This document shows positions 1 to 64,000 of a stretch of 64,000 nt of DNA, one piece after another. Location: the NCBI RefSeq assembly GCF_963576675.1, contig NC_088911.1, forward strand, positions 86,457,256 through 86,521,255, written 5' to 3'. Source of the DNA: Euphorbia lathyris. Taxonomy: Eukaryota > Streptophyta > Magnoliopsida > Malpighiales > Euphorbiaceae. Positions within the stretch are counted from its first letter, which is position 1. The number at the start of each line of letters is the position of its first letter. Both the position numbers and the translations under genes were made by a program. The notes beneath the pieces were generated by a model that was given only the letters and a program-made list of their open reading frames with translations, made no database searches and was not told the origin of the DNA.

Positions 1-1676
1 AAGTGTGCTAAAATTATGAAGGATATGACAAATAGAAGACAGTATAAAGGATAGAACAGGCTAGGCACTGCCGAACAGGTTGTGCAAGACCATACAACTC
101 TCCAATGAATTTATGACATTACCAATGAAGTCAAAGTATCAGCTTTAATGCCCACTTAAGTCAACTTTCGTGTGTTCTTAAGTTCCTAAGATTTACTAGA
201 GCCAATAGCGTCCTAAAGGAACTTTCTCTCTTGCATTAAGATCAAAGCTGCATTTCCGTTAAGAAAACCTTTGACACAACCATCTAACATATCTGCTTCG
301 AGGTTGCGAGATTGATAGAGATATCAGTGAAGATGTAAGTAGTGTCCTAACATTCATCTATCACATGCATATATGCCGAAGCACAGAAATAAAGAACCTC
401 ATCAACACATCATTGGCAAAATACTAAACATTCATTGAAAGAGTTATAGAACTTACATAACCGGTTCGGACTGGCCGTGCCTATTCAAAATGGATTACTC
501 ACTCATATCAAGCAGTGAGCAATCAGAAGTTCTTGATATATTCCGAAACTCCATTGGAGCTCTAATCTCCGATTAAAGAGTGACTTTTTTGTTCTAAAAT
601 AAAAATAAACTAACCGATGATGAACATCTCCTATCTTTCCTTTGCTACATCTATTTAAAGGAGAAAGACTAGGGCCAAAATTGGTACCCGAAAAGTACCC
701 AAGAAAAAGAAAAGTACAGAAAAATAAGTCAACACTTTACTAAAACTAAACATAGTAGAAAATAATCATTGATCTTTTTGACCCTTGAACACTTAAGGGT
801 CGAAACTTCTTGTCTCATGTTGCTTTAGGAAATGCCACCTGAACACTTTTCCACCTGCTGCCTCTGCCTCTGCCTCTGCCACCTCTGATCTGTCTCTGTC
901 CGTCATCGATAGGGATGGCAACGGGTACCCTACCCGCGGATACCCGGTACTATCCGACCCTAATGGGACTACCCGTACCCTGTGTAAAAGGGTATGGGAC
1001 GGGTATGAGATCAAAATCATTACCCGTTAGGGTAATGGGATGGGTATGGGAAGACCCCCTAGGGTACCCGGTACCCGTTACCCGTCATAATTTTTTATAT
1101 ATTAAAAAATATTATTGTGTTTTAGATATAAAATGTGAGATTTGAACACCAACCTTTTGTTCTTCGACCATTAAGTGATAACACTAAGCTATTTTATTTT
1201 TATTGATTAAGGTTCAATTTGTTCAATTTTTATATAAATGATTTATTAAATTTATACTTTGTTAAATTTGTAATATTTTTTATTTTATTTAGTGATTCTT
1301 AACGGGTAAGGGTACCCGTGGGTACCCGTGAATTAAATGGGACGGGTATGGGATGCAAAACATATACCCGTTAGGGTAATGGGAAGGGTACGGGTAATTA
1401 AAAAATAAACGGGTAAGGGTTTGGGATTGGCATTACCCGCGGGTACCCTACCGGTTGCCATCCCTATCGAGTATCCGACGTTTAACCGCTGGATCATAGA
1501 AAGGCTCCACTCCTCCTTGGCAGTTGCGAAACAAGCTGTTTCCAGCGAGTTAGGCTTTTATCAATGCTTATCTACAAAAAGACATTAATCAGTCCTTTTA
1601 TCTTGCAATATAATGTAAAAACACCCAAATTCTCATATAAATATTATGTTAAACTAAGTCAATTTCATGCCTAACA
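1..1676 (-). repeat. 3' LTR of G1 (partial), with MITE inserted
   Basis: It matches 10971-12079 almost base for base, apart from scattered substitutions and the insertion at 910-1466. It ends at 1676 in CTAACA, which is the TG...CA terminus read on the minus strand. A CTCTGC microsatellite near 860-890 differs in copy number from the other LTR. Confidence 0.95.
910..1466. mobile_element. Non-autonomous DNA transposon (MITE) with long inverted ends
   Basis: The ends are inverted repeats beginning TAGGGATGGCAACGGGTACC, with the partner at 1441-1466. The insert is absent from the other LTR at about 11871. The empty site reads TCAA where the filled site has TCGA on both sides (906-909 and 1467-1470), consistent with a 4-bp duplication. 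The interior is rich in GGGTACCCG-like motifs and otherwise AT-rich, and I see no transposase. The terminal sequence resembles hAT-derived MITEs, but a 4-bp TSD is not the 8 bp of hAT, so the superfamily is left open. Confidence 0.85.
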
Positions 1677-3269
1677 AATACCCCCAAATTGAACCTTTGC
1701 TTGTCCTCAAGTAACAAATTGTAAGAATGAATACTGTAACAGAGAAGAGTTAGGAATGAACTTTTTCAGAGAATGATAAGGGGAACAGAGATTATCTTGC
1801 CTAATGAGGAAATTAACAGATGCGTGCTATGATTTTATCAAAGAGTTTAGAGCTTGTTTTAAACAGTGTGTCCTTTTACTCGAGAACTTCCTTAAAGCTT
1901 AAAATTTAGACTTCTACTTTCACAAGAAGTTACCAACTCGCCAGACATGCCTCGCTAAGGAATGGAATATTTCACTCACTCTCGCATGGCATTTATTTAC
2001 CATAGGAAAAAGAATTCGATTTCACTCCTCAGCTCAGTCACCACACCCTTAGGGTGTGAGTTTGCCTATTGGTCCTGAATCTATGGGTCAAAATTCTTCC
2101 AAGTATAGTCCAAAGGACTTGACAAGGGTTGTAATGTTAGGCTCAGGTTCTGGTTTGACAGTGAAAAGCTATTTCAGTGTATGAATTCTGTCTTTATGCA
2201 ACTTATTTAACCGACACAGCTTTCAACAATCAAAGTGATTTACCCATTACCATATTCAAACAGTCTGTTTTCTTAAAACAACCTACCCTTTCTCTTCATA
2301 TCAATCATTAAAGATCTTTCCACCCAAACACAAACTTCCCAGGTTCCTTTCTATCTTATCTTTAGAATTATCTGCTCAACTGCCTTTGCTGTGTAATTTT
2401 AAAAGCACATGATTTCAATTTAAACAGTTGGTTTTGAAGCACAAGACAGAACTTAGGGTATTTAGGAATATCAGTGAAAGGACAGGGTCTCTTTACGTGG
2501 TTTTCAGAAAGAACAGGTTATGGCTCAAGTTGGGTACCCTAAAACGTGAGTGCAAAGCACAAGTGGCTTTTTTGTGTAGTGGAAAGGGGAACTAATGCCT
2601 TTTTCTTCCTATGCTTGTCAAAACGAATCTCCATTTCAATAGGGCAAACCAAGGCAAATTCTCCCTAAAGATAGTGAGCGTTGGCCCTCTCAGAAAAGAA
2701 TCAATGCATATTATAGATGCACTCTCAGGCTCGAGTTCTCACTATTTTTGGGGAAATGCAGTAAGACAATGGTTACTAATTGTGAAAGAAGATTTAAAAA
2801 ATTGAAAATTTTTTGGAACTTCCCGATTCGGGGAGACAAAATTCAAACAAACACGTAAAACTAAACAATTCCATCAAAACACACACAGTCTGTTTAGTGA
2901 TTCCCATTGAACACAAATCAATCGAATAGATAATGATTAAACAAGGAGATGAGAGAACGAAGAAACGAAAATCACAGAAATCACAAAATCACAAAGGACA
3001 TTTGCATCAAAGATTCTCAAGGGATATTTGTTCTACATCAAATCACTAGTTAAACAAACTGAATTTTAAAGCATTTATCATATTATGCCTGCATTTATTG
3101 TGATACACAACCCCCACCCCCAAATTAAAACAGAACATTGTCCTCAATGTTATAAGGATGGCAGCATATTGTAGATAATTTAAAGCATAACAACACAGGC
3201 AGAGCACAGTTGGATAGAGTAAGGGTGTTAGAGGTTACCAAATGCTAGGACATCAACAATGTTGACAGA
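1677..3269 (-). other. 3' non-coding region and PPT of G1
   Basis: Long untranslated stretch between the extra ORF and the 3' LTR, as is usual in Athila elements. Next to the LTR the minus strand reads a conserved TTGAGGACAAG motif, then a G-rich polypurine tract (AATTTGGGGGTATT), the plus-strand primer. A second similar module lies at about 3108-3155. I see no other coding sequence here. Confidence 0.7.
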
Positions 3270-4652
3270 TCAGGTGGGCTGGGAAAGAGGGGAGTTAACC
3301 TCTCTATCCGCAGCGGCAGGAATGCCCTCCCCTTTCGAGGAAGTTTCAGCATTAGCCTTAGCAGTAGCAGGTGTTTCAGGCATTTTTCTTACCGGACTCT
3401 TGATAGAAAAACCGGATGGACTCTCCTTGCCATGCTCCTCAATACAGATGGTTTTGAGCATGTCGATCGATACCTCATGTGACTCATACTTTTGCTCGAG
3501 TGCAAATATCATCTCACGGTTGGCTTGGTTCTGAGCAATCATGGCATTGAACTTGTCAAGGATGTCCTCGCTCGAAAGCTTTGCACATTTCTTATAGAAG
3601 TTCAGATCCTTTGGCAGCTCGACCTGTTCAGAATCTGATGAGACCGACACAGTTGGTTCACTTTTCCTCTTCCGGCTTTCAACTTTCCGTGATGTAACAA
3701 AGTCCGACATCCAAACCCACTTCCCGTTCACCATTTTACCAAACAACATCTTCTGCAGGCTCTTTAGGTCAATTTGTACTGGATGGTTCATAATAATGAG
3801 CCGAGAGTGGTCCTCAGGCTTAAAGACTCCAATAGATTCCGCAATTCTAGTGACAATGCTCTCGCAGCAGATGAGCGATGAGTTCTTTTTACAAAAAGCA
3901 CTGATGTACTCCCCAAACTAGTAACCTAAGTTCATTCTTTGCCCAATTGACATGCTCCACAAAGCTGTAAGGTCTGCATGTGGCATAGTAGCTTGATTTT
4001 ATCGGGCAAAGATTATGCCGGACACCAGCTTATGCAAGTAACAAACAGCATAGTCATCAATATTTGACGCCTTGGAGACGCTCCCGTCATAATGCTGCTG
4101 ACCTGTAAGAGAATTCCAGAAGGCAGTAGGGTCAAAGACATCAGGGGTCTTGGTGAATGCTTCCTTGTAGCTCTCGGACTCTAGGTCATCATCATCCACA
4201 GCACCTAACATTTGGTTAAACAGATTGAGCGAAGGCCTCTGAGTGTGACCCATAAGCCTGAAACTGAACTTCCCTTCTTTTTCAGGATCGGTGATCTCAG
4301 CATCGTGCTTGAAGGTAGCCAAGAACTCTAGCGTCAGTTCTTTGTATGCAGGCTCTTTTATCTCAAAGAAGCAGCCGAAATGGTCTGCCTCCATGAGCGT
4401 GCGCACGCGATCTTCAAGCTTTAGCCGCCTCAAGGTGTCCCAACAAACTGTTCTTATGGGCCCGAAATCAAGTTTAGCCAGATCTTCGTAGTACTTTTGC
4501 ACCTCAGGATCTTTGAACTGAGAGAGCTTTTTCACAAGCTTTTCATCCGGAACGAAAGCGACCGTGCTTGGTTCCGTCATCTTTCCCTTTGCTTTTTCCT
4601 TCTTGGTCGACCCCTCGACTTTCACGTGTTTTCCCAATCCTCTAGTTCTCAT
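3270..4652 (-). pseudogene. Extra 3' ORF of Athila G1 (ATHILA ORF / putative plant transposon protein type)
   Basis: One reading frame of 461 codons from the ATG at 4652 to the end at 3270, broken by internal stops near 3999 and 3917. The N-terminal part is basic (KKEKAKGK). A central domain of about 130 residues has the pattern EPAYKELTLEFLATF followed by FSFRLMGHTQRPS and LFNQMLG, which I recognise as the ATHILA ORF / putative plant transposon domain found downstream of integrase in this lineage. The C-terminal third looks coiled-coil (around ALEQKYESHEVSIDMLK). Its function is unknown; it sits where an env gene would in a retrovirus, but I see no signal peptide or membrane segment. Confidence 0.75.
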
Positions 4653-5289
4653 TTGTAAATCAAACTAAATAGGAACTTTTGCACCGTGTTATGAGAGAAA
4701 CCGAAATCTTGGTAAAGGTGAGGGAATAGTGCGTAAAGAAAAATTTAGGGTAACCAGCAGTCTGCGTCCTTTAAGTAGAAAGGAGGAGACAGATCTCTTG
4801 AGCTACCGCCCTAAAGACTGTCTCCTAATCTACCACCTGGACGAAATAGATGATTACCCCAGGCGAAAAGATGCAAGGGTACAATAAATCTTGCATTTAC
4901 GGCAAACTATCTACTTTATATTTTTCCGAGGGGACGATTAGGCTGAAATTACCGCCTAAAGACAGTTGATTTGACGCGTCCCATATCTTCTTTTTTTATT
5001 TTTGAATTTATCCCCCCCCCAAAACTATTATGACCTAACTCCACATCCCTCTAAAGGTTACACAAGCAAAACTAAAAACTTCACTCTTATTGACAAGGGT
5101 AGAAGTTTTACATTTTTCCTTGCGAAGATATTGATTAAAACCATGGTTAAAAAAAAATCAGACAATGTAATTGTTATCAGGTTAATGACTTAACACATGA
5201 TGATGGATTAATAAAATAAAAAAAAACTTGTTTGGAGGGGTACTTTCCTGCTGCAATTGGTGTTTGCAGCGAACACCATGTGTCTCTGT
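4653..5289 (-). other. Spacer between integrase and extra ORF of G1
   Basis: About 640 bp with no sustained reading frame. It contains polypyrimidine and polypurine stretches and repeated GCGGTA/TACCGCC-like words. It may hold the leader of the extra ORF, but no clear promoter or splice site could be fixed. Confidence 0.4.
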
Positions 5290-6669
5290 TCATTGGTGCG
5301 GAGGATCCTGGAAGTGAACAGTGTCAATCTTCCTCTTGTGGTCATTCTCAAGATATGGTTTGAGACGCTGCCCGTTCACTTTGAAAGGAGCATCACCATT
5401 TTTTAAAATTTCCACCGCTCCATGCTCGAACACCCTGTGTACTGTGAATGGTCCTGACCATCGTGACTTAAGCTTTCCTGAAAACAGTCGCAGTCTTGAG
5501 TTGAACAGAAGGACATTTTGACCTTCGTGAAAGACTTTCTCCTAGATCTTTTTATCGTGCCACTGCTTGGTCTTTTCCTTGTAATTGACTGCATTCTCAT
5601 AGGAGAACAGCCTGAATTCTTCCATGTCACACAGTTGCATACGTCTCTGTTCTCCAACAGCCTATGTCTCAAAATTTAAGAATGTTAATGCCCAAAAGGC
5701 CCTGTGTTCCATTTCAACGGGTAGGTGACTAAATTTTCCGTATAACAATCTAAACGGAGACATTCCAATTGGTGTTTTATAGGCTGTCCTATATGCCCAA
5801 AGAGCATCGTCAAGCTTGTTTGCCCAGTCTCTCCTAGAACTGCCAACATTTTTCTCTAAAATTCTTTTGATTTCACGATTGGAAATCTCCACCTGTCCAC
5901 TCGTTTGTGGATGGTACGGTGTGGCAATTCTGTGAGAGACTCCAAGCTTGCCCATCAGCTTTTCAAATTTGGCATTGCAAAAGTGGGATCCTTGATCACT
6001 AATGATCGCTCGTGGGACACCGAATCTGGCGAACAGCCTTTTCAGGAACTTTACAACCACACGGGCGTCATTGGTGGGACTAGCCATTGCTTCAACCCAC
6101 TTGCTCACATAATCTACAGCCACTAAGATATATTTATTCCCAAAAGATGTAGGGAATGGACCCATAAAATCTATGCCCCAGATATCAAAAATTTCACAAA
6201 CAACTATGTTGTTGAGAGGCATGGCATTTCTAGCCGAGATGTTGCCTGTTCGTTGGCACTCATTGCAAGTGCTAACAAACAAATGGGCATCTTTGAAAAG
6301 TGTTGGCCAGAAAAAACCTGATTGAAGAACCTTGGCTGCAGTTCTGCTAGCGCTATGGTGTCCTCCAGCTTCTCGGTCATGACAATGGCTAAGCACATCC
6401 TGTTGCTCCTCCTGAGATATACATCTTTGAATAATTTGATCAGCGCACAACCTGAAAAGATAAGGGTCATCCCAAAAATAATATTTAATTTCAGAAAAAA
6501 ACTTCCTCCTCTGATTCGTGGACAGGTTGTGCGGCTTGAGCGAACTCACAAGGTAATTAGCAATATCGGCAAACCATGGCGCAGACTGTGCGACATATAT
6601 ATGTTCGTCTGGAAATCTTTCCAGAATCTCTGGTTGTTCCTGGCTGCCTTGGTGAGAAATCCTTGACAA
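5290..6669 (-). pseudogene. G1 integrase (C-terminal part of pol)
   Basis: Integrase inserts the cDNA copy into chromosomal DNA. The HHCC zinc domain is visible ([11 protein letters not shown] with [11 protein letters not shown]), then the DDE core with [18 protein letters not shown] and [16 protein letters not shown], then a C-terminal domain around LFNSRLRLF and [11 protein letters not shown]. The frame ends at about 5290. It is broken by TAG codons at 5662-5664 (after LNFET) and near 5545 (KKI/EKVF), each explained by Gln CAG changed to TAG. The same frame in element B is intact across the first position and reads Gln there. Confidence 0.9.
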
Positions 6670-8057
6670 ATGATCAGCCGCGACATTTTCAGTTCCCTTT
6701 TTATCCTTAATCTCGAGATCAAACTCTTAAAGCAATAATAGCCAGCGGATTAACCTCGGCTTAGCATCCTTTTTCACAAACAAGTAGCGTAGCGTAGCGT
6801 GGTCTGTGTGCACAACTACTTTGGATAACACCAAGTAAGGTCAAAATTTGTCGAAGGCATACACAACTGCAAGAAGCTCCTTCTCTGTAGTGGTGTAATT
6901 CTGCTGGGCCTCGTTTAGCGTCTTACTCGCATAGTAAATTGGCCTAAACTTTTTCTCTATCCTTTGTCCAAGAACGGCTCCCACACAAGTATCGCTTGCG
7001 TCGCACATCATTTCAAAAGGTTGCTCCCAGTCGGGTCCTGCCAGTATGGGCGAGTTGATCAGCTTGCTCTTTAAAAGTTCAAACGCCTTCAAACAGCTTG
7101 CGTCAAAAGAAAATTCCGCTTCCTTATGAAGTAATGCTGACAAGGGTAGCATAATCTTTGAAAAATCTTTAATAAACCTGCGGTAAAACCCTGAGTGTCC
7201 CAAAAAACTTCGCACATCTTTTACATTGGCCAGAACAGCCAACTTATCGATTACTTCCACCGTTGCTTTGGCCACTTCCATCCCTTTTTCTAAAATTTTA
7301 TGCCCGAGAACAATTCCGCCCGTAACCATGAAGTGGCATTTCTCCCAATTCAAGACCAAATGTGTCTCCTTGCAACGCACAAGCACGGCTTCGAGGTTGT
7401 TTAGACAGCTATCAAAAGAGTTTCCATAAACAGAGAAGTCATCCATGAATATTTCTACGGTCCGCTCCGCCATGTCATGAAAAATGGACATCATACACCG
7501 TTGGAAAGTGGCTGGAGCATTGCACAGCCTGAATGACATTCTTCTGTAAGCAGAAGTCCCATACGAACATGTGAACGTTGTCTTCTCTTGATCCTCACTA
7601 TGAATTGTGATCTGGTTGTATCCTGAATAACCGTTGAGAAAACAATAGAAGGCATATCCTGCTAACCACTCTAACATCTGATCAATGAAGGGAAAGGGAA
7701 ATGATCCTTCCTTGTGGCTTCGTTGAGCTCTTTGTAATCAACACAAACACGCCATCCAGTTATTGTTCTTGTGGGTACCAACTCGTCTTTCTCGTTGAGA
7801 ACTACGGTTGTTCCTCCCTTCTTTGGCACAACGTGAATAGGGCTGGTCCACACACTATCAGAGATTGGGTAAATAATGCCAGCATCAAGAAGCTTGATCA
7901 CTTCTTTTCGCACAATCTCCTTCATATGGGGATTTAGTCTGTGTTGCGGCTGGACAGATGGGTTGTGCTCCTTTTCCATCAAGATTCTGTGAACACAGAC
8001 TGCTGGGCTGATCCCTTTGATGTCATCAATTTTCCATGCGATTGCATCCTTATTTCT
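6670..8057 (-). pseudogene. G1 reverse transcriptase and RNase H
   Basis: The RT fingers and palm are visible at 7671-7982 (KKGGTTVV, TGWRVCVDYKELN) and continue at 6841-7677 with the catalytic box FMDDFSVYG near 7440. The connection and RNase H follow ([38 protein letters not shown]). The copy has a one-base frameshift near 7680, TGA after FDKF at 6841-6843 and TAA within RWLLLL/EF near 6728. The last two are explained by CGA and CAA codons losing a C to T. A short GTAGC slippage repeat occurs at about 6785. Confidence 0.9.
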
Positions 8058-9440
8058 TCATAAGACTGCCATGAGTTGCACCTTTTGATCAGGAGTTAAC
8101 TTCGAGGATATGATGACTGGACTTCCGTTGGGTGGTTCAAGGAAAGCATACTCGAGGTGTGCAGGCAATGGTTTCAATTCTGGTTTCGACACTGGCACAG
8201 TTGGTATCTCCGGTGGTTCTTGATGAGTAGGAACAGTCGGATCGAAAGGAGGTGTCGGTAGGTTGGATTCAATGGAACAGCCTGTTCCTTCGTATATGTT
8301 CACCTCTTCTCCCAACAAAGTCTCCAGCGTGTCCTGTTCCTGCAAAGTAGACAAACTTTGAAAATCATCCAGGAAATAGCATGTGTCATCATTATTATTT
8401 GCACGTCTCATTGCCTCGTTCATCTTAAAGATGACTTCTTCCCTATTAATCCTTAAAAATAATTGTCCCTCGCCTACGTCTATCAATGCTTTCCCCGTGG
8501 CTAAGAATGGTCTACCTAGGATGATAGGAACATGCAAGTCTTCATCAATGTCCATTATAATGAAATCAACTGGCAAAATAAATTTTCCTACTTTGACTAG
8601 CACATCTTCCACAACCCCCCTAGGATAGCATACTGAACGATCAGCTAATTGAATAGACATACGAGTAGGTTGAGGTTCTCCTAATCCAAGTTTTGCATAT
8701 ACAGAATAAGGCATCAGATTTATGCTAGCTCCTAGGTCACATAGTGCATTTTCAATATTTAGCTTTCCAATTGAACAAGGAATAGAAAAACTCCCTGGAT
8801 CTTTTAGCTTCTTGGGTAGCTGCTGCTTGTTTTGGAGTATTGACGAACAATCTCTGTTGAGTTGTATCATAGAAATGTTTTCCCTCTTCTTTTTGTTCGA
8901 CAGGATGTCTTTGAGGAATTTGGCGTATATCGGCATCTGTGCCAGTGCTTCTACGAAAGGAATGTTGATGTGCAACTTCCTTAAGGTATCCAACACTTTA
9001 GAATTCTGTTCCTCCAGCTTTTTATTGATCAGACGCGTTGGATATGGCACAAGTGGAACATACGGTGGTGGTGGCTTATACATTCTTTCACTTTCCCCTT
9101 GATCCGGCTTACTTGTACAGGTTGTCTTCCTGGTTTCATCTTCACTGGAAACAGCATGTTCCTGCTCCCTTTCAGCTTCTTTGGATGTTCCTGTGCATTT
9201 AACATCTACATCAGTCAAAGTAATGGGTTGAGTTTGCTTACCTGACCTTAGGGTGATTGCCATGACATCGCCCTTTTGATTTGGCCCTGTGTTGCTCGAC
9301 ATTATTCCCTTTCCTTTTGACGTAGATGCAGCTAACTGGTGAACCTGTGTTTCCAGACTTTTTATTGAAGCTTGTGTCTGTTTCATGAATTGCATCATCA
9401 TTGTTTTCATATCTGGCTCTACATCTTCCTTTGGTGGCAC
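8058..9440 (-). pseudogene. G1 gag C-terminus and aspartic protease
   Basis: The first half is the low-complexity gag tail with the conserved Athila block KLHINIPFVEALAQMPIYAK. The second half is the retropepsin-like protease with active-site motif DLGASINLMP (near 8730), flap region RSVCYPRGVVEDVLVKVG and ILGRPFLATG. Protease cleaves the Gag-Pol polyprotein. The frame ends at a TGA (8058-8060) that interrupts the run into RT, explained by CGA to TGA. Confidence 0.85.
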
Positions 9441-10551
9441 AGGTTGTTTGTAATGCTGCTGAGGTTGCCTTTGGTAGTCTCCTCCCTGCTGTTGTTGATA
9501 TCTCGGTTGTTCCTGCTGGTTTGGCTGGCCTGTCCATCCAAAGTTCGGATGGTTTCTTGTGGCAAGATTATACGTGTTGGAATACGGGTTAGGTGGATTC
9601 CTCTGATTATACCCTGCGTAATCACATTCTGCCTATGCGCCCTTTCCCTGCTTAACTCCGGGACAGTTGATACTGAAATGAAGACCTCCACAAAAATCGT
9701 AAATGTCATTGAATGGTGGTTCGTTGTGAATCGAAGACACATTTATCTTGCCCAGCTGTCTAGCAAGCTGTTCTACCTAACTTGTCAATTTTGACACAAC
9801 ATCATCATTTCCCATCTTCTTCCCTTCACTTCTGGCTGAGTGCCAGTTGTAACTTGTGCTGACTACCTTCTCAATAAGGTCATATAAAGCATGTGGCTCA
9901 AGATCTTCTGGGTTACCGTTGGCTATGGATTCAATCTGAATTTTGTAGATGTTTGTCACACCATTATAGAAATTCTGCACTTGCATCCACATAGGGATAC
10001 CATGATTTGGTACCCTTCTCAATAGCTCTTTGTATCTTTCCCAGGCTTCTGCTAGCGACTCGTCCTCTTCTTGCAAAAAACCGCGACACTTCATTTCTCA
10101 GTTTTATGGCTTGTCAAGGTGGGAAATATTTCATCAGAAAAGCTCGTGCCATTTCTTCCCAACTTGTGATTGTCCCTGGCTGTAAATTTCTTAGCCAGTT
10201 TTTCGCTTTATCCCTTAGGGAAAAAAGGAACAGCTTTAGTCTGATTACGTCATCAGAAACACCTCTGTTTGATCTGAATGTGTTGCACAACGTGATGAAT
10301 TCTTGAATATGCCCATTTGGATCTTCAGATTGAAACCTATTAAATTGCACTGAGGCCTGGATCATCTGTATCATAGATCCCTTCACCTCGAACATGTTGT
10401 TCCCCTCGTTGGGTAACACGATACATGATGAATGTCCCTCTGTGGTTGGCCTTGAATAATCTCTGATTCGCATCACAGGAGGGTTATTATTTTCTCCTTC
10501 TCCTTCAGGACCAGGCTGAACTGGTTGTTCGGGTGGCACCCTTCCAGCCAT
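9441..10551 (-). pseudogene. G1 gag (capsid and zinc knuckle)
   Basis: The start is the ATG at 10551 (MAGRVPPEQPV). The retrotransposon gag core follows (PNGHIQEFITLCNTF, RLKLFLFSLRDKAKNWL, FLMKYFPP) and continues after a frameshift near 10100 (LAEAWERYKELLRRVPNHG). The zinc knuckle near 9670-9710 reads YDFCGGLHFSINC, so the first Cys of the CCHC box is replaced by Tyr (a G to A change). Stops at 9777-9779 and near 9633 are both TAG where Gln is expected. Gag packages the element RNA into virus-like particles. Confidence 0.85.
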
Positions 10552-10764
10552 TCTTCTCTCTCTTTGCCGTTCTCTTTATCGTGCACGTCGAGCTCCCGCT
10601 CTGTTTCGTCTAAACGTTCTCTCTAATTCGAGATCGATAGGAAAAACAGGAGGTCCAGCTCTTCGTATAAACTGGTAAAGAACTTCTTTTTCCTGCACGC
10701 CTTAGCAAACAGATTAAAAACACCCTGTTTCACAGAAATTTCAGATCAATTTTGTTGCTTTCAA

Positions 10765-10782
10765 TCCCCGGCAACGGCGCCA
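10765..10782 (-). promoter_or_regulatory. Primer binding site of G1
   Basis: The minus strand reads TGGCGCCGTTGCCGGGGA six bases inside the 5' LTR end, the primer site shared by Athila/Tat elements. It is identical to the PBS of element B. Confidence 0.92.
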
Positions 10783-10788
10783 AAAACT

Positions 10789-12079
10789 TGTTGTCCTCAG
10801 ATGTGACTCTAGCAAGTGTACTAGATACAAGTAATAAAGTGATAAGTCAAGTATCGTATCCACATGGATTGAGATCAAAATGATATGAGAAAATCATTGC
10901 TGAACAGAGTGTGTGAGTAAAGGTATCTTCTTAGTAGGATTGATTGTTTGAGTGTGGATAGTTAAGACAAAAGTGTGCTAAAGTTATGAAGGATATGACA
11001 AATAGAAGACAGTATAAAGGATAGAACAGGCTAGGCACTGCCGAACAGGTTGTGCAAGACCATACAACTCTCCAATGAATTTATGACATTACCAATGAAG
11101 TCAAAGTATCAGCTTTAATGCCCACTTAAGTCAACTTTCGTGTGTTCTTAAGTTCCTAAGATTTACTAGAGCCAATAGCGTCCTAAAGGAACTTTCTCTC
11201 TTGCATTAAGATCAAAGCTGCATTTCCGTTAAGAAAACCTTTGACACAACCATCTAACATGTCTGCTTCGAGGTTGCGAGATTGATAGAGATATCAGTGA
11301 AGATGTAAGTAGTGTCCTAACATTTATCTATCACATGCATATATGCCGAAGCATAGAAATAAAGAACTTCATCAACACATCATTGGCAAAATACTAAACA
11401 TTCATTGAAAGAGTTATAGAACTTACATAACCGGCCCGGAATGGCCGTGCCTATTCAAAATGGATTACTCACTCATATCGAGCAGTGAGCAATCAGAAGT
11501 TCTTGATATATTCTGAAACTCCATTGGAGCTCTAATCTCCGATTAAAGAGTGACTTTTCTGTTCTAAAATAAAAATAAACTAACCGATGATGAACATCTC
11601 CTATCTTTCCTTTGCTACATCTATTTAAAGAAGAAAGACTAGGGCCAAAATTGGTACCCGAAAAGTACCCAAGAAAAAGAAAAGTACAGAAAAATAAGTC
11701 AACACTTTACTAAAACTAAACATAGTAGAAAATAATCATTGATCTTTTTGACCCTTGAACACTCAAGGGTCGAAACTTCTTGTCTCATGTTGCTTTAGGA
11801 AATGCCACCTGAACACTTTTCCACCTGCTACCTCTGCCTCTGCCACCTCTGATCTGTCGCTGTCCGTCATCAAGTATCCGGCGTTTAACCGCTGGATCAT
11901 AGAAAGGCTCCACTCCTCCTTGGCAGTTGCGAAACTAGCTGTTTCCAGCGAGTTAGGCTTTTATCAATGCTTATCTACAAAAAGACATTAATCAGTCCTT
12001 TTATCTTGCAATATAATGTAAAGACACCCAAATTCTCATATAAATATTATGTTAAACTAAGTCAATTTCATGCCTAACA
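10789..12079 (-). repeat. 5' LTR of G1
   Basis: It runs from TGTTGTCC (10789) to CTAACA (12079), 1291 bp, and is the complete partner of the left LTR. On the minus strand TTTAAATAG near 11625 is the probable TATA box. It lacks the MITE, so it gives the empty insertion site. Confidence 0.95.
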
Positions 12080-12549
12080 TTAGTGAAGAGATTATCCGAA
12101 TAAATAATCCTAATGCAAACACGGATTTAAGGATTACCTCTTATAGAGTAGAACCTGTTGAGAAGATAAACAGTGGAATTAGAATAGAATCAACCACAAT
12201 CTCGCATCACTGGTCACGTATCACCCATGATGACGTTAGCCACAAAGTGATAACGAATGATCCACGAACTAAATGTTGACTTAGGAGACAGGGGGATTGG
12301 CGCATGAGTATAGATGGAGGAATAGAGAATATTGTGTAGAGTGACTAGGGTTATGAGGTTATCTATTTATAGCCTAGTTAGGCTATAAAAGGCTCGTGTG
12401 AGTGAGCTTATTTTCTGTATGACATGTATTGTATCATATAACATCGAACATTAAGAAAAAAAATATTCACACTCATGTATTGTAAAATTTCATGAAACAT
12501 TTATTAATAAATCATGTTCAAACAAATACATGAAAAAAAAGTATGTCTA
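12080..12549. other. Unassigned sequence right of G1
   Basis: No sustained reading frame. A TATA-like CTATAAAAGG near 12385 and the adjacent copia RNase H remnant suggest this may be the decayed 3' end and LTR of that old copia element, but no partner LTR is present to confirm it. Confidence 0.3.
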
Positions 12550-12958
12550 GATCCTATGAAATCCCTGGGATCTGACATGTTTGATGTAAACATCTCCTTT
12601 GACAAGTTTGGTAAAGAAATCCTCAACCATGTTATGAGTCGACAAATACTTCACACTAACTTCTTTTCGTGCAATTAAGTTCTTATAATGCGGTACTTAA
12701 TCTCTATGTGTTTTGTCTTGTTATCATAGCTCTGATCCCTAAGTAAAGCAATAAAAGATTTACTATAACTATTAACTATGACCGGAGTATTAGAGGTAGT
12801 GACATTTACATGGTTTAGAAATCTATTCCACCGAACTGCCTCTTATGTGTTGTTGATGAGTATGATACATAATCGGCTTCCATGGTAGATAGAACTATAC
12901 ACGTCTATTTCTTACTACTACATGAAATGGTACCATTTCCAAGCAAGAATATGTACCT
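12550..12958 (-). pseudogene. Decayed copia RNase H
   Basis: On the minus strand, broken frames give recognisable Ty1/copia RNase H blocks: YIFLLGNGTIS, SSKK, TCIVLSTMEADYVSYSS, then NKTKHIEIKY and a tail with VEDFFTKLVKGD. Several stops and frameshifts separate them, and the fragment is old. It continues on the far side of the CACTA-like element at 14309. The start of the fragment in that strand is replaced by the filler at 12959-13009. Confidence 0.75.
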
Positions 12959-13005
12959 AATACCAACGTAAAAAATTAGACGTGTATAGTTCTATCTACC
13001 ATGGA
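12879..13005. repeat. Perfect 29-bp inverted repeat, arms 69 bp apart
   Basis: Arm 12879-12907 lies in the copia RNase H remnant; arm 12977-13005 is its exact reverse complement and sits in filler DNA just outside the CACTA-like element. Adjacent 12959-12971 repeats 13 bases of the CACTA-like element (13081-13093). Confidence 0.9.
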
Positions 13006-13009
13006 ATTA

Positions 13010-14303
13010 GACTACAAAAATATCACAGATTACCGGCGGACATTACCGGTGGCCTCAATTTCGTTGCTAATTACCGGCGGAATACCAACGTAATTGATTG
13101 CGCTGCAGTTCACTGACAGATTAAGGGCGGAATTGAAATATGGTTAGTGAATGTTAATCTCAGTCGCGAATTTGTTGGTAAGAATATCCCTTGGTAATAT
13201 TCCCGGCGAAAAATTTTACATACCGACAGAATTCTGTTGGTATGATTAATAATAATAATAAAATTATTATTGTTATTTTAGAATATATAACTTATTAAGG
13301 ATTAGCGAGAATGGAAAAAAAATTTCCCCCTGTTTTTCATAGACTTTTTGTTTTCCATTTTTTTCCCTCTCAAACCAGTACTATATCCACAACTAGCGCT
13401 TTCCTCTTTCTCACATCTTTGTCTCTCAAACCGCTCCTCTTTCATGGAGAATACACTAGCTGCCAGCCTTTTCGTCTTTCTCTCTTAAACATTAGCCAGC
13501 CTTTTCAATTTGTCTCTAGATTTTTCATTCAACAACTAACCCCTCACTCGTTTATATTTTGCTCCCATTGTATTCGATTTTCACTTTTTAACCCATGTTA
13601 TTTGGATAGCAGCAGTTGCTAAATAGATGATGATGGTCTAGATGACTTAACTTAGGATATATATTTTTATACATTAGAACAATATATATGGTTTTGTTAA
13701 TATTTTATCTTAATTAGGTCTGATAGGATATATATTAGATAATATATATGATTTTATTCAAAATACTCAGTATTACTATTTAGTAATATGTACATTATGG
13801 TTTAATTAATGTGTTATGTTATATATATGGTGAATTTCACAATAATAATAATATTATTAATAATAAGATTAATATATTGTCAAAAAAATATTAATATTAT
13901 TAATAATAATAATTTAGAATTCCTGCTTATGAAAATATATATAATTTCTGACGAAAATCCGTTGGAATGGCTACGGGTAATAAAACCATTAATTAAATGT
14001 AAAATTCGAAATAAAGAATTCCAGACGGAATGCGTCGATGAAAATCCGTCGGAAATTACTTTACCAGCCACATTGCATCGAAAATAATCGGTCGGTATGT
14101 ATAATTAGCGGCGGAATGTTTCTACCAAATTGGGTCAGAATGAATTACCGATGGGAAGAAAAAAAGCTCGTTATGAAGTTCCTACGAGACTTTTACCGAC
14201 GGATATGTATCCGTTGCTGATCCATCGGTAACGACGATTACCGATGGATTCTGTTGATTACCTGTGAAAATATTTGTCGGTAATCCACATTTTTCTTATA
14301 GTG
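13010..14303. mobile_element. CACTA-like non-autonomous DNA transposon
   Basis: The ends are imperfect inverted repeats: ACTACAAAAATATCACAGAT at the left (first base C changed to G) and, on the minus strand, CACTATAAGAAAAATGTGGA at the right. Both run into subterminal TTACCGRCGG-type repeats, which recur at 13030-13090 and 14050-14280, the typical subterminal array of CACTA elements. The middle is AT-rich with a CT-rich stretch at 13311-13620. No transposase is visible. Flanking trinucleotides (TTA and GTG) do not match, because the left flank is rearranged. Confidence 0.75.
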
Positions 14304-14410
14304 GTGTATACTCTCAAATTGAGATCTTTGCCTTGATAGCACAGAAAATGGTTTGTAGTTGCTTTAAGATATCTTAATATCCTTTTAACAGCTGCCTCAT
14401 GTGTTTATCG
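14304..14410 (-). pseudogene. Decayed copia RT/RNase H junction, continued
   Basis: The minus strand gives HEAAVKRILRYLKATTNHFL and then GKDLNLRVY, the conserved block preceding copia RNase H. It ends exactly at the CACTA-like terminus, so it is the other half of the remnant at 12550-12958. Confidence 0.7.
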
Positions 14411-14597
14411 CGTGTAGTTTATAGTCTTTTTAACAGTTATAAAATAATTAATTAGTTTTAAAATGACAATAAAATACAACTAAATGAGTTACAAAGCAGT
14501 ATGAAAATGTAATTGAATTAAATTGCTAAATAGGAATGAGCTACGACGTAATAAAGTTTTCAATTTGAAAATTTAATTTAATTGAATTGCTGAAATG

Positions 14598-14779
14598 CAG
14601 TAGCGTTCACTTGGATCCTGAATGATCAAATGAATTTGGTCATTCACCGTTAGATCTAGGGTCATTAAATCTACACCTTAGGATATTTTGAATCTCCATC
14701 GTATGATTTTAATGAGCCTAGATCTAACAGTGAATTACCAAATTCATTTGATCATTCAGGGTCCAGGTGAACGCTACTG
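14598..14779. mobile_element. Fold-back MITE, probably Mutator-like
   Basis: The ends are about 42-bp inverted repeats starting CAGTAGCGTTCAC; the inner arm contains GTTAGATCT on one side and AGATCTAAC on the other. The flanks TTGCTGAAATG and TTGCTAAATG look like a 10-bp target duplication with one indel, which fits Mutator-type MITEs. No coding sequence. Confidence 0.8.
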
Positions 14780-14789
14780 TTGCTAAATG

Positions 14790-15505
14790 TATGAATAGTT
14801 TGGAAGATTTTTTTTTAGTAAATACTATAATTACAATTATGAAGAATTTTGATGGTTTGACATGTCATAAAAAAATATTAAGGTGTCACGTTTAGAAAGA
14901 CCGAACGTTTTGCACTTTTATATATTGTTAATAGATTTTAATAATTATCCATGCATAAATTCTCCAACAATATATATTAACAATAAAACTAATAAATAAG
15001 TTGGACAAAATATATATTTTTTCTTGTAATCTCTTTCTCTTTATAGATTTTGTATCGGCTTTAATTTAGATATATAAGGGTTCAGAATCGGAAACGGAAT
15101 AGGAATCTGATTCCCTTTAAAGTTGTTTGGTTCTTTAATAATCAGAATGGAAAATTAGTACAAAATTTATTAAAAATAGTTTAATAAATAATAATAATTA
15201 TAACTTCAATCAAATTAAAAAATATATAAAAAAATATATATTCCAATACAAAGAAAAATTAGCATGAAAACTAGTATATTAAAATAAAATTAAAGGTTTC
15301 TTAGTGATAATTTTATTATTATGGTAAATAAAAAATGGTATTATAAATTCAAAGAAAAAATTAAATAGAAAGTAGAGCTAGGAAATAGTACAAACATTGC
15401 ATATAATAGAGATCTGTTAATACCTAAAATATAATATCTTGTAACCATTATCTTCTTATCAATAGAAAAAAAATAACCATTTAAAAACACAAAAAATATA
15501 AATCG
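14790..15505. other. AT-rich unassigned DNA
   Basis: Very AT-rich, with no sustained reading frame, tandem repeat or element end that I can define. It may be original flanking DNA or an eroded element. Confidence 0.4.
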
Positions 15506-15608
15506 TAGTTTTTTTTTTGTTACAAGGAGGGGCTAGGCCCCGAGCAAGAGAAAGAAAAGTTAGAAAAGAAAAAACAAGCCAAAACAAAATAAAGCGAACT
15601 CCTCAAAA

Positions 15609-17098
15609 CTAATTCGTCTCTAACCAGATTAGTCGAGTCACTCCATCTCCTCTAGAGTCAGCAATCAAAGTTTCCTGGATGCCTGCAGGAGGCATACCAC
15701 ACTCGTGATAGCCCAGGGACAAATGTCCTGCGAAGTTAGCCATCTAATCGGCCGCACGTTTGCATTCTCTATACGTATGCACCACATTCACTTGCCAATC
15801 CCTTTTTAGAAGCTCGCAACACTTCCTAAACAAGCCATGTCATCTACGCGACAGATTATCCTCGTGCTGAAGCATCTGAACCAGCAGATGGGAGTCAAGC
15901 TCCATGATTAGTTTCCGAATCCCTTTCTTCCAGGCCAGCTCCAATCCCAAATAAGCACCCCAAAGTTCTGCTACCATCGAGGTGCTCGTGCCAATCCGAG
16001 CTGCAAAACCGCCAATCCAATCCCCTTTTTCGTCACGTAACAGTCCACCAGCCAAGGCAAAGCCCGGGTTTCCTTTACAAGCACCATCACAGTTGAGCTT
16101 ACACCATCCGCGTTCTGGGGGCCACCAATGAATGATCCTGGAAACCCTTTCCTGAACCGCTGTGAGCCTGCTTACTGCGGAAGCTTGCTCGCATTCCTGA
16201 ATTCTTATCGAGAGGAAACTGTGTTTGTCCGAGAGATCCACACGTCTCGGGTCCATAGCTCACTGACACCTCCATCTCCAAAGCCACCAACAAATAATCA
16301 GAAAGCAATGGTTCCACGGTCTATCATTTATTAAATCCGTTCTACTCACGTTCCTGTCAAGCCATCACTGCAAGGTGTCCCGATAAAACATTCCTCGCTC
16401 CCCTCGTGGAAGACACTGGTTCCAGACCCTCACCGCCAACAAGCAGTCCCAGAGAATATGGCCTGCTGTTTCTCTATTTCCATAACTTACACACGCTTCA
16501 GAACTTGCCAGATGCCATCGTATGCGATTTCAGTTGCACAGAATCGCGTCGTGTCCGACAAGCCAAAGGAAGGACCGAATCTTCTCCGGAACTGACAGTT
16601 CCCAGATATTTCCCCAACGAACATCCAAAGATTGATCATTGTCCGCTTGTTCTCGAAAGGAGTAAGCCAAGGCGATTTGAAACTGCCCCGAACACGTCCC
16701 TTGCCAAATCCTTTGCAAGTTCTTACATTCCACGGGGCTGCAATCGCCGATTCAATTAGTAGAGAGTCCCCTACCCATCTTTCCATCCAAAAGAGAGAGC
16801 CATTCCCGTTAGTGGTCGCTTTACCAATTCCTTTCTTCAGTAAGTCCGCACCTGACACTATGCCTTTCCATAACCGACTCTGACTCGCTTTGAAAATAAA
16901 CATATCAAAGCCTGTTCTGTTTCTGTCATACATGTGTTTCATCATTTTCACCCAAGCTGTATCTTCCTCTACTAGAAATCGCCAGCTGAGTTTCGCCATG
17001 AAAGCTAAGTTCGCCTCCTTGGTGACCCGAACGCCTAACCCTCATTTCCTACGCGAGCGCGTAGCAATGTTCCATCTAATCAGGTGGATTTTCCTCTG
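15609..17098 (-). pseudogene. LINE ORF2: zf-RVT region and RNase H
   Basis: RNase H removes RNA from the RNA:DNA hybrid during target-primed reverse transcription. It is seen at 15609-16256, with the acidic residues in CDGACKGNPG, AELWGAYLGLELAW and MELDSHLLVQ, and ends at a stop near 15609. Upstream at 16350-17050 is the plant LINE zinc-finger (zf-RVT) region (PEKIRSFLWLVGHDAILCN; DCLLAVRVW). Stops and frameshifts split it into several pieces. Confidence 0.85.
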
Positions 17099-18640
17099 CT
17101 AATCTGAACTACCCCAAATAAAGTCCCTATTTAGCTTGTCTAGGCAGTTACAAACGCAGGTCGGTAAGAGATAAATCTGCATGATGAATGACGGGATTGC
17201 TGAGCAGACCGCTTTAACCAATGTCGTTCGACCAGCCATGGGGCACTTTGTTTTCCACCCTGTGAGCCTTTGTTGAACTCTGTCCACCAAAAATGGGAAC
17301 TGAGTCTTGGTGGTGCGGCCCTGATTCAGGGAGAAGCCCAAATATTTCCCGAGCTGCTTCGTCTCTTGAATTTCTAGCTCCGAGCAAATATAACTATTCA
17401 CAATCGCTAGTGAATTACTAGAAAAGAGTATCCTCGATTTTGCAAGGCTTATTCTTTGGCCAGAGCTATTGCAAAATTTCTCCAGAACCCCTCTAATAAC
17501 CCGAGCGTGCTCCCTGGAAGATTCACCAAGCAGAATATGTCGTCGGTGAAGAAAAGGTGAGAGAGTTTAGGACCTCCCCAAGAGAGCTGAACCGGTTTCC
17601 ATTCCCCCGTATTGTCCGCGTCCAAAATTAGATGACTCAGCCTTTTAATACACAAGATGAACAGATACGGCGAGAGCGGATCCCCTTGCCTGAGACCCTT
17701 AGACGGGCGAAAACTGTCAGAAGTTTCCCCATTCCAGGCCACTTTGATTGAAGCCGAAGAGACGCATTCATAATGAGGTGAGTCCATTTATCCAACAAAC
17801 CCAGGCAAACTAAAGTTTCATGCAAAAAGCTCCAGCTCACTCTATCATACGCTTTTTCCAAGTCTAACTTCAGTACCATTGCTCATGTCCGACCCGTTTT
17901 GTTCTTAAACGACTGTAAAACTTCCTGCAGTAAGATAATATTGTCAGTTATCTGTCTACCAGGGACAAAACTGTTCTGGAAAGGGCTTATCAAATACTGC
18001 AGGTGGAGTTTTAGACGCTGCACTAGTCAATTAGTCATTGTTTTATAAAGAACATTACAAAGGCTAATCGGTCGGAACTCAGAGAGTTGGCTCAGCCCGG
18101 GAATCTTCAGGATAAGGACCAAGGTGGTTTCATTCATCCTTTGCTCCAAGACCCCCGAATTCAGCATATTAAGGACACATTTTGTAGCAAGCGGACCGAG
18201 GTGGCTCCAGAATTTCTGAAACACAGTTACAGGGAAGTCGTCCAGGCCAGGTGCCTTTAGCGGTCCCATTGCAAAAATTGCAACTTTAACTTCCTCACCT
18301 GAAAATGGAGCCACCAGCGAGGCGATACCATCATCCCTCCAAGGCGTGAACTTTGTGGACGTGATAAGCATAGGCCCGTTTGCTACTTCCTCTGTGTAAA
18401 CCTTTTAGAAATAATTTACAGCCATACTGCGGAGATCTTCCTCATTCCATATCCAGACTCCATTTTCATCCCGTAAACCCTCAATCATGTTCTTCTTTCT
18501 ACGGATTAGAGTGGAGGTGTGAAAGAATGTGGTGTTCCGATCACCACAGGTAATCCACTTTTCGCGCGAATTCTGATGCCAGAGGACCTCCTCTTGGCAT
18601 ATTATAGCATTCAGCTCATTCATCAGACAGCGTTTGAGTT
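17099..18640 (-). pseudogene. LINE ORF2: reverse transcriptase
   Basis: Motifs in order are LKAPGLDDFPVTVFQKFW, FRPISLCNVLYK, LDLEKAYDRVSWSFL, then FRPSKGLRQGDPLSPYLFIL and the catalytic box FFTDD. The box is normally FADD, so the alanine is changed to threonine while both aspartates remain. Stops occur near 17886, 18027 and 18405 and there are frameshifts near 17640 and 17440. Confidence 0.88.
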
Positions 18641-19815
18641 TCAGAAGCCCCCCGTGACTTGATGACAGAGACGAATTTGTATGCCTCCCAGCCTAGCCAT
18701 CAGCCGCTTTTCATGATAAAATATGTTCCCAAAGTCATTTTGATTCCAACTCATCAATTTCTGCTGAATGTTACTCAGAGCATCCATTGCGTTGTTCTGG
18801 TCTGAAAGACTAGTGACAATTGTCTGTTTACACCCCGGGTGAAGCAGGCAGGCCGCTAGAAAATGGAAATCGGCATGGGTCTGTCGTCATGAATTGATTC
18901 CCAAATCTAAGTGCAGGGGAACGTGATCAAAATTCTGACGAGCTAAATGTCTCAGATTCGCCTCAGGAAAGTAGTGACGCCACCCTATGTCACACAGGAC
19001 CCGATCAAGTTTGCAAGCCACACGGGTCCTTCTAAAATGACCTCTGAACTAGGTGAAAGGTGGGCCAGTAAACCCAATATCAATAAGTTGTAGTTCATTA
19101 ATCCAGTCAGCAAACATTGAATAACGAGCGGGAGGGGATTCGGATCCTCCTTGTTTTTCCGCCGCTTCCTTTATGCAATTGAAGTCTCCCGCTAATACCC
19201 ACAGGTGTGTAATGGTGTCCCTTAGATTCCGGATGTCATCCATGAATTGTTTCTTACACTGAAGTTGTGGACGAACATAAACAGCGCTTAGTTCAAAACC
19301 CCCTCCTTGTGATCCTCCTCCGGTGAGGTTAACCAACACGTGAAGGTATTGGTAATTCCACTCTATAATCGAAATTGTAACTTTATTGTCATTCCAGAAC
19401 ATCCAGATGCCACCTCTGAATCCCTCCGTGTCAATGATCTCCATGTTAGCAAAACCCAAAGTAATCCGTAAGCTGTCTGCCCTACTGCTCGGTAACCGGG
19501 TCTCCACAAGCACAAGAATCTTTGGTTTTTTTATTAAACTATATGCTTGATCGTTCTCTGAAACCAACCTCCTCCCGCTCCAAAACAGTTCCAAATTATG
19601 AAATGCATTGGAAATAAAAAGGAAAAGAGTGAACCTCAACATCCATCACGTCTAGAAGGTCTAGATAATATTCACACCTTCCATCCCGGATGCCTCCGGA
19701 GCATTCCTATTTGTCACGGCTATATTCCCATACCCAGTATCTCCGAATAACGGTAGGCTTCCTTCCTCCAATTCCTCATAGAGGTTTGTAAGAACTAAAA
19801 ACGGGTAGTTGTCAA
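18641..19815 (-). pseudogene. LINE ORF2: APE-like endonuclease
   Basis: The endonuclease nicks target DNA to prime reverse transcription. The frame at 19049-19642 shows ILVLVETRLPSS, GGIWMFWND, LSAVYVRPQ and the catalytic AGDFNCI. After a stop near 19049 the frame goes on through FRGHFRRTRVACKLDRVL and NFDHVPLHLDLG, which carries the conserved Asp-His pair. The usual N-terminal start is not clear here. Confidence 0.85.
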
Positions 19816-19820
19816 GCTAC

Positions 19821-21343
19821 TGAAGGAAAATAGGCTAACGTATGGCAGCGGAAATATAAAATTTTTAACCTATTTCCATAAACCCAAGATCCGTTAATCG
19901 TTATTTCATATAAAGAGGGATAGAAAGAAATACCTTTTAGAAGTTCTATCTACCGTTGCAAACGAAGTGCCCACAACTCTTACTTCGAGTTCCCGAGCAC
20001 AAAACAAAACAATCGAAGATCAAGTTAGAATTCAACCGTTTATAACAACCAAAATAGATTGTCTCTAATTAATCAACACAAGATCAAAGATAAAGAGAAG
20101 GAGATGAAAATCAATTGAACGGAAGGAAGCGGTAGATAATCTCGTCCTTATGGTGTGGGTCGAAATTCTCTCTCTCGGCTTGCTTAGTGTATTTCGAAAA
20201 TTGCATATAAGGGGGTATTTATATCCTCTTGTATCTAAACCCTAGTTAGATAGAATTAGGTTACTGAATAAGAATTTAATTCGGAATATAATTCTTATTT
20301 ATTATCTATAATTATATCTTAAATATAAAGATAATATTAGTAACCTTATAGGATAATAATAGGAATAATATAATATAATTAAAACTCCTAACTTATTTAT
20401 CCTTTAATTAATTTAATTCATAATCCTAATCTAATTAGAATTGATAAAATCAAATTAATTATTTATGTATTTTATATACATAAAATCGCCCCCCTCATTA
20501 ACTGGGCCTTATTGGGCTCAGTTGGGCTTCCATCAATTAATTAACATCTGTTTCTCTTTTGGGTTCCAAGTCTTATGTGTGACCCATTAGGTTCTTATTG
20601 CTTCTAGCCGTATGCAACTATTAAATTAATTTTCACAGAATTATATTTAATCTTTGCATAACGGAATGAGTACGCAAAATGTGATTGGCAAATCCGAAAC
20701 ATTCCCCCAGAGCTATAAGAAGACAGGTTGATTCTGTCGTTGACCTTTCCGTATTAGTTACAGTATAATTCGATCCTTTATCAACTACATCCTTGAACTG
20801 AATCTTATGACTATGGATAATGTCAAGTCACATATAGCGAGACGTTTGTTTTACTTGTACAGGCCGAGTCAACTCCAATTAGATAGGTTAAGAGAAATCT
20901 GTATTTCAATCTTAAGCTATCACCTTGCAAGGATTTAGAGTCAAGTCTTCCACAAGCGATCCATGGACATATCTCCCATTTATCGGGAGTGATAAATGCT
21001 CAATCCAATGTATAACTATCCTGCAATTACTTCCTGTGATACCCAACGTCTACCGTTCACACCCTAGAGTCATCTCTATTAAGGACCGTATTACAATAGG
21101 ATCAAAGCGTCACATTCCGTAATCCAGAATTACTAATTAACATTCCTTTGAGTCTGGGGATTACTTATACCTATTAATACCAATGAGATAAACAGGTGAC
21201 AAGGATGAATATACCCATCCTATTATCTCAAGTCGGGTCCCCAATCCTAATGAACTCCTTTTCATTGGATCCACGTAACTGTCCAGATATCTGTATATAT
21301 GAAGCTTGTGAGATCAGCTTTCTGTCGCGACAGAAGACATTGT
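19821..21343 (-). repeat. Left (3') LTR of T, first part
   Basis: It starts TGAAGGAAAATAGGC and matches 62052 onward with few differences. A minus-strand TATA box (TATAAATA) lies at 20216-20223. It is broken at 21343 by element S, and the last five bases ATTGT are the duplicated target. Confidence 0.95.
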
Positions 21344-21393
21344 TGTTGGTCCCTTATAACGTAAATAGTTAGTTCCAAGGGGGGGGGGATAGG
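21344..21393 (-). repeat. Left (3') LTR of S, first 50 bases
   Basis: TGTTGGTCCCTTATAACG as in the right LTR at 54395, then a run of ten Gs where the right copy has five. It ends at the target duplication ATAGG of the element A LTR. Confidence 0.9.
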
Positions 21394-21794
21394 TGATAGG
21401 GGTCAAAAACCCCTATCTTTGGGTACAGTTTTAGGACGGGTTTTAGAGTTATTTGGTTAATAAGCGAGCAATTCTCGCATTTAAATGCTTTTGTGTGAGT
21501 TAGTTAGGAATTGGAAACGTTCTATTTACTTTTCATCGTTTAGGCTCGTTTTGTGATCAATTTAGGCAAATACGGCCGAAATAGCATGCATAGTAGAATT
21601 TCGTTATCTTTTGAAGCTAATTGGTCCGTCAAAGTCGCACCAAACGAAGCGTTTGCTCAAAATAGGCGATTGACGGATCAATTTGGCTTTTGCACTAATG
21701 TTTTCTGGAGTTTTTATGCGTGTGCAGGTGTAAGTTCGGACGAAAAAGGGCATAGAAGTCACTCGGCATGAATCGAGCACGCTTCGGGCGAAAA

Positions 21795-21972
21795 CGCTCG
21801 GTGAGCAGGGCCCCACGGGCCATTTCTGCTCGTTGAGCAGGCCCTTGGAGGCCTGCTCGGCGAGCAGGAGCCTGCTCGGTGAGCAGGCCACCAGGCGCCT
21901 GCTCGGCGAGCAGGGGGCTGCTCAGCGCGAGCAGCCTTGCTCGCCGAGCAGCCTTCCCTGCTCGGCGAGCAG
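21795..21972. repeat. Cluster of 8 palindromes CTGCTCG-N-CGAGCAG
   Basis: GCTCG cores start at 21796, 21828, 21855, 21874, 21901, 21920, 21939 and 21960, each followed by its complement CGAGC. The cluster lies 118 bp upstream of the TATA box of the A LTR. The second LTR has four copies. Confidence 0.9.
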
Positions 21973-22089
21973 CCCTGCGGGAATTGGTCAAAAAGACCAA
22001 TTCTGCCCCCACGAAGCCATGTTCGGCCCCACGTCTTCCTACACCAACAAGGACACGAAAATAGGTCAAAACGAGGCCCGAGACGCGTC

Positions 22090-22097
22090 TATAAATA
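22090..22097 (+). promoter_or_regulatory. TATA box of A solo LTR
   Basis: TATAAATA in a conserved context (GTCTATAAATAGG) shared with the second A LTR (29837-29844) and with element B (33711-33718, 45386-45393). Transcription would start about 30 bp downstream and mark the U3/R border. Confidence 0.7.
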
Positions 22098-22758
22098 GGA
22101 TTTTTCCATTGTAAAGTAGAGATCTTTTTCCTTTGTAATTTTCTTAGCTTTTCACCTTGAGAAATCCTCTCCACCTCCTCCATATCCTTCAAGCCTCCAT
22201 TGAAGACACCTCCGAAGCTCCATTCACCGAGGATTGCTCAAGCTTCATCCTTAAATCCTAGAAAGACGCCTGCGTTGGTAGACAGGTTCCCTGAAAGGGA
22301 TTTTTCTTCTTTTACATTCTGTCTAGCCTCTGATACATGCTATGAATTCTAGGTTTATTGTAACTTCGTGACAGTGTTTCCATCTTTGATATATATTATA
22401 GTTCTTGTTTATTCAATTGTTTTGATGTTTTAATCTTTGTCTTACGCTTTGTCTGATTGGTTTAACTCATTCGATAATCCCAAAATTAGGTTGGCACATA
22501 TTGCGAGCTGAATCTGACCTAGTCAGTGCCTATAGGATTGACGACCCTATAGAAGATTAAGCCCAAATTACTGAGCCTTAGAGCTAGTTTCGGCCTTACA
22601 AGGGAATCACGAACTAGGGACTTTAGGAGGATAGGTCGGGTTAATCGCCTTGGACACAAGTGACTTAGGTTTCAATTCAATTGTTTAAACATTCTATTTT
22701 CATTATCATCGTATCCCTTCATGTTCCTTCGGTTAATTGCATTGGTAAAAGATCACTT

Positions 22759-22878
22759 AGGAGTAGTTTAACTTAATTAGGGGTAGAGTAACTTAATTAG
22801 GCGTAGAATAACTTAGTTAGAATCGGATAACTTAGCTAGGAGTAGCGTAATTCAACCTAGGAGTAGACTAATTTAATC
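22759..22878 (+). repeat. Six-unit minisatellite in A LTR
   Basis: About 20-bp units of the form AGGAGTAGNNTAACTTAATT, diverged from one another. The same array is present in the other A LTR at 30506-30625. Confidence 0.75.
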
Positions 22879-23047
22879 AAACAACTCAAAACCCCCTAAG
22901 CCTAGATAACATCCGAGATCGAGTAGCTCGGTACTTGCAGAAATAAATCCTGTGGACGATAACCTGGACTTAAACCAGAAATTTATTACTTGATAACGAC
23001 GGGGTACACTTATCCCTCAGATCGGGTTCTTCGCGGAATCCGCATCA

Positions 23048-23900
23048 ATAGGAACTATTTAAAATCTAAGTACGTTAAGGCTGACTTCTTTTTCTTTGAA
23101 AAGGATTACACAGCGCGCTGAGTCAATAAGACACTAGCTTAGTCAATTGGTGACTAAGTCAGCTTCTTTCTTTGAGTCAGGAGATAGCACTTGAGTCTAT
23201 TCCTGAACTCAGATACTCAATGCACACAACTCAGCGTGACCTCTTTACTTGGTCAGTTTTGTTTAAGCAAGCAATATATATATGAAGGAGTTTAAGGTTA
23301 GAAAGATGTTACTCATCAGATTTATCCAGGTTCGGCCTCCAAGCCTACGTCCTGTCCCCGGAACACGTTCCGAGATTTCGAATCCTCTACTGAGCTCTTT
23401 AACGGTAGAGCATCAAACCTTTTACAACTTAGAAGCTGAGTATAACAAGAGTACCTTCCTCTATACCTCTACTCACTCCTAATCTCTTGCTGAGTACTAT
23501 AATCGAGTACTCAGCCTCTCCTTTCTAATCTCTAGAAATGATAAAGATTTGTCATAAACAACAATTGCTAAGACACTTTAGATGATTGTATAATCACTCT
23601 AGACTTTTACACAAATGATATAGAATTTGGTGTAAGTATTTGCTTTGCTTTTCTTCACAGAACTTGAGTAGAATTTTGGTCAGCGTAATGGCTTGATAAT
23701 GTTCTGTGTAGAATGAAGCAACTGAAGGGCTCTATTTATAGAGACATCTGAGACATCGGTCATTTCGAATTTCGAAATAACCGTTGGAGGGAAACGGCTT
23801 CCTGTCGTTGTCACTCAGTTTTGCTCAGAGCTCTTGGCCAATCAGATTTGAGTATCTTCTGTCCTCGGTCAGTGTTGAGCAGCTTTTAGTCAGCTCGGCA
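23048..23900 (-). repeat. Left LTR of S, middle part, truncated first copy
   Basis: It is S LTR sequence, matching 30795-31650 and 54620-55470, and it follows directly after the A solo LTR. It includes the minus-strand TATA box (TATAAATA) at 23733-23740. It stops abruptly at 23900, where the other copies continue GAATGTCTCTCC, and filler DNA begins. Confidence 0.92.
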
Positions 23901-23927
23901 ACTTTTAGTCAGCTTTTAGTCAGCTCG
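23901..23927. other. Templated filler DNA at a recombination junction
   Basis: Two partial copies of the adjacent CTTTTAGTCAGCTC lie between S LTR sequence and gag of element A. Such short local copies are the mark of microhomology-type end joining. Confidence 0.75.
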
Positions 23928-25180
23928 TCTGATGAGTGAGATCCTGGCACCGCACCGATATCGGCATTGCTGCTCCAAACATTCCGGCAAACACATACGA
24001 AATCAAGTCTGGTATAATTCACTTGATCCAACAGACCGGACTGTTTGGAGGAGAAGCACATGAGAGCCCGAATGATCATCTGGATCGCTTCCTAATGTGC
24101 GCAGACACTGCAAGGACCAATGGGGTCCCCCAAGATGCTGCTAGACTGAAACTATTCCCGTTCTCTCTGACGGGGCAAGCTTTGGAATGGCTGAGAACAC
24201 TGGAGCTCGGTTCAATCACGATATGGGCAGGGTTGGAGAAGGAATTCTTGTCCTACTACTTCCCTCCCTCGAAGACATCAATGCTCAGGGGTGAGATCAC
24301 ATCCTTCCACCAACCCGAGCATGAGGCGCTCCACACATCTTGGACTCGATTCAGGAAAATGCTGCGCATGTGCCCTCATCATGACATACCCAAGAATCAG
24401 TTAGTGAGCATCTTCTATCACGGACTAACACCCACCAACAGAGCCATTGTGGACTCCGCAGCGGGTGGAGATTTGTTTAGAAAGACAGCAACAGAGGCAT
24501 ATGACATGATTAACGAGCTGGCCAGGAAGAGTGTGCAGTGGCAAGAACAGAAGCTCGCCGGCCCCACAAGGCAGCGGGTATTTACTGTGGAAGAACAGGA
24601 ACAGAATCCGGTTGTTGTGGATTTGAGTAGGAAAATGGACGTACTGTTGGCTACGCTCAGCCGACCTCCCACCTGCGTGCACTGTGGCGGCGAGCACAAT
24701 GGAAAGGATTGTCAAGCAGGTAGCCCTTTCGCTGGAGATGGGGTGGAGATGGTCAACTATGTTGGGGGGCAGCCGAGATACAATCAGAACTATAACAACT
24801 CCAACCCCAACAACTACAACTCCTACAACAACAACAACAATGGCAACTACAAGAGGCCTCAGCACCCGAACCTCTCTTACGGGAATTCAAATTAAAATGT
24901 GCTCTGACCTCCTAGAGGATTTGTTCAAGAGCATAGAGAGCAGGGGCTTGGCATGCCCCCATACCAACAGCAAAATCAAGGGCCAGTGCAACACCCTAAG
25001 GAATCTGACGAAGTGATCACTCTTTTGAAGGAGATCTCGGCTAGGATTGCCAACAACGAAGCCTTCTGCAAGGATTTGAGCAATCAGGTAGCTCAGATTA
25101 ATAGGGACAGGCAGGAAAGGCCACAGGGTTCTCTCCCGAGCACAACGGAGAAGAATCCAAAGATCCTGAGAAATGATTGA
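23928..25180 (+). pseudogene. Element A gag
   Basis: The gag begins within its N-terminal part (ATGAGTGAGATCCTGGC, with a frameshift near 23960); the true N-terminus and leader are missing at the junction. Conserved blocks are NDHLDRFLMCADT, LKLFPFSLTGQALEWL, FLSYYFPPSKTSML, RFRKMLRMCPHHDIP and FYHGLTPTNRAIVDSAAGG. The zinc knuckle CVHCGGEHNGKDC is intact near 24674-24712, followed by an Asn-rich stretch. Stops occur at 24893 and about 24905; the frame then continues to NNEAFCKDLSNQVAQINRD and ends near 25180. No protease follows, unlike in B. Confidence 0.88.
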
Positions 25181-25606
25181 GTACGGGGGAGAAATCGGAT
25201 TCTCCTCGGTTTTTAATTCAAAGTTTGAACAATTCCATTATGCATTCCCTTTTCTTTTTGTTTTTATTTTCCTTTATTGATTATTGAATTTTAATCTCGT
25301 TGTTTATTTGCACTGTCAAACTTTGTTCCCCCGCACTCTAAAAAAAAAAAAAAAAAATTCGCCCAACTCGAGCGAGTTAGGCACTGCCCAGCTCGCCGGG
25401 TTGGCCGGCCGAGTCAGCCGGCTCGGCCGACACGGGCTGTTCGGGATTCTGAAATCCCGAACCAAAAAAAAGAGAAAAAGAAAGGAAGAAGAAATATAAA
25501 ATAAAAGAAAAAAGGAAGAAAGAATAAGAAAAAGGGGGGGTGACTCATCATCCCCTTCCCCACCTTCTTCTTCCCTTCTCTCTTCTTTCTTTTATTCTAT
25601 TCTTTT
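25181..25606 (+). other. Non-coding region of element A after gag
   Basis: It contains a 17-base A run near 25341, a GC-rich GGCCGGCCGAG stretch and a purine-rich tract. All of pol is absent at this point. No coding sequence is recognised. Confidence 0.5.
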
Positions 25607-25841
25607 TTTTTTTTGTTTTTGAAACGAACCAACTTTTATTAAGAAGAAACAAGATCAGTACAAAGAATAGGAGCCAAAAAACTTGGCGCAACAAAATCAC
25701 TAAAATAATTAGCATTGGAACGAGCATGCCTAGCCATAGCATGAGCAGCACCGTTCGCTAATCGCGGAACATAAGTCACAGAAAAATCTTGACGTTCAAC
25801 AAGTATCCTACGGATCTCCCCAATAATTCCCCCGACTTCCG
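25607..25841 (-). mobile_element. 5'-truncated LINE insertion
   Basis: A T run (poly(A) on the minus strand) is followed by sequence whose minus strand encodes the C-terminus of a plant LINE RNase H (VPRLANGAAHAMARHARSNA), ending in a stop. Target duplications of about 12 bp (TTCTATTCTTTT) lie at 25595-25606 and 25842-25853. This is a short insertion by target-primed reverse transcription, unrelated in sequence to the LINE at 15506. Confidence 0.85.
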
Positions 25842-25936
25842 TTCTATTCTTTTCTTCTTCCCTTCTTCTTCTCCTTTTGCTTCTCCAAAACCTAACCCCC
25901 CAAATCCAACATTCTAACCCGAATTCAAGATTTAAG

Positions 25937-26463
25937 GTATGAATCTTTACCTATTTTTGATTTCTAACATGTTACTAGGCTTAGATTTTAGCTTAGGGTG
26001 ATAATTTTTGAGTTTTAAGAAAAACCTAAGTTTTAGGTTTCTCTCTCTTTTCTCAAATTAATCTCGTGTTTGCTTTTAAATTCTTGATTTCCTTGCAATT
26101 TGTGTTGACATGATGATTAATTTATAGTTTGGGTGTGATTTCCATTCTCAATTTGTGGATATTTGGAGAAATTGCTCAATTTGGGTAAAATCCCCATTTT
26201 AGCTCAAAGTTCAACTATTCAAATTATAGTTAGAAACGTATCAATGGAGTTGTGAATTGCATTCTTTTTATGTTTTAGTCATTGGGTATCTCCAATTTTG
26301 CATGAATTTGTGAATTTCGGGTGAAACACTTAGGGACCAAATACTTATGGTTTAGTCCCTAAGTTCCTAAAGCTATGATTTTTGCCTATGAATGATTGTT
26401 TGGGGGTTTATGTTGAAACTTGTAAATATGTTCTAACTCTTCCATTTTTGGTCTATTCCTCAG
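25937..26463 (+). other. Candidate leader intron of element A extra ORF
   Basis: The donor TTTAAG/GTATGA and the acceptor GTCTATTCCTCAG/GAACT lie five bases before the ORF start codon. The 5' side is CT-rich and gene-like. The interior is T-rich, as in plant introns. Inferred from sequence alone. Confidence 0.45.
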
Positions 26464-26468
26464 GAACT

Positions 26469-27662
26469 ATGGGTCGGAAAGGCAAAGCTAAGGTCGTCGT
26501 CGAGAATGAAGCCGAATCTGAGGTCGAGTTCGACGAAAGCCTCCAAGCTAAGTATGATCCACCCTTTGGTCTTATTGATGAACGTGAGGGAATATTGTAT
26601 GATAGGTTTTCCAAGCAAGACCTTGCCACACACATAGTTGTTGATCAAACTTATTTATCGAGTATAGGTTTAAAGAAGGATTTCAATGAAATCCTCAAAT
26701 TCCACGGCTGGTATAGACTAGCCACCAAACAGACTCCAGTTTATCACAACTTTACCATGGAATTCTTGACCACTTGGAAAAAAGAGCTACCCTTGGGCGG
26801 TGGGAAACACTCCTTTAGACTAAACGGTAAACCCTACCGTCTCGATGGCACCACACTAGCAGCCCTAATGGGAGTTTATAATGACCCAGAGGCAATCTCA
26901 GACTTTGAGAAGCCTATAACAAAAGATATAGCTTGGGAACAACTCACAAGCATATCAGACTTTAACTCCCAGACTGCTAGCCCAGTCGCTCTCCTAGACC
27001 CACTTCTCAATCTTGTTCACAAATTTGTGGCCCACAACTTATTGGGCAAAAACGAGAGCAATAAAGTCTCAAAGACGGAATTGCTCATACTATGGTGCGT
27101 GGCCAACCACAAACACGTGGACAATGTCAAGACCATATTTGAAGGCTTCTCAAGCCAAACAAGTAGAAAACGCGGTTCCCTAGGCCTTGGGCACTTAGTT
27201 ACCAACCTACTTGAGAGCCAATTCAAAAATTTGGACAATCCCGAAATTGCTATTTACCCCACTTTGCTTAACTCCAAGTTTTTGGGGAAATCTACTTTTC
27301 AAGAAGTCTTAAACAGGAACCCAACCGGAGGAGCAAGCTCTAGCGCAGGGGGAAGAAAATGAGCACGAGTTCCACAACAGCAAAGGGACGAAGAACCTGA
27401 GGAAGAAGAACCTGCGACAGCAGGAGACCAAAGGGAACACCAAGCGTCGGGGACGGAGGCCCAGTTCCAAGCCATCAACACTATGATGGCAGAAATGCGA
27501 GATCTTAACCTACGGACCTTTAACACTGTTCAGCAGATGGACCAACGGTTCACCAACTTTGAGCAGAACATGGACCGAAGGCTTTCGGGTCTTGAATACG
27601 TAGCAGCAGACTACTGCGAGCGCTACAACATGCCTTGGCCATACCCCCCGGCCGTTCAGTAA
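26469..27662 (+). pseudogene. Extra ORF of element A (ATHILA ORF / plant transposon protein type)
   Basis: 398 codons from the ATG at 26469 (MGRKGKAKVVVENE) to TAA at 27660-27662, with one TGA at about 27360-27362 that fits CGA to TGA. I chose this start because the in-frame upstream ATG at 26382 lies inside the candidate intron. The N-terminus is basic then acidic. The central domain has FHGWYRLATKQTPVYHNFTM, FLTTWKK, HSFRLNGKPYRLDG and LAALMGVYNDP, then GSLGLGHLVTNLLE. The C-terminal part, after an acidic EEPEEEE run, looks coiled-coil (MMAEMRDLNLRTFNTVQQMD). Same architecture as the extra ORFs of G1 and S. Function unknown. Confidence 0.78.
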
Positions 27663-29224
27663 GTTGTCTTCTCCACCCTAACTCTTTACACTCGTACTTC
27701 ATGATTTGTGATGCAATGTTGGAACTTATTGCATGTTTTAGTGTGAGGAGGAGGGGTAGACAAACTTACAAAAATTGTATAAATTTTAAATTTTTGTTGC
27801 GTCGTGTCTAGTTTAGTTTAGCGTTTTTAGGTTTTGTTTATGTTTTTGCATGTTTAGGACCTAAAACCGTGAACCTCCTTCGAATCTAAACTTCGTTATT
27901 TGTCTTTTAGGGCTGAGAACCAAATCTAAAATTGCATGACAACTAGTTTAGGCGTAGGACACAACTCTTGTATCTGTAAAAGCATGAGCTACAGTTTGCA
28001 TTTAGACCCTACTTTTGAAGAAATGCTAAAATCATTACTTAGGTAGATAACTTAAGAATTGAAGGCATGCAATATTAAACCTGAGTTTGGGGAAAACTAG
28101 TAAACACAAAATTGAAACCCAAAGAATTGTGAGCTGAATTTGAGCCTAAGAGCGAACATCAAAAAGCTCTTTTTCTTGACATTTTTGTGTGAATGCTTTG
28201 ACTTGTGGAAGATTACAGATTTTGCACCTAAATACTGTGTTGAACCTACATGCAATGATTTGAGATGATAAACGATGAATCAGCCTCATTAGAATTAACC
28301 CTTTTTCTTTACCTTATTTTTTTTCTTTTTCATCCACTCTAGGAAGCCCCTTTGAGCCGACATTTTTGTAGTTGTAGATTTTTCTTTCGTTCTAACCTGT
28401 TTTTGCAAACCACAACTTGGTTCGCTATTTAACCTTTGTTTTTGCAAAGCTCGAATTGAGCCTTTGTTTTCTTCTAGCGCTCTATCTTTATTTATGGCAT
28501 TACAGTAGCAAGCCAAAAGGCTAAGAAGTGAATGAGCATCACTATCTCAGAAAAAAAAAGAAAAAGAGAAAAGAGAGAAAAACAGAAAAAAAAAGAAAAA
28601 GAAAAGAGACGAACAAAAGGGAAAAACTTCATTCCCCAGTTCCTAAAAATAAAAAACGTCTCAAGAAAACATCCCAAAAGAAAAAAATAAGGGATGAATA
28701 AAAAGCTCAGTCACTTCGTATTTGCTAAAGCCATTTTAACTTTGTTTTTGTAGCGCTAGAACTTTTAACCCTTGTTGTACCTTTAACCCTCTAACCACAT
28801 TACAACCCCAATTAGAGGCTGTTTTTGATATCATCGGAGTCATATAGCATAGTAGAGGAACGCGGATGAACGTGCAAAATCAACGTAATCCTAAGCAAGA
28901 ACATAAGCCGAGAGTAAACACTTTAGCCACCAAAATTGTGTGAAATGAGTGAACTACCTATGGTGAGGTGTTTTACTTAGCGATCCCCTTAAACTCGGTT
29001 AATTGAACATGTGTTCATTTGCTTAAAACTATGACCCATGATAATTGAAATGCGGCTTTTGGATATCGTGTCTCTACTTTGTATTTTCGAATGCATGTAA
29101 TTACAGATGCTCGAAATTGTGTCAAGCACCTAGTCAAACCGGGAGGTTTTCTAGCTTGCTTGTGATGGCGGGTTTAGTTTTTAGTTTACTTGGGGACAAG
29201 TAAAGTTTTAAGTGCGAGGAGGTT
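27663..29224 (+). other. 3' non-coding region and PPT of element A
   Basis: Long untranslated region with an A/G-rich tract at 28550-28690. It ends with ACTTGGGGACAAGTAAAG and then the polypurine tract GTGCGAGGAGGTTT directly before the LTR. The last 700 bp resemble the same region of element B in outline. Confidence 0.7.
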
Positions 29225-30794
29225 TGATAGGGGTCAAAAACCCCTATCTTTGGGTACGGTTTTAGGACGGGTTTTAGAGTTATTTGGTTAATAAGCGAGC
29301 AATTCTCGCATTTATATGCTTTTGTGTGAGTTAGTTAGGAATTGGAAACGTTCTATTTACTTTTCGTCGTTTAGGCTCATTTTGTGATCAATTTAGGCAA
29401 ATACGGCCGAAATAGCATGCATAGTAGAATTCCGTTATCTTTTGAAGCTAATTGGCCCTTCAAAGTCGCACCAAACGAAGCGTTTGCTCAAAATAGGCGA
29501 TTGACGGATCAATTTGGCTTTTGCATTAATGTTTTCTGGAGTTTTTATGCGTGTGCAGGTGTAAGTTCGGACGAAAAAGGGCATAGAAGTCACTCGGCAT
29601 GAATCGAGCACGCTTCGGGCGAAAACGCTCGGCGAGCAGGGCCCCACGGGCCATTTCTGCTCGCCGAGCAGGCTCCTGGTGGCCTGCTCGCCGAGCAGCC
29701 TTCCCTGCTCGGCGAGCAGCCCTGCGGGAATTGGTCAAAAAGACCAATTCCGCCCCCACGAAGCCACGTTCGGCCCCATGTCTTCCTACACCAACAAGGA
29801 CACGAAAATAGGTCAAAACGAGGCCCGAGACGCGTCTATAAATAGGATTTTTCCATTGTAAACTAGAGATCTTTTTCCTTTGTAATTTTCTTAGCTTTTC
29901 ACCTTGAGAAATCCTCTCCACCTCCTCCATATCCTTCAAGCCTCCATTGAAGACACCTCCGAAGCTCCATTCACCGAGGATTGCTCAAGCTTCATCCTTA
30001 AATCCTAGAAAGACGCCTGCATTGGTAGACAGGTTCCCTGAAAGGGATTTTTCTTCTTTTACATTCTGTCTAGCCTCTGATACATGCAATGAATTCTAGG
30101 TTTATTGTAACTTCGTGACAATGTTTCCATCTTTGATATATATTATAGTTCTTGTTTATTCAATTATTTTGATGTTTTAATCTTTGTCTTACGCTTTGTC
30201 TGATTGGTTTAACTCATTCGATAATCCCAAAATTAGGTTGGCACATATTGCGAGCTGAATCTGACCTAGTCAGTGCCTATAGGATTGACGACCCTATAGA
30301 AGATTAAGCCCAAATTACTGAGCCTTAGAGCTAGTTTCGGCCTTACAAGGGAATCACGAACTAAGGACTTTAGGAGGATAGGTCGGGTTAATCGCCTTGG
30401 ACACAAGTGACTTAGGTTTCAATTCAATTGTTTAAACATTCTATTTTCATTATCATCGTATCCCTTCATGTTCCTTCGGTTAATTGCATTGGTAAAAGAT
30501 CACTTAGGAGTAGTTTAACTTAATTAGGGGTAGAGTAACTTAATTAGGCGTAGAATAACTTAGTTAGAATCGGATAACTTAGCTAGGAGTAGCGTAATTC
30601 AACCTAGGAGTAGACTAATTTAATCAAACAACTCAAAACCCCCTAAGCCTAGATAACATCCGAGATCGAGTAGCTCGGTACTTACAGAAATAAATCCTGT
30701 GGATGATAACCTGGACTTAAACTAGAAATTTATTACTTGATAACGACGGGGTACACTTATCCCTCAGATCGGGTTCTTCACGGAATCCGCATCA
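29225..30794 (+). repeat. 3' LTR of element A
   Basis: 1570 bp, TGATAGGGG to CCGCATCA. It is shorter than the solo copy mainly because it has four instead of eight palindromes (29626-29719). A TATA box is at 29837-29844. It is followed by S LTR sequence at the same breakpoint as the solo copy. Confidence 0.93.
29626..29719. repeat. Cluster of 4 palindromes in A 3' LTR
   Basis: Four copies of the CTGCTCG-N-CGAGCAG type, again 118 bp upstream of the TATA box. Confidence 0.88.
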
Positions 30795-32093
30795 ATATAG
30801 AAACTATTTAAAATTTAAGTACGTTAAGGCTGACTTCTTTTTCTTTGAAAAGGATTACACAGCGCGCTGAGTCAATAAGACACTAGATTAGTCAATTGGT
30901 GACTAAGTCAGCTTCTTTCTTTGAGTCAGGAGATAGCACTTGAGTCTATTCCTGAACTCAGATACTCAATGCATACAACTCAGCGTGACCTCTTTACTTC
31001 GTCAGTTTTGTTTAAGCAAGCAATATATATATGAAGGAGTTTAAGGTTAGAAAGATGTTACTCAGCAGATTTATCCAGGTTCGGCCTCCAAGCCTACGTC
31101 CTGTCCCCGGAACACGTTCCGAGATTTCGAATCCTCTACTGAGCTCTTTAACGGTAGAGCATCAAACCTTTTACAACTTAGAAGCTGAGTATAACAAGAG
31201 TACCTTCCTCTATACCTCTACTCACTCCTAATCTCTTGCTGAGTACTATAATCGAGTACTCAGCCTCTCCTTTCTAATCTCTAGAAATGATAAAGATTTG
31301 TCCTAAACAACAATTGCTAAGACACTTTAGATGATTGTATAATCACTCTAGACTTTTACACAAATGATATAGAATTTGGTGTAAGTATTTGCTTTGCTTT
31401 TCTTCACAGAACTTGAGTAGAATTTTGGTCAGCGTAATGGCTTGATAATGTTCTGTGTAGAATGAAGCAACTGAAGGGCTCTATTTATAGAGACATCTGA
31501 GACATCGGTCATTTCGAATTTCGAAATAACCGTTGGAGGGAAACGGCTTCCTATCGTTGTCACTCAGTTTTGCTCAGAGCTCTCGGCCAATCAGATTTGA
31601 GTATCTTCTGTCCTCGGTCAGTGTTGAGCAGCTTTTAGTCAGCTCGGCAGAATGTCTCTCCATTTACGGTAAGGTCAACTAGACAGCGTTCTGTGTCTTC
31701 TGAATTTTACCCAAAGTGGAAACACTTTGTTTGGAAGTTGTTCTTGCTCAGCTGCTGTCTTGTACTCTTTGTCGATTCAACTCAGCGGCTTCACTCCGAA
31801 GTTGTTCAACGAAGGTCTTCTAGATCCTTCTCTTGCTGAGTTGCGTTTTGATCGTAACGACAGCGTTTTGCACACGCGGGCCGAGTTGTCTTGATCTATT
31901 TGACTTGGGCCTTGACTTCCGTATGGGCCTTGGGCTTTTTATTCTTTATGTCTTATAAACCATTTTAACTTAACATTGAACAAACACATTAGTTAAATAA
32001 ATCAAAGCATTTAAACTTAGTGTGTTTAGAATATATTTAATTTTACTTAGATAATTTTGTCAAATCAAAATCATGTGGAAAGGTGTTTCAACA
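30795..32093 (-). repeat. Left (3') LTR of S, second copy, to the LTR end
   Basis: It repeats 23048-23900 and then goes on to the true LTR end TTTCAACA at 32093. The TATA box on the minus strand is at 31482-31489. Inverted repeat GCTGAGTACT/AGTACTCAGC is at 31238-31264. Confidence 0.93.
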
Positions 32094-32644
32094 AACTCCC
32101 CCATTTTGGTGTTGGCAAAACTATTCAGCGAGGAACTCAGTGTTGAGCTCCCCCATGATAGTTGACCTATTATTGCTTAGCAAACTCCCCCGTCAGGGTT
32201 GAGCTTCTGACTTAGTTTTTAACTCTTAAACATTCTATGGTTTAATCGAGTAGGTCTGAGGTCAGTTTTCAGATATAGGTCAGCTCATGGAACATATTCT
32301 ATTTTACTCAGTTTTAAGCGGAAGGATTATCATTCAGAGAGCGCTGAGTAAATATTTTGTTCAATGATTTTTATGAGACAATGTTTTGTAAGCATACAGG
32401 ACAATGTCAAATATTTGATCATCATGGGATACAATCAACAAGTATTATAGACAGTAAGCACAGTTGATTTAGTTGAAGATACATAATAACATAATACTCG
32501 GCATCATATGAAATAACTCAAGTTAAGATAAAGGATGCAAGTATTGTATTAAAGTGAAGTAGTCAGCATACATAGACAATGATGAGCATAAAAAGAACAT
32601 ATAGACTACAGACTAATTTAAACAAAAACTGAGCTAGCCTATTT
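32094..32644 (-). other. PPT and 3' non-coding region of S
   Basis: Next to the LTR the minus strand reads AAAATGGGGGAGTTTG, the polypurine tract. A second GGGGGAG-type tract follows at about 32150 and a third at about 32187; such repeated PPT motifs are known in Sireviruses. No coding sequence. Confidence 0.7.
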
Positions 32645-32924
32645 CTACTTCTTTTTCTTTTGCCTAGACTGAATGCTTCTAGGAGCCTCGTGCTGAGTTC
32701 TAGCTTGTTCTTTCTCCCCCGTTTTTTCAGCATCGGGAGGAGCAGGAATTCTAAAAGAGTCGGTTAAGACAGCAGCGGTTAGCACGGCGGACAGCTCCTT
32801 AAGTTTGTCGGCACTTTCATTAATGCCATCAAAGACAATAATGCCTTCATCCAAGACATCTATAGGTATACCTAGTTCAGCGGCGCTGAGTAAGCTCAGG
32901 ATGTAGGTTTGAGACTTACCTACC
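32645..32924 (-). pseudogene. S extra ORF, C-terminal end (split by element B)
   Basis: Minus-strand frame AAELGIPIDVLDEGIIVFDG running to a basic tail (SRQKKKK) and stop. It continues the frame interrupted at 46424 by element B. Duplicated CTACC at 32920-32924 and 46419-46423 marks the split. Confidence 0.75.
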
Positions 32925-34743
32925 TAATAGGGGTATTTTACCCCTATCTTTTAGCGTGATTTACGGGATGATTTTGGATAAAATAAGTAATTTTAATTGC
33001 AAAAATAAAGTATTTTGAATAAATAAAGAAATAAAAATAAATCTCGTACTTTTAGTTTAATTCCCTCGTTTTTGATTAGTTTAGGAAATAAAAACGTCAA
33101 GCTAACTCGGCTCTCAAGTGTTGTATTTCAGGTACAAGAAAGGAGCAAAAACCCACTTCATACGCGGGGCGTAGTAACCCTTACGCGGGGCGTGAAACAT
33201 GATGCCAGAAATAATTGCCCTATCCGCAGGCACCATGTGGAACTGACTCAGCATACGCGGGGCGTATGCCATTTTACGCGGGGCGTATGACACATGTCGG
33301 CAATAATCGGCCTAATCCTGAAAGTCAGACTGCATTGTCTCCCAGAGTCAACTATCCATACGCGGGGTGTATCATTATATACGTGGGGCGTATAAGGCAG
33401 TTCTTCAATGTAAAAAGATCAGAGACACATTTGCGCGGGGCGTACTTCATCTACGCACGGTGTAAATACTCCAATTCTAGCAATAAAACTTTAGAGACTC
33501 AAACACACGGGGCGTACTTCAGCTACGCAGGGCGTGTTTGGGAACAATTAGACACGGAATTGGTCCACATGCAGGAGATTTCTGACGGAATGGGCACCTA
33601 CGCGGGGCGTAAACCACCTTACGCGGGGCGTATCACGGGATTTCTGCACCAAATAATGTTGCTCCATGCTTGTGCTTTGTGAAATTACCAACTTGCCCTT
33701 GCTTGATGTCTATAAATAGATAGCTTTTGAACTTCATTATACACCAATTGCATACTAGAGAGCTATACTATACTCTTTTCTTTTCTTGTAATTTAGATTC
33801 AGATTTTTATAGCTAAACTCTCCCCCTCGAGAGCTTGTTCGGTTGTTCTGGCGTTCCATCAAAGTTCCGCTCCATCATTCATCACCAAGCTCGAGAGTTC
33901 CACCTCCACGACCTAGGAGACGGCTTTGAGTCCGGTTAGCTAGTTCCAAGGGCGAATTCTCCCTTTTTACTTGCTAATTAGCTTGTACTCTTCCTATGTA
34001 CTAGGCTTGGTTGTATTTCATCTATACACTTTCCATATTTATAATTTATGATTCATAATCTCTATTTCCCTTTACGTATTAATGTTTATTACTTGTTTTG
34101 ATATTGATAATTGACTATTGTGTAGGAGCACGCGATTACCGCCGCCATCCGGGCTATCTTTAGGGAATTATATAGGTGTTGCCCTACCAGAAGTGACAAA
34201 CTGGAAACCATAGGAATTGACAAGCCACGAAACTTACGGGCCCTAATTTCTAGTTCCCCCGCATTAGACACGCCTTGACTAGGAATCACGTAGTCTAAGT
34301 ACTTCACGGGTCGGTCCTACTACATTTGGTCGTCTTTGCAAGAATAAACCATTATCCGTATACATTTAGAGTCGTTATCTATCGTGGTTATAACTTATCA
34401 TACACGCCCCGCTTCATAGAGTTTTAGTTACACAAATCTGTGTCGCTAATAGTTAGGAATAGTGTGTAATTGTGTCTTACTTTACCCCAAGGTAATCACC
34501 GCTTAAATAACATACGAAACCGAGTCGTCTAATACTTGTAATTATAAATCCCGTGGATTCGATACCCGGTCTTAACCGGATTATTACTTGATACGACGGG
34601 GTACACTTGCCCCTAAGTAGTCGTAGCGTCTAGTAGAGTTAAGAGCAATTTATAAAGACCAAATCCATAGACATAGCACATTCACCGCAATACACATTTA
34701 ATCGTCATTAGAAAAGCTCTACACCTAGACTTTACGCGCATCA
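32925..34743 (+). repeat. 5' LTR of element B
   Basis: 1819 bp. The first dinucleotide is TA where the 3' LTR has TG. TATA box TATAAATA at 33711-33718. Palindrome array at 33161-33632. It ends GCGCATCA at 34743. Confidence 0.95.
33161..33632. repeat. Six pairs of spaced palindromes TACGC-GGG-GCGTA in B 5' LTR
   Basis: Motif starts: 33161/33182, 33254/33275, 33359/33380, 33432/33452, 33504/33524, 33599/33620. Within a pair the offset is 20-21 bp; between pairs it is 93, 105, 73, 72 and 95 bp. Most copies are exact or have one or two changes. The array ends 79 bp before the TATA box, in U3. Confidence 0.93.
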
Positions 34744-34749
34744 AGTTTT

Positions 34750-34767
34750 TGGCGCCGTTGCCGGGGA
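34750..34767 (+). promoter_or_regulatory. Primer binding site of element B
   Basis: TGGCGCCGTTGCCGGGGA, six bases after the 5' LTR end, identical to the site in G1. Confidence 0.95.
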
Positions 34768-34895
34768 TTTATAATTTCCTACAATATTAGACAAAAATGT
34801 TTTATTGTTAGTTTAAGCATTCTTTTTGTATAAATTGTTTATATATACGTTTGCTAACATTATTCTTTTTGTTGATAATTCTTTTTGTTTACTTT

Positions 34896-36739
34896 ATGCA
34901 CACCCGATCTAAAAGTGATTCTCTCGTACCTATTGATCTCGAAATTGAATGTACTCTTTGTAGGTTACATAGAGAGAGAATGGCAAATCTCAACGATGAA
35001 GCTAACTAGCCCGAGCTCAACCAATGGGGGTCGGAACAACCCATGAATAACGACCGTAATGGTGAAGGCAACGACACGCGTTCGATGTTGGAGATTCTTG
35101 CTCCACAACGTCCTCAAATCCGCCACGGAATCGTTGCCCCCACCATTTCGGCCGACACATTTGAAATAAAGCCTAGCATGATCCAATTAATCCAACAATT
35201 CGGTCAATTCGGAGGGGAACCCCATGAAAACCCTAACAAACACCTTGATAAATTTCTTATGTGTGCCGAAACTTCACGGCAAAATAATGTTCCGGTAGAC
35301 GCCGTCCAACTAAAACTTTTTCCTTTTTCCTTGACAGGACAAGCGTTGGAATGGTTGCGCTCATTAGAGGTGGGATCGATCACATCATGGAAGGAACTCG
35401 AAAAGGAATTCCTATCTTACTATTTCCCGCCCTCTAAAATGGTTAAATTGAGAAAAGATATCACTTCCTTTCGGCAACTTAGATACGAGGCCCTTCACTC
35501 AACTTGGGCTAGGTTCCGAAAACTGCTCCGAAACTGTCCCCATCACGACATCCCTAAGCATGATTTAGTAAGTACTTTTTATCATGGTCTAACACCGACT
35601 AATCGTGCAACTGTTGATTCTGCCGCAGGTGGGGATTTGTTTCGCAAATCGGCAAGCGAGGCATATGAGCTCATTCACGAATTAGCTAGGAAAAGCGTCT
35701 AATGGCAAGAAGATCGGCTTGCCAGATTCTCACAACACCAAACCTTTTCCGTAGAAGACGAAGCTCCCACCACCTTCATGATCGAAATGAATAAAAAATT
35801 GGACACCTTAATGGCGCAAATGAGCCTCCAAAACTCAGCACAAATCTTAATGTGCTCTCACTGTGGTGGTGGCCACCAAGGTAAGGATTGTCAAGCCAGT
35901 AGCCCTTTTGCCGGTGACTTCGAAAGCGTAAGTTATGTAGGGGGCAACAAAGGTATAATTCTCATCATAACTCTTATTCTAACACGCACGCTTTTCACCA
36001 CCATAACAATAACAATAACGGAAGGAGGCTTCAACACATGTCATCTTACGATAACGGGCGGAACGTGTTGAAGCCCCCGTCCGAACCCCTTGGTAAATTT
36101 GTGGGACAAGGGTTGGGCCAATCTCCTCTTGACCAAGAAGAAAAAAATTCACATTCTCCTAGCAATGCGCAAGACGCAATGGTAATTGATCTTCTTAAAG
36201 AAATATCTTCCCGTCTTGCTAACAACGAAGCATTTTGCAGGGACTTGGGACAGCAAGTGGCCCAATTAGGTCGCCAACAATAAGGGGGACAACATGGGTC
36301 TCCCCCGACTAGCACCGAACTAAACCCGAGACAAAGAGAATGGGAGACCGCACAAGCAATAACTATTCGTAGTGGTAAGGGTTTGGAACCACCGGTTCCA
36401 AAGGCGACCCCACAGGCTCCACAAGTAAGTAATGAACCGGAAGTGGTAAGCAACCCCGGTTCGGATCCAAAACACTCAACTTCCTCGGATAAGAATAAAA
36501 ACGTGTGTGACCCAATTAGAGCTTACGTACCAAAGCTCCCTTTTCCACAACGACTTAAAAAGGAAAAATTGGACCACCAATATGGCAAGTTTTTGGAAAT
36601 CTTTAAGAAACTTCATATTAACATTCCCCTTGCGGAAGCATTGGAGCAAATGCCCACATATGCGAAGTTTCTTAAAGAAATCCTCGCCAAAAAGAGGAAG
36701 TTGGATTATAATGAAACGGTAGCGCTCACGGAGGAATGA
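34896..36739 (+). pseudogene. Element B gag
   Basis: The start is the ATG at 34896 (MHTRSKSDSLVPID), in frame with the main gag block from 35043. Capsid motifs are HLDKFLMCAETS, LKLFPFSLTGQALEWL, FLSYYFPPSKMVKL and NCPHHDIPKHDLVSTFYHG. The zinc knuckle CSHCGGGHQGKDC is near 35852-35890. The C-terminal block has KLHINIPLAEALEQMPTYAK. Stops at 35007 (TAG), 35700 (TAA) and 36281 (TAA) all fit Gln codons changed by C to T; a frameshift lies near 35950. The next stop, TGA near 36737, fits a Cys codon instead. Confidence 0.9.
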
Positions 36740-37540
36740 TCCGCAATTATAACAAACAAACTCCCCCCTAAACTCAAGGATTTAGGTAGTTTTTCTATCC
36801 CTTGCACGATTGGAAATGTCGAGTTTAGAAGAGCTTTATGTGATTTAGGTGCTAGCATCAATCTAATGCCTTTATCTGTATTCAGGAAGCTCGGTTTGGG
36901 AGAGCCAAAGCCTACCAATATGACGCTCTAGTTGGCCGATAGATCCATTTCCCGGCCAAAAGGAGTAGTGGAGGATGTCTAAGTGAAAGTGGACAACTTC
37001 ATTTTCCCCGCCGATTTCGTAGTGCTCGATATGGCGGAAGACGACTCGGTACCAATCCTCCTAGGACGACCATTTCTTGCAACCGGTAGGACTCTCATTG
37101 ATGTCCACGAAGGTAAGCTCATCCTACGGTTGCAAGACGAAGAGGTAGAATTTAACGTGTACAATTCCATGAAATTTCCATCTAATACCTTGGCGGATTG
37201 TAACTTTTTAAATTCCGTAGACTCTATTGATCCTTTTGTTGGAGAATTTTGTGGTAGGGCTTTTGCGGAAACCTCTTCGGGAATAGGTGATAATGAGCAT
37301 TTGGATGAGGAGCCATTGAACAAGTCCTTTGAGTACTCCTCCGAAATAGAACGATGTCTGTTGGCAAGGAGCCGGTTTGAGGGTTTGGACCGAGATAGCA
37401 AAGCAAAGCCGAAGTCCTCTCTCGAGGAGCCTCCAACTTTGGAACTTAAACCCTTGCCTCCTAATTTCTTACCGGTTGTTATTTCTTCGCTTTTGACAGC
37501 AGAAATGGAGGAAGCACTAATCGCGGTGTTACAAAAACAC
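36740..37540 (+). pseudogene. Element B protease and linker
   Basis: Retropepsin-like protease with DLGASINLMP near 36845 and LLGRPFLATGRTLID near 37058. Stops at 36929 (TAG within MTL/LADR) and about 36978 (TAA) break it. It is followed by a variable linker of about 130 residues up to the RT start. Confidence 0.85.
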
Positions 37541-38349
37541 AAAGGCGCATTTGGGTGGACCATTCACGACATAAAAGGGATCAGCCCCACCATCTGCATA
37601 CACCGCATCTTTATGGAGGATAAAGTCAAGCCCTCCGTTCAGCCGCAACGACGGCTTAACCCCAATATGAAGGAGGTAGTGAAAGTCGAGGTAATCAAAA
37701 TCCTCGACGCAGGTATAATCTTCCTTATCTCTGACAGTCCATGGGTTAGCCCGGTCCAATGTGTCCCCAAAAAGGGAGGCACAACGGTGACGGAAAATGA
37801 TCAAGGGGAGTTAATCCCCACACGAAAAGTAACCGGGTGGCGAGTATGCATTGATTACAGAAAACTGAACGAAGCCACCCGAAAAGATCATTTCCCCTTG
37901 CCGTTCATCGACCAAATGTTGGAAAGAATGGTGGGTCATAAATTCTTTTGCACCCTCGATGGCTTATCCGGCTATATGCAAATTCCCGTTGATCCTTCGG
38001 ATCAAGAGAAAACGACATTCACTTGTCCGTATGGGACATTTGCATATAGGCGGATGCCGTTCGGGCTTTGTAATGCCCCCGCCACTTTTCAGTGATGCAT
38101 GACGGCTATATTCTCCGAAATGATTGAGGACTTCATGGAAGTCTTCATGGACGATTTTTCTGTTTTTGGGTCGTCCTTTGATATTTGTTTGAGCAATCTT
38201 GATAAAGTTCTCCAACGTTGTGAAGACACTAACCTCGCTCTTAGTTGGAAAAAGTGTCAATTTATGGTTCAAGATTGTATTGTTTTGGGACACAAGGTGT
38301 CCGGGGAGGGGATCGAGGTCGACCCGGCCAAGATCGAGGTAATTGAAAA
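37541..38349 (+). pseudogene. Element B reverse transcriptase, first part
   Basis: RT motifs are RRLNPNMKEVV, SPVQCVPKKGGTTV, GWRVCIDYRKLNEATRKDHF, TFTCPYGTFAYRRMPFGLCN and the catalytic box FMDDFSVFG at about 38140. TGA at 38093-38095 fits CGA to TGA. The frame is cut at 38349 by the solo LTR and resumes without loss at 40777. Confidence 0.92.
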
Positions 38350-40771
38350 TGTCACACCCGACCCTTCTTGACCTCAATCGGCATCGGGCGTGATAATAAA
38401 AGAGATCAAATCAACACTTAAGAGTCTCCAAATTATCCAAATATCATAAATCTCATACTTTTCAAGATTCTTCTTTGATAAATTTTAAAATAAATCCAAA
38501 TTCCTACTACATTAGCCATTTAAGAACCTCAACATATTTACCAACTTCATCATATTACACTTAAATACTAAAGTTCTAATAATAATTCTAACAATAAGCA
38601 ACAACTTCTGACCATCGCCTAATCGGTCGTTAACATTCTCTCTATCTTGTACTTGTTCACCTAAAAACATTAAAACATTTAAAAAGGTGAGACAAAAATC
38701 TCAGTAAGCAATTATCAACTACATAAAGTACTTATACTCAAAATAGCTATATATATATAGTTTAGTTTTCAAAATGCATCATATAAATTTCATATACTTA
38801 AAAATGAACACTTTATGGATTCAACCATAATAAAATAGTCAAATGACACTTTTAACAAAATCTGGAACTTAAAATATCAAGTTTGCTATCATTTCTCAAA
38901 ATGCCAAGCCTATTCAAAACGTAAATCACCGTATTAAAACACTTAATATAAAACTCATGTTCAAAATAGCTATATACATTTATTTGGTTAAAATCCCAAC
39001 TATACAAAAAAAATAGGTTTGCAATTAACCATTTACTCAAATCAACCGTAAATCAATAAATACTTCACAAATCGTATTTCGGTAAATACTTCATAAATCG
39101 TATATATTTCACAAACCGTATATCAATAAATAATTCGCAAACCGTATGTCAATAAATACTTCATAAATCATATCTCGATAAATACTTCATAAATTGTACC
39201 CCGATAAATACTTCATAAATCGTATCTCAATAAATACTTCACAAACCATATATCAATAAATAATTCGCAAACCGTATGTCAATAAATACTTCATAAATCA
39301 TATCTCGATAAATACTTCATAAATTGTACCCCGATAAATACTTCATAAATCGTATCTCAATAAATACTTCACAAACCGTATCCATCCGAGAGATAATCCC
39401 CGTATGTATCAATCCCCACAATATAATAGAATCGAGATATCTCATAATTTGTCTAGCCCGCATGGTCTTACTCAACACTTCTTTGCCATACCCGATAGGT
39501 CTTTCAACTGTGTACACAGGCCGTATTTCTCACTAAATACGGACTTTAATAAAAACCACCTATCCGGATTACCCTTGATGGATACTAAAAATATTATAAT
39601 TTCATAATATAATTTAAAATCAGAAATATATATATATCAAAATATATATAACTCATAAACAAACATCATAAAGTTTTATCAACACCCTTACTCAATCAAT
39701 TTCCAAAATATTCTATCATAAATCATTATTGTACTAAAATCATCAATAAATAATTTAAAAATATACTTTATTTCAATAAATCATAAATTCATCAAAATTG
39801 CAACTTTAACAATCTTTAATTAAAACTAAAATTTACTTTGAGAAATAAATTTATAGAAAATCGCTTATAATATATACTTATACTTGTGTTCATAAATCAA
39901 TTATCAATGGGTTTCTCAATACACTTCCATTTTTTTAAATTCAACTCTTCAAAATATCAAATCTTACACAAATAGTAATCAAATATAGTGAAAGTCATCA
40001 AAACAAAATCCAAATAATGTATACATAAATATATATTATATGTTGAAATTGACATGCAAATACATATATAATTACTTGAACTTAACTTTAAGCTCATGTT
40101 AACAACTAAATCATAGAAACTCCAATTAATCAAATGCATGTCAAAAATCACCACAAAAATTCAAATTTATGGTAAATATAGAGTTATACATATATATATA
40201 TACATAAAAACTTAAAAGGGTAGTTGATAATTACTTACTTTAGCACTAATTGAGAGAAAAACACATTAAGACCTCAAATCCACCACCATAATCTGCCTAG
40301 GTCGAATACTATGTAGGATTCTCCAAATCAAAATCACACCGACCACAATGTGTATTAGGATGTCTAGAAGCTACTGTAAAAAAATCAGCTCGATCCGACG
40401 GTTCAATCTCTAGATATCAGGGTTTGATCAAAGCTATGTGAAATTGGGTAAATGAAGAACAAGGAAAGAGATGATGGAGATGAATATGGGTTCATGTGAT
40501 GTGGAGCTCGAAATTTGCTCCTCCAATTCCCTAATATCCATGTCTAGTTTTGTGGGATTTTTGTTCCCAATGAGGGAAAATCTCCATTTTGATCCCTCTA
40601 AACTTTAACTTCTTTTAAAACTTACCCTAATCTTTTAATTTTACACTTAAAACATAAAATTGACCTCCAAACTATATCCATAATACTCAATTAACTCTCC
40701 AATCAATAAATAAATGTAATATAACCTTATATTATGGCATAATAACTAAAATTAGGGACACGAATGTGACA
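38350..40771 (+). mobile_element. Solo LTR inserted in RT of element B
   Basis: 2422 bp from TGTCACACCCGACCC to GAATGTGACA, flanked by GAAAA on both sides (38345-38349, 40772-40776). No coding region, PBS or PPT is inside, so it is a solo LTR or other non-coding LTR derivative. It is very AT-rich and contains a higher-order tandem repeat at about 39050-39380. Its first 35 bases resemble the minus-strand start of the small element at 58598-58950. Confidence 0.88.
39050..39380. repeat. Higher-order tandem repeat, 130 bp = 5 x 26 bp
   Basis: Units of about 26 bp of the form AATAAATACTTCATAAATCG. Five diverged units form a block that repeats with a 130-bp shift (compare 39121 and 39251, TATCAATAAATAATTCGC). 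Confidence 0.85.
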
Positions 40772-41400
40772 GAAAAACTACCTCCACCAATTAACGTAAA
40801 AGGAATTCGGAGCTTTTTAGGTCATGCGGGGTTCTATAGACGATTCATCAAAGACTTCTCTAAGATAGCAACCCCCTTGACCCAGCTCCTCATAAAGGAT
40901 GCAGAATTTAATTTTTCCGACCAATGTTTACTTGCGTTTAACACACTTAAGGATAAGTTAATTAATGCACCTATCATGGTGAAACCCGATTGGAACCTCC
41001 CCTTTGAATTGATGTGTGATGCGAATGATTTGGCTGTCGGTGCATGTTTGGGCCAACGGGTGGATAAACTCTTCCGCCCTATCTATTATGCGAGCAAAAC
41101 GCTCAATGAGGCCCAAAAAAAACTATTCCATCACGGAAAAGGAGATGCTTGCCGTTGTTTTTGCTTTCGATAAATTTAGGTCATATCTTGTGTTATCCAA
41201 AATTATCGTATACACTGACCACGCAGCTCTCAAGTACTTGATGACTAAGCAGGACGCCAAACCACGCTTGATACGGTGGATCCTACTCCTACAAGAATTC
41301 GACATCGAGATCAAAGATAAAAAAGGAGTGGAGAATGTTGTGGCCGACCATCTCTCTCGCTTACAAGGCGAGCAAGACGAATATCCGGAAGCTATTGAAA
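40772..41400 (+). pseudogene. Element B RT end and RNase H
   Basis: It continues RT with GIRSFLGHAGFYRRFIKDFS and goes into RNase H with LMCDANDLAVGACLGQR, IYYASKTLNEAQ, TEKEMLAVVFAFDKF, VYTDHAALKYL and the end VVADHLSRL. A one-base frameshift in an A run near 41115 separates the two halves. Confidence 0.92.
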
Positions 41401-42732
41401 TTAAGGAGACTTTTCCCGATGAAGCACTCTACGCGGTAACATCTTTCCCTTGGTATGCCGATATGGCAAACTTCAAAGCCGGTAATATTCTTCCCCCGCA
41501 CCTTACATATGAGCAGCGTAAGAAATTCTTTCACGATGCTAAGCATTACTTTTGGGAAGAACCCTATCTGTTCAAATCTTGTGCCGATAACATTATTCGT
41601 AGGTGTATACCGGAAGAAGAAGTTAATCATGTGCTCCATATGTGTCACACCCAAGAGCCGGGGGGGCCATTTTGGCCCTAGTCGAACAATGGCAAAAGTC
41701 TTACAATGTGGGTTTTATTGGCCTACTTTATCCAAAGATTCCCACAACTTCGTCAAATCATGTGACGCTTGTCAAAGGAGCGGAAACATTTCCCGAAAAC
41801 ATGAAATGCTCCAACAGGGAATCTTAGTTTGCGAACTTTTTGACGTATGGGGGATAGACTTCATGGGACCTTTCCCTAAGTCGCATGGCAACGCTTACAT
41901 CCTTGTAGCGGTTGATTATGTCTCCAAATGGGTAGAGGTCGTTGCCTTACCTTCAAACGACTCTAAAGTGGTAGGGAAATTCATAAAGAAAAACATTTTC
42001 ACTCGGTTCGGGACCCCTCGGACTATCATTAGCGACGGGGGATCCCACTTTTGCAACCGACAATTCAATCAACTCTTACTTAAATATGGGGTTGCACACC
42101 GAGTCTCTACACCCTACCACCCGCAAACTAGTGGGCAAGTTGAGGTTTCTAACCGCGAACTAAAACGCATCTTAGAAAAAACGGTTAACGCCTCTAGGAA
42201 AGACTGGAGCTTGAAGCTCGATGATGCTCTTTGGGCTTACCGCATGACGTTTAAAACGCCCATCGGGATGTCCCCCTATCGTCTAGTTTTTGGAAAGTCA
42301 TGTCATTTACCCGTAGAACTAGAACATAAAGCCTACTGGGCGCTGAAATTTTTAAATTTTGACATGCAGGCTGTAGGAGAACACCGCCTCCTCCAACTTA
42401 ATACTCTTGATGAACTCCGCTTGGGGTCATATGAAAATGCCAAACTCTATAAAGAACGTACCAAGCGGTGGCACGATAAGCATATCCAAATTCGGGAGTT
42501 CAACACGGGGGATCAAGTTCTCCTCTACAATTCTCGCCTCCGGTTATTCCCCGGAAAATTGAAAAGTCGGTGGTCGGGACCATACACTGTCGTCAACGTG
42601 CACCCCTCCGGAGCAATTGAAATCCAAGGTCCCGATAATGCAATCCTACGAGTCAATGGCCACCGCCTGAAGATATACCACGGCGGCGATTTTCTACAAC
42701 AAGGCGAAACCACACTCCTCGCACCACCTTAA
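41401..42732 (+). pseudogene. Element B integrase
   Basis: The HHCC domain is split by a one-base frameshift in a G run near 41660. The DDE core is [25 protein letters not shown] and [20 protein letters not shown]. The C-terminal domain has [20 protein letters not shown] and ends at the stop 42730-42732. From about 41700 to the stop the frame is open, so this is the best preserved coding segment in the window. Confidence 0.93.
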
Positions 42733-42884
42733 GCTTGCACATCACGAAGGAAAGTCGAGCTACTCCGACTCTAAACGTAGCATTGGTTTGACTCTTTCAA
42801 ACCCCCTGTATATCTGTTCAATTTTTACTTATTTTCTTTGTTTCGCATCCCAGCCACGGAAAGCCAAATCCCAAATCGACATTG

Positions 42885-43142
42885 TACGCGGGGCGTCTCC
42901 CTACGCACGCCTCGCGTATTTGTGTCTCTGATCCAAAATTCTATAAGGGAAATCATTTACGCAGGGCGTAACTCTTCTTACGCCCCGCGTCTGAATTCCT
43001 TTCCGTGGTTCCTACAGTTCAGGAACTCAAACACGCGGAGCGCCCCGTTACTGCGCCCCGCGTATTTGAGTCTCTGCCTAAAAAACACCACAAAACATAG
43101 TGGTTACGCGGGGCGCCCCTATGGGCGCGCCCCGCGTAACCC
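42885..43142. repeat. Four inverted pairs of the TACGC palindrome after B integrase
   Basis: Motif starts are 42885/42906, 42958/42979, 43032/43052 and 43105/43126. The pair offset is 20-21 bp and the pair-to-pair period is 73, 74, 73 bp. In each pair the first motif has a GGG-type centre and the second a CCC-type centre, so each pair forms one longer hairpin; the fourth (43103-43142) has near-perfect arms of about 18 bp. Confidence 0.92.
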
Positions 43143-44620
43143 CTGACCACTAAAGGTCCTCTTTTTTTTCACTTTATTTTTGTTTTTGTTTTTGTTTTCA
43201 TTTCTTTTTGCGACGCCCTTGGAATAGGCGTCATTTTAAAATAACGCGGAGGGACGTGCAACCCCGCACTTAACGTTTGTTTTGCACTACCAAAAACAAA
43301 AATAAAAATAAAATAAACGATAAAATAATTAAACTAATTTATTGACTCTCTTAAATTTTCTCAACACGCTATCCCTCCTTCGAAAATTAATTAAAGTTCC
43401 GTTATTTGTCGTCAAAAATAAAAGTGTCGGAACATAAAAGAATGATTCGATTAAGATATTTTAGTCTTGGTTTCGAAATTAGGGAATTTGTACAAAGCTT
43501 AGGTTAGTACTAAACTAAGACATTGAGTCTTAACCCAATTTTCATCTCCATAATGAACTTTGAAAAGGCAATAAAAACGGGATAGTTGAGAATTGAGCGA
43601 AAACTCGATAGTACACAATTTAAACCCGAATCTTTGTGAGGTATGTTTGAGCCTAAAAGAGTTCGTACGAGAACTCTAACTCTTTCACAATTTTTCGAGA
43701 GCTTTGACTTCACTCGACTCATAGAATTTGCATCCAATATCGGGTTAAGTACACTTATTTTTTGGTAAAAAGGCAATAGATGATAAACCGAACCCACTTA
43801 GGCTAATTTCTCTTAATTTCTTTTTCTCGTTTTCATTAAACATTAGGAAACCCCCTTGAGCCTATTAACCAACTTTTTTGTTAACACCCTCCTAACATGT
43901 AACCCCTTTTTTCCTCTTGTTCAAATTACCGCCATAATCAAGATTGCACCCGAATTACCCGAAATAAGTCACGGCCTTAGCAAATGAACACCATTAGCTC
44001 TCAAAATATTGTTTTTGTGCCTCTATCAAAACAACGGATACAATAAATAATGAGGAATTCTCAAAGCTCCACCCGAGCAATTTTGAAGTACATCTTGTAA
44101 AATTCGCCAATGCCAAAATAAGCAATGATGTGGTGCAATCAGAAAACGGTATTTTCGAACTCGAGTTTCCTTAAACTAACCACTAAAGAAGCTAGCCACA
44201 TTACAACCCCCCTCCGGGTTTATTTTTAATATTGTCTAACCACATTTTAAGAGGAAAAACCCGGATAAAAATGCAAATTCAACATGATCTCGAGTAAGTG
44301 CAAAGAAGAGCGATAAAACACCGACCCGCCTAGAAATTGAGCGTAAGAGCGAAATCCCTTGGTGAGGTACTATCGGATTCTCAAAAGATAATCAACCCCC
44401 ATTGATATTGCCTATTAAATCTTGATCATGGAGGTTTCGAACAAGTTTTTGTACTCAATTGTCGGCGTAGGTACTTACCGAAACCTTTGTACAAAACCAT
44501 AACTTTGAAATCACGCACTTGGCAAAACCAACCTTCGGTTTGTTTCTTAATTTTCTCAATCCCTTGTCTTTCGATTTCTTTTACTTGAGGACAAGTAAAA
44601 CTTTAAAGTCCGAGGAGGTT
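43143..44620 (+). other. 3' non-coding region and PPT of element B
   Basis: No sustained coding frame. It ends with ACTTGAGGACAAGTAAAAC and the polypurine tract GTCCGAGGAGGTT immediately before the 3' LTR. It takes the place of the extra ORF found in A and G1. Confidence 0.75.
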
Positions 44621-46418
44621 TGATAGGGGTATTTTACCCCTATCTTTTAGTGTGATTTACGGGATGATTTTGGATAAAATAAGTAAGTTTAATTGCAAAA
44701 ATAAAGTATTTTGAATAAATAAAGAAATAAAAATAAATCTCGTACTTTTAGTTTAATTCCCTCGTTTTTTATTAGTTTAGGAATTAAAAACGTCAAGCTA
44801 ACTCGGCTCTCAAGTGTTGTATTTCAGGTACAAGAAAGGAGCAAAAACCCACTTCATACGCGGGGCGTAGTAACCCTTACGCGGGGCGTGAAACATGATG
44901 CCAGAAATAATTGCCCTATCCGCAGGCACCATGTGGAACTGACTCAGCATACGCGGGGCGTATGCCATTTTACGCGGGGCGTATGACACATATCGGCAAT
45001 AATCGGCCTAATCATGAAAGTCAGACTGCATTGTCTCCCAGAGTCAACTAACCATACGCGGGGCGTATAAGGCAGTTCTTCAATGTAAAAAGATCAGAGA
45101 CACATTTGCGCGGGGCGTACTTCATCTACGCACGGCGTAAATACTCCAATTCTAGCAATAAAACTTCAGAGACTCAAACACGCGGGGCGTACTTCAGCTA
45201 CACAGGGCGTGTTTGGGAACAATTAGACACGGAATTGGTCCACATGCAGGAGATTTCTGAGGGAATGGGCACCTACGCGGGGCGTAAACCACCTTACGCG
45301 GGGCGTATCACGGGATTTCTGCACCAAATAATGTTGCTCCATGCTTGTGCTTTGTGAAATTACCAACTTGCCCTTGCTTGATGTCTATAAATAGATAGCT
45401 TTTGAACTTCATTATACACCAATTGCATACTAGAGAGCTATACTATACTCTTTTCTTTTCTTGTAATTTAGATTCAGATTTTTGTAGCTAAACTCTCCCC
45501 CTCGAGAGCTTGTTCGGTTGTTCCGGCGTTCCATCAAAGTTTCGCTCCATCATTCATCACTAAGCTCGAGAGTTCCACCTCCACGACCTAGGAGATGGCT
45601 TTGAGTCCGGTTAGCTAGTTCCAAGGGCGGATTCTCCCTTTTTACTTGCTAATTAGCTTGTACTCTTCCTATGTACTAGGCTTGGTTGCATTTCATCTAT
45701 ACACTTTCCATATTTATAATTTATGATTCATAATCTCTATTTCCCTTTACGTATTAATGTTTATTACTTGTTTTGATATTGATAATTGACTATTGTGTAG
45801 GAGCACGCGATTACCGCCGCCATCCGGGCTATCTTTAGGGAATTATATAGGTGTTTCCCTACCAGAAGTGACAAACCGGAAACCGTAGGAATTGACAAGC
45901 CACGGAACTTACGGGCCCTAATTTCTAGTTCCCCCGCATTAGACACGCCTTGACTAGGAATCACGTAGTCTAAGTACTTCACGGGTCGTTCCTACTACAT
46001 TTGGTCGTCTTTGCAAGAATAAACCATTATCCGTATACATTTAGAGTCGTTATCTATCGTGGTTATAACTTATCATACACGCCCCGCTTCATAGAGTTTT
46101 AGTTACACAAATCTGTGTCGCCAATAGTTAGGAATAGTGTGTAATTGTGTCTTACTTTACCCCAAGGTAATCACCGCTTAAATAACATACGAAACCGAGT
46201 CATCTAATACTTGTAATTATAAATCCCGTGGATTCGATACCCGGTCTTAACCGGATTATTACTTGATACGACGGGGTACACTTGCCCCTAAGTAGTCGTA
46301 GCGTCTAGTAGAGTTAAGAGCAATTTATAAAGACCAAATCCATAGACATAGCACATTCACCGCAATACACATTTAATCGTCATTAGAAAAGCTTTACACC
46401 TAGACTTTACGCGCATCA
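44621..46418 (+). repeat. 3' LTR of element B
   Basis: 1798 bp, TGATAGGGG to GCGCATCA. TATA box at 45386-45393. Palindrome array 44857-45307 with the same offsets as in the 5' LTR, except that one motif (the sixth) and 21 bp are missing. Confidence 0.95.
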
Positions 46419-46423
46419 CTACC

Positions 46424-48980
46424 CAAGTAATTGTATCTGACAGCGCAGCAAACGCTTGATGAAACGTCTTCACCAGAGCTGAGTCATAGTATTGGCGCTG
46501 GATATTACTATGGCGCACATGTGTGAAGGTCCTTTGGGTAGTGACCAGAATCTCATTCTACTTCATCTGGTCAGTGTCCATCTCCTATTTATTTAAGTTC
46601 AGCAGACGAACTGCTTCGCTAATTTGCTCCACCGAGCATTGAGAGTATGAGGCCAGCTGATTGTTGGTCTTGATTTGCTTAGTGTGAAGCTGGGAAAAGA
46701 GCATCTTAACTTCATCAGAAGTTGAATACTGAGTATTCGCAACTGACAAGGTCTGGAATTAGCCTTGAAGAGTGTTAAGATGTTGAACAGTTGTTAGTTG
46801 GAGCTCAGCCAACTTGGTTATTGAGTCCTGCTTGGGCTGATGTGATTGAATTGAGATCATATCACTTAGCAGATCCTTTAGTCCTTTAACCTCATTTAAG
46901 AGTTGAGTGACCTGGGACAGCTGAGTTGATGCATTGTTACTAGACCCAGCAGTAGGTTGAGCAGATTGATGAATGTCCTTAATTAATGACTACACCGAGT
47001 TGATGAGTTTTCTACCAGACTCGGTGGCATGCAGATAGTTGAGGGATTCATCATCATATTGCCTAGTTTCTTTAGTATGACCAGTTTGTAGAGGAGTCAG
47101 AGTTATGATAGGGTCAGTGACTGGAAGTGTGTTTTCAGGCTGTACTTGACTTTCTGGAAGAGAGGATTGATCGGCAGTAGTGATGGTCGGTGAAATAGTC
47201 ATCCTAATGCTGTCAGTGCTGACTGGAGCAGAAATGTTCTGAGTCAGCACAGTGCTTGGAGCAACAGCATTAACGAGAACTTGCTTGATCTGACTCGTTG
47301 AGTTTGCGGAAGCATTCAAGTCGGCTTGTTCCTTTGGTGAAGAAACAGAGGCTTGCTTTTTAAGAGAAACTTGTTGAGAAGACGGTGTTTGGTTACAGAA
47401 AACTTAAACTTAAGAGAAGAAGGATCTTTAGTTGGCTTTTGAATAGGGAGGTCAATAACCGTTTTCTGAGTTGCCTTTACTAATCTTCTTCTGCGAGGAG
47501 GAGTGTCAGCTTGGATAGACTCTCCTGAGTGAGAAGGAGAAGTCTCTTCTTGATCAGCATTAAGCTTATTAGCTTGGTCTTGTTCTTTATCTACACCCAA
47601 CTCAGTATTAGTTGGGTCAACAACTTCTTCTTCACTAGCTATCTCCTCAGCGTCATCCTGACCGCTTTCTTCTTCTTCTTCCTCCTCATCATCCTGATCT
47701 GAGTTATCTAATTCTTCTTCCACCTGAGTGATGAAGTGATCATCCAATTCCACATCATCTTCTTGATGCTCAGCTTCAGTTCCTTGACACTGTGTGAAGT
47801 GAGAATCATCAGGAACAATGATGTCAGTGGGGATAGCATCAATTGGGGTCAGCTCTGAAGACTTCTTCTTCTTCAGAGGTTGCTCAGCACCCAGTCTTTC
47901 CTCTGTATCAGGCTCATCTTACCTGCTTCTCTTCTCAGTTGACTTAGGTCTCTCCTGACCTTTTTGAGTAGCTGACTTAGGCTTCTTGGCCTGAGGCTCA
48001 GCCTTCTTTGAAGGAGTCCCAACAGCTTTCCTCTTTCGGGCAGCTGGAGCCTTTATCCTTTTCCCCTTCTTTGGGACATTTATCTCCTCATCACCTTCAT
48101 CAGCATTTTTGCCTTTCTTAATTGGTTGGTCATACTTCAAGGCACGCAGCGAAGCCGCTGTGATCTCAGAGCCTTGGGCCTCAGTTTCCTCGAAGAGATC
48201 AATTTGATGATCTTTGAGGATTCTGGTTATGAGTGAGCCCAGCCTTAAAGTTCCAGTGCTCCTTTGGAAGCCGGCTATTAAGAAAACTGGCATGTTGAGG
48301 GGCTTGTAGGTCAGCATATGCCATATGAAGCATTGCTCGAAATTTGTCGCTGAGCTGGTACAGTTGATCTTGGGGTAGATGTAATTGGTCATCAGATAGT
48401 GTGCCATCTTTTGGTGCTGGCCCATTGATGAACTTGAGATTTCTCTAGAATGGCCAGCGGGCTTGCAGAAAGTGGCATCGTACCCAGTTCCTTCATGATC
48501 ACCCTTCCTTCTCAGCTTTGTTCCCTCATTCTTCAATTTCAGCAAATTGGCAAGGTAGGTAGGGTTGATGAAGATTGTTTTCTCCTTTACCACGATTACT
48601 AGGTAGTCCTGGTTATCGTTAGCAACCCATAAGTTGTGGTAGAATTCCCTTACTAGGTCAGGGTAAGTGGGATCTCTAATGGAGAACAGCTCGGTCCAGC
48701 CATTCTTCGATATCCATTCACAGAATGGTTGCTCGGTTGTTACGAAGGCCTCAGAGAACCATCGTGAGAAGTCTATTTTCCACTCTCTAACGTCCGCGAA
48801 AACTTTGGTGTAGGTTCTGACCTTGGTCGGCTTTCCCTTAGATGAGGTGGCTTGGCCAGCTTTAGCTTTGCTCGGCGTAGTGACCTTTGTAGCTTCAGGC
48901 GAAGTAGTTTGCCTAGAAGGTTCATCGGAACTGGTCTTAGGATGACCGGCACCGGAGATGTTAATGGAAACCTTAGTCAT
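46424..48980 (-). pseudogene. S extra ORF, main part
   Basis: Large ORF downstream of RNase H on the minus strand, starting at the ATG 48980. After a basic, Ser/Thr-rich N-terminus comes a domain with GWTELFSIRDPTYPDLVREF, YHNLW, TIFINPTYLANLL and GTLRLGSLITRILKD, which I recognise as the 'putative plant transposon protein' type. Then follow a Lys-rich stretch, a strongly acidic region (47750-47620), and a probable coiled coil near 46700-46990. The C-terminus lies at 32645-32924. Stops (for example 47919, 46990, 46760, 46589) mostly fit Gln codons; a frameshift lies near 47320. The intact protein would be roughly 940 residues. No membrane segment seen. Confidence 0.78.
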
Positions 48981-49457
48981 AGTTTCAGAGAAAGATTTGA
49001 AGGTTTTGAGAGTTTTTAGAGATAGAATGCTTATGCCAGAAGATTCGGTAAGTGTAAAGAGATAACAATGGGGATTTGCCCATTATTTATAGCAGTGAAA
49101 AGTGGATCTTATCGAATCCATGTGTCAGTTTTGCCTTGGGATTGTCAACCGACAATGATCCTGGCTTTTATGACACATTCGGCGCATACGTCATCCTAGG
49201 TGGCTATTTGTGTGCTCTAGCATTAAATGCAACGGATCTTATACTCAGCGTTTAGAATACTAAGCGTTTTATATTCTGAGTGGTCGGTTTTATACATACG
49301 GATGATTTCTCAATTTGAGATAACTACTCGGTGCCAATGTTTGCTCAGTATGTGATGTTTATTCATTTAGCATTAAACACTCAGTATACATTTAGCAAAC
49401 AATGGATCATTCAGCATGTTAATTCACTCAGCATAATTTTATATTAAGAGCTGGAAT
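48981..49457 (-). other. Spacer between S RNase H and extra ORF
   Basis: No coding frame. It has many CTCAGYNT words like the rest of S. A minus-strand leader for the extra ORF would lie here; near 49085 TATAAATA is seen on the minus strand (plus TATTTATA), a possible separate promoter. Confidence 0.45.
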
Positions 49458-51341
49458 TTATTGAAGAGGATTAAACATACCAATGGCTTCTTTCAGTATG
49501 CTGAACTGTTCACGAGCCAGTGGCTTTGTGAAGATATCCGCAAGCTGCTCATCCGTTGGTACGTAGGTCAGCTTTATCTCACCCTTGAGTATATGGTCTC
49601 TAATGAAGTGATGTCTTATGCTGACATGCTTCATCCTGCTGTGTTGAATTGGGTTCTTGGATAGATCAATTGCACTTTTGTTGTCACATTTGACCTCAAT
49701 TGTCTTTGTTTGAACACCATAGTCTTCAAGCTGTTGCTTAATCCATAAGACTTGAGCAACACAGTGTCCAGCAGCAATGTACTCAGCTTCAGTGGTAGAC
49801 AAGGCTACTGACGCCTGCTTCTTGCTGAACCAGGATACAAGACAGCTTCCTAAGAAATGACATCCTCTAGAGGTGCTTTTCCGTTCTAGCTTGTCTCGTC
49901 CATAGTTAGCGTCAGTGTATCCAAAGAGTGTAAAGCCATGAGTGTTGGGATACCATAAACCTGCGTTCACTGAGCTTTGCAAATATCTAAGGATTCTTTT
50001 TACAGCTATGTAATGCGATTCCTTAGGGTTAGATTGATATCTAGCACAGTAGCATACTGAGAACTGAATGTCCGGTCTACTTGCTGTTAAGTAAAGTAGA
50101 GAGCCTATCATACCTCGATACAATTTGCTGTCTACCGACTTACCATTCTCGTCAGCGCAGAGGACAGTGTCAGTGCCCATAGGAGTGGATATTGGCTTGC
50201 AATTTTCAAGATCATATTTCTTCAATATCTCCTTGGCATATTTAGCTTGACTGATGAAGATGCCATTTTTCCCTTGTTTGATTTGAAGTCCAAGGAAGAA
50301 GTTGAGTTCTCCCATCATCGACATTTCAAACTCAGTCTGCATTTGCTTGCTAAATTCCTTGCACATTGACTCATTAGTAGCACCGAAAATAATATCATCA
50401 ATATATATTTAAGCCAGCAGGGTATCTTTACCCTTTCTCTTAATGAATAAGGTTGTATCAGCTTTGCCTCTGACATAGTTTCTAGTCAACAGGAAACTGA
50501 TCAACCTCTCATACCAAGCACGTGGTGCTTGTTTGAGGCCGTACAGAGCCTTTTTGAGTTTATAAACGTGGTTTGGGAACTTAGGATCCTCAAACCCTAG
50601 AGGTTGATTAACATAAACTTCCTCGTTTATAACTCCATTAAGGAATGCACTCTTAACATCCATTTGAAACAGTTTAAAGTTCATATAACTTGCATAAGCG
50701 CATAAAATTCTAATAGCCTCTAGCCTTGCCACTGGGGCAAAGGTCTCACCGTAGTCAATACCTTCTTGCTGACTGTAGCCCTGAGCTACAAGCCTTGCCT
50801 TGTTCCTGACTACATTTCCTTGCTCATCCAGCTTGATGCGGAAGACCCATCTTGTTCCAATGGTCTTCTGACTCCTTGGATGAGGCACTAACTCCCATAC
50901 ATCGTTTCTTCTGAATTGGTAAACTTCCTCTTGCATTGCGCTCATCCAGAATTCATCTTCCTCAGCATCAGCGAAGTTCTTAGGTTCCTGAACTGAGACG
51001 AAGGCTACGTTGCTGAGGTATCTCCTGAGTTGATTTCTTGTCATCAGGGTATTCTCAGCGGCATCAAGAATGGCACTCTCTGAGTGTCCTCTTGGTATCC
51101 TTATCTCCTTTGGTAGATTGACGTCTTGTGCTGTCTGTGTTTCAACAGTCTCTGCAGGTATAGATTGGTCAGTGAAAACAATTTGAGGTTCACTTTTACC
51201 TTGGGTCATCCCTTGAGGGAATAACTCAGCGGCTGTATCTCGATCAGCGGGTACTGAGTGTGGATCATCCTCGGTCAGCGGCAGATATCTTCCTGCAGGG
51301 TTAGTTTCGTCGAACTCAACATGTACTGACTCTTCTAAAAC
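49458..51341 (-). pseudogene. S reverse transcriptase and RNase H
   Basis: RT has [39 protein letters not shown] and [14 protein letters not shown], with the catalytic box YIDDIIFG at about 50400. RNase H has FGYTDANYGRD, SVALSTTEAEYIAAGHCVA, VKCDNKSAIDLSKNP and VPTDEQLADIFTKPL. One TAA at 50409-50411, just before the catalytic box, fits Gln CAA to TAA. RNase H is otherwise open to its stop at 49458. Confidence 0.93.
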
Positions 51342-51968
51342 TTAAGTTCGTTTATTGAAAACTCTATATGCTTTGCTGTTTGTTGAGTAGCCTAAAAAGA
51401 TAGCTTCATCAGCTTTTGAGTCAAACTTAGCTAGGCTATCTTTGGTGTTTAAAATAAAACATTTACAGCCAAAGGCACGAAAGTATCCAATGTTGGGCTT
51501 TCGTCCTTTCCAAAGTGCATAGGGGGTTTTCTTTAGTATAGGTCTAACAAGAGCCCTATTGAGAATATAGCACGCTGTGTTAACAGCTTCTCCCCAAAAG
51601 TACTTTGGAAGCCTATGCTCATTCAGCATTGTCCTGGCTATTTCAACCAAGGTTCTGTTCTTCCTTTCAAGAACCCCATTTTGTTGAGGCGTCCTCGGAG
51701 CAGAGAAATTATGGTCAATGTCGCTGGCTTCACAGAATTCAACAAACTGTTGGTTTTTGAATTCTCCACCATTATCACTTCGGATGTGAGCCAATTTTAG
51801 GTCTTTATCATTTTCAAGTTTTCTAACCAAATTTGAAAATGTCTCAAAGGTCTCATCCTTGCTACTCAGCAAGATGACCCAAGTGTACCGAGAGAAGTCA
51901 TCTACAATGACCAAGGAAAATCTTCTTCCACCCAGACTCAGCGGCTGGACTGGACCGAAGAGATCCAA
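51342..51968 (-). pseudogene. S integrase core
   Basis: DDE integrase with IVDDFSRYTWVILL, IRSDNGGEFKNQQF, PRTPQQNGVLERKNRTLVE and the C-terminal FGCKCFILNTKDSLAKF. It is separated from the upstream frame by a one-base shift near 51975. It ends at a TAA (51342-51344) that breaks the run into RT. Confidence 0.92.
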
Positions 51969-51979
51969 GTGTAGTAACT

Positions 51980-52585
51980 CTAATGACGCTTAGTTGGGAC
52001 AATATTTTTACTATGAAAAGATTGTTTGGTTTGTTTTCCAGCTTGGCAAGCATGGCATAGTTGATCTTTTTCAAATTTAAGTTCTGCCAGTCCCTCAACC
52101 AATTGCTTTCTTGCTAATTTGGCCAGGAGGTCCATGCTTACATGACCAAGTCTCCTGTGCCATAGCCAGGAATTTTCTTTCTTTGAAACTAAGCATACAG
52201 TTTCTGAAAACTTTTTCTCCAAGCTCAGCATGAAGACATTATCAATGCGAGGGGCAGTTAAAATTAACTCATTAGTTTTACCCTTGTATATTTTACATCC
52301 AGTGTCATCAAATATAACTTTTCTCCCATTATCACATAGCTGAGCTACGCTGAGTAAGTTATATTTGAGTCCGCTGACTAGGGAGACTGACTCAATAGTA
52401 GGATTACCTCCAACGGTTCCTGACCCTACTATCTTACCCTTTTTGTTGTCTCCAAAACTTACGCTTCCTTCTCGTTTACGCTCAAATGTGATGAACTGAG
52501 TTTCATCACCAGTCATATGCCTCGAGCATGCGCTGTCAATATACCACATCTTTGACTTCTCAGCACATCTCAGGCTTACCTGCAA
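51980..52585 (-). pseudogene. S protease and integrase zinc region
   Basis: The copia protease active site is changed from the usual DSG to DSA in WYIDSACSRHMTGDE near 52530. It is followed by FGDNKKGKIVGSG. The pre-integrase HHCC zinc region is WLWHRRLGHVSMDLLAKLA with CHACQAGKQTKQSFH. The frame differs from gag, as expected if pol is made by frameshift or readthrough, or after a frameshift mutation. Confidence 0.88.
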
Positions 52586-52590
52586 TGTAA

Positions 52591-54332
52591 CTAGTTACTC
52601 TTAGGTACCCAATTCTTTTTGGGTCCTTGCTTGTTAGGTTCAACAGGTAAAGCATCATATTTAATTTTATAGCGGCATACTTGGACAGTATGGCCATTCT
52701 TTCCACAGAAGTCACAGCTGACCTTCCGTTTAGGATTTCTCACTGACTGGTCAGCACCCCAGTGCTGAGCGTGCCAGCACACCTTTGTGGTGTGTCCTTT
52801 CTTCCCACAGAAGTCACACTGGACATTCCGCTGAGGATTCCATCTCTGCTGACCAGTATCTCGGTACTGAGTATTCAGAGTAATATTTCTTTTGTTTGGA
52901 ACCTTTAGTTGGTTCTGGATAGTTGTGACGTCCTTTCTCAGTTTCTTAGAATCTGATTGGACTTCAGAGATAGACTTATGTATGATCTCCATGTTATCAT
53001 GCAAAGTTGAGTTGTCCTGAAGAAGGAATCTGAGGTCACTCAGCTTGACCTCTTCAACCTCGTCACAACGCCTGTTGAGTGCTCTAACTTTCTTATTACA
53101 CTTTTTGACAAGTGTGTAGAGGTCACTCAGGGCATTTACCATTTCATTCTGAGCTGGGGAAGTGATATTACCTCATTTGATTGCTCCTCATCGTCAGATG
53201 CAATGGAGGGGTCAGCATGCTCAGAGACGCAACGCTCAGCAAGTTCGTCAGCCATAAAACAGATCTTTGCTAACTCAGTGGCATCAGCTTCTGATGATGA
53301 AGACTCATCACTGTCACTCCATGTTGCCACCATTGCCTTTTTGCCGTTCTTCCTTTCCTTCCTCAGCGTGGGGCAGCTTGACTTGATATGGCCAGTTTGA
53401 TGACATTCAAAGCATATAATGGGCTTTGAGTTGTCCTTCTTGTATTTGCTATCGCTGGACTCAGCTTTATACTTATCAAACTTTTTGTAAGGCTTCTTAG
53501 AGTATTTGTCATTCTTTTTGAACAGCCTTTTCATCTTCCTGGTGAACATAGCCATCTCCTCATTGTCTGTTGAGCTCCCATCAGTGGAGTCAGCTTTCAT
53601 GACAAGAGATTTTTGCTTATTGTCTTCAGACTTTTCCTTCACCTCGAAATTCTTCATTGAGATCTCATGGGTCAGCAATGAGCCAATGAGTTCATCATAT
53701 TTGTAGGTGGTTAAGTCTTGAGCTTCCTCAACAGCAGTCTTCTTTGCTTGCCAGTTTTTAGGAAGACTCCTAAGAATCTTCTTGACTTGTTCTTCCTCAG
53801 TGAAGATCTTCCCAAGTCTCTTGAGCTCATTGATGATGTTTGTAAACCTTGCATTCATGTCAGATATTCCTTCATCATCGTTCATTTCGAACAGCTCGTA
53901 CAGTCTCATCTGTTGGTTCACCTTGGACTTCTTCACTTTGTTGGTTCCTTCATAGGTGACCTCCAACTTCTTCCAGATCTCTTGCGCTGACTCACAACCT
54001 GATATCTTGTTATATTCTGCAGCATCAAGCGCACAGTGAAGCATGTTTATAGCCGAAGCATGGTTTTGTAGCTTCTTGAGATCATCTTCTGTCCATTTTG
54101 CCTCAGCTTTGACAACTGTTTGGCCAGCCACAACTTCGACAGGAATAAACGGGCCTTGGACTATTGAAAGCCATGCACTCATGTTTGTTGCCTGAATAAC
54201 GTTTTTCATCCTATTCTTCCAGAAGGTGTAGTTAGACCCGAAGAATAGGGGAGGCCGAGTAATGGACAGCCCCTCAAGTAAGATCTGAGTTGTCTGGTTT
54301 CCTGGGAGAAACCGAGTGCTGTTTTCAGCCAT
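52591..54332 (-). pseudogene. S gag with three zinc knuckles
   Basis: The ATG at 54332 begins MAENSTRFLPGNQTTQILLE. Capsid blocks are RPPLFFGSNYTFWKNRMKN, ASAINMLHCALDAAEYNKI and ADALTTYKYDEL-type sequence around 53720. The first knuckle CFECHQTGHIKSSC is near 53400. After a one-base overlap shift at 53136-53142 the frame goes on through a coiled-coil region to two close knuckles, CDFCGKKGHTTKVC and CDFCGKNGHTVQVC (52680-52830). The long gag with extra knuckles fits the Sirevirus type. Confidence 0.88.
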
Positions 54333-54380
54333 AGTGGGGATCAGCTCAAGGTAGTTAAACCTTTAACAGTGAGCTCTTAA

Positions 54381-54392
54381 GCTCTGATACCA
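54381..54392 (-). promoter_or_regulatory. Primer binding site of S
   Basis: Minus strand TGGTATCAGAGC, complementary to the 3' end of initiator Met tRNA, two bases from the 5' LTR end at 54395. Confidence 0.95.
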
Positions 54393-54394
54393 CT

Positions 54395-55906
54395 TGTTGG
54401 TCCCTTATAACGTAACAAGTTAGTTCCAGGGGGATAGGAACTACAGTAAAACCTCTATAAATTAATAATGTTGAGACCATGAAATTTTATTAATTTATAG
54501 AGGTTATTAATTTATCGAGTATAAAATTAGTGATCTGGCCCAAGTCGGGACCAGAAGAAATTATTATTTTAAAGAGGTTATTAATTTATCGAGTATTAAT
54601 TTATGAAGGTTTGACTGTATTTAAAATTTAAGTACGTTAAGGCTGACTTCTTTTTCTTTGAAAAGGATTACACAGCGCGCTGAGTCAATAAGACACTAGC
54701 TTAGTCAACTGGTGACTAAGTCAGCTTCTTTCTTTGAGTCAGGAGATAGCACTTGAGTCTATTCCTGAACTCAGATACTCAATGCACACAACTCAGCGTG
54801 ACCTCTTTACTTGGTCAGTTTTGTTTAAGCAAGCAATATATATATGAAGGAGTTTAAGGTTAGAAAGATGTTACTCAGCAGATTTATCCAGGTTCGGCCT
54901 CCAAGCCTACGTCCTATCCTCGGAACACGTTCCGAGATTTCGAATCCTCTACTGAGCTCTTTAACGGTAGAGCATCAAACCTTTTACAACTTAGAAGCTG
55001 AGTATAATAAGAGTACCTTCCTCTATACCTCTACTCACTCCTAATCTCTTGCTGAGTACTATAATCGAGTACTCAGCCTCTCCTTTCTAATCTCTAGAAA
55101 TGATAAAGATTTGTCCTAAACAACAATTGCTAAGACACTTTAGATGATTGTATAATCACTCTAGACTTTTACACAAATGATATAGAATTTGGTGTAAGTA
55201 TTTGCTTTGTTTTTCTTCACAGAACTTGAGTAGAATTTTGGTCAGCGTAATGGCTTGATAATGTTCTGTGTAGAATGAAGCAATTGAAGGGCTCTATTTA
55301 TAGAGACATCTGAGACATCGGTCATTTCGAATTTCAAAATAACCGTTGGAGGGAAACGGCTTCCTGTCGTTGTCACTCAGTTTTGCTCAGAGCTCTCGGC
55401 CAATCAGATTTGAGTATCTTCTGTCCTCGGTCAGTGTTGAGCAGCTTTTAGTCAGCTCGGCAGAATGTCTCTCCATTTACGGTAAGGTCAACTAGACAGC
55501 GTTCTGTGTCTTCTGAATTTTACCCAAAGTGGAAACACTTTGTTTGGAAGTTGTTCTTGCTCAGCTGCTGTCTTGTACTCTTTGTCGATTCAACTCAGCG
55601 GCTTCACTCCGAAGTTGTTCAACGAAGGTCTTCTAGATCCTTCTCTTGCTGAGTTGCGTTTTGATCGTAACGACAGCGTTTTGCACACGCGGGCCGAGTT
55701 GTCTTGATCCGTTTGACTTGGGCCTTGACTTCTGTATAGGCCTTGGGCTTTTTATTCTTTATGTCTTATAAACCATTTTAACTCAACATTGAACAAACAC
55801 ATTAGTTAAATAAATCAAAGCATTTAAACTTAGTGTGTTTAGAATATATTTAATTTTACTTAGATAATTTTGTCAAATCAAAATCATGTGGAAAGGTGTT
55901 TCAACA
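54395..55906 (-). repeat. Right (5') LTR of S
   Basis: TGTTGGTCC to TTTCAACA, about 1.34 kb without the MITE at 54444-54617. The TATA box on the minus strand is at 55295-55302. Inverted repeats GCTGAGTACT/AGTACTCAGC (55051-55077) and CTTAGTCA/TGACTAAG are conserved in the left copies. Confidence 0.95.
54444..54617. mobile_element. Emigrant-like MITE (pogo/Tc1-mariner type)
   Basis: 174 bp with ends CAGTAAAACCTCTATAAATT and, inverted, CAGTCAAACCTTCATAAATT, flanked by TA on each side (54442-54443, 54618-54619). The left LTR copies show the empty TA site. The end sequence is that of the Emigrant MITE family, mobilised by pogo-like transposases. Confidence 0.92.
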
Positions 55907-56211
55907 ATTGTTACATGCAAGTCTCAGCAGTGATATGTCAATCCTAAACATATTACTTGACTTGGGGTGGTTTTAAGTTTATTAGTTTATTATAAAGTTT
56001 CGTCTCACTTCATGCTTGTATGAACACTTTATAATCACTTTAAACAAACTTACGGATCACCTTTTATTAGACTTTATTTAGTTCTTAAAAGGGATTGCCT
56101 TTATATAGTTATGAAACCATATCTCATTAAAACAAATGATATAAAGAACACTTCATTTACATTAAGTTTGTATCCTAGAACAATTGTCTATAGAACACTA
56201 AAACCCCAACA
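55907..56211 (-). repeat. Left (3') LTR of T, second part
   Basis: It resumes T LTR after S, starting with the duplicated ATTGT, and ends ACCCCAACA at 56211. The minus-strand PPT CCAAGTGGGAGTA lies just inside. The unbroken counterpart is 63570-63873. Confidence 0.95.
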
Positions 56212-56225
56212 TACTCCCACTTGGA

Positions 56226-57840
56226 CTAAAGCCAATTGTTTCTACAACTTATCCCAGTAGAAGTTAGATGACGATCATGTACTTTCTGGGTTAAGGGCTT
56301 TGTCAACGGATCTGCAACGTTGTCCTCAGTAGGTACTCTTTCTATTCTCACATCTCCTCTTGCCACAATTTCTCTTACAATGTGGTATCGCTTCAGGTAA
56401 TGCTTGGATGCATTATGAGACCATGGTTCCTTTGCTTGTGCAATGGCTCCATTGTTATCACAGTACAGTGTAATGGGATTTACAATGTCAGGCACCACAC
56501 CAAGTTCAGTAATGAACTTCTTAATCCAAACCGCTTCCTTTGCTGCTTCCGCAGCAGCGATATACTCTGACTCGGTCGTAGAGAAAGCTACGCTTCCTTG
56601 CTTGGAACTCTTCCAGCTGACCGCGCCCCCATTCAAGATAAACAGGTATCCTGATTGGGAATTAAAATCGTTCTCATTTATGAGATGACTGGAATCTGAA
56701 AATCCTTCTATTTTCAGATCCCCTTCTCCGTACACTAGGAACATGTCTTTAGCCCTTCTCAAGTACTTAAGAATGTTTTTGACGGCATTCCAGTGCTCGA
56801 CTCTCGGATTACCTTGGTAACGACTCGTTATACTTAATACGAACGCTACGTCAGGTCTAGTGCATAGCATAGCATATATAATCGAACCGATTGCGCTGGC
56901 GTACGGGACTACAGCCATGCGCTTCTTATCATCTTCGATTTTAGGACATTGATGATTGTTTAACTTTACTCCATGTATCATGGGTAAGTTACCTCGTTTC
57001 GATTCAAGCATGCTAAACCGCTTTAGCACCTTTTCGATGTATGTAGCCTGTGAAAGACCAAGCAGTCTTCTTGATCTATCTCTGTAGATCTTTATACCAA
57101 GTATATAAGCTGCTTCACCAAGGTCTTTCATGGAGAAGTTACCTGATAACCATACTTTTACCAACTGTAGTAGAGCTATGTCATTTCCCATTAATAATAT
57201 ATCGTCCACATATAATATCAGAAATGCAACTGAGCTCCCACTTGCTTTCTTGTAAATGCAAGCTTCTTCGCAATTTTGTTCGAAACCAAATTGTTTTATG
57301 GTTTCGTTAAAATGCTTGTTCTAGCTTCTTGATGCTTGCTTGAGTCCATAAATGGATCTCTGTAGTTTGCAAACCTTGTTTGCATCCTTTGATATGAAAC
57401 CTTCAGGTTGCATCATATATACATCCTCAAACAGGTTTCCATTTAGGAAAGTTGTTTTCACATCCATTTGCCAAATCTCATAATCGTAGTGAGCGGCAAT
57501 AGCAAGCATTATTCTGATTGATTTGGACATAGCCACAGGAGAGAAAGTTTCGTCATAATCAATTCCTTGCTTCTGACGATATCCTTTCGCTACTAACCTA
57601 GCTTTGTAGGTGCTAACCTTTCCATCCATGTCAGTCTTCTTTTTGAAGATCCACCTGCACCCAATGGATTTTATCCCTTCGGGTGGAACAACCAAAGTCC
57701 ACACTTGGTTGGCGTATATGGAATTCATCTCAGAATCCATGGCCTCGAGCCATGCTTTAGAATCTGGACTGGTAAGAGCCTCTTCATAGTTTTCGGGTTC
57801 ATCGTCTAACACGGGAACCTCATCATCATCTCCCACTAGA
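56226..57840 (-). pseudogene. T reverse transcriptase and RNase H
   Basis: RT: SIGCRWIFKKKTDMDGKVST, YKARLVAKGYRQKQGIDYDE, QMDVKTTFLNGNLFEDVYMM and YGLKQAS, with catalytic box LYVDDILLMGND near 57205. RNase H: GFSDSSHLINEND, SVAFSTTESEYIAAAEAAKE, YCDNNGAIAQAKEP and VPTEDNVADPLTKPL. The only break is TAG at 57321-57323, after QASRS, where Trp is expected (CTGG changed to CTAG). The rest is open to the stop at 56226. Confidence 0.94.
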
Positions 57841-58597
57841 AAACCATATCTAATTGGGAGTTCACGAACTCTTTGTGATCTACGAATGGGTGGCACTTGA
57901 GTCTCATCTAATGGGACTGCTTCGGGTTCCTCAACCGCCTCTATTGTTTCAGCCGATGTTTCTTGTTCTTGAACTTCATCAAGTTCAATCATGCTTCCCT
58001 TTTCTGTTTCTTCGAGAAACTCTTTCTCTAAGAAGGTTGCGTGCTTGGATATTATTACTTTTTGATCATCTGGATGATAGAAGTAATATCCTATAGTTTC
58101 CTTAGGGTATCCAATGAAGAAACATTTATCAAATTTAGAATCTAGTTTGTCGGACGCAATGCGTTTGACAAATGCTGAACAACCCCATACTCTCATGAAT
58201 GAGAACACGGGTTTCCTACCAACGAACAATTCATATGGTGTGGAACTAGCGGATTTAGTTGGTACTCGATTTAGGGTGAAGAGGGCAGTTTCTAAGGCAT
58301 AGCCCTAGAATGTCTTTGGAAGTAATGCTATGCTCATCATGGATCGTACCATATCTAGTAAGGTACGGTTCCTCCTCTCGGATACACCATTGTGTTGTGG
58401 TGTATAGGGAGGTGTCCATTGTGAGCATACCCCACATTCAGTTAGATAATTCAGAAAATCATCTGAAAGATATTCGCCACCTCGATCGGATCGAAGTATC
58501 TTTATTTTCTTTCCTAATTGATTTTCTACTTCATTCTTGAAGCATTTGAATTTCTCAAAGGCTTCGGACTTGTGCCTCATCAAGTAGATATAACCAT
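57841..58597 (-). pseudogene. T integrase, C-terminal two thirds
   Basis: DDE core with RSDRGGEYLSDDF and PYTPQHNGVSERRNRTLLD, then VWGCSAFVKRI and FIGYPKETIGYYF. TAG at 58305-58307, after LLPKTF, is again a Trp to stop change in a CTGG context. The coding sequence is cut at 58597 by the small LTR-like element and continues at 58951. Confidence 0.93.
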
Positions 58598-58950
58598 TGT
58601 CACGTCCGGGTCTAAATTTCTAAAATTTATTACTATCATGAGGGGTCGAAATGAGATTTCATGGTTAGTAAAATATGGGGTGTTTGAAAATTAGTAAATT
58701 ATTTGATATTTGGTGACATGGGTTACATATATGATCTTAAGTATGACTTGGAGTTTCTATTTGAGAGTTTAATAGTTAGCTTACAACCATATATATATAT
58801 GAGATATGGGTAAATTATAACTTTGAGCTAGAGATAATAGAGAATTGTCTCTATAGGTGCTACGGGAGAATCAGATTCGTATCTGAATCTTATGATGCAT
58901 TTTTCGACCAGATAGATGCTGAATGAGGTCATTTAGGGTCGGGTGTGACA
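58598..58950 (-). mobile_element. Small solo LTR or LTR-like element in T integrase
   Basis: 353 bp, TGTCACGTCCGGGTC to GGGTGTGACA, flanked by ACCAT on both sides (58593-58597, 58951-58955). The minus-strand start TGTCACACCCGACCCT followed by TGACCTCA resembles the LTR at 38350. No coding sequence. TG...CA ends and a 5-bp target duplication fit an LTR; it could equally be a very short TRIM derivative. Confidence 0.8.
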
Positions 58951-60213
58951 ACCATATCGGGTATGGTCGTCTATGAAGCTTATGAAGTATCTGAATCCTC
59001 CTCTTGTTTGGACTGACATAGGACCGCATACATCGGAATGTATTAATCCTAGAGTGTCTGATACACGCTCACCTTTATTGCTAAAGGGTGTCTTTGTCAT
59101 TTTACCTTTTAAACATGCTTCACATGTTTCCAATGATTCAGGATCAATTGAATTTATAAGCCCATCTTGATGTAGCTTAAGCATGCGTCTTTTGTTTATA
59201 TGGCCTAAATGACAATGCCACAAGTAAGTTGAATTATCTAGCTTATGTCTTTTGGTATCAATTGCGAAAACAGAAATTTTGTCATCTAGCACATAAATCC
59301 CATTTTGTGATATTCCTGAAAAATAGAAAATCTCATCTCTATAAAAATCGTAATGTTTGTTCTTTATCGAAATATAGAACATAACAGATGTTAGAGTCCC
59401 GGCTTCTCCCTTCTTGAGGGTAGCTAGGTACACCAAACAGTTTCTTTTCCAATGCCCTTCTTCACCACAAAAGTGGCACTCTCCTTTGGGCTTCTTCACT
59501 TCCTTTCCCTTTGTTTCGGTGGGCATGGCCCCCTTGCCTTTCTTAGGATGGTTTGGATCGGGAGAGTTCCCTTTCCTCTTCTTTGATCCTTCAATAGCAA
59601 GGGCCGGTATCCCCTCATTTTCTTTCATATTGGGCTCGACTGTCTCGAGCATATTTGCAAGCTCTTCAAGAGAGGTTTGCAAGCCACTCACTTGGTAGTT
59701 CATGATGAACTGTGAGTAACTCTCGGGGAAGGACTGAAGAAGTAAGTTTTCACTTAGTTCATGATCCATCGCATCTCTAATACTAGAAAACTTGGTGATA
59801 AGGCTAATCATCTTGGCACAATGTGCCATTACAGATGTGCCCACCTGCATCTTGCATCTATATAACTGTTTTGTTATCTCGAAGCGTTCGCACCGAGTTT
59901 GATTCACAAACAACTCTTTCAGGTGCGCGACCATGGAATAGGCATCCATTTCTACATATTGCCTTTTCAATTCCGGTGTCATTGATGCAAGTATGATGTC
60001 TCCCGTATGATCGTCATCAGCCTTATGCTTCAAGTAAGCATAAAATTCTTGGTAGGGAGCACCATCCGCCGGGTAAGGGGGTATCGGTGTATCAAGTACA
60101 TACCCTTTCTCCTTAAACTTCAAAACAATTTTGAGGTTACGAAACCAGTCGGTGAAGTTTGAACCGTTCAACTTGTTATCGGTAAGTATATTTTACAGAT
60201 TGGTGTTAGTCAT
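58951..60213 (-). pseudogene. T gag and integrase N-terminus, protease deleted
   Basis: The true start is the ATG at 60213 (MTNTNL), followed at once by TAA at 60193-60195 where Gln is expected, then LTDNKLNGSNFTDWFRNLKI. Gag core: YVLDTPIPPYPADGAPYQEF, ASMTPELKRQYVEMDAYSMV and SFPESYSQFIMNYQV; the knuckle is CHFCGEEGHWKRNC. About 30 residues later the pre-integrase zinc region begins (YLWHCHLGHINKRRMLKLHQ, CEACLKGKMTKTPF). The catalytic protease segment (D-[ST]-G box) that normally lies between is absent, with no frameshift, so a large in-frame deletion removed it. It ends in DDHTRYG at the insertion. Confidence 0.88.
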
Positions 60214-62038
60214 GATTTTAAGAGTGTTTAATTAAACCTGAGAGTGAGAAAGAGTAAATGTATGTTATTCATTTGCTTTAAAATACATCAATCTAAAATT
60301 ATAGGCCTTTTAGTTTATTTTAGATTGCTCCCACTATTTTGCCAAATTAATAGCTATCCATATTAATTCGAAGAATTTCACAAATCCTTTAGTGAGCTAG
60401 GATCCTAACTCCTGAGATTTCGCCTTGAGTTTACTCAACAAGCTAGTCTCATTTGTTAGGTAGATTCATGTAATCAATCACATCTTTGATGTGATTCCTA
60501 GGTTATTGGGTTACTAACCACATTAGTAACTTAATATGTTATTCATATTAATCCCAACCATATTGCCCATTAGTTTATGAAAACATGAGTTTACTCATCC
60601 AATTATCATAATCTAATTTAAGTATTACCCTATATTCATGAAAAGATTATTTTCAATAATTCAGGTGTTACCATAAGACCCCGAGCTTGAGTTTACTCAA
60701 CAACCCAAAGGCCTCCAGTACTGCCGGCTGAATTATAATATTAGGGAGGGGCAACCGATTTTAATAACTTGCTTATTTACTTAACTTTTAATTAGTGAGG
60801 GATTTTTATTTTAAGTCTCATAATCTAACTTAGTCTTGATTTGCTTTAGCATACATTAGACACATACATTGGTGTTATGGACATATTATCTAAATTATTC
60901 CGTCGAGCCAGAGACGGAATAAAAGGCCAAACCTAGAGAAATACTAACTATTACATATTTCTCTTTAGGTCCTCCGTCTTCTCCATGACGCCTTGAAATT
61001 ACATATTAATTTCTATACTACTAAAGAAAACTTCAATTAACTTGAAGGGAATTACATAAGAGGAGAAATTACAATAGATAGTAGAAAGACAGGACACGCA
61101 GGCCCTATTTCAAAAATACCAAAAGACTAAAAGAGGGTCCAAATATGTCCATAACTCCAAACATGCATAGACTCAATTAAATAAATTTAATTGGTTGATT
61201 ATATAAGTACTTTATGTAATATTTAGGTTAATCACATTAACACATCAAATTAACTTTCATCCAATTTTAACTCTAACAGTTTCGTATCTTCTATATTAAC
61301 CTTTTAAATTAATACAACTATACAAAACTTTAATTATGCATGTCCCAATTATTTTGATTTCAATTCATTTAATACTTTTGATTTACAAATAGGTAAAACA
61401 AACTTTTAAATAAATTTTCATTCGATAATCAAAACAGAAAACTATTAATTTCTGGAACATATATATACATAAATATATTTAAAACTAATTTTAAAACAAT
61501 TTAAAATTAAGTGGGTCTTGGGCCGGGCCCGAGAACGCGGCTGCTGCCGTATGGTAGCAGCCCTAGCGCGTCTGGCCAGCCGCTGCCTTGCGGCAGCGGC
61601 AGCCAGACGCCGCGCGGTTGCTGCCGCGAGGCAGCAATCGTGCGACAGTAGCCGGGTCGCGCCGTGAGGCGCGACCCGAGCTGCTGTCCAATTTTTTTTT
61701 TAATATATATATATATATCAGTTTCAAAATGGTTTTAAAAAGATTTTCAGAAAGTAAGATAACCTATTATAGATTTCCGATTTTATCTTTAGAATCAATA
61801 AAACTAACTTTTATCAATCTAACTATAAAACTAATAAATTTTGTTATAATGATTATCAACCAAAATTATTAGGGAACATATGCACAATTTATTTTAATTA
61901 ACAATTAATTAAAACTTATTTATCTTTAGAACTTAATTAATCAAAACAGTTTTGTTAATTAACCTAACTATAAACATTTATTCAATCTGATTGAAAAACT
62001 TCTAAATTTTCATATATGAAATAACAGATTTAACGCAG
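60214..62038 (-). other. Leader of T
   Basis: A 1.8-kb untranslated leader between the PBS and gag, AT-rich apart from a GC-rich hairpin island at 61520-61690 and an AT microsatellite at 61700-61720. No coding frame is recognised. Confidence 0.7.
61520..61690. repeat. Row of GC-rich hairpins with 4-nt loops in T leader
   Basis: Stem-loops: 61539-61562 (loop GTAT), 61570-61608 (stem about 17 bp, loop TTGC), 61618-61637 (8-bp stem, loop GCGA), 61653-61678 (perfect 11-bp stem, loop GTGA, extendable by about 9 imperfect pairs). They are preceded by the palindrome GGGCC-G-GGCCC (61520-61530). Stems share a GCTGCTGCC-like core. Confidence 0.9.
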
Positions 62039-62050
62039 GCTCTGATACCA
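62039..62050 (-). promoter_or_regulatory. Primer binding site of T
   Basis: Minus strand TGGTATCAGAGC, initiator Met tRNA site, one base from the 5' LTR end at 62052. Confidence 0.95.
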
Positions 62051-62051
62051 C

Positions 62052-63873
62052 TGAAGGAAAATAGGCTAACGTATGGCAGCGAAAATATAAAATTTTTAAC
62101 CTATTTCCATAAACCCAAGATCCGTTAATCGTTATTTCATATAAAGAGGGATAGAAAGAAATACCTTTTAGAAGTTCTATCTACCGTTGCAAACGAAGTG
62201 CCCACAACTCTTACTTCGAGTTTCCGAGCACAAAACAAAACAATCGAAGATCAAGTTAGAATTCAACCGTTTATAACAACCAAAATAGATTTCTCTAATT
62301 AATCAACACAAGATCAAAGATAAAGAGAAAGAGATGAAAATCAATTGAACGGAAGGAAGCGGTAGATAATCTCGTCCTTATGGTGTGGGTCGAAATTCTC
62401 TCTCCCGGCTTGCTTAGTGTATTTCGAAAATTGCATATAAGGGGGTATTTATATCCTCTTGTATCTAAACCCTAGTTAGATAGAATTAGGTTACTGAATA
62501 AGAATTTAATTCGGAATATAATTCTTATTTATTATCTATAATTATATCTTAAATATAAAGATAATATTAGTAACCTTATAGGATAATAATAGGAGTAATA
62601 TAATCTAATTAAAACTCCTAACTTATTTATCCTTTAATTAATTTAATTCATAATCCTAATCTAATTAGAATTGATAAAATCAAATTAATTATTTATGTAT
62701 TTTATATACATAAAATCGCCCCCCTCATTAACAGGGCCCTATTGGGCTCAGTTGGGCTTCCATCAATTAATTAATATATGTTTCTCTTTTGGGTTACAAG
62801 TCTTATGTGTGACCCATTAGGTTCTTATTGCTTCTAGCCGTATGCAACTATTAAATTAATTTTCATAGAATTATATTTAATCTTTGGATAACGGAATGAG
62901 TACGCAAAATGTGATTGGAAAATCCGAAACATTCCCCCAGAGCTATAAGAAGACAGGTTGATTCTGTCGTTGACCTTTCCGTATTAGTTACAGTATAATT
63001 CGATCCTTTATCAACTACATCCTTGAACTGAATCTTATGACTATGGATAATGTCAAGTCACATATAGCGAGACGTTCGTTTTACTTGTACAGGCCGAGTC
63101 AACTCTAATTAGATAGGTTAAGAGAAATCTGTATTTCAATCTTAAGCTATCACCTTGCAAGGATTTAGAGTCAAGTCATCCACAAGCAATCCATGGACAT
63201 ATCTCCCATTTATCGGGAGTGATAAATGCTCAATCCAGTGTATAACTATCCTGCAATTACTTCCTGTGATACCCAACGTCTGCCGTTCACACCCCAGAGT
63301 CATCTTTGTTACGGATCGTGTTACAACAGGATCAAAGCGTCACATTCTGTAATCCAGAATTACTAATTAACATTCCTTTGAGTCTGGGGATTACTTATAC
63401 CTATTAATACCAATGAGACAAACAGGTGACAAGGATGAATCTACCCATCCTGTTATCTCAAGTCGGGTCCCCAATCCTAATGAACTCCTTTTCATTGGAT
63501 CCACGTAACTATCCAGATATCTGTATATATGAAGCTTGTGAGATCAGCTTTCTGTCGCGACAGAAGACATTGTTACATGCAAGTCTCAGCAGTGATATGT
63601 CAATCCTAAACATATTACTTGACTTGGGGTGGTTTTAAGTTTATTAGTTTATTATAAAGTTTCGTCTCACTTCATGCTTGTATGAACACTTTATAATCAC
63701 TTTAAACAAACTTACGGATCTCCTTTTATTAGACTTTATTTAGTTCTTAAAAGGGATTGCCTTTATATAGTTATGAAACCATATCTCATTAAAACAAATG
63801 ATATAAAGAACACTTCATTTACATTAAGTTTGTATCCTAGAACAATTGTCTATAGGACACTAAAACCCCAACA
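62052..63873 (-). repeat. Right (5') LTR of T
   Basis: 1822 bp, TGAAGGAAAATAGGC to ACCCCAACA. TATA box on the minus strand at 62446-62453. It holds the uninterrupted target site of S near 63570. Confidence 0.95.
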
Positions 63874-64000
63874 GCTCCATCCTAATTCGCTTTCCTCTTT
63901 TCTCCATCTCCTTCTCTCTACTTAATAGCCGTATTAGTGAGGCGGAACTTGCTTTAGTCACAGTACTCTTGCCCGTCGAGGAGGCCCTTGTATTGCCCTC
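63874..64000 (-). pseudogene. LINE, upstream part (probable ORF1 end)
   Basis: It resumes the LINE after T, beginning with the duplicated GCTCC. The minus strand is open through all 42 codons (NTRASSTGKSTVTKASSASL, then a basic stretch). This may be the ORF1 C-terminus or the ORF1-ORF2 linker. It runs off the window edge. Confidence 0.55.

Follow-up and report, generated by a model that had tools for sequence, protein, structure and literature searches.

Element C and its palindrome arrays

The window, that is, the whole 64-kb stretch of DNA analyzed (C2:86457256-86521255), carries an LTR retrotransposon, element C, with the following features.

32925..34743, plus strand: 5' LTR of element C, Ty3/gypsy and Athila-like; CTACC flanks the element on both sides
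33711..33719, plus strand: TATA box TATAAATAG of the LTR promoter, assigned by sequence
34750..34766, plus strand: primer binding site TGGCGCCGTTGCCGGGG
35010..35702, plus strand: gag piece (PF03732)
36983..38095, plus strand: reverse transcriptase (RT) piece (PF00078)
40664..41681, plus strand: RNase H pieces (PF17919, PF17917), in two frames
41440..42732, plus strand: integrase piece (PF17921, PF00665)
44621..46418, plus strand: 3' LTR of element C

The domain pieces follow the order gag, RT, RNase H, integrase, and element C is therefore of the Ty3/gypsy type. We class it as Athila-like on the basis of the primer site TGGCGCCGTTGCCGGGG at 34750, which we take to be of the Athila type, the phrasing of the LTR and PPT, which is presumably Athila-like as well, and the absence of the additional RNase H (aRH) from its nine ORF pieces, whose reading frames are broken. 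Athila elements are defined as members of the OTA superclade without the aRH of Tat, according to the part of the classification consulted (PMC6317226). The two LTRs are 98.4% alike, with 28 differences in 1798 aligned bases and a 21-bp unit present in one of them; the 5' LTR opens with TA and the 3' LTR with TG. Of the 120 matches listed for the integrase piece, the one with the highest identity comes from Euphorbia lathyris (82%, covering 75% of the query). Scans of the 64-kb window with Rfam (gathering threshold) and for tRNAs gave no match. Between the RT and RNase H pieces, 13 copies of a 26-bp tandem repeat (39053-39382) perhaps belong to another insertion, and elsewhere in the window an imperfect palindrome of about 180 bp (14598-14779) has a two-strand self-match of 85%.

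The palindromic sites of element C are found in the U3 region of both LTRs and again after pol.

33161..33194, plus strand: U3 pair 1, offset 21
33254..33287, plus strand: U3 pair 2, offset 21, exact at both sites
33359..33392, plus strand: U3 pair 3, offset 21; the 3' LTR lacks one of its units
33432..33464, plus strand: U3 pair 4, offset 20
33504..33536, plus strand: U3 pair 5, offset 20
33599..33632, plus strand: U3 pair 6, offset 21, exact at both sites
42885..43138, no strand assigned: internal array of four pairs (42885/42906, 42958/42979, 43032/43052, 43105/43126)
44857..45307, plus strand: array in the 3' LTR, 11 sites

The sequence-only reading had placed twelve copies of a spaced palindrome, in six pairs, in U3 of this element. 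All twelve sites were recovered, starting at 33161, 33182, 33254, 33275, 33359, 33380, 33432, 33452, 33504, 33524, 33599, and 33620, and the offsets within pairs (21, 21, 21, 20, 20, 21 bp) and between pairs (93, 105, 73, 72, 95 bp) were reproduced, as was the position of the TATA box TATAAATAG at 33711, 79 bp past the array end at 33632. The positions stood, but the copies are less exact than had been stated: five of the 12 are exact, four have one mismatch, two have two, and one has three. Their number far exceeds chance: shuffling gives a mean of 0.01 for TACGCNNNGCGTA, which occurs 13 times in the window, and of 3.64 for TACGCGGGGCGTA with no more than three mismatches, which occurs 50 times.

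The array in the 3' LTR differs by the loss of one 21-bp unit of pair 3. Between the two LTRs as aligned, all three motif changes are CpG transitions, compared with none of the five changes in array gaps, which is the pattern expected if the sites were methylated after insertion. At 33380-33392 a C-to-T change makes the site TACGTGGGG, which contains ACGTGG, a word that we take to be an ABRE-like core. New regulatory words of the kind exemplified by TACGTGGGG may arise as dead copies decay.

The internal array, which the earlier reading had overlooked, lies directly after the integrase piece and advances in steps of 73, 74, and 73 bp. The second site of each of its pairs has an inverted centre (C-rich versus G-rich), and the site at 43032 differs at four bases. 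In part, its flanks share 11-13 bases with U3 gaps read in reverse complement. Among 20 stretches upstream of other LTR arrays, 11 resemble the internal-array stretch of element C; nine of these 11 contain at least four such sites, up to five pairs, and the other two contain one site and none. In 12 stretches after pol, which may be decayed copies and 11 of which were scanned up to about 460 bp short of the LTR, the longest stop-free frame beyond the internal array is 98 aa.

Conservation of sites and of pair spacing

Genome-wide counts covered the 1.02-Gb genome. Exact pairs with a spacer of 5-11 bases numbered 2754 (1312 + 1442), of which 2741 (1310 + 1431) had a spacer of exactly 8 bases; the reversed-pattern control gave 0 in both counts. 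At 90 loci, 262 of the 268 consecutive core-site offsets of no more than 45 bp were 20 or 21 (211 at 21, 51 at 20, 4 at 42, 1 at 41, 1 at 23). The 211 offsets of 21 enclosed 82 different 8-base sequences (mean identity 0.38), and thus the spacer is fixed in length and free in sequence. These spacers are G-poor on the strand that carries the GNG motif centre. No exact pair was found in viral contigs, and the plasmid collection gave no match. A phage-like contig that emerged from the viral contigs with a looser pattern (L001) was rejected as coincidental, having one exact site in all.

Conservation across the LTR family was assessed with two sets of loci. The first, 60 loci picked by an exact pair and hence biased towards conserved motifs, were mostly laid out alike, holding 7 to 16 sites and differing by whole units gained or lost, for example of 21 or 104 bp. 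The second was picked by the first bases of the LTR: 35 ATTTT-loop starts were present among the first 100 listed of 6131, the 13 already in the exact-pair set were omitted, and 20 of the remaining 22 were taken. This omission tilts the set towards decayed sites, that is, against the reading of the sites as a binding array. Four of the 20 LTRs were dropped for other DNA that interrupts before or inside the array; the 16 uninterrupted LTRs all have the array, at 9 to 12 sites each. L095 and L096, considered as array-less copies, were rejected because both are interrupted by other DNA. Their starts lie 12 kb apart; both cease to resemble the LTR at about base 170, and over a length of 1.09 kb they are 98% alike.

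In the 16 LTRs, transversion diversity per site was 0.019 in the motifs, 0.075 in the gaps, and 0.174 in the within-pair spacers, which are the fastest-changing part measured; the flanks gave 0.070 and 0.132. None of 5000 permutations gave a motif value as low relative to the gaps. When A/T motif positions were set against gap sites with an A/T majority, the difference in the 16 LTRs was not significant (0.123 versus 0.158, p 0.14). Transversions shared by at least three copies were rarer in motifs than in gaps (0.013 versus 0.089 per site, p 0.001); private transversions showed a smaller difference (0.064 versus 0.126 per site, p 0.05). The ratio of private to shared changes in these LTRs (10:2 versus 34:24) lay in the direction of selection without reaching significance (p 0.19); nor did it do so for pairs 4 and 5 only in a larger set (4:0 versus 53:38, p 0.15) or in the biased exact-pair set (p 0.49). 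Within the site, A2-C5 and C10-T12 are nearly invariant for non-CpG changes in the 16 LTRs, variation is greatest at the dyad base 7, and the outermost bases also vary. The sequence-only reading survives this comparison: across the family the motifs stay in place with the sites of each pair two turns apart, and change accumulates more slowly in the motifs than in the gaps. As a reading of these alignments, it is well supported that the sites persist because they are bound by something.

Helical phase and the history of the array

The six pairs align best at 10.42 bp per turn (R 0.96), compared with R 0.79 at 10.5 bp. Random offsets of 60-120 bp equaled the phasing of this array with p 0.003, or 0.013 if one 72/73 offset is dropped as a duplication. 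The 16 arrays of the LTR-start set had a median R of 0.96 and a lowest R of 0.78. These arrays all derive from one arrangement, and their first site lies at a distance from the LTR start that is as nearly constant as the phase; therefore they do not count as independent evidence, and the conservation of phase within the family is mostly inherited. Independent hints come from the indels of a diverged relative, from nine array gaps, and from the steps of a second repeat family.

These hints bear on an alternative in which the spacing would reflect how the array arose, as a by-product of its history: a palindrome pair within a 73-bp module was duplicated, exchange between palindromes inserted or deleted units of 21, 72/73, and 104 bp, so that the sites stayed in register whether used or not, and the phase was never selected, although the sites may be bound. 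An old 73-bp module is indeed present, and the earlier statement that no simple tandem repeat explains the array was thus half right. Its companion, that the gap sequence is not repeated, likewise holds in part. Some gaps look like decayed repeats. Gaps 3 and 4 are alike (p 0.007), and the internal-array gaps, read in reverse complement, share 11-13 exact bases with them (p 0.003, the smallest value that this test could give); the likeness of gaps 1 and 2 is weaker (p 0.06), all three p values being uncorrected for 132 comparisons. This weak homology between gaps, the unit-sized gains and losses (21, 104 bp) among the 60 arrays, and the 21-bp unit by which the LTRs of element C itself differ are all consistent with such a history. 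However, the offsets of 72, 84, and 74 bp lie near whole turns and are not copies of the 52-bp one; nine gaps of 38-40 nt in three arrays have a median ungapped identity of only 0.33; and the diverged relative L056 has a gap 2 shorter by exactly 10 bp net, reached through three separate indels (5, 4, 1). Four further loci (L106, L107, L132, L133) show the same 74-bp offset as L056 and may share its indel history. Offsets of 68, 69, 70, and 71 occur as off-phase exceptions.

The same sites, paired at 21 bp and in steps of 51-52 bp, recur in a second repeat family of seven loci, L069 among them. Its copies come in twos, about 5.6 to 15 kb apart among the matches listed, and are probably LTRs. 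The gaps and flanks of L069 showed no similarity to those of the element C array beyond chance (120 tests, lowest p 0.012), and the two families are alike only around the motif pairs, with same-strand alignments of no more than 53 bp.

A sister family, consisting of element B and its relatives, has LTR starts like those of element C and, in the matching place, an array built from another palindrome, CTGCTCGNCGAGCAG.

21794..21972, plus strand: comparison array of CTGCTCGNCGAGCAG in an LTR of element B
29625..29719, plus strand: comparison array, shorter, in the other LTR of element B

At least three copies of CTGCTCGNCGAGCAG with no more than four mismatches were found in 18 of 20 LTRs of this family, commonly at offsets of 27, 32, 21, 23, 19, and 22. 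These arrays are unphased (median R 0.45, one of 15 below p 0.05, among 15 arrays with at least five copies). A palindrome array before the TATA box is thus common to both families, and phase is not a necessary part of it. The labile, unphased palindromes of the sister family also agree with the by-product history, which we judge, with all these points in view, to be somewhat unlikely. In one sister-family LTR with an AAAAA loop (L112:400-660, from the LTR start), the array is now a regular 23-bp tandem repeat. The palindromes at 907-1466, in one LTR of element A (minus strand), which is the third LTR element in the window, were considered as a third LTR array and rejected, being part of a MITE-like insertion that is absent from the other LTR; this insertion has inverted ends (AGGGATGGCAACCGG...) and many ACGGGTA motifs near them.

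The 73-bp steps and the 10.42-bp phase could also mean that the array sets the rotational position of a nucleosome, with GC-rich sites on one face at every whole turn and 73 bp corresponding to half a core particle. Such positioning fails to explain why an 11-13-bp word is kept, as opposed to GC-rich sequence in general, and we regard it as extremely improbable. Selection of the helical phase itself is plausible, as judged from the arrangement of the sites.

A candidate dimer-binding array and its known relatives

We favor the reading, with a probability of roughly 0.55, that the array comprises multiple binding sites, held under constraint, for a dimeric protein, and that it probably acts as an enhancer. 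Dimer binding fits, because the array precedes the TATA box and its sites have near-dyad symmetry with a variable dyad base. The earlier proposal of a dimer-bound regulatory array is supported in part. In the mechanism we envisage, each 11-13-bp site (ACGC-GNG-GCGT, with a variable dyad base) would be bound by a putative protein dimer, and two sites two helical turns apart would put two dimers on one face of the DNA. The next pair, 5, 7, or 8 turns on, would follow on that face, so that the whole block would be presented to the promoter 79 bp downstream. The second copy of the module, after pol, has the second site of each pair inverted at its centre, and the array gains and loses whole units, probably by exchange between sites. 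From the pattern of the sites we infer the protein, its dimeric state, activation over repression, and, beyond pair spacing, phase as a kept feature. A broader proposal, which we put forward tentatively, is that plant gypsy elements carry a phase-selected protein scaffold with free spacer and gap sequence, the module being placed in U3 and after pol and common to a second, seemingly unrelated family, so that one protein could act on both.

The closest known counterpart, as far as the consulted part of the description goes, is the palindromic repeated motif (RM) of the Ty1/copia Sireviruses, which was reported before the TATA box in 13 Sireviruses, was found also in the linker in nine of the 13, nearly always upstream of ENV, and was called Sirevirus-specific (Bousios et al., 2010; PMC2829016). 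Both systems have many short GC-rich palindromes that vary between families, form a cluster in the LTR before the TATA box, and recur in further copies after pol, as far as that part of the report shows. The resemblance in layout is striking for elements of two superfamilies. Where membership in the RM group asks for at least eight copies of one dyad-symmetric motif per element, element C has 12 + 11 in its LTRs and eight internally; its cluster at 33161-33632 likewise lies upstream of the TATA box at 33711. The domain order of element C, however, makes its host Ty3/gypsy and not Ty1/copia, and 12 of the 13 published motifs have a CGG-CCG core in place of ACGC-GNG-GCGT. The pairs at 21 bp and the near-whole-turn steps of element C are absent from the RM description, in the part consulted (PMC2829016). 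The Sirevirus linker copies, as described there, nearly all precede ENV, whereas those of element C are followed by no recognizable ENV gene in the 12 possibly decayed stretches (frames of at most 98 aa; 11 stretches scanned short of the LTR).

In maize Sireviruses the palindrome-rich LTR region is a small-RNA hotspot, according to partial accounts of that work (Bousios et al., 2016, via PMC10760457, PMC5311732); as in element C, the palindromes lie in the regulatory part of the LTR, where sequence changes fast. The pairs of element C could accordingly be imagined as RNA or single-strand hairpins that serve as small-RNA templates or in processing of the element RNA, as proposed for the maize palindromes, which gather small RNAs in the accounts cited (PMC10760457, PMC5311732). 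Compared with shuffles, the internal array folds much more strongly (z -9.3), with one long stem per pair; the U3 array as a unit shows no such advantage (z -0.8), and its pairs meet GGG against GGG. Four of five single pairs folded (one U3, two internal, one of element B) gave z -3.5 to -6.7, and the fifth, from U3, gave z -1.0. A count of paired changes, comparing stem and palindrome models, showed no clear preference for a stem, and in the 5' LTR the U3 lies upstream of the presumed transcription start. Taken as a whole, this makes a hairpin role unlikely.

VANDAL elements are DNA transposons. Their VANC protein suggests another possibility, that the sites are targets of an anti-silencing protein encoded by the element or by a partner element. 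VANDAL motif arrays resemble those of element C in being dense, family-specific, non-coding, unlike between related families, and dynamic in copy number through turnover of units, as far as the partial source shows (PMC5735166). The CpG-dense sites of element C also seem to decay by methylation, given the three of three inter-LTR motif changes that are CpG transitions. On the other hand, the VANDAL motif, YAGTATTAY, is non-palindromic and depends on an element-coded VANC in the same source (PMC5735166); no candidate for a protein of this type was found in the stretches after pol (12 stretches, 11 of them scanned without the last ~460 bp before the LTR; stop-free frames beyond the array of at most 98 aa) or, as an extra domain, among the nine ORF pieces. 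We thus hold an anti-silencing target to be very unlikely. Retand elements share with element C family-specific repeats between pol and the 3' LTR; theirs are tandem repeats with antisense TRP28 ORFs, and palindromic pairs mirrored in U3 go unmentioned in the part of the report consulted (PMC11963269). A literature search for palindromic arrays in Athila or gypsy LTRs gave no report among the matches listed.

If the dimer-binding reading is true, LTR palindrome arrays, described as specific to the Ty1/copia Sireviruses, extend to Ty3/gypsy elements and occupy the same two places. The element C family, the phased second family, and the unphased sister family would form a natural series for a direct test of whether phase is needed in a plant enhancer. 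With thousands of exact pairs in one genome, the arrays would be likely to bring about changes in the regulation of genes in their vicinity.
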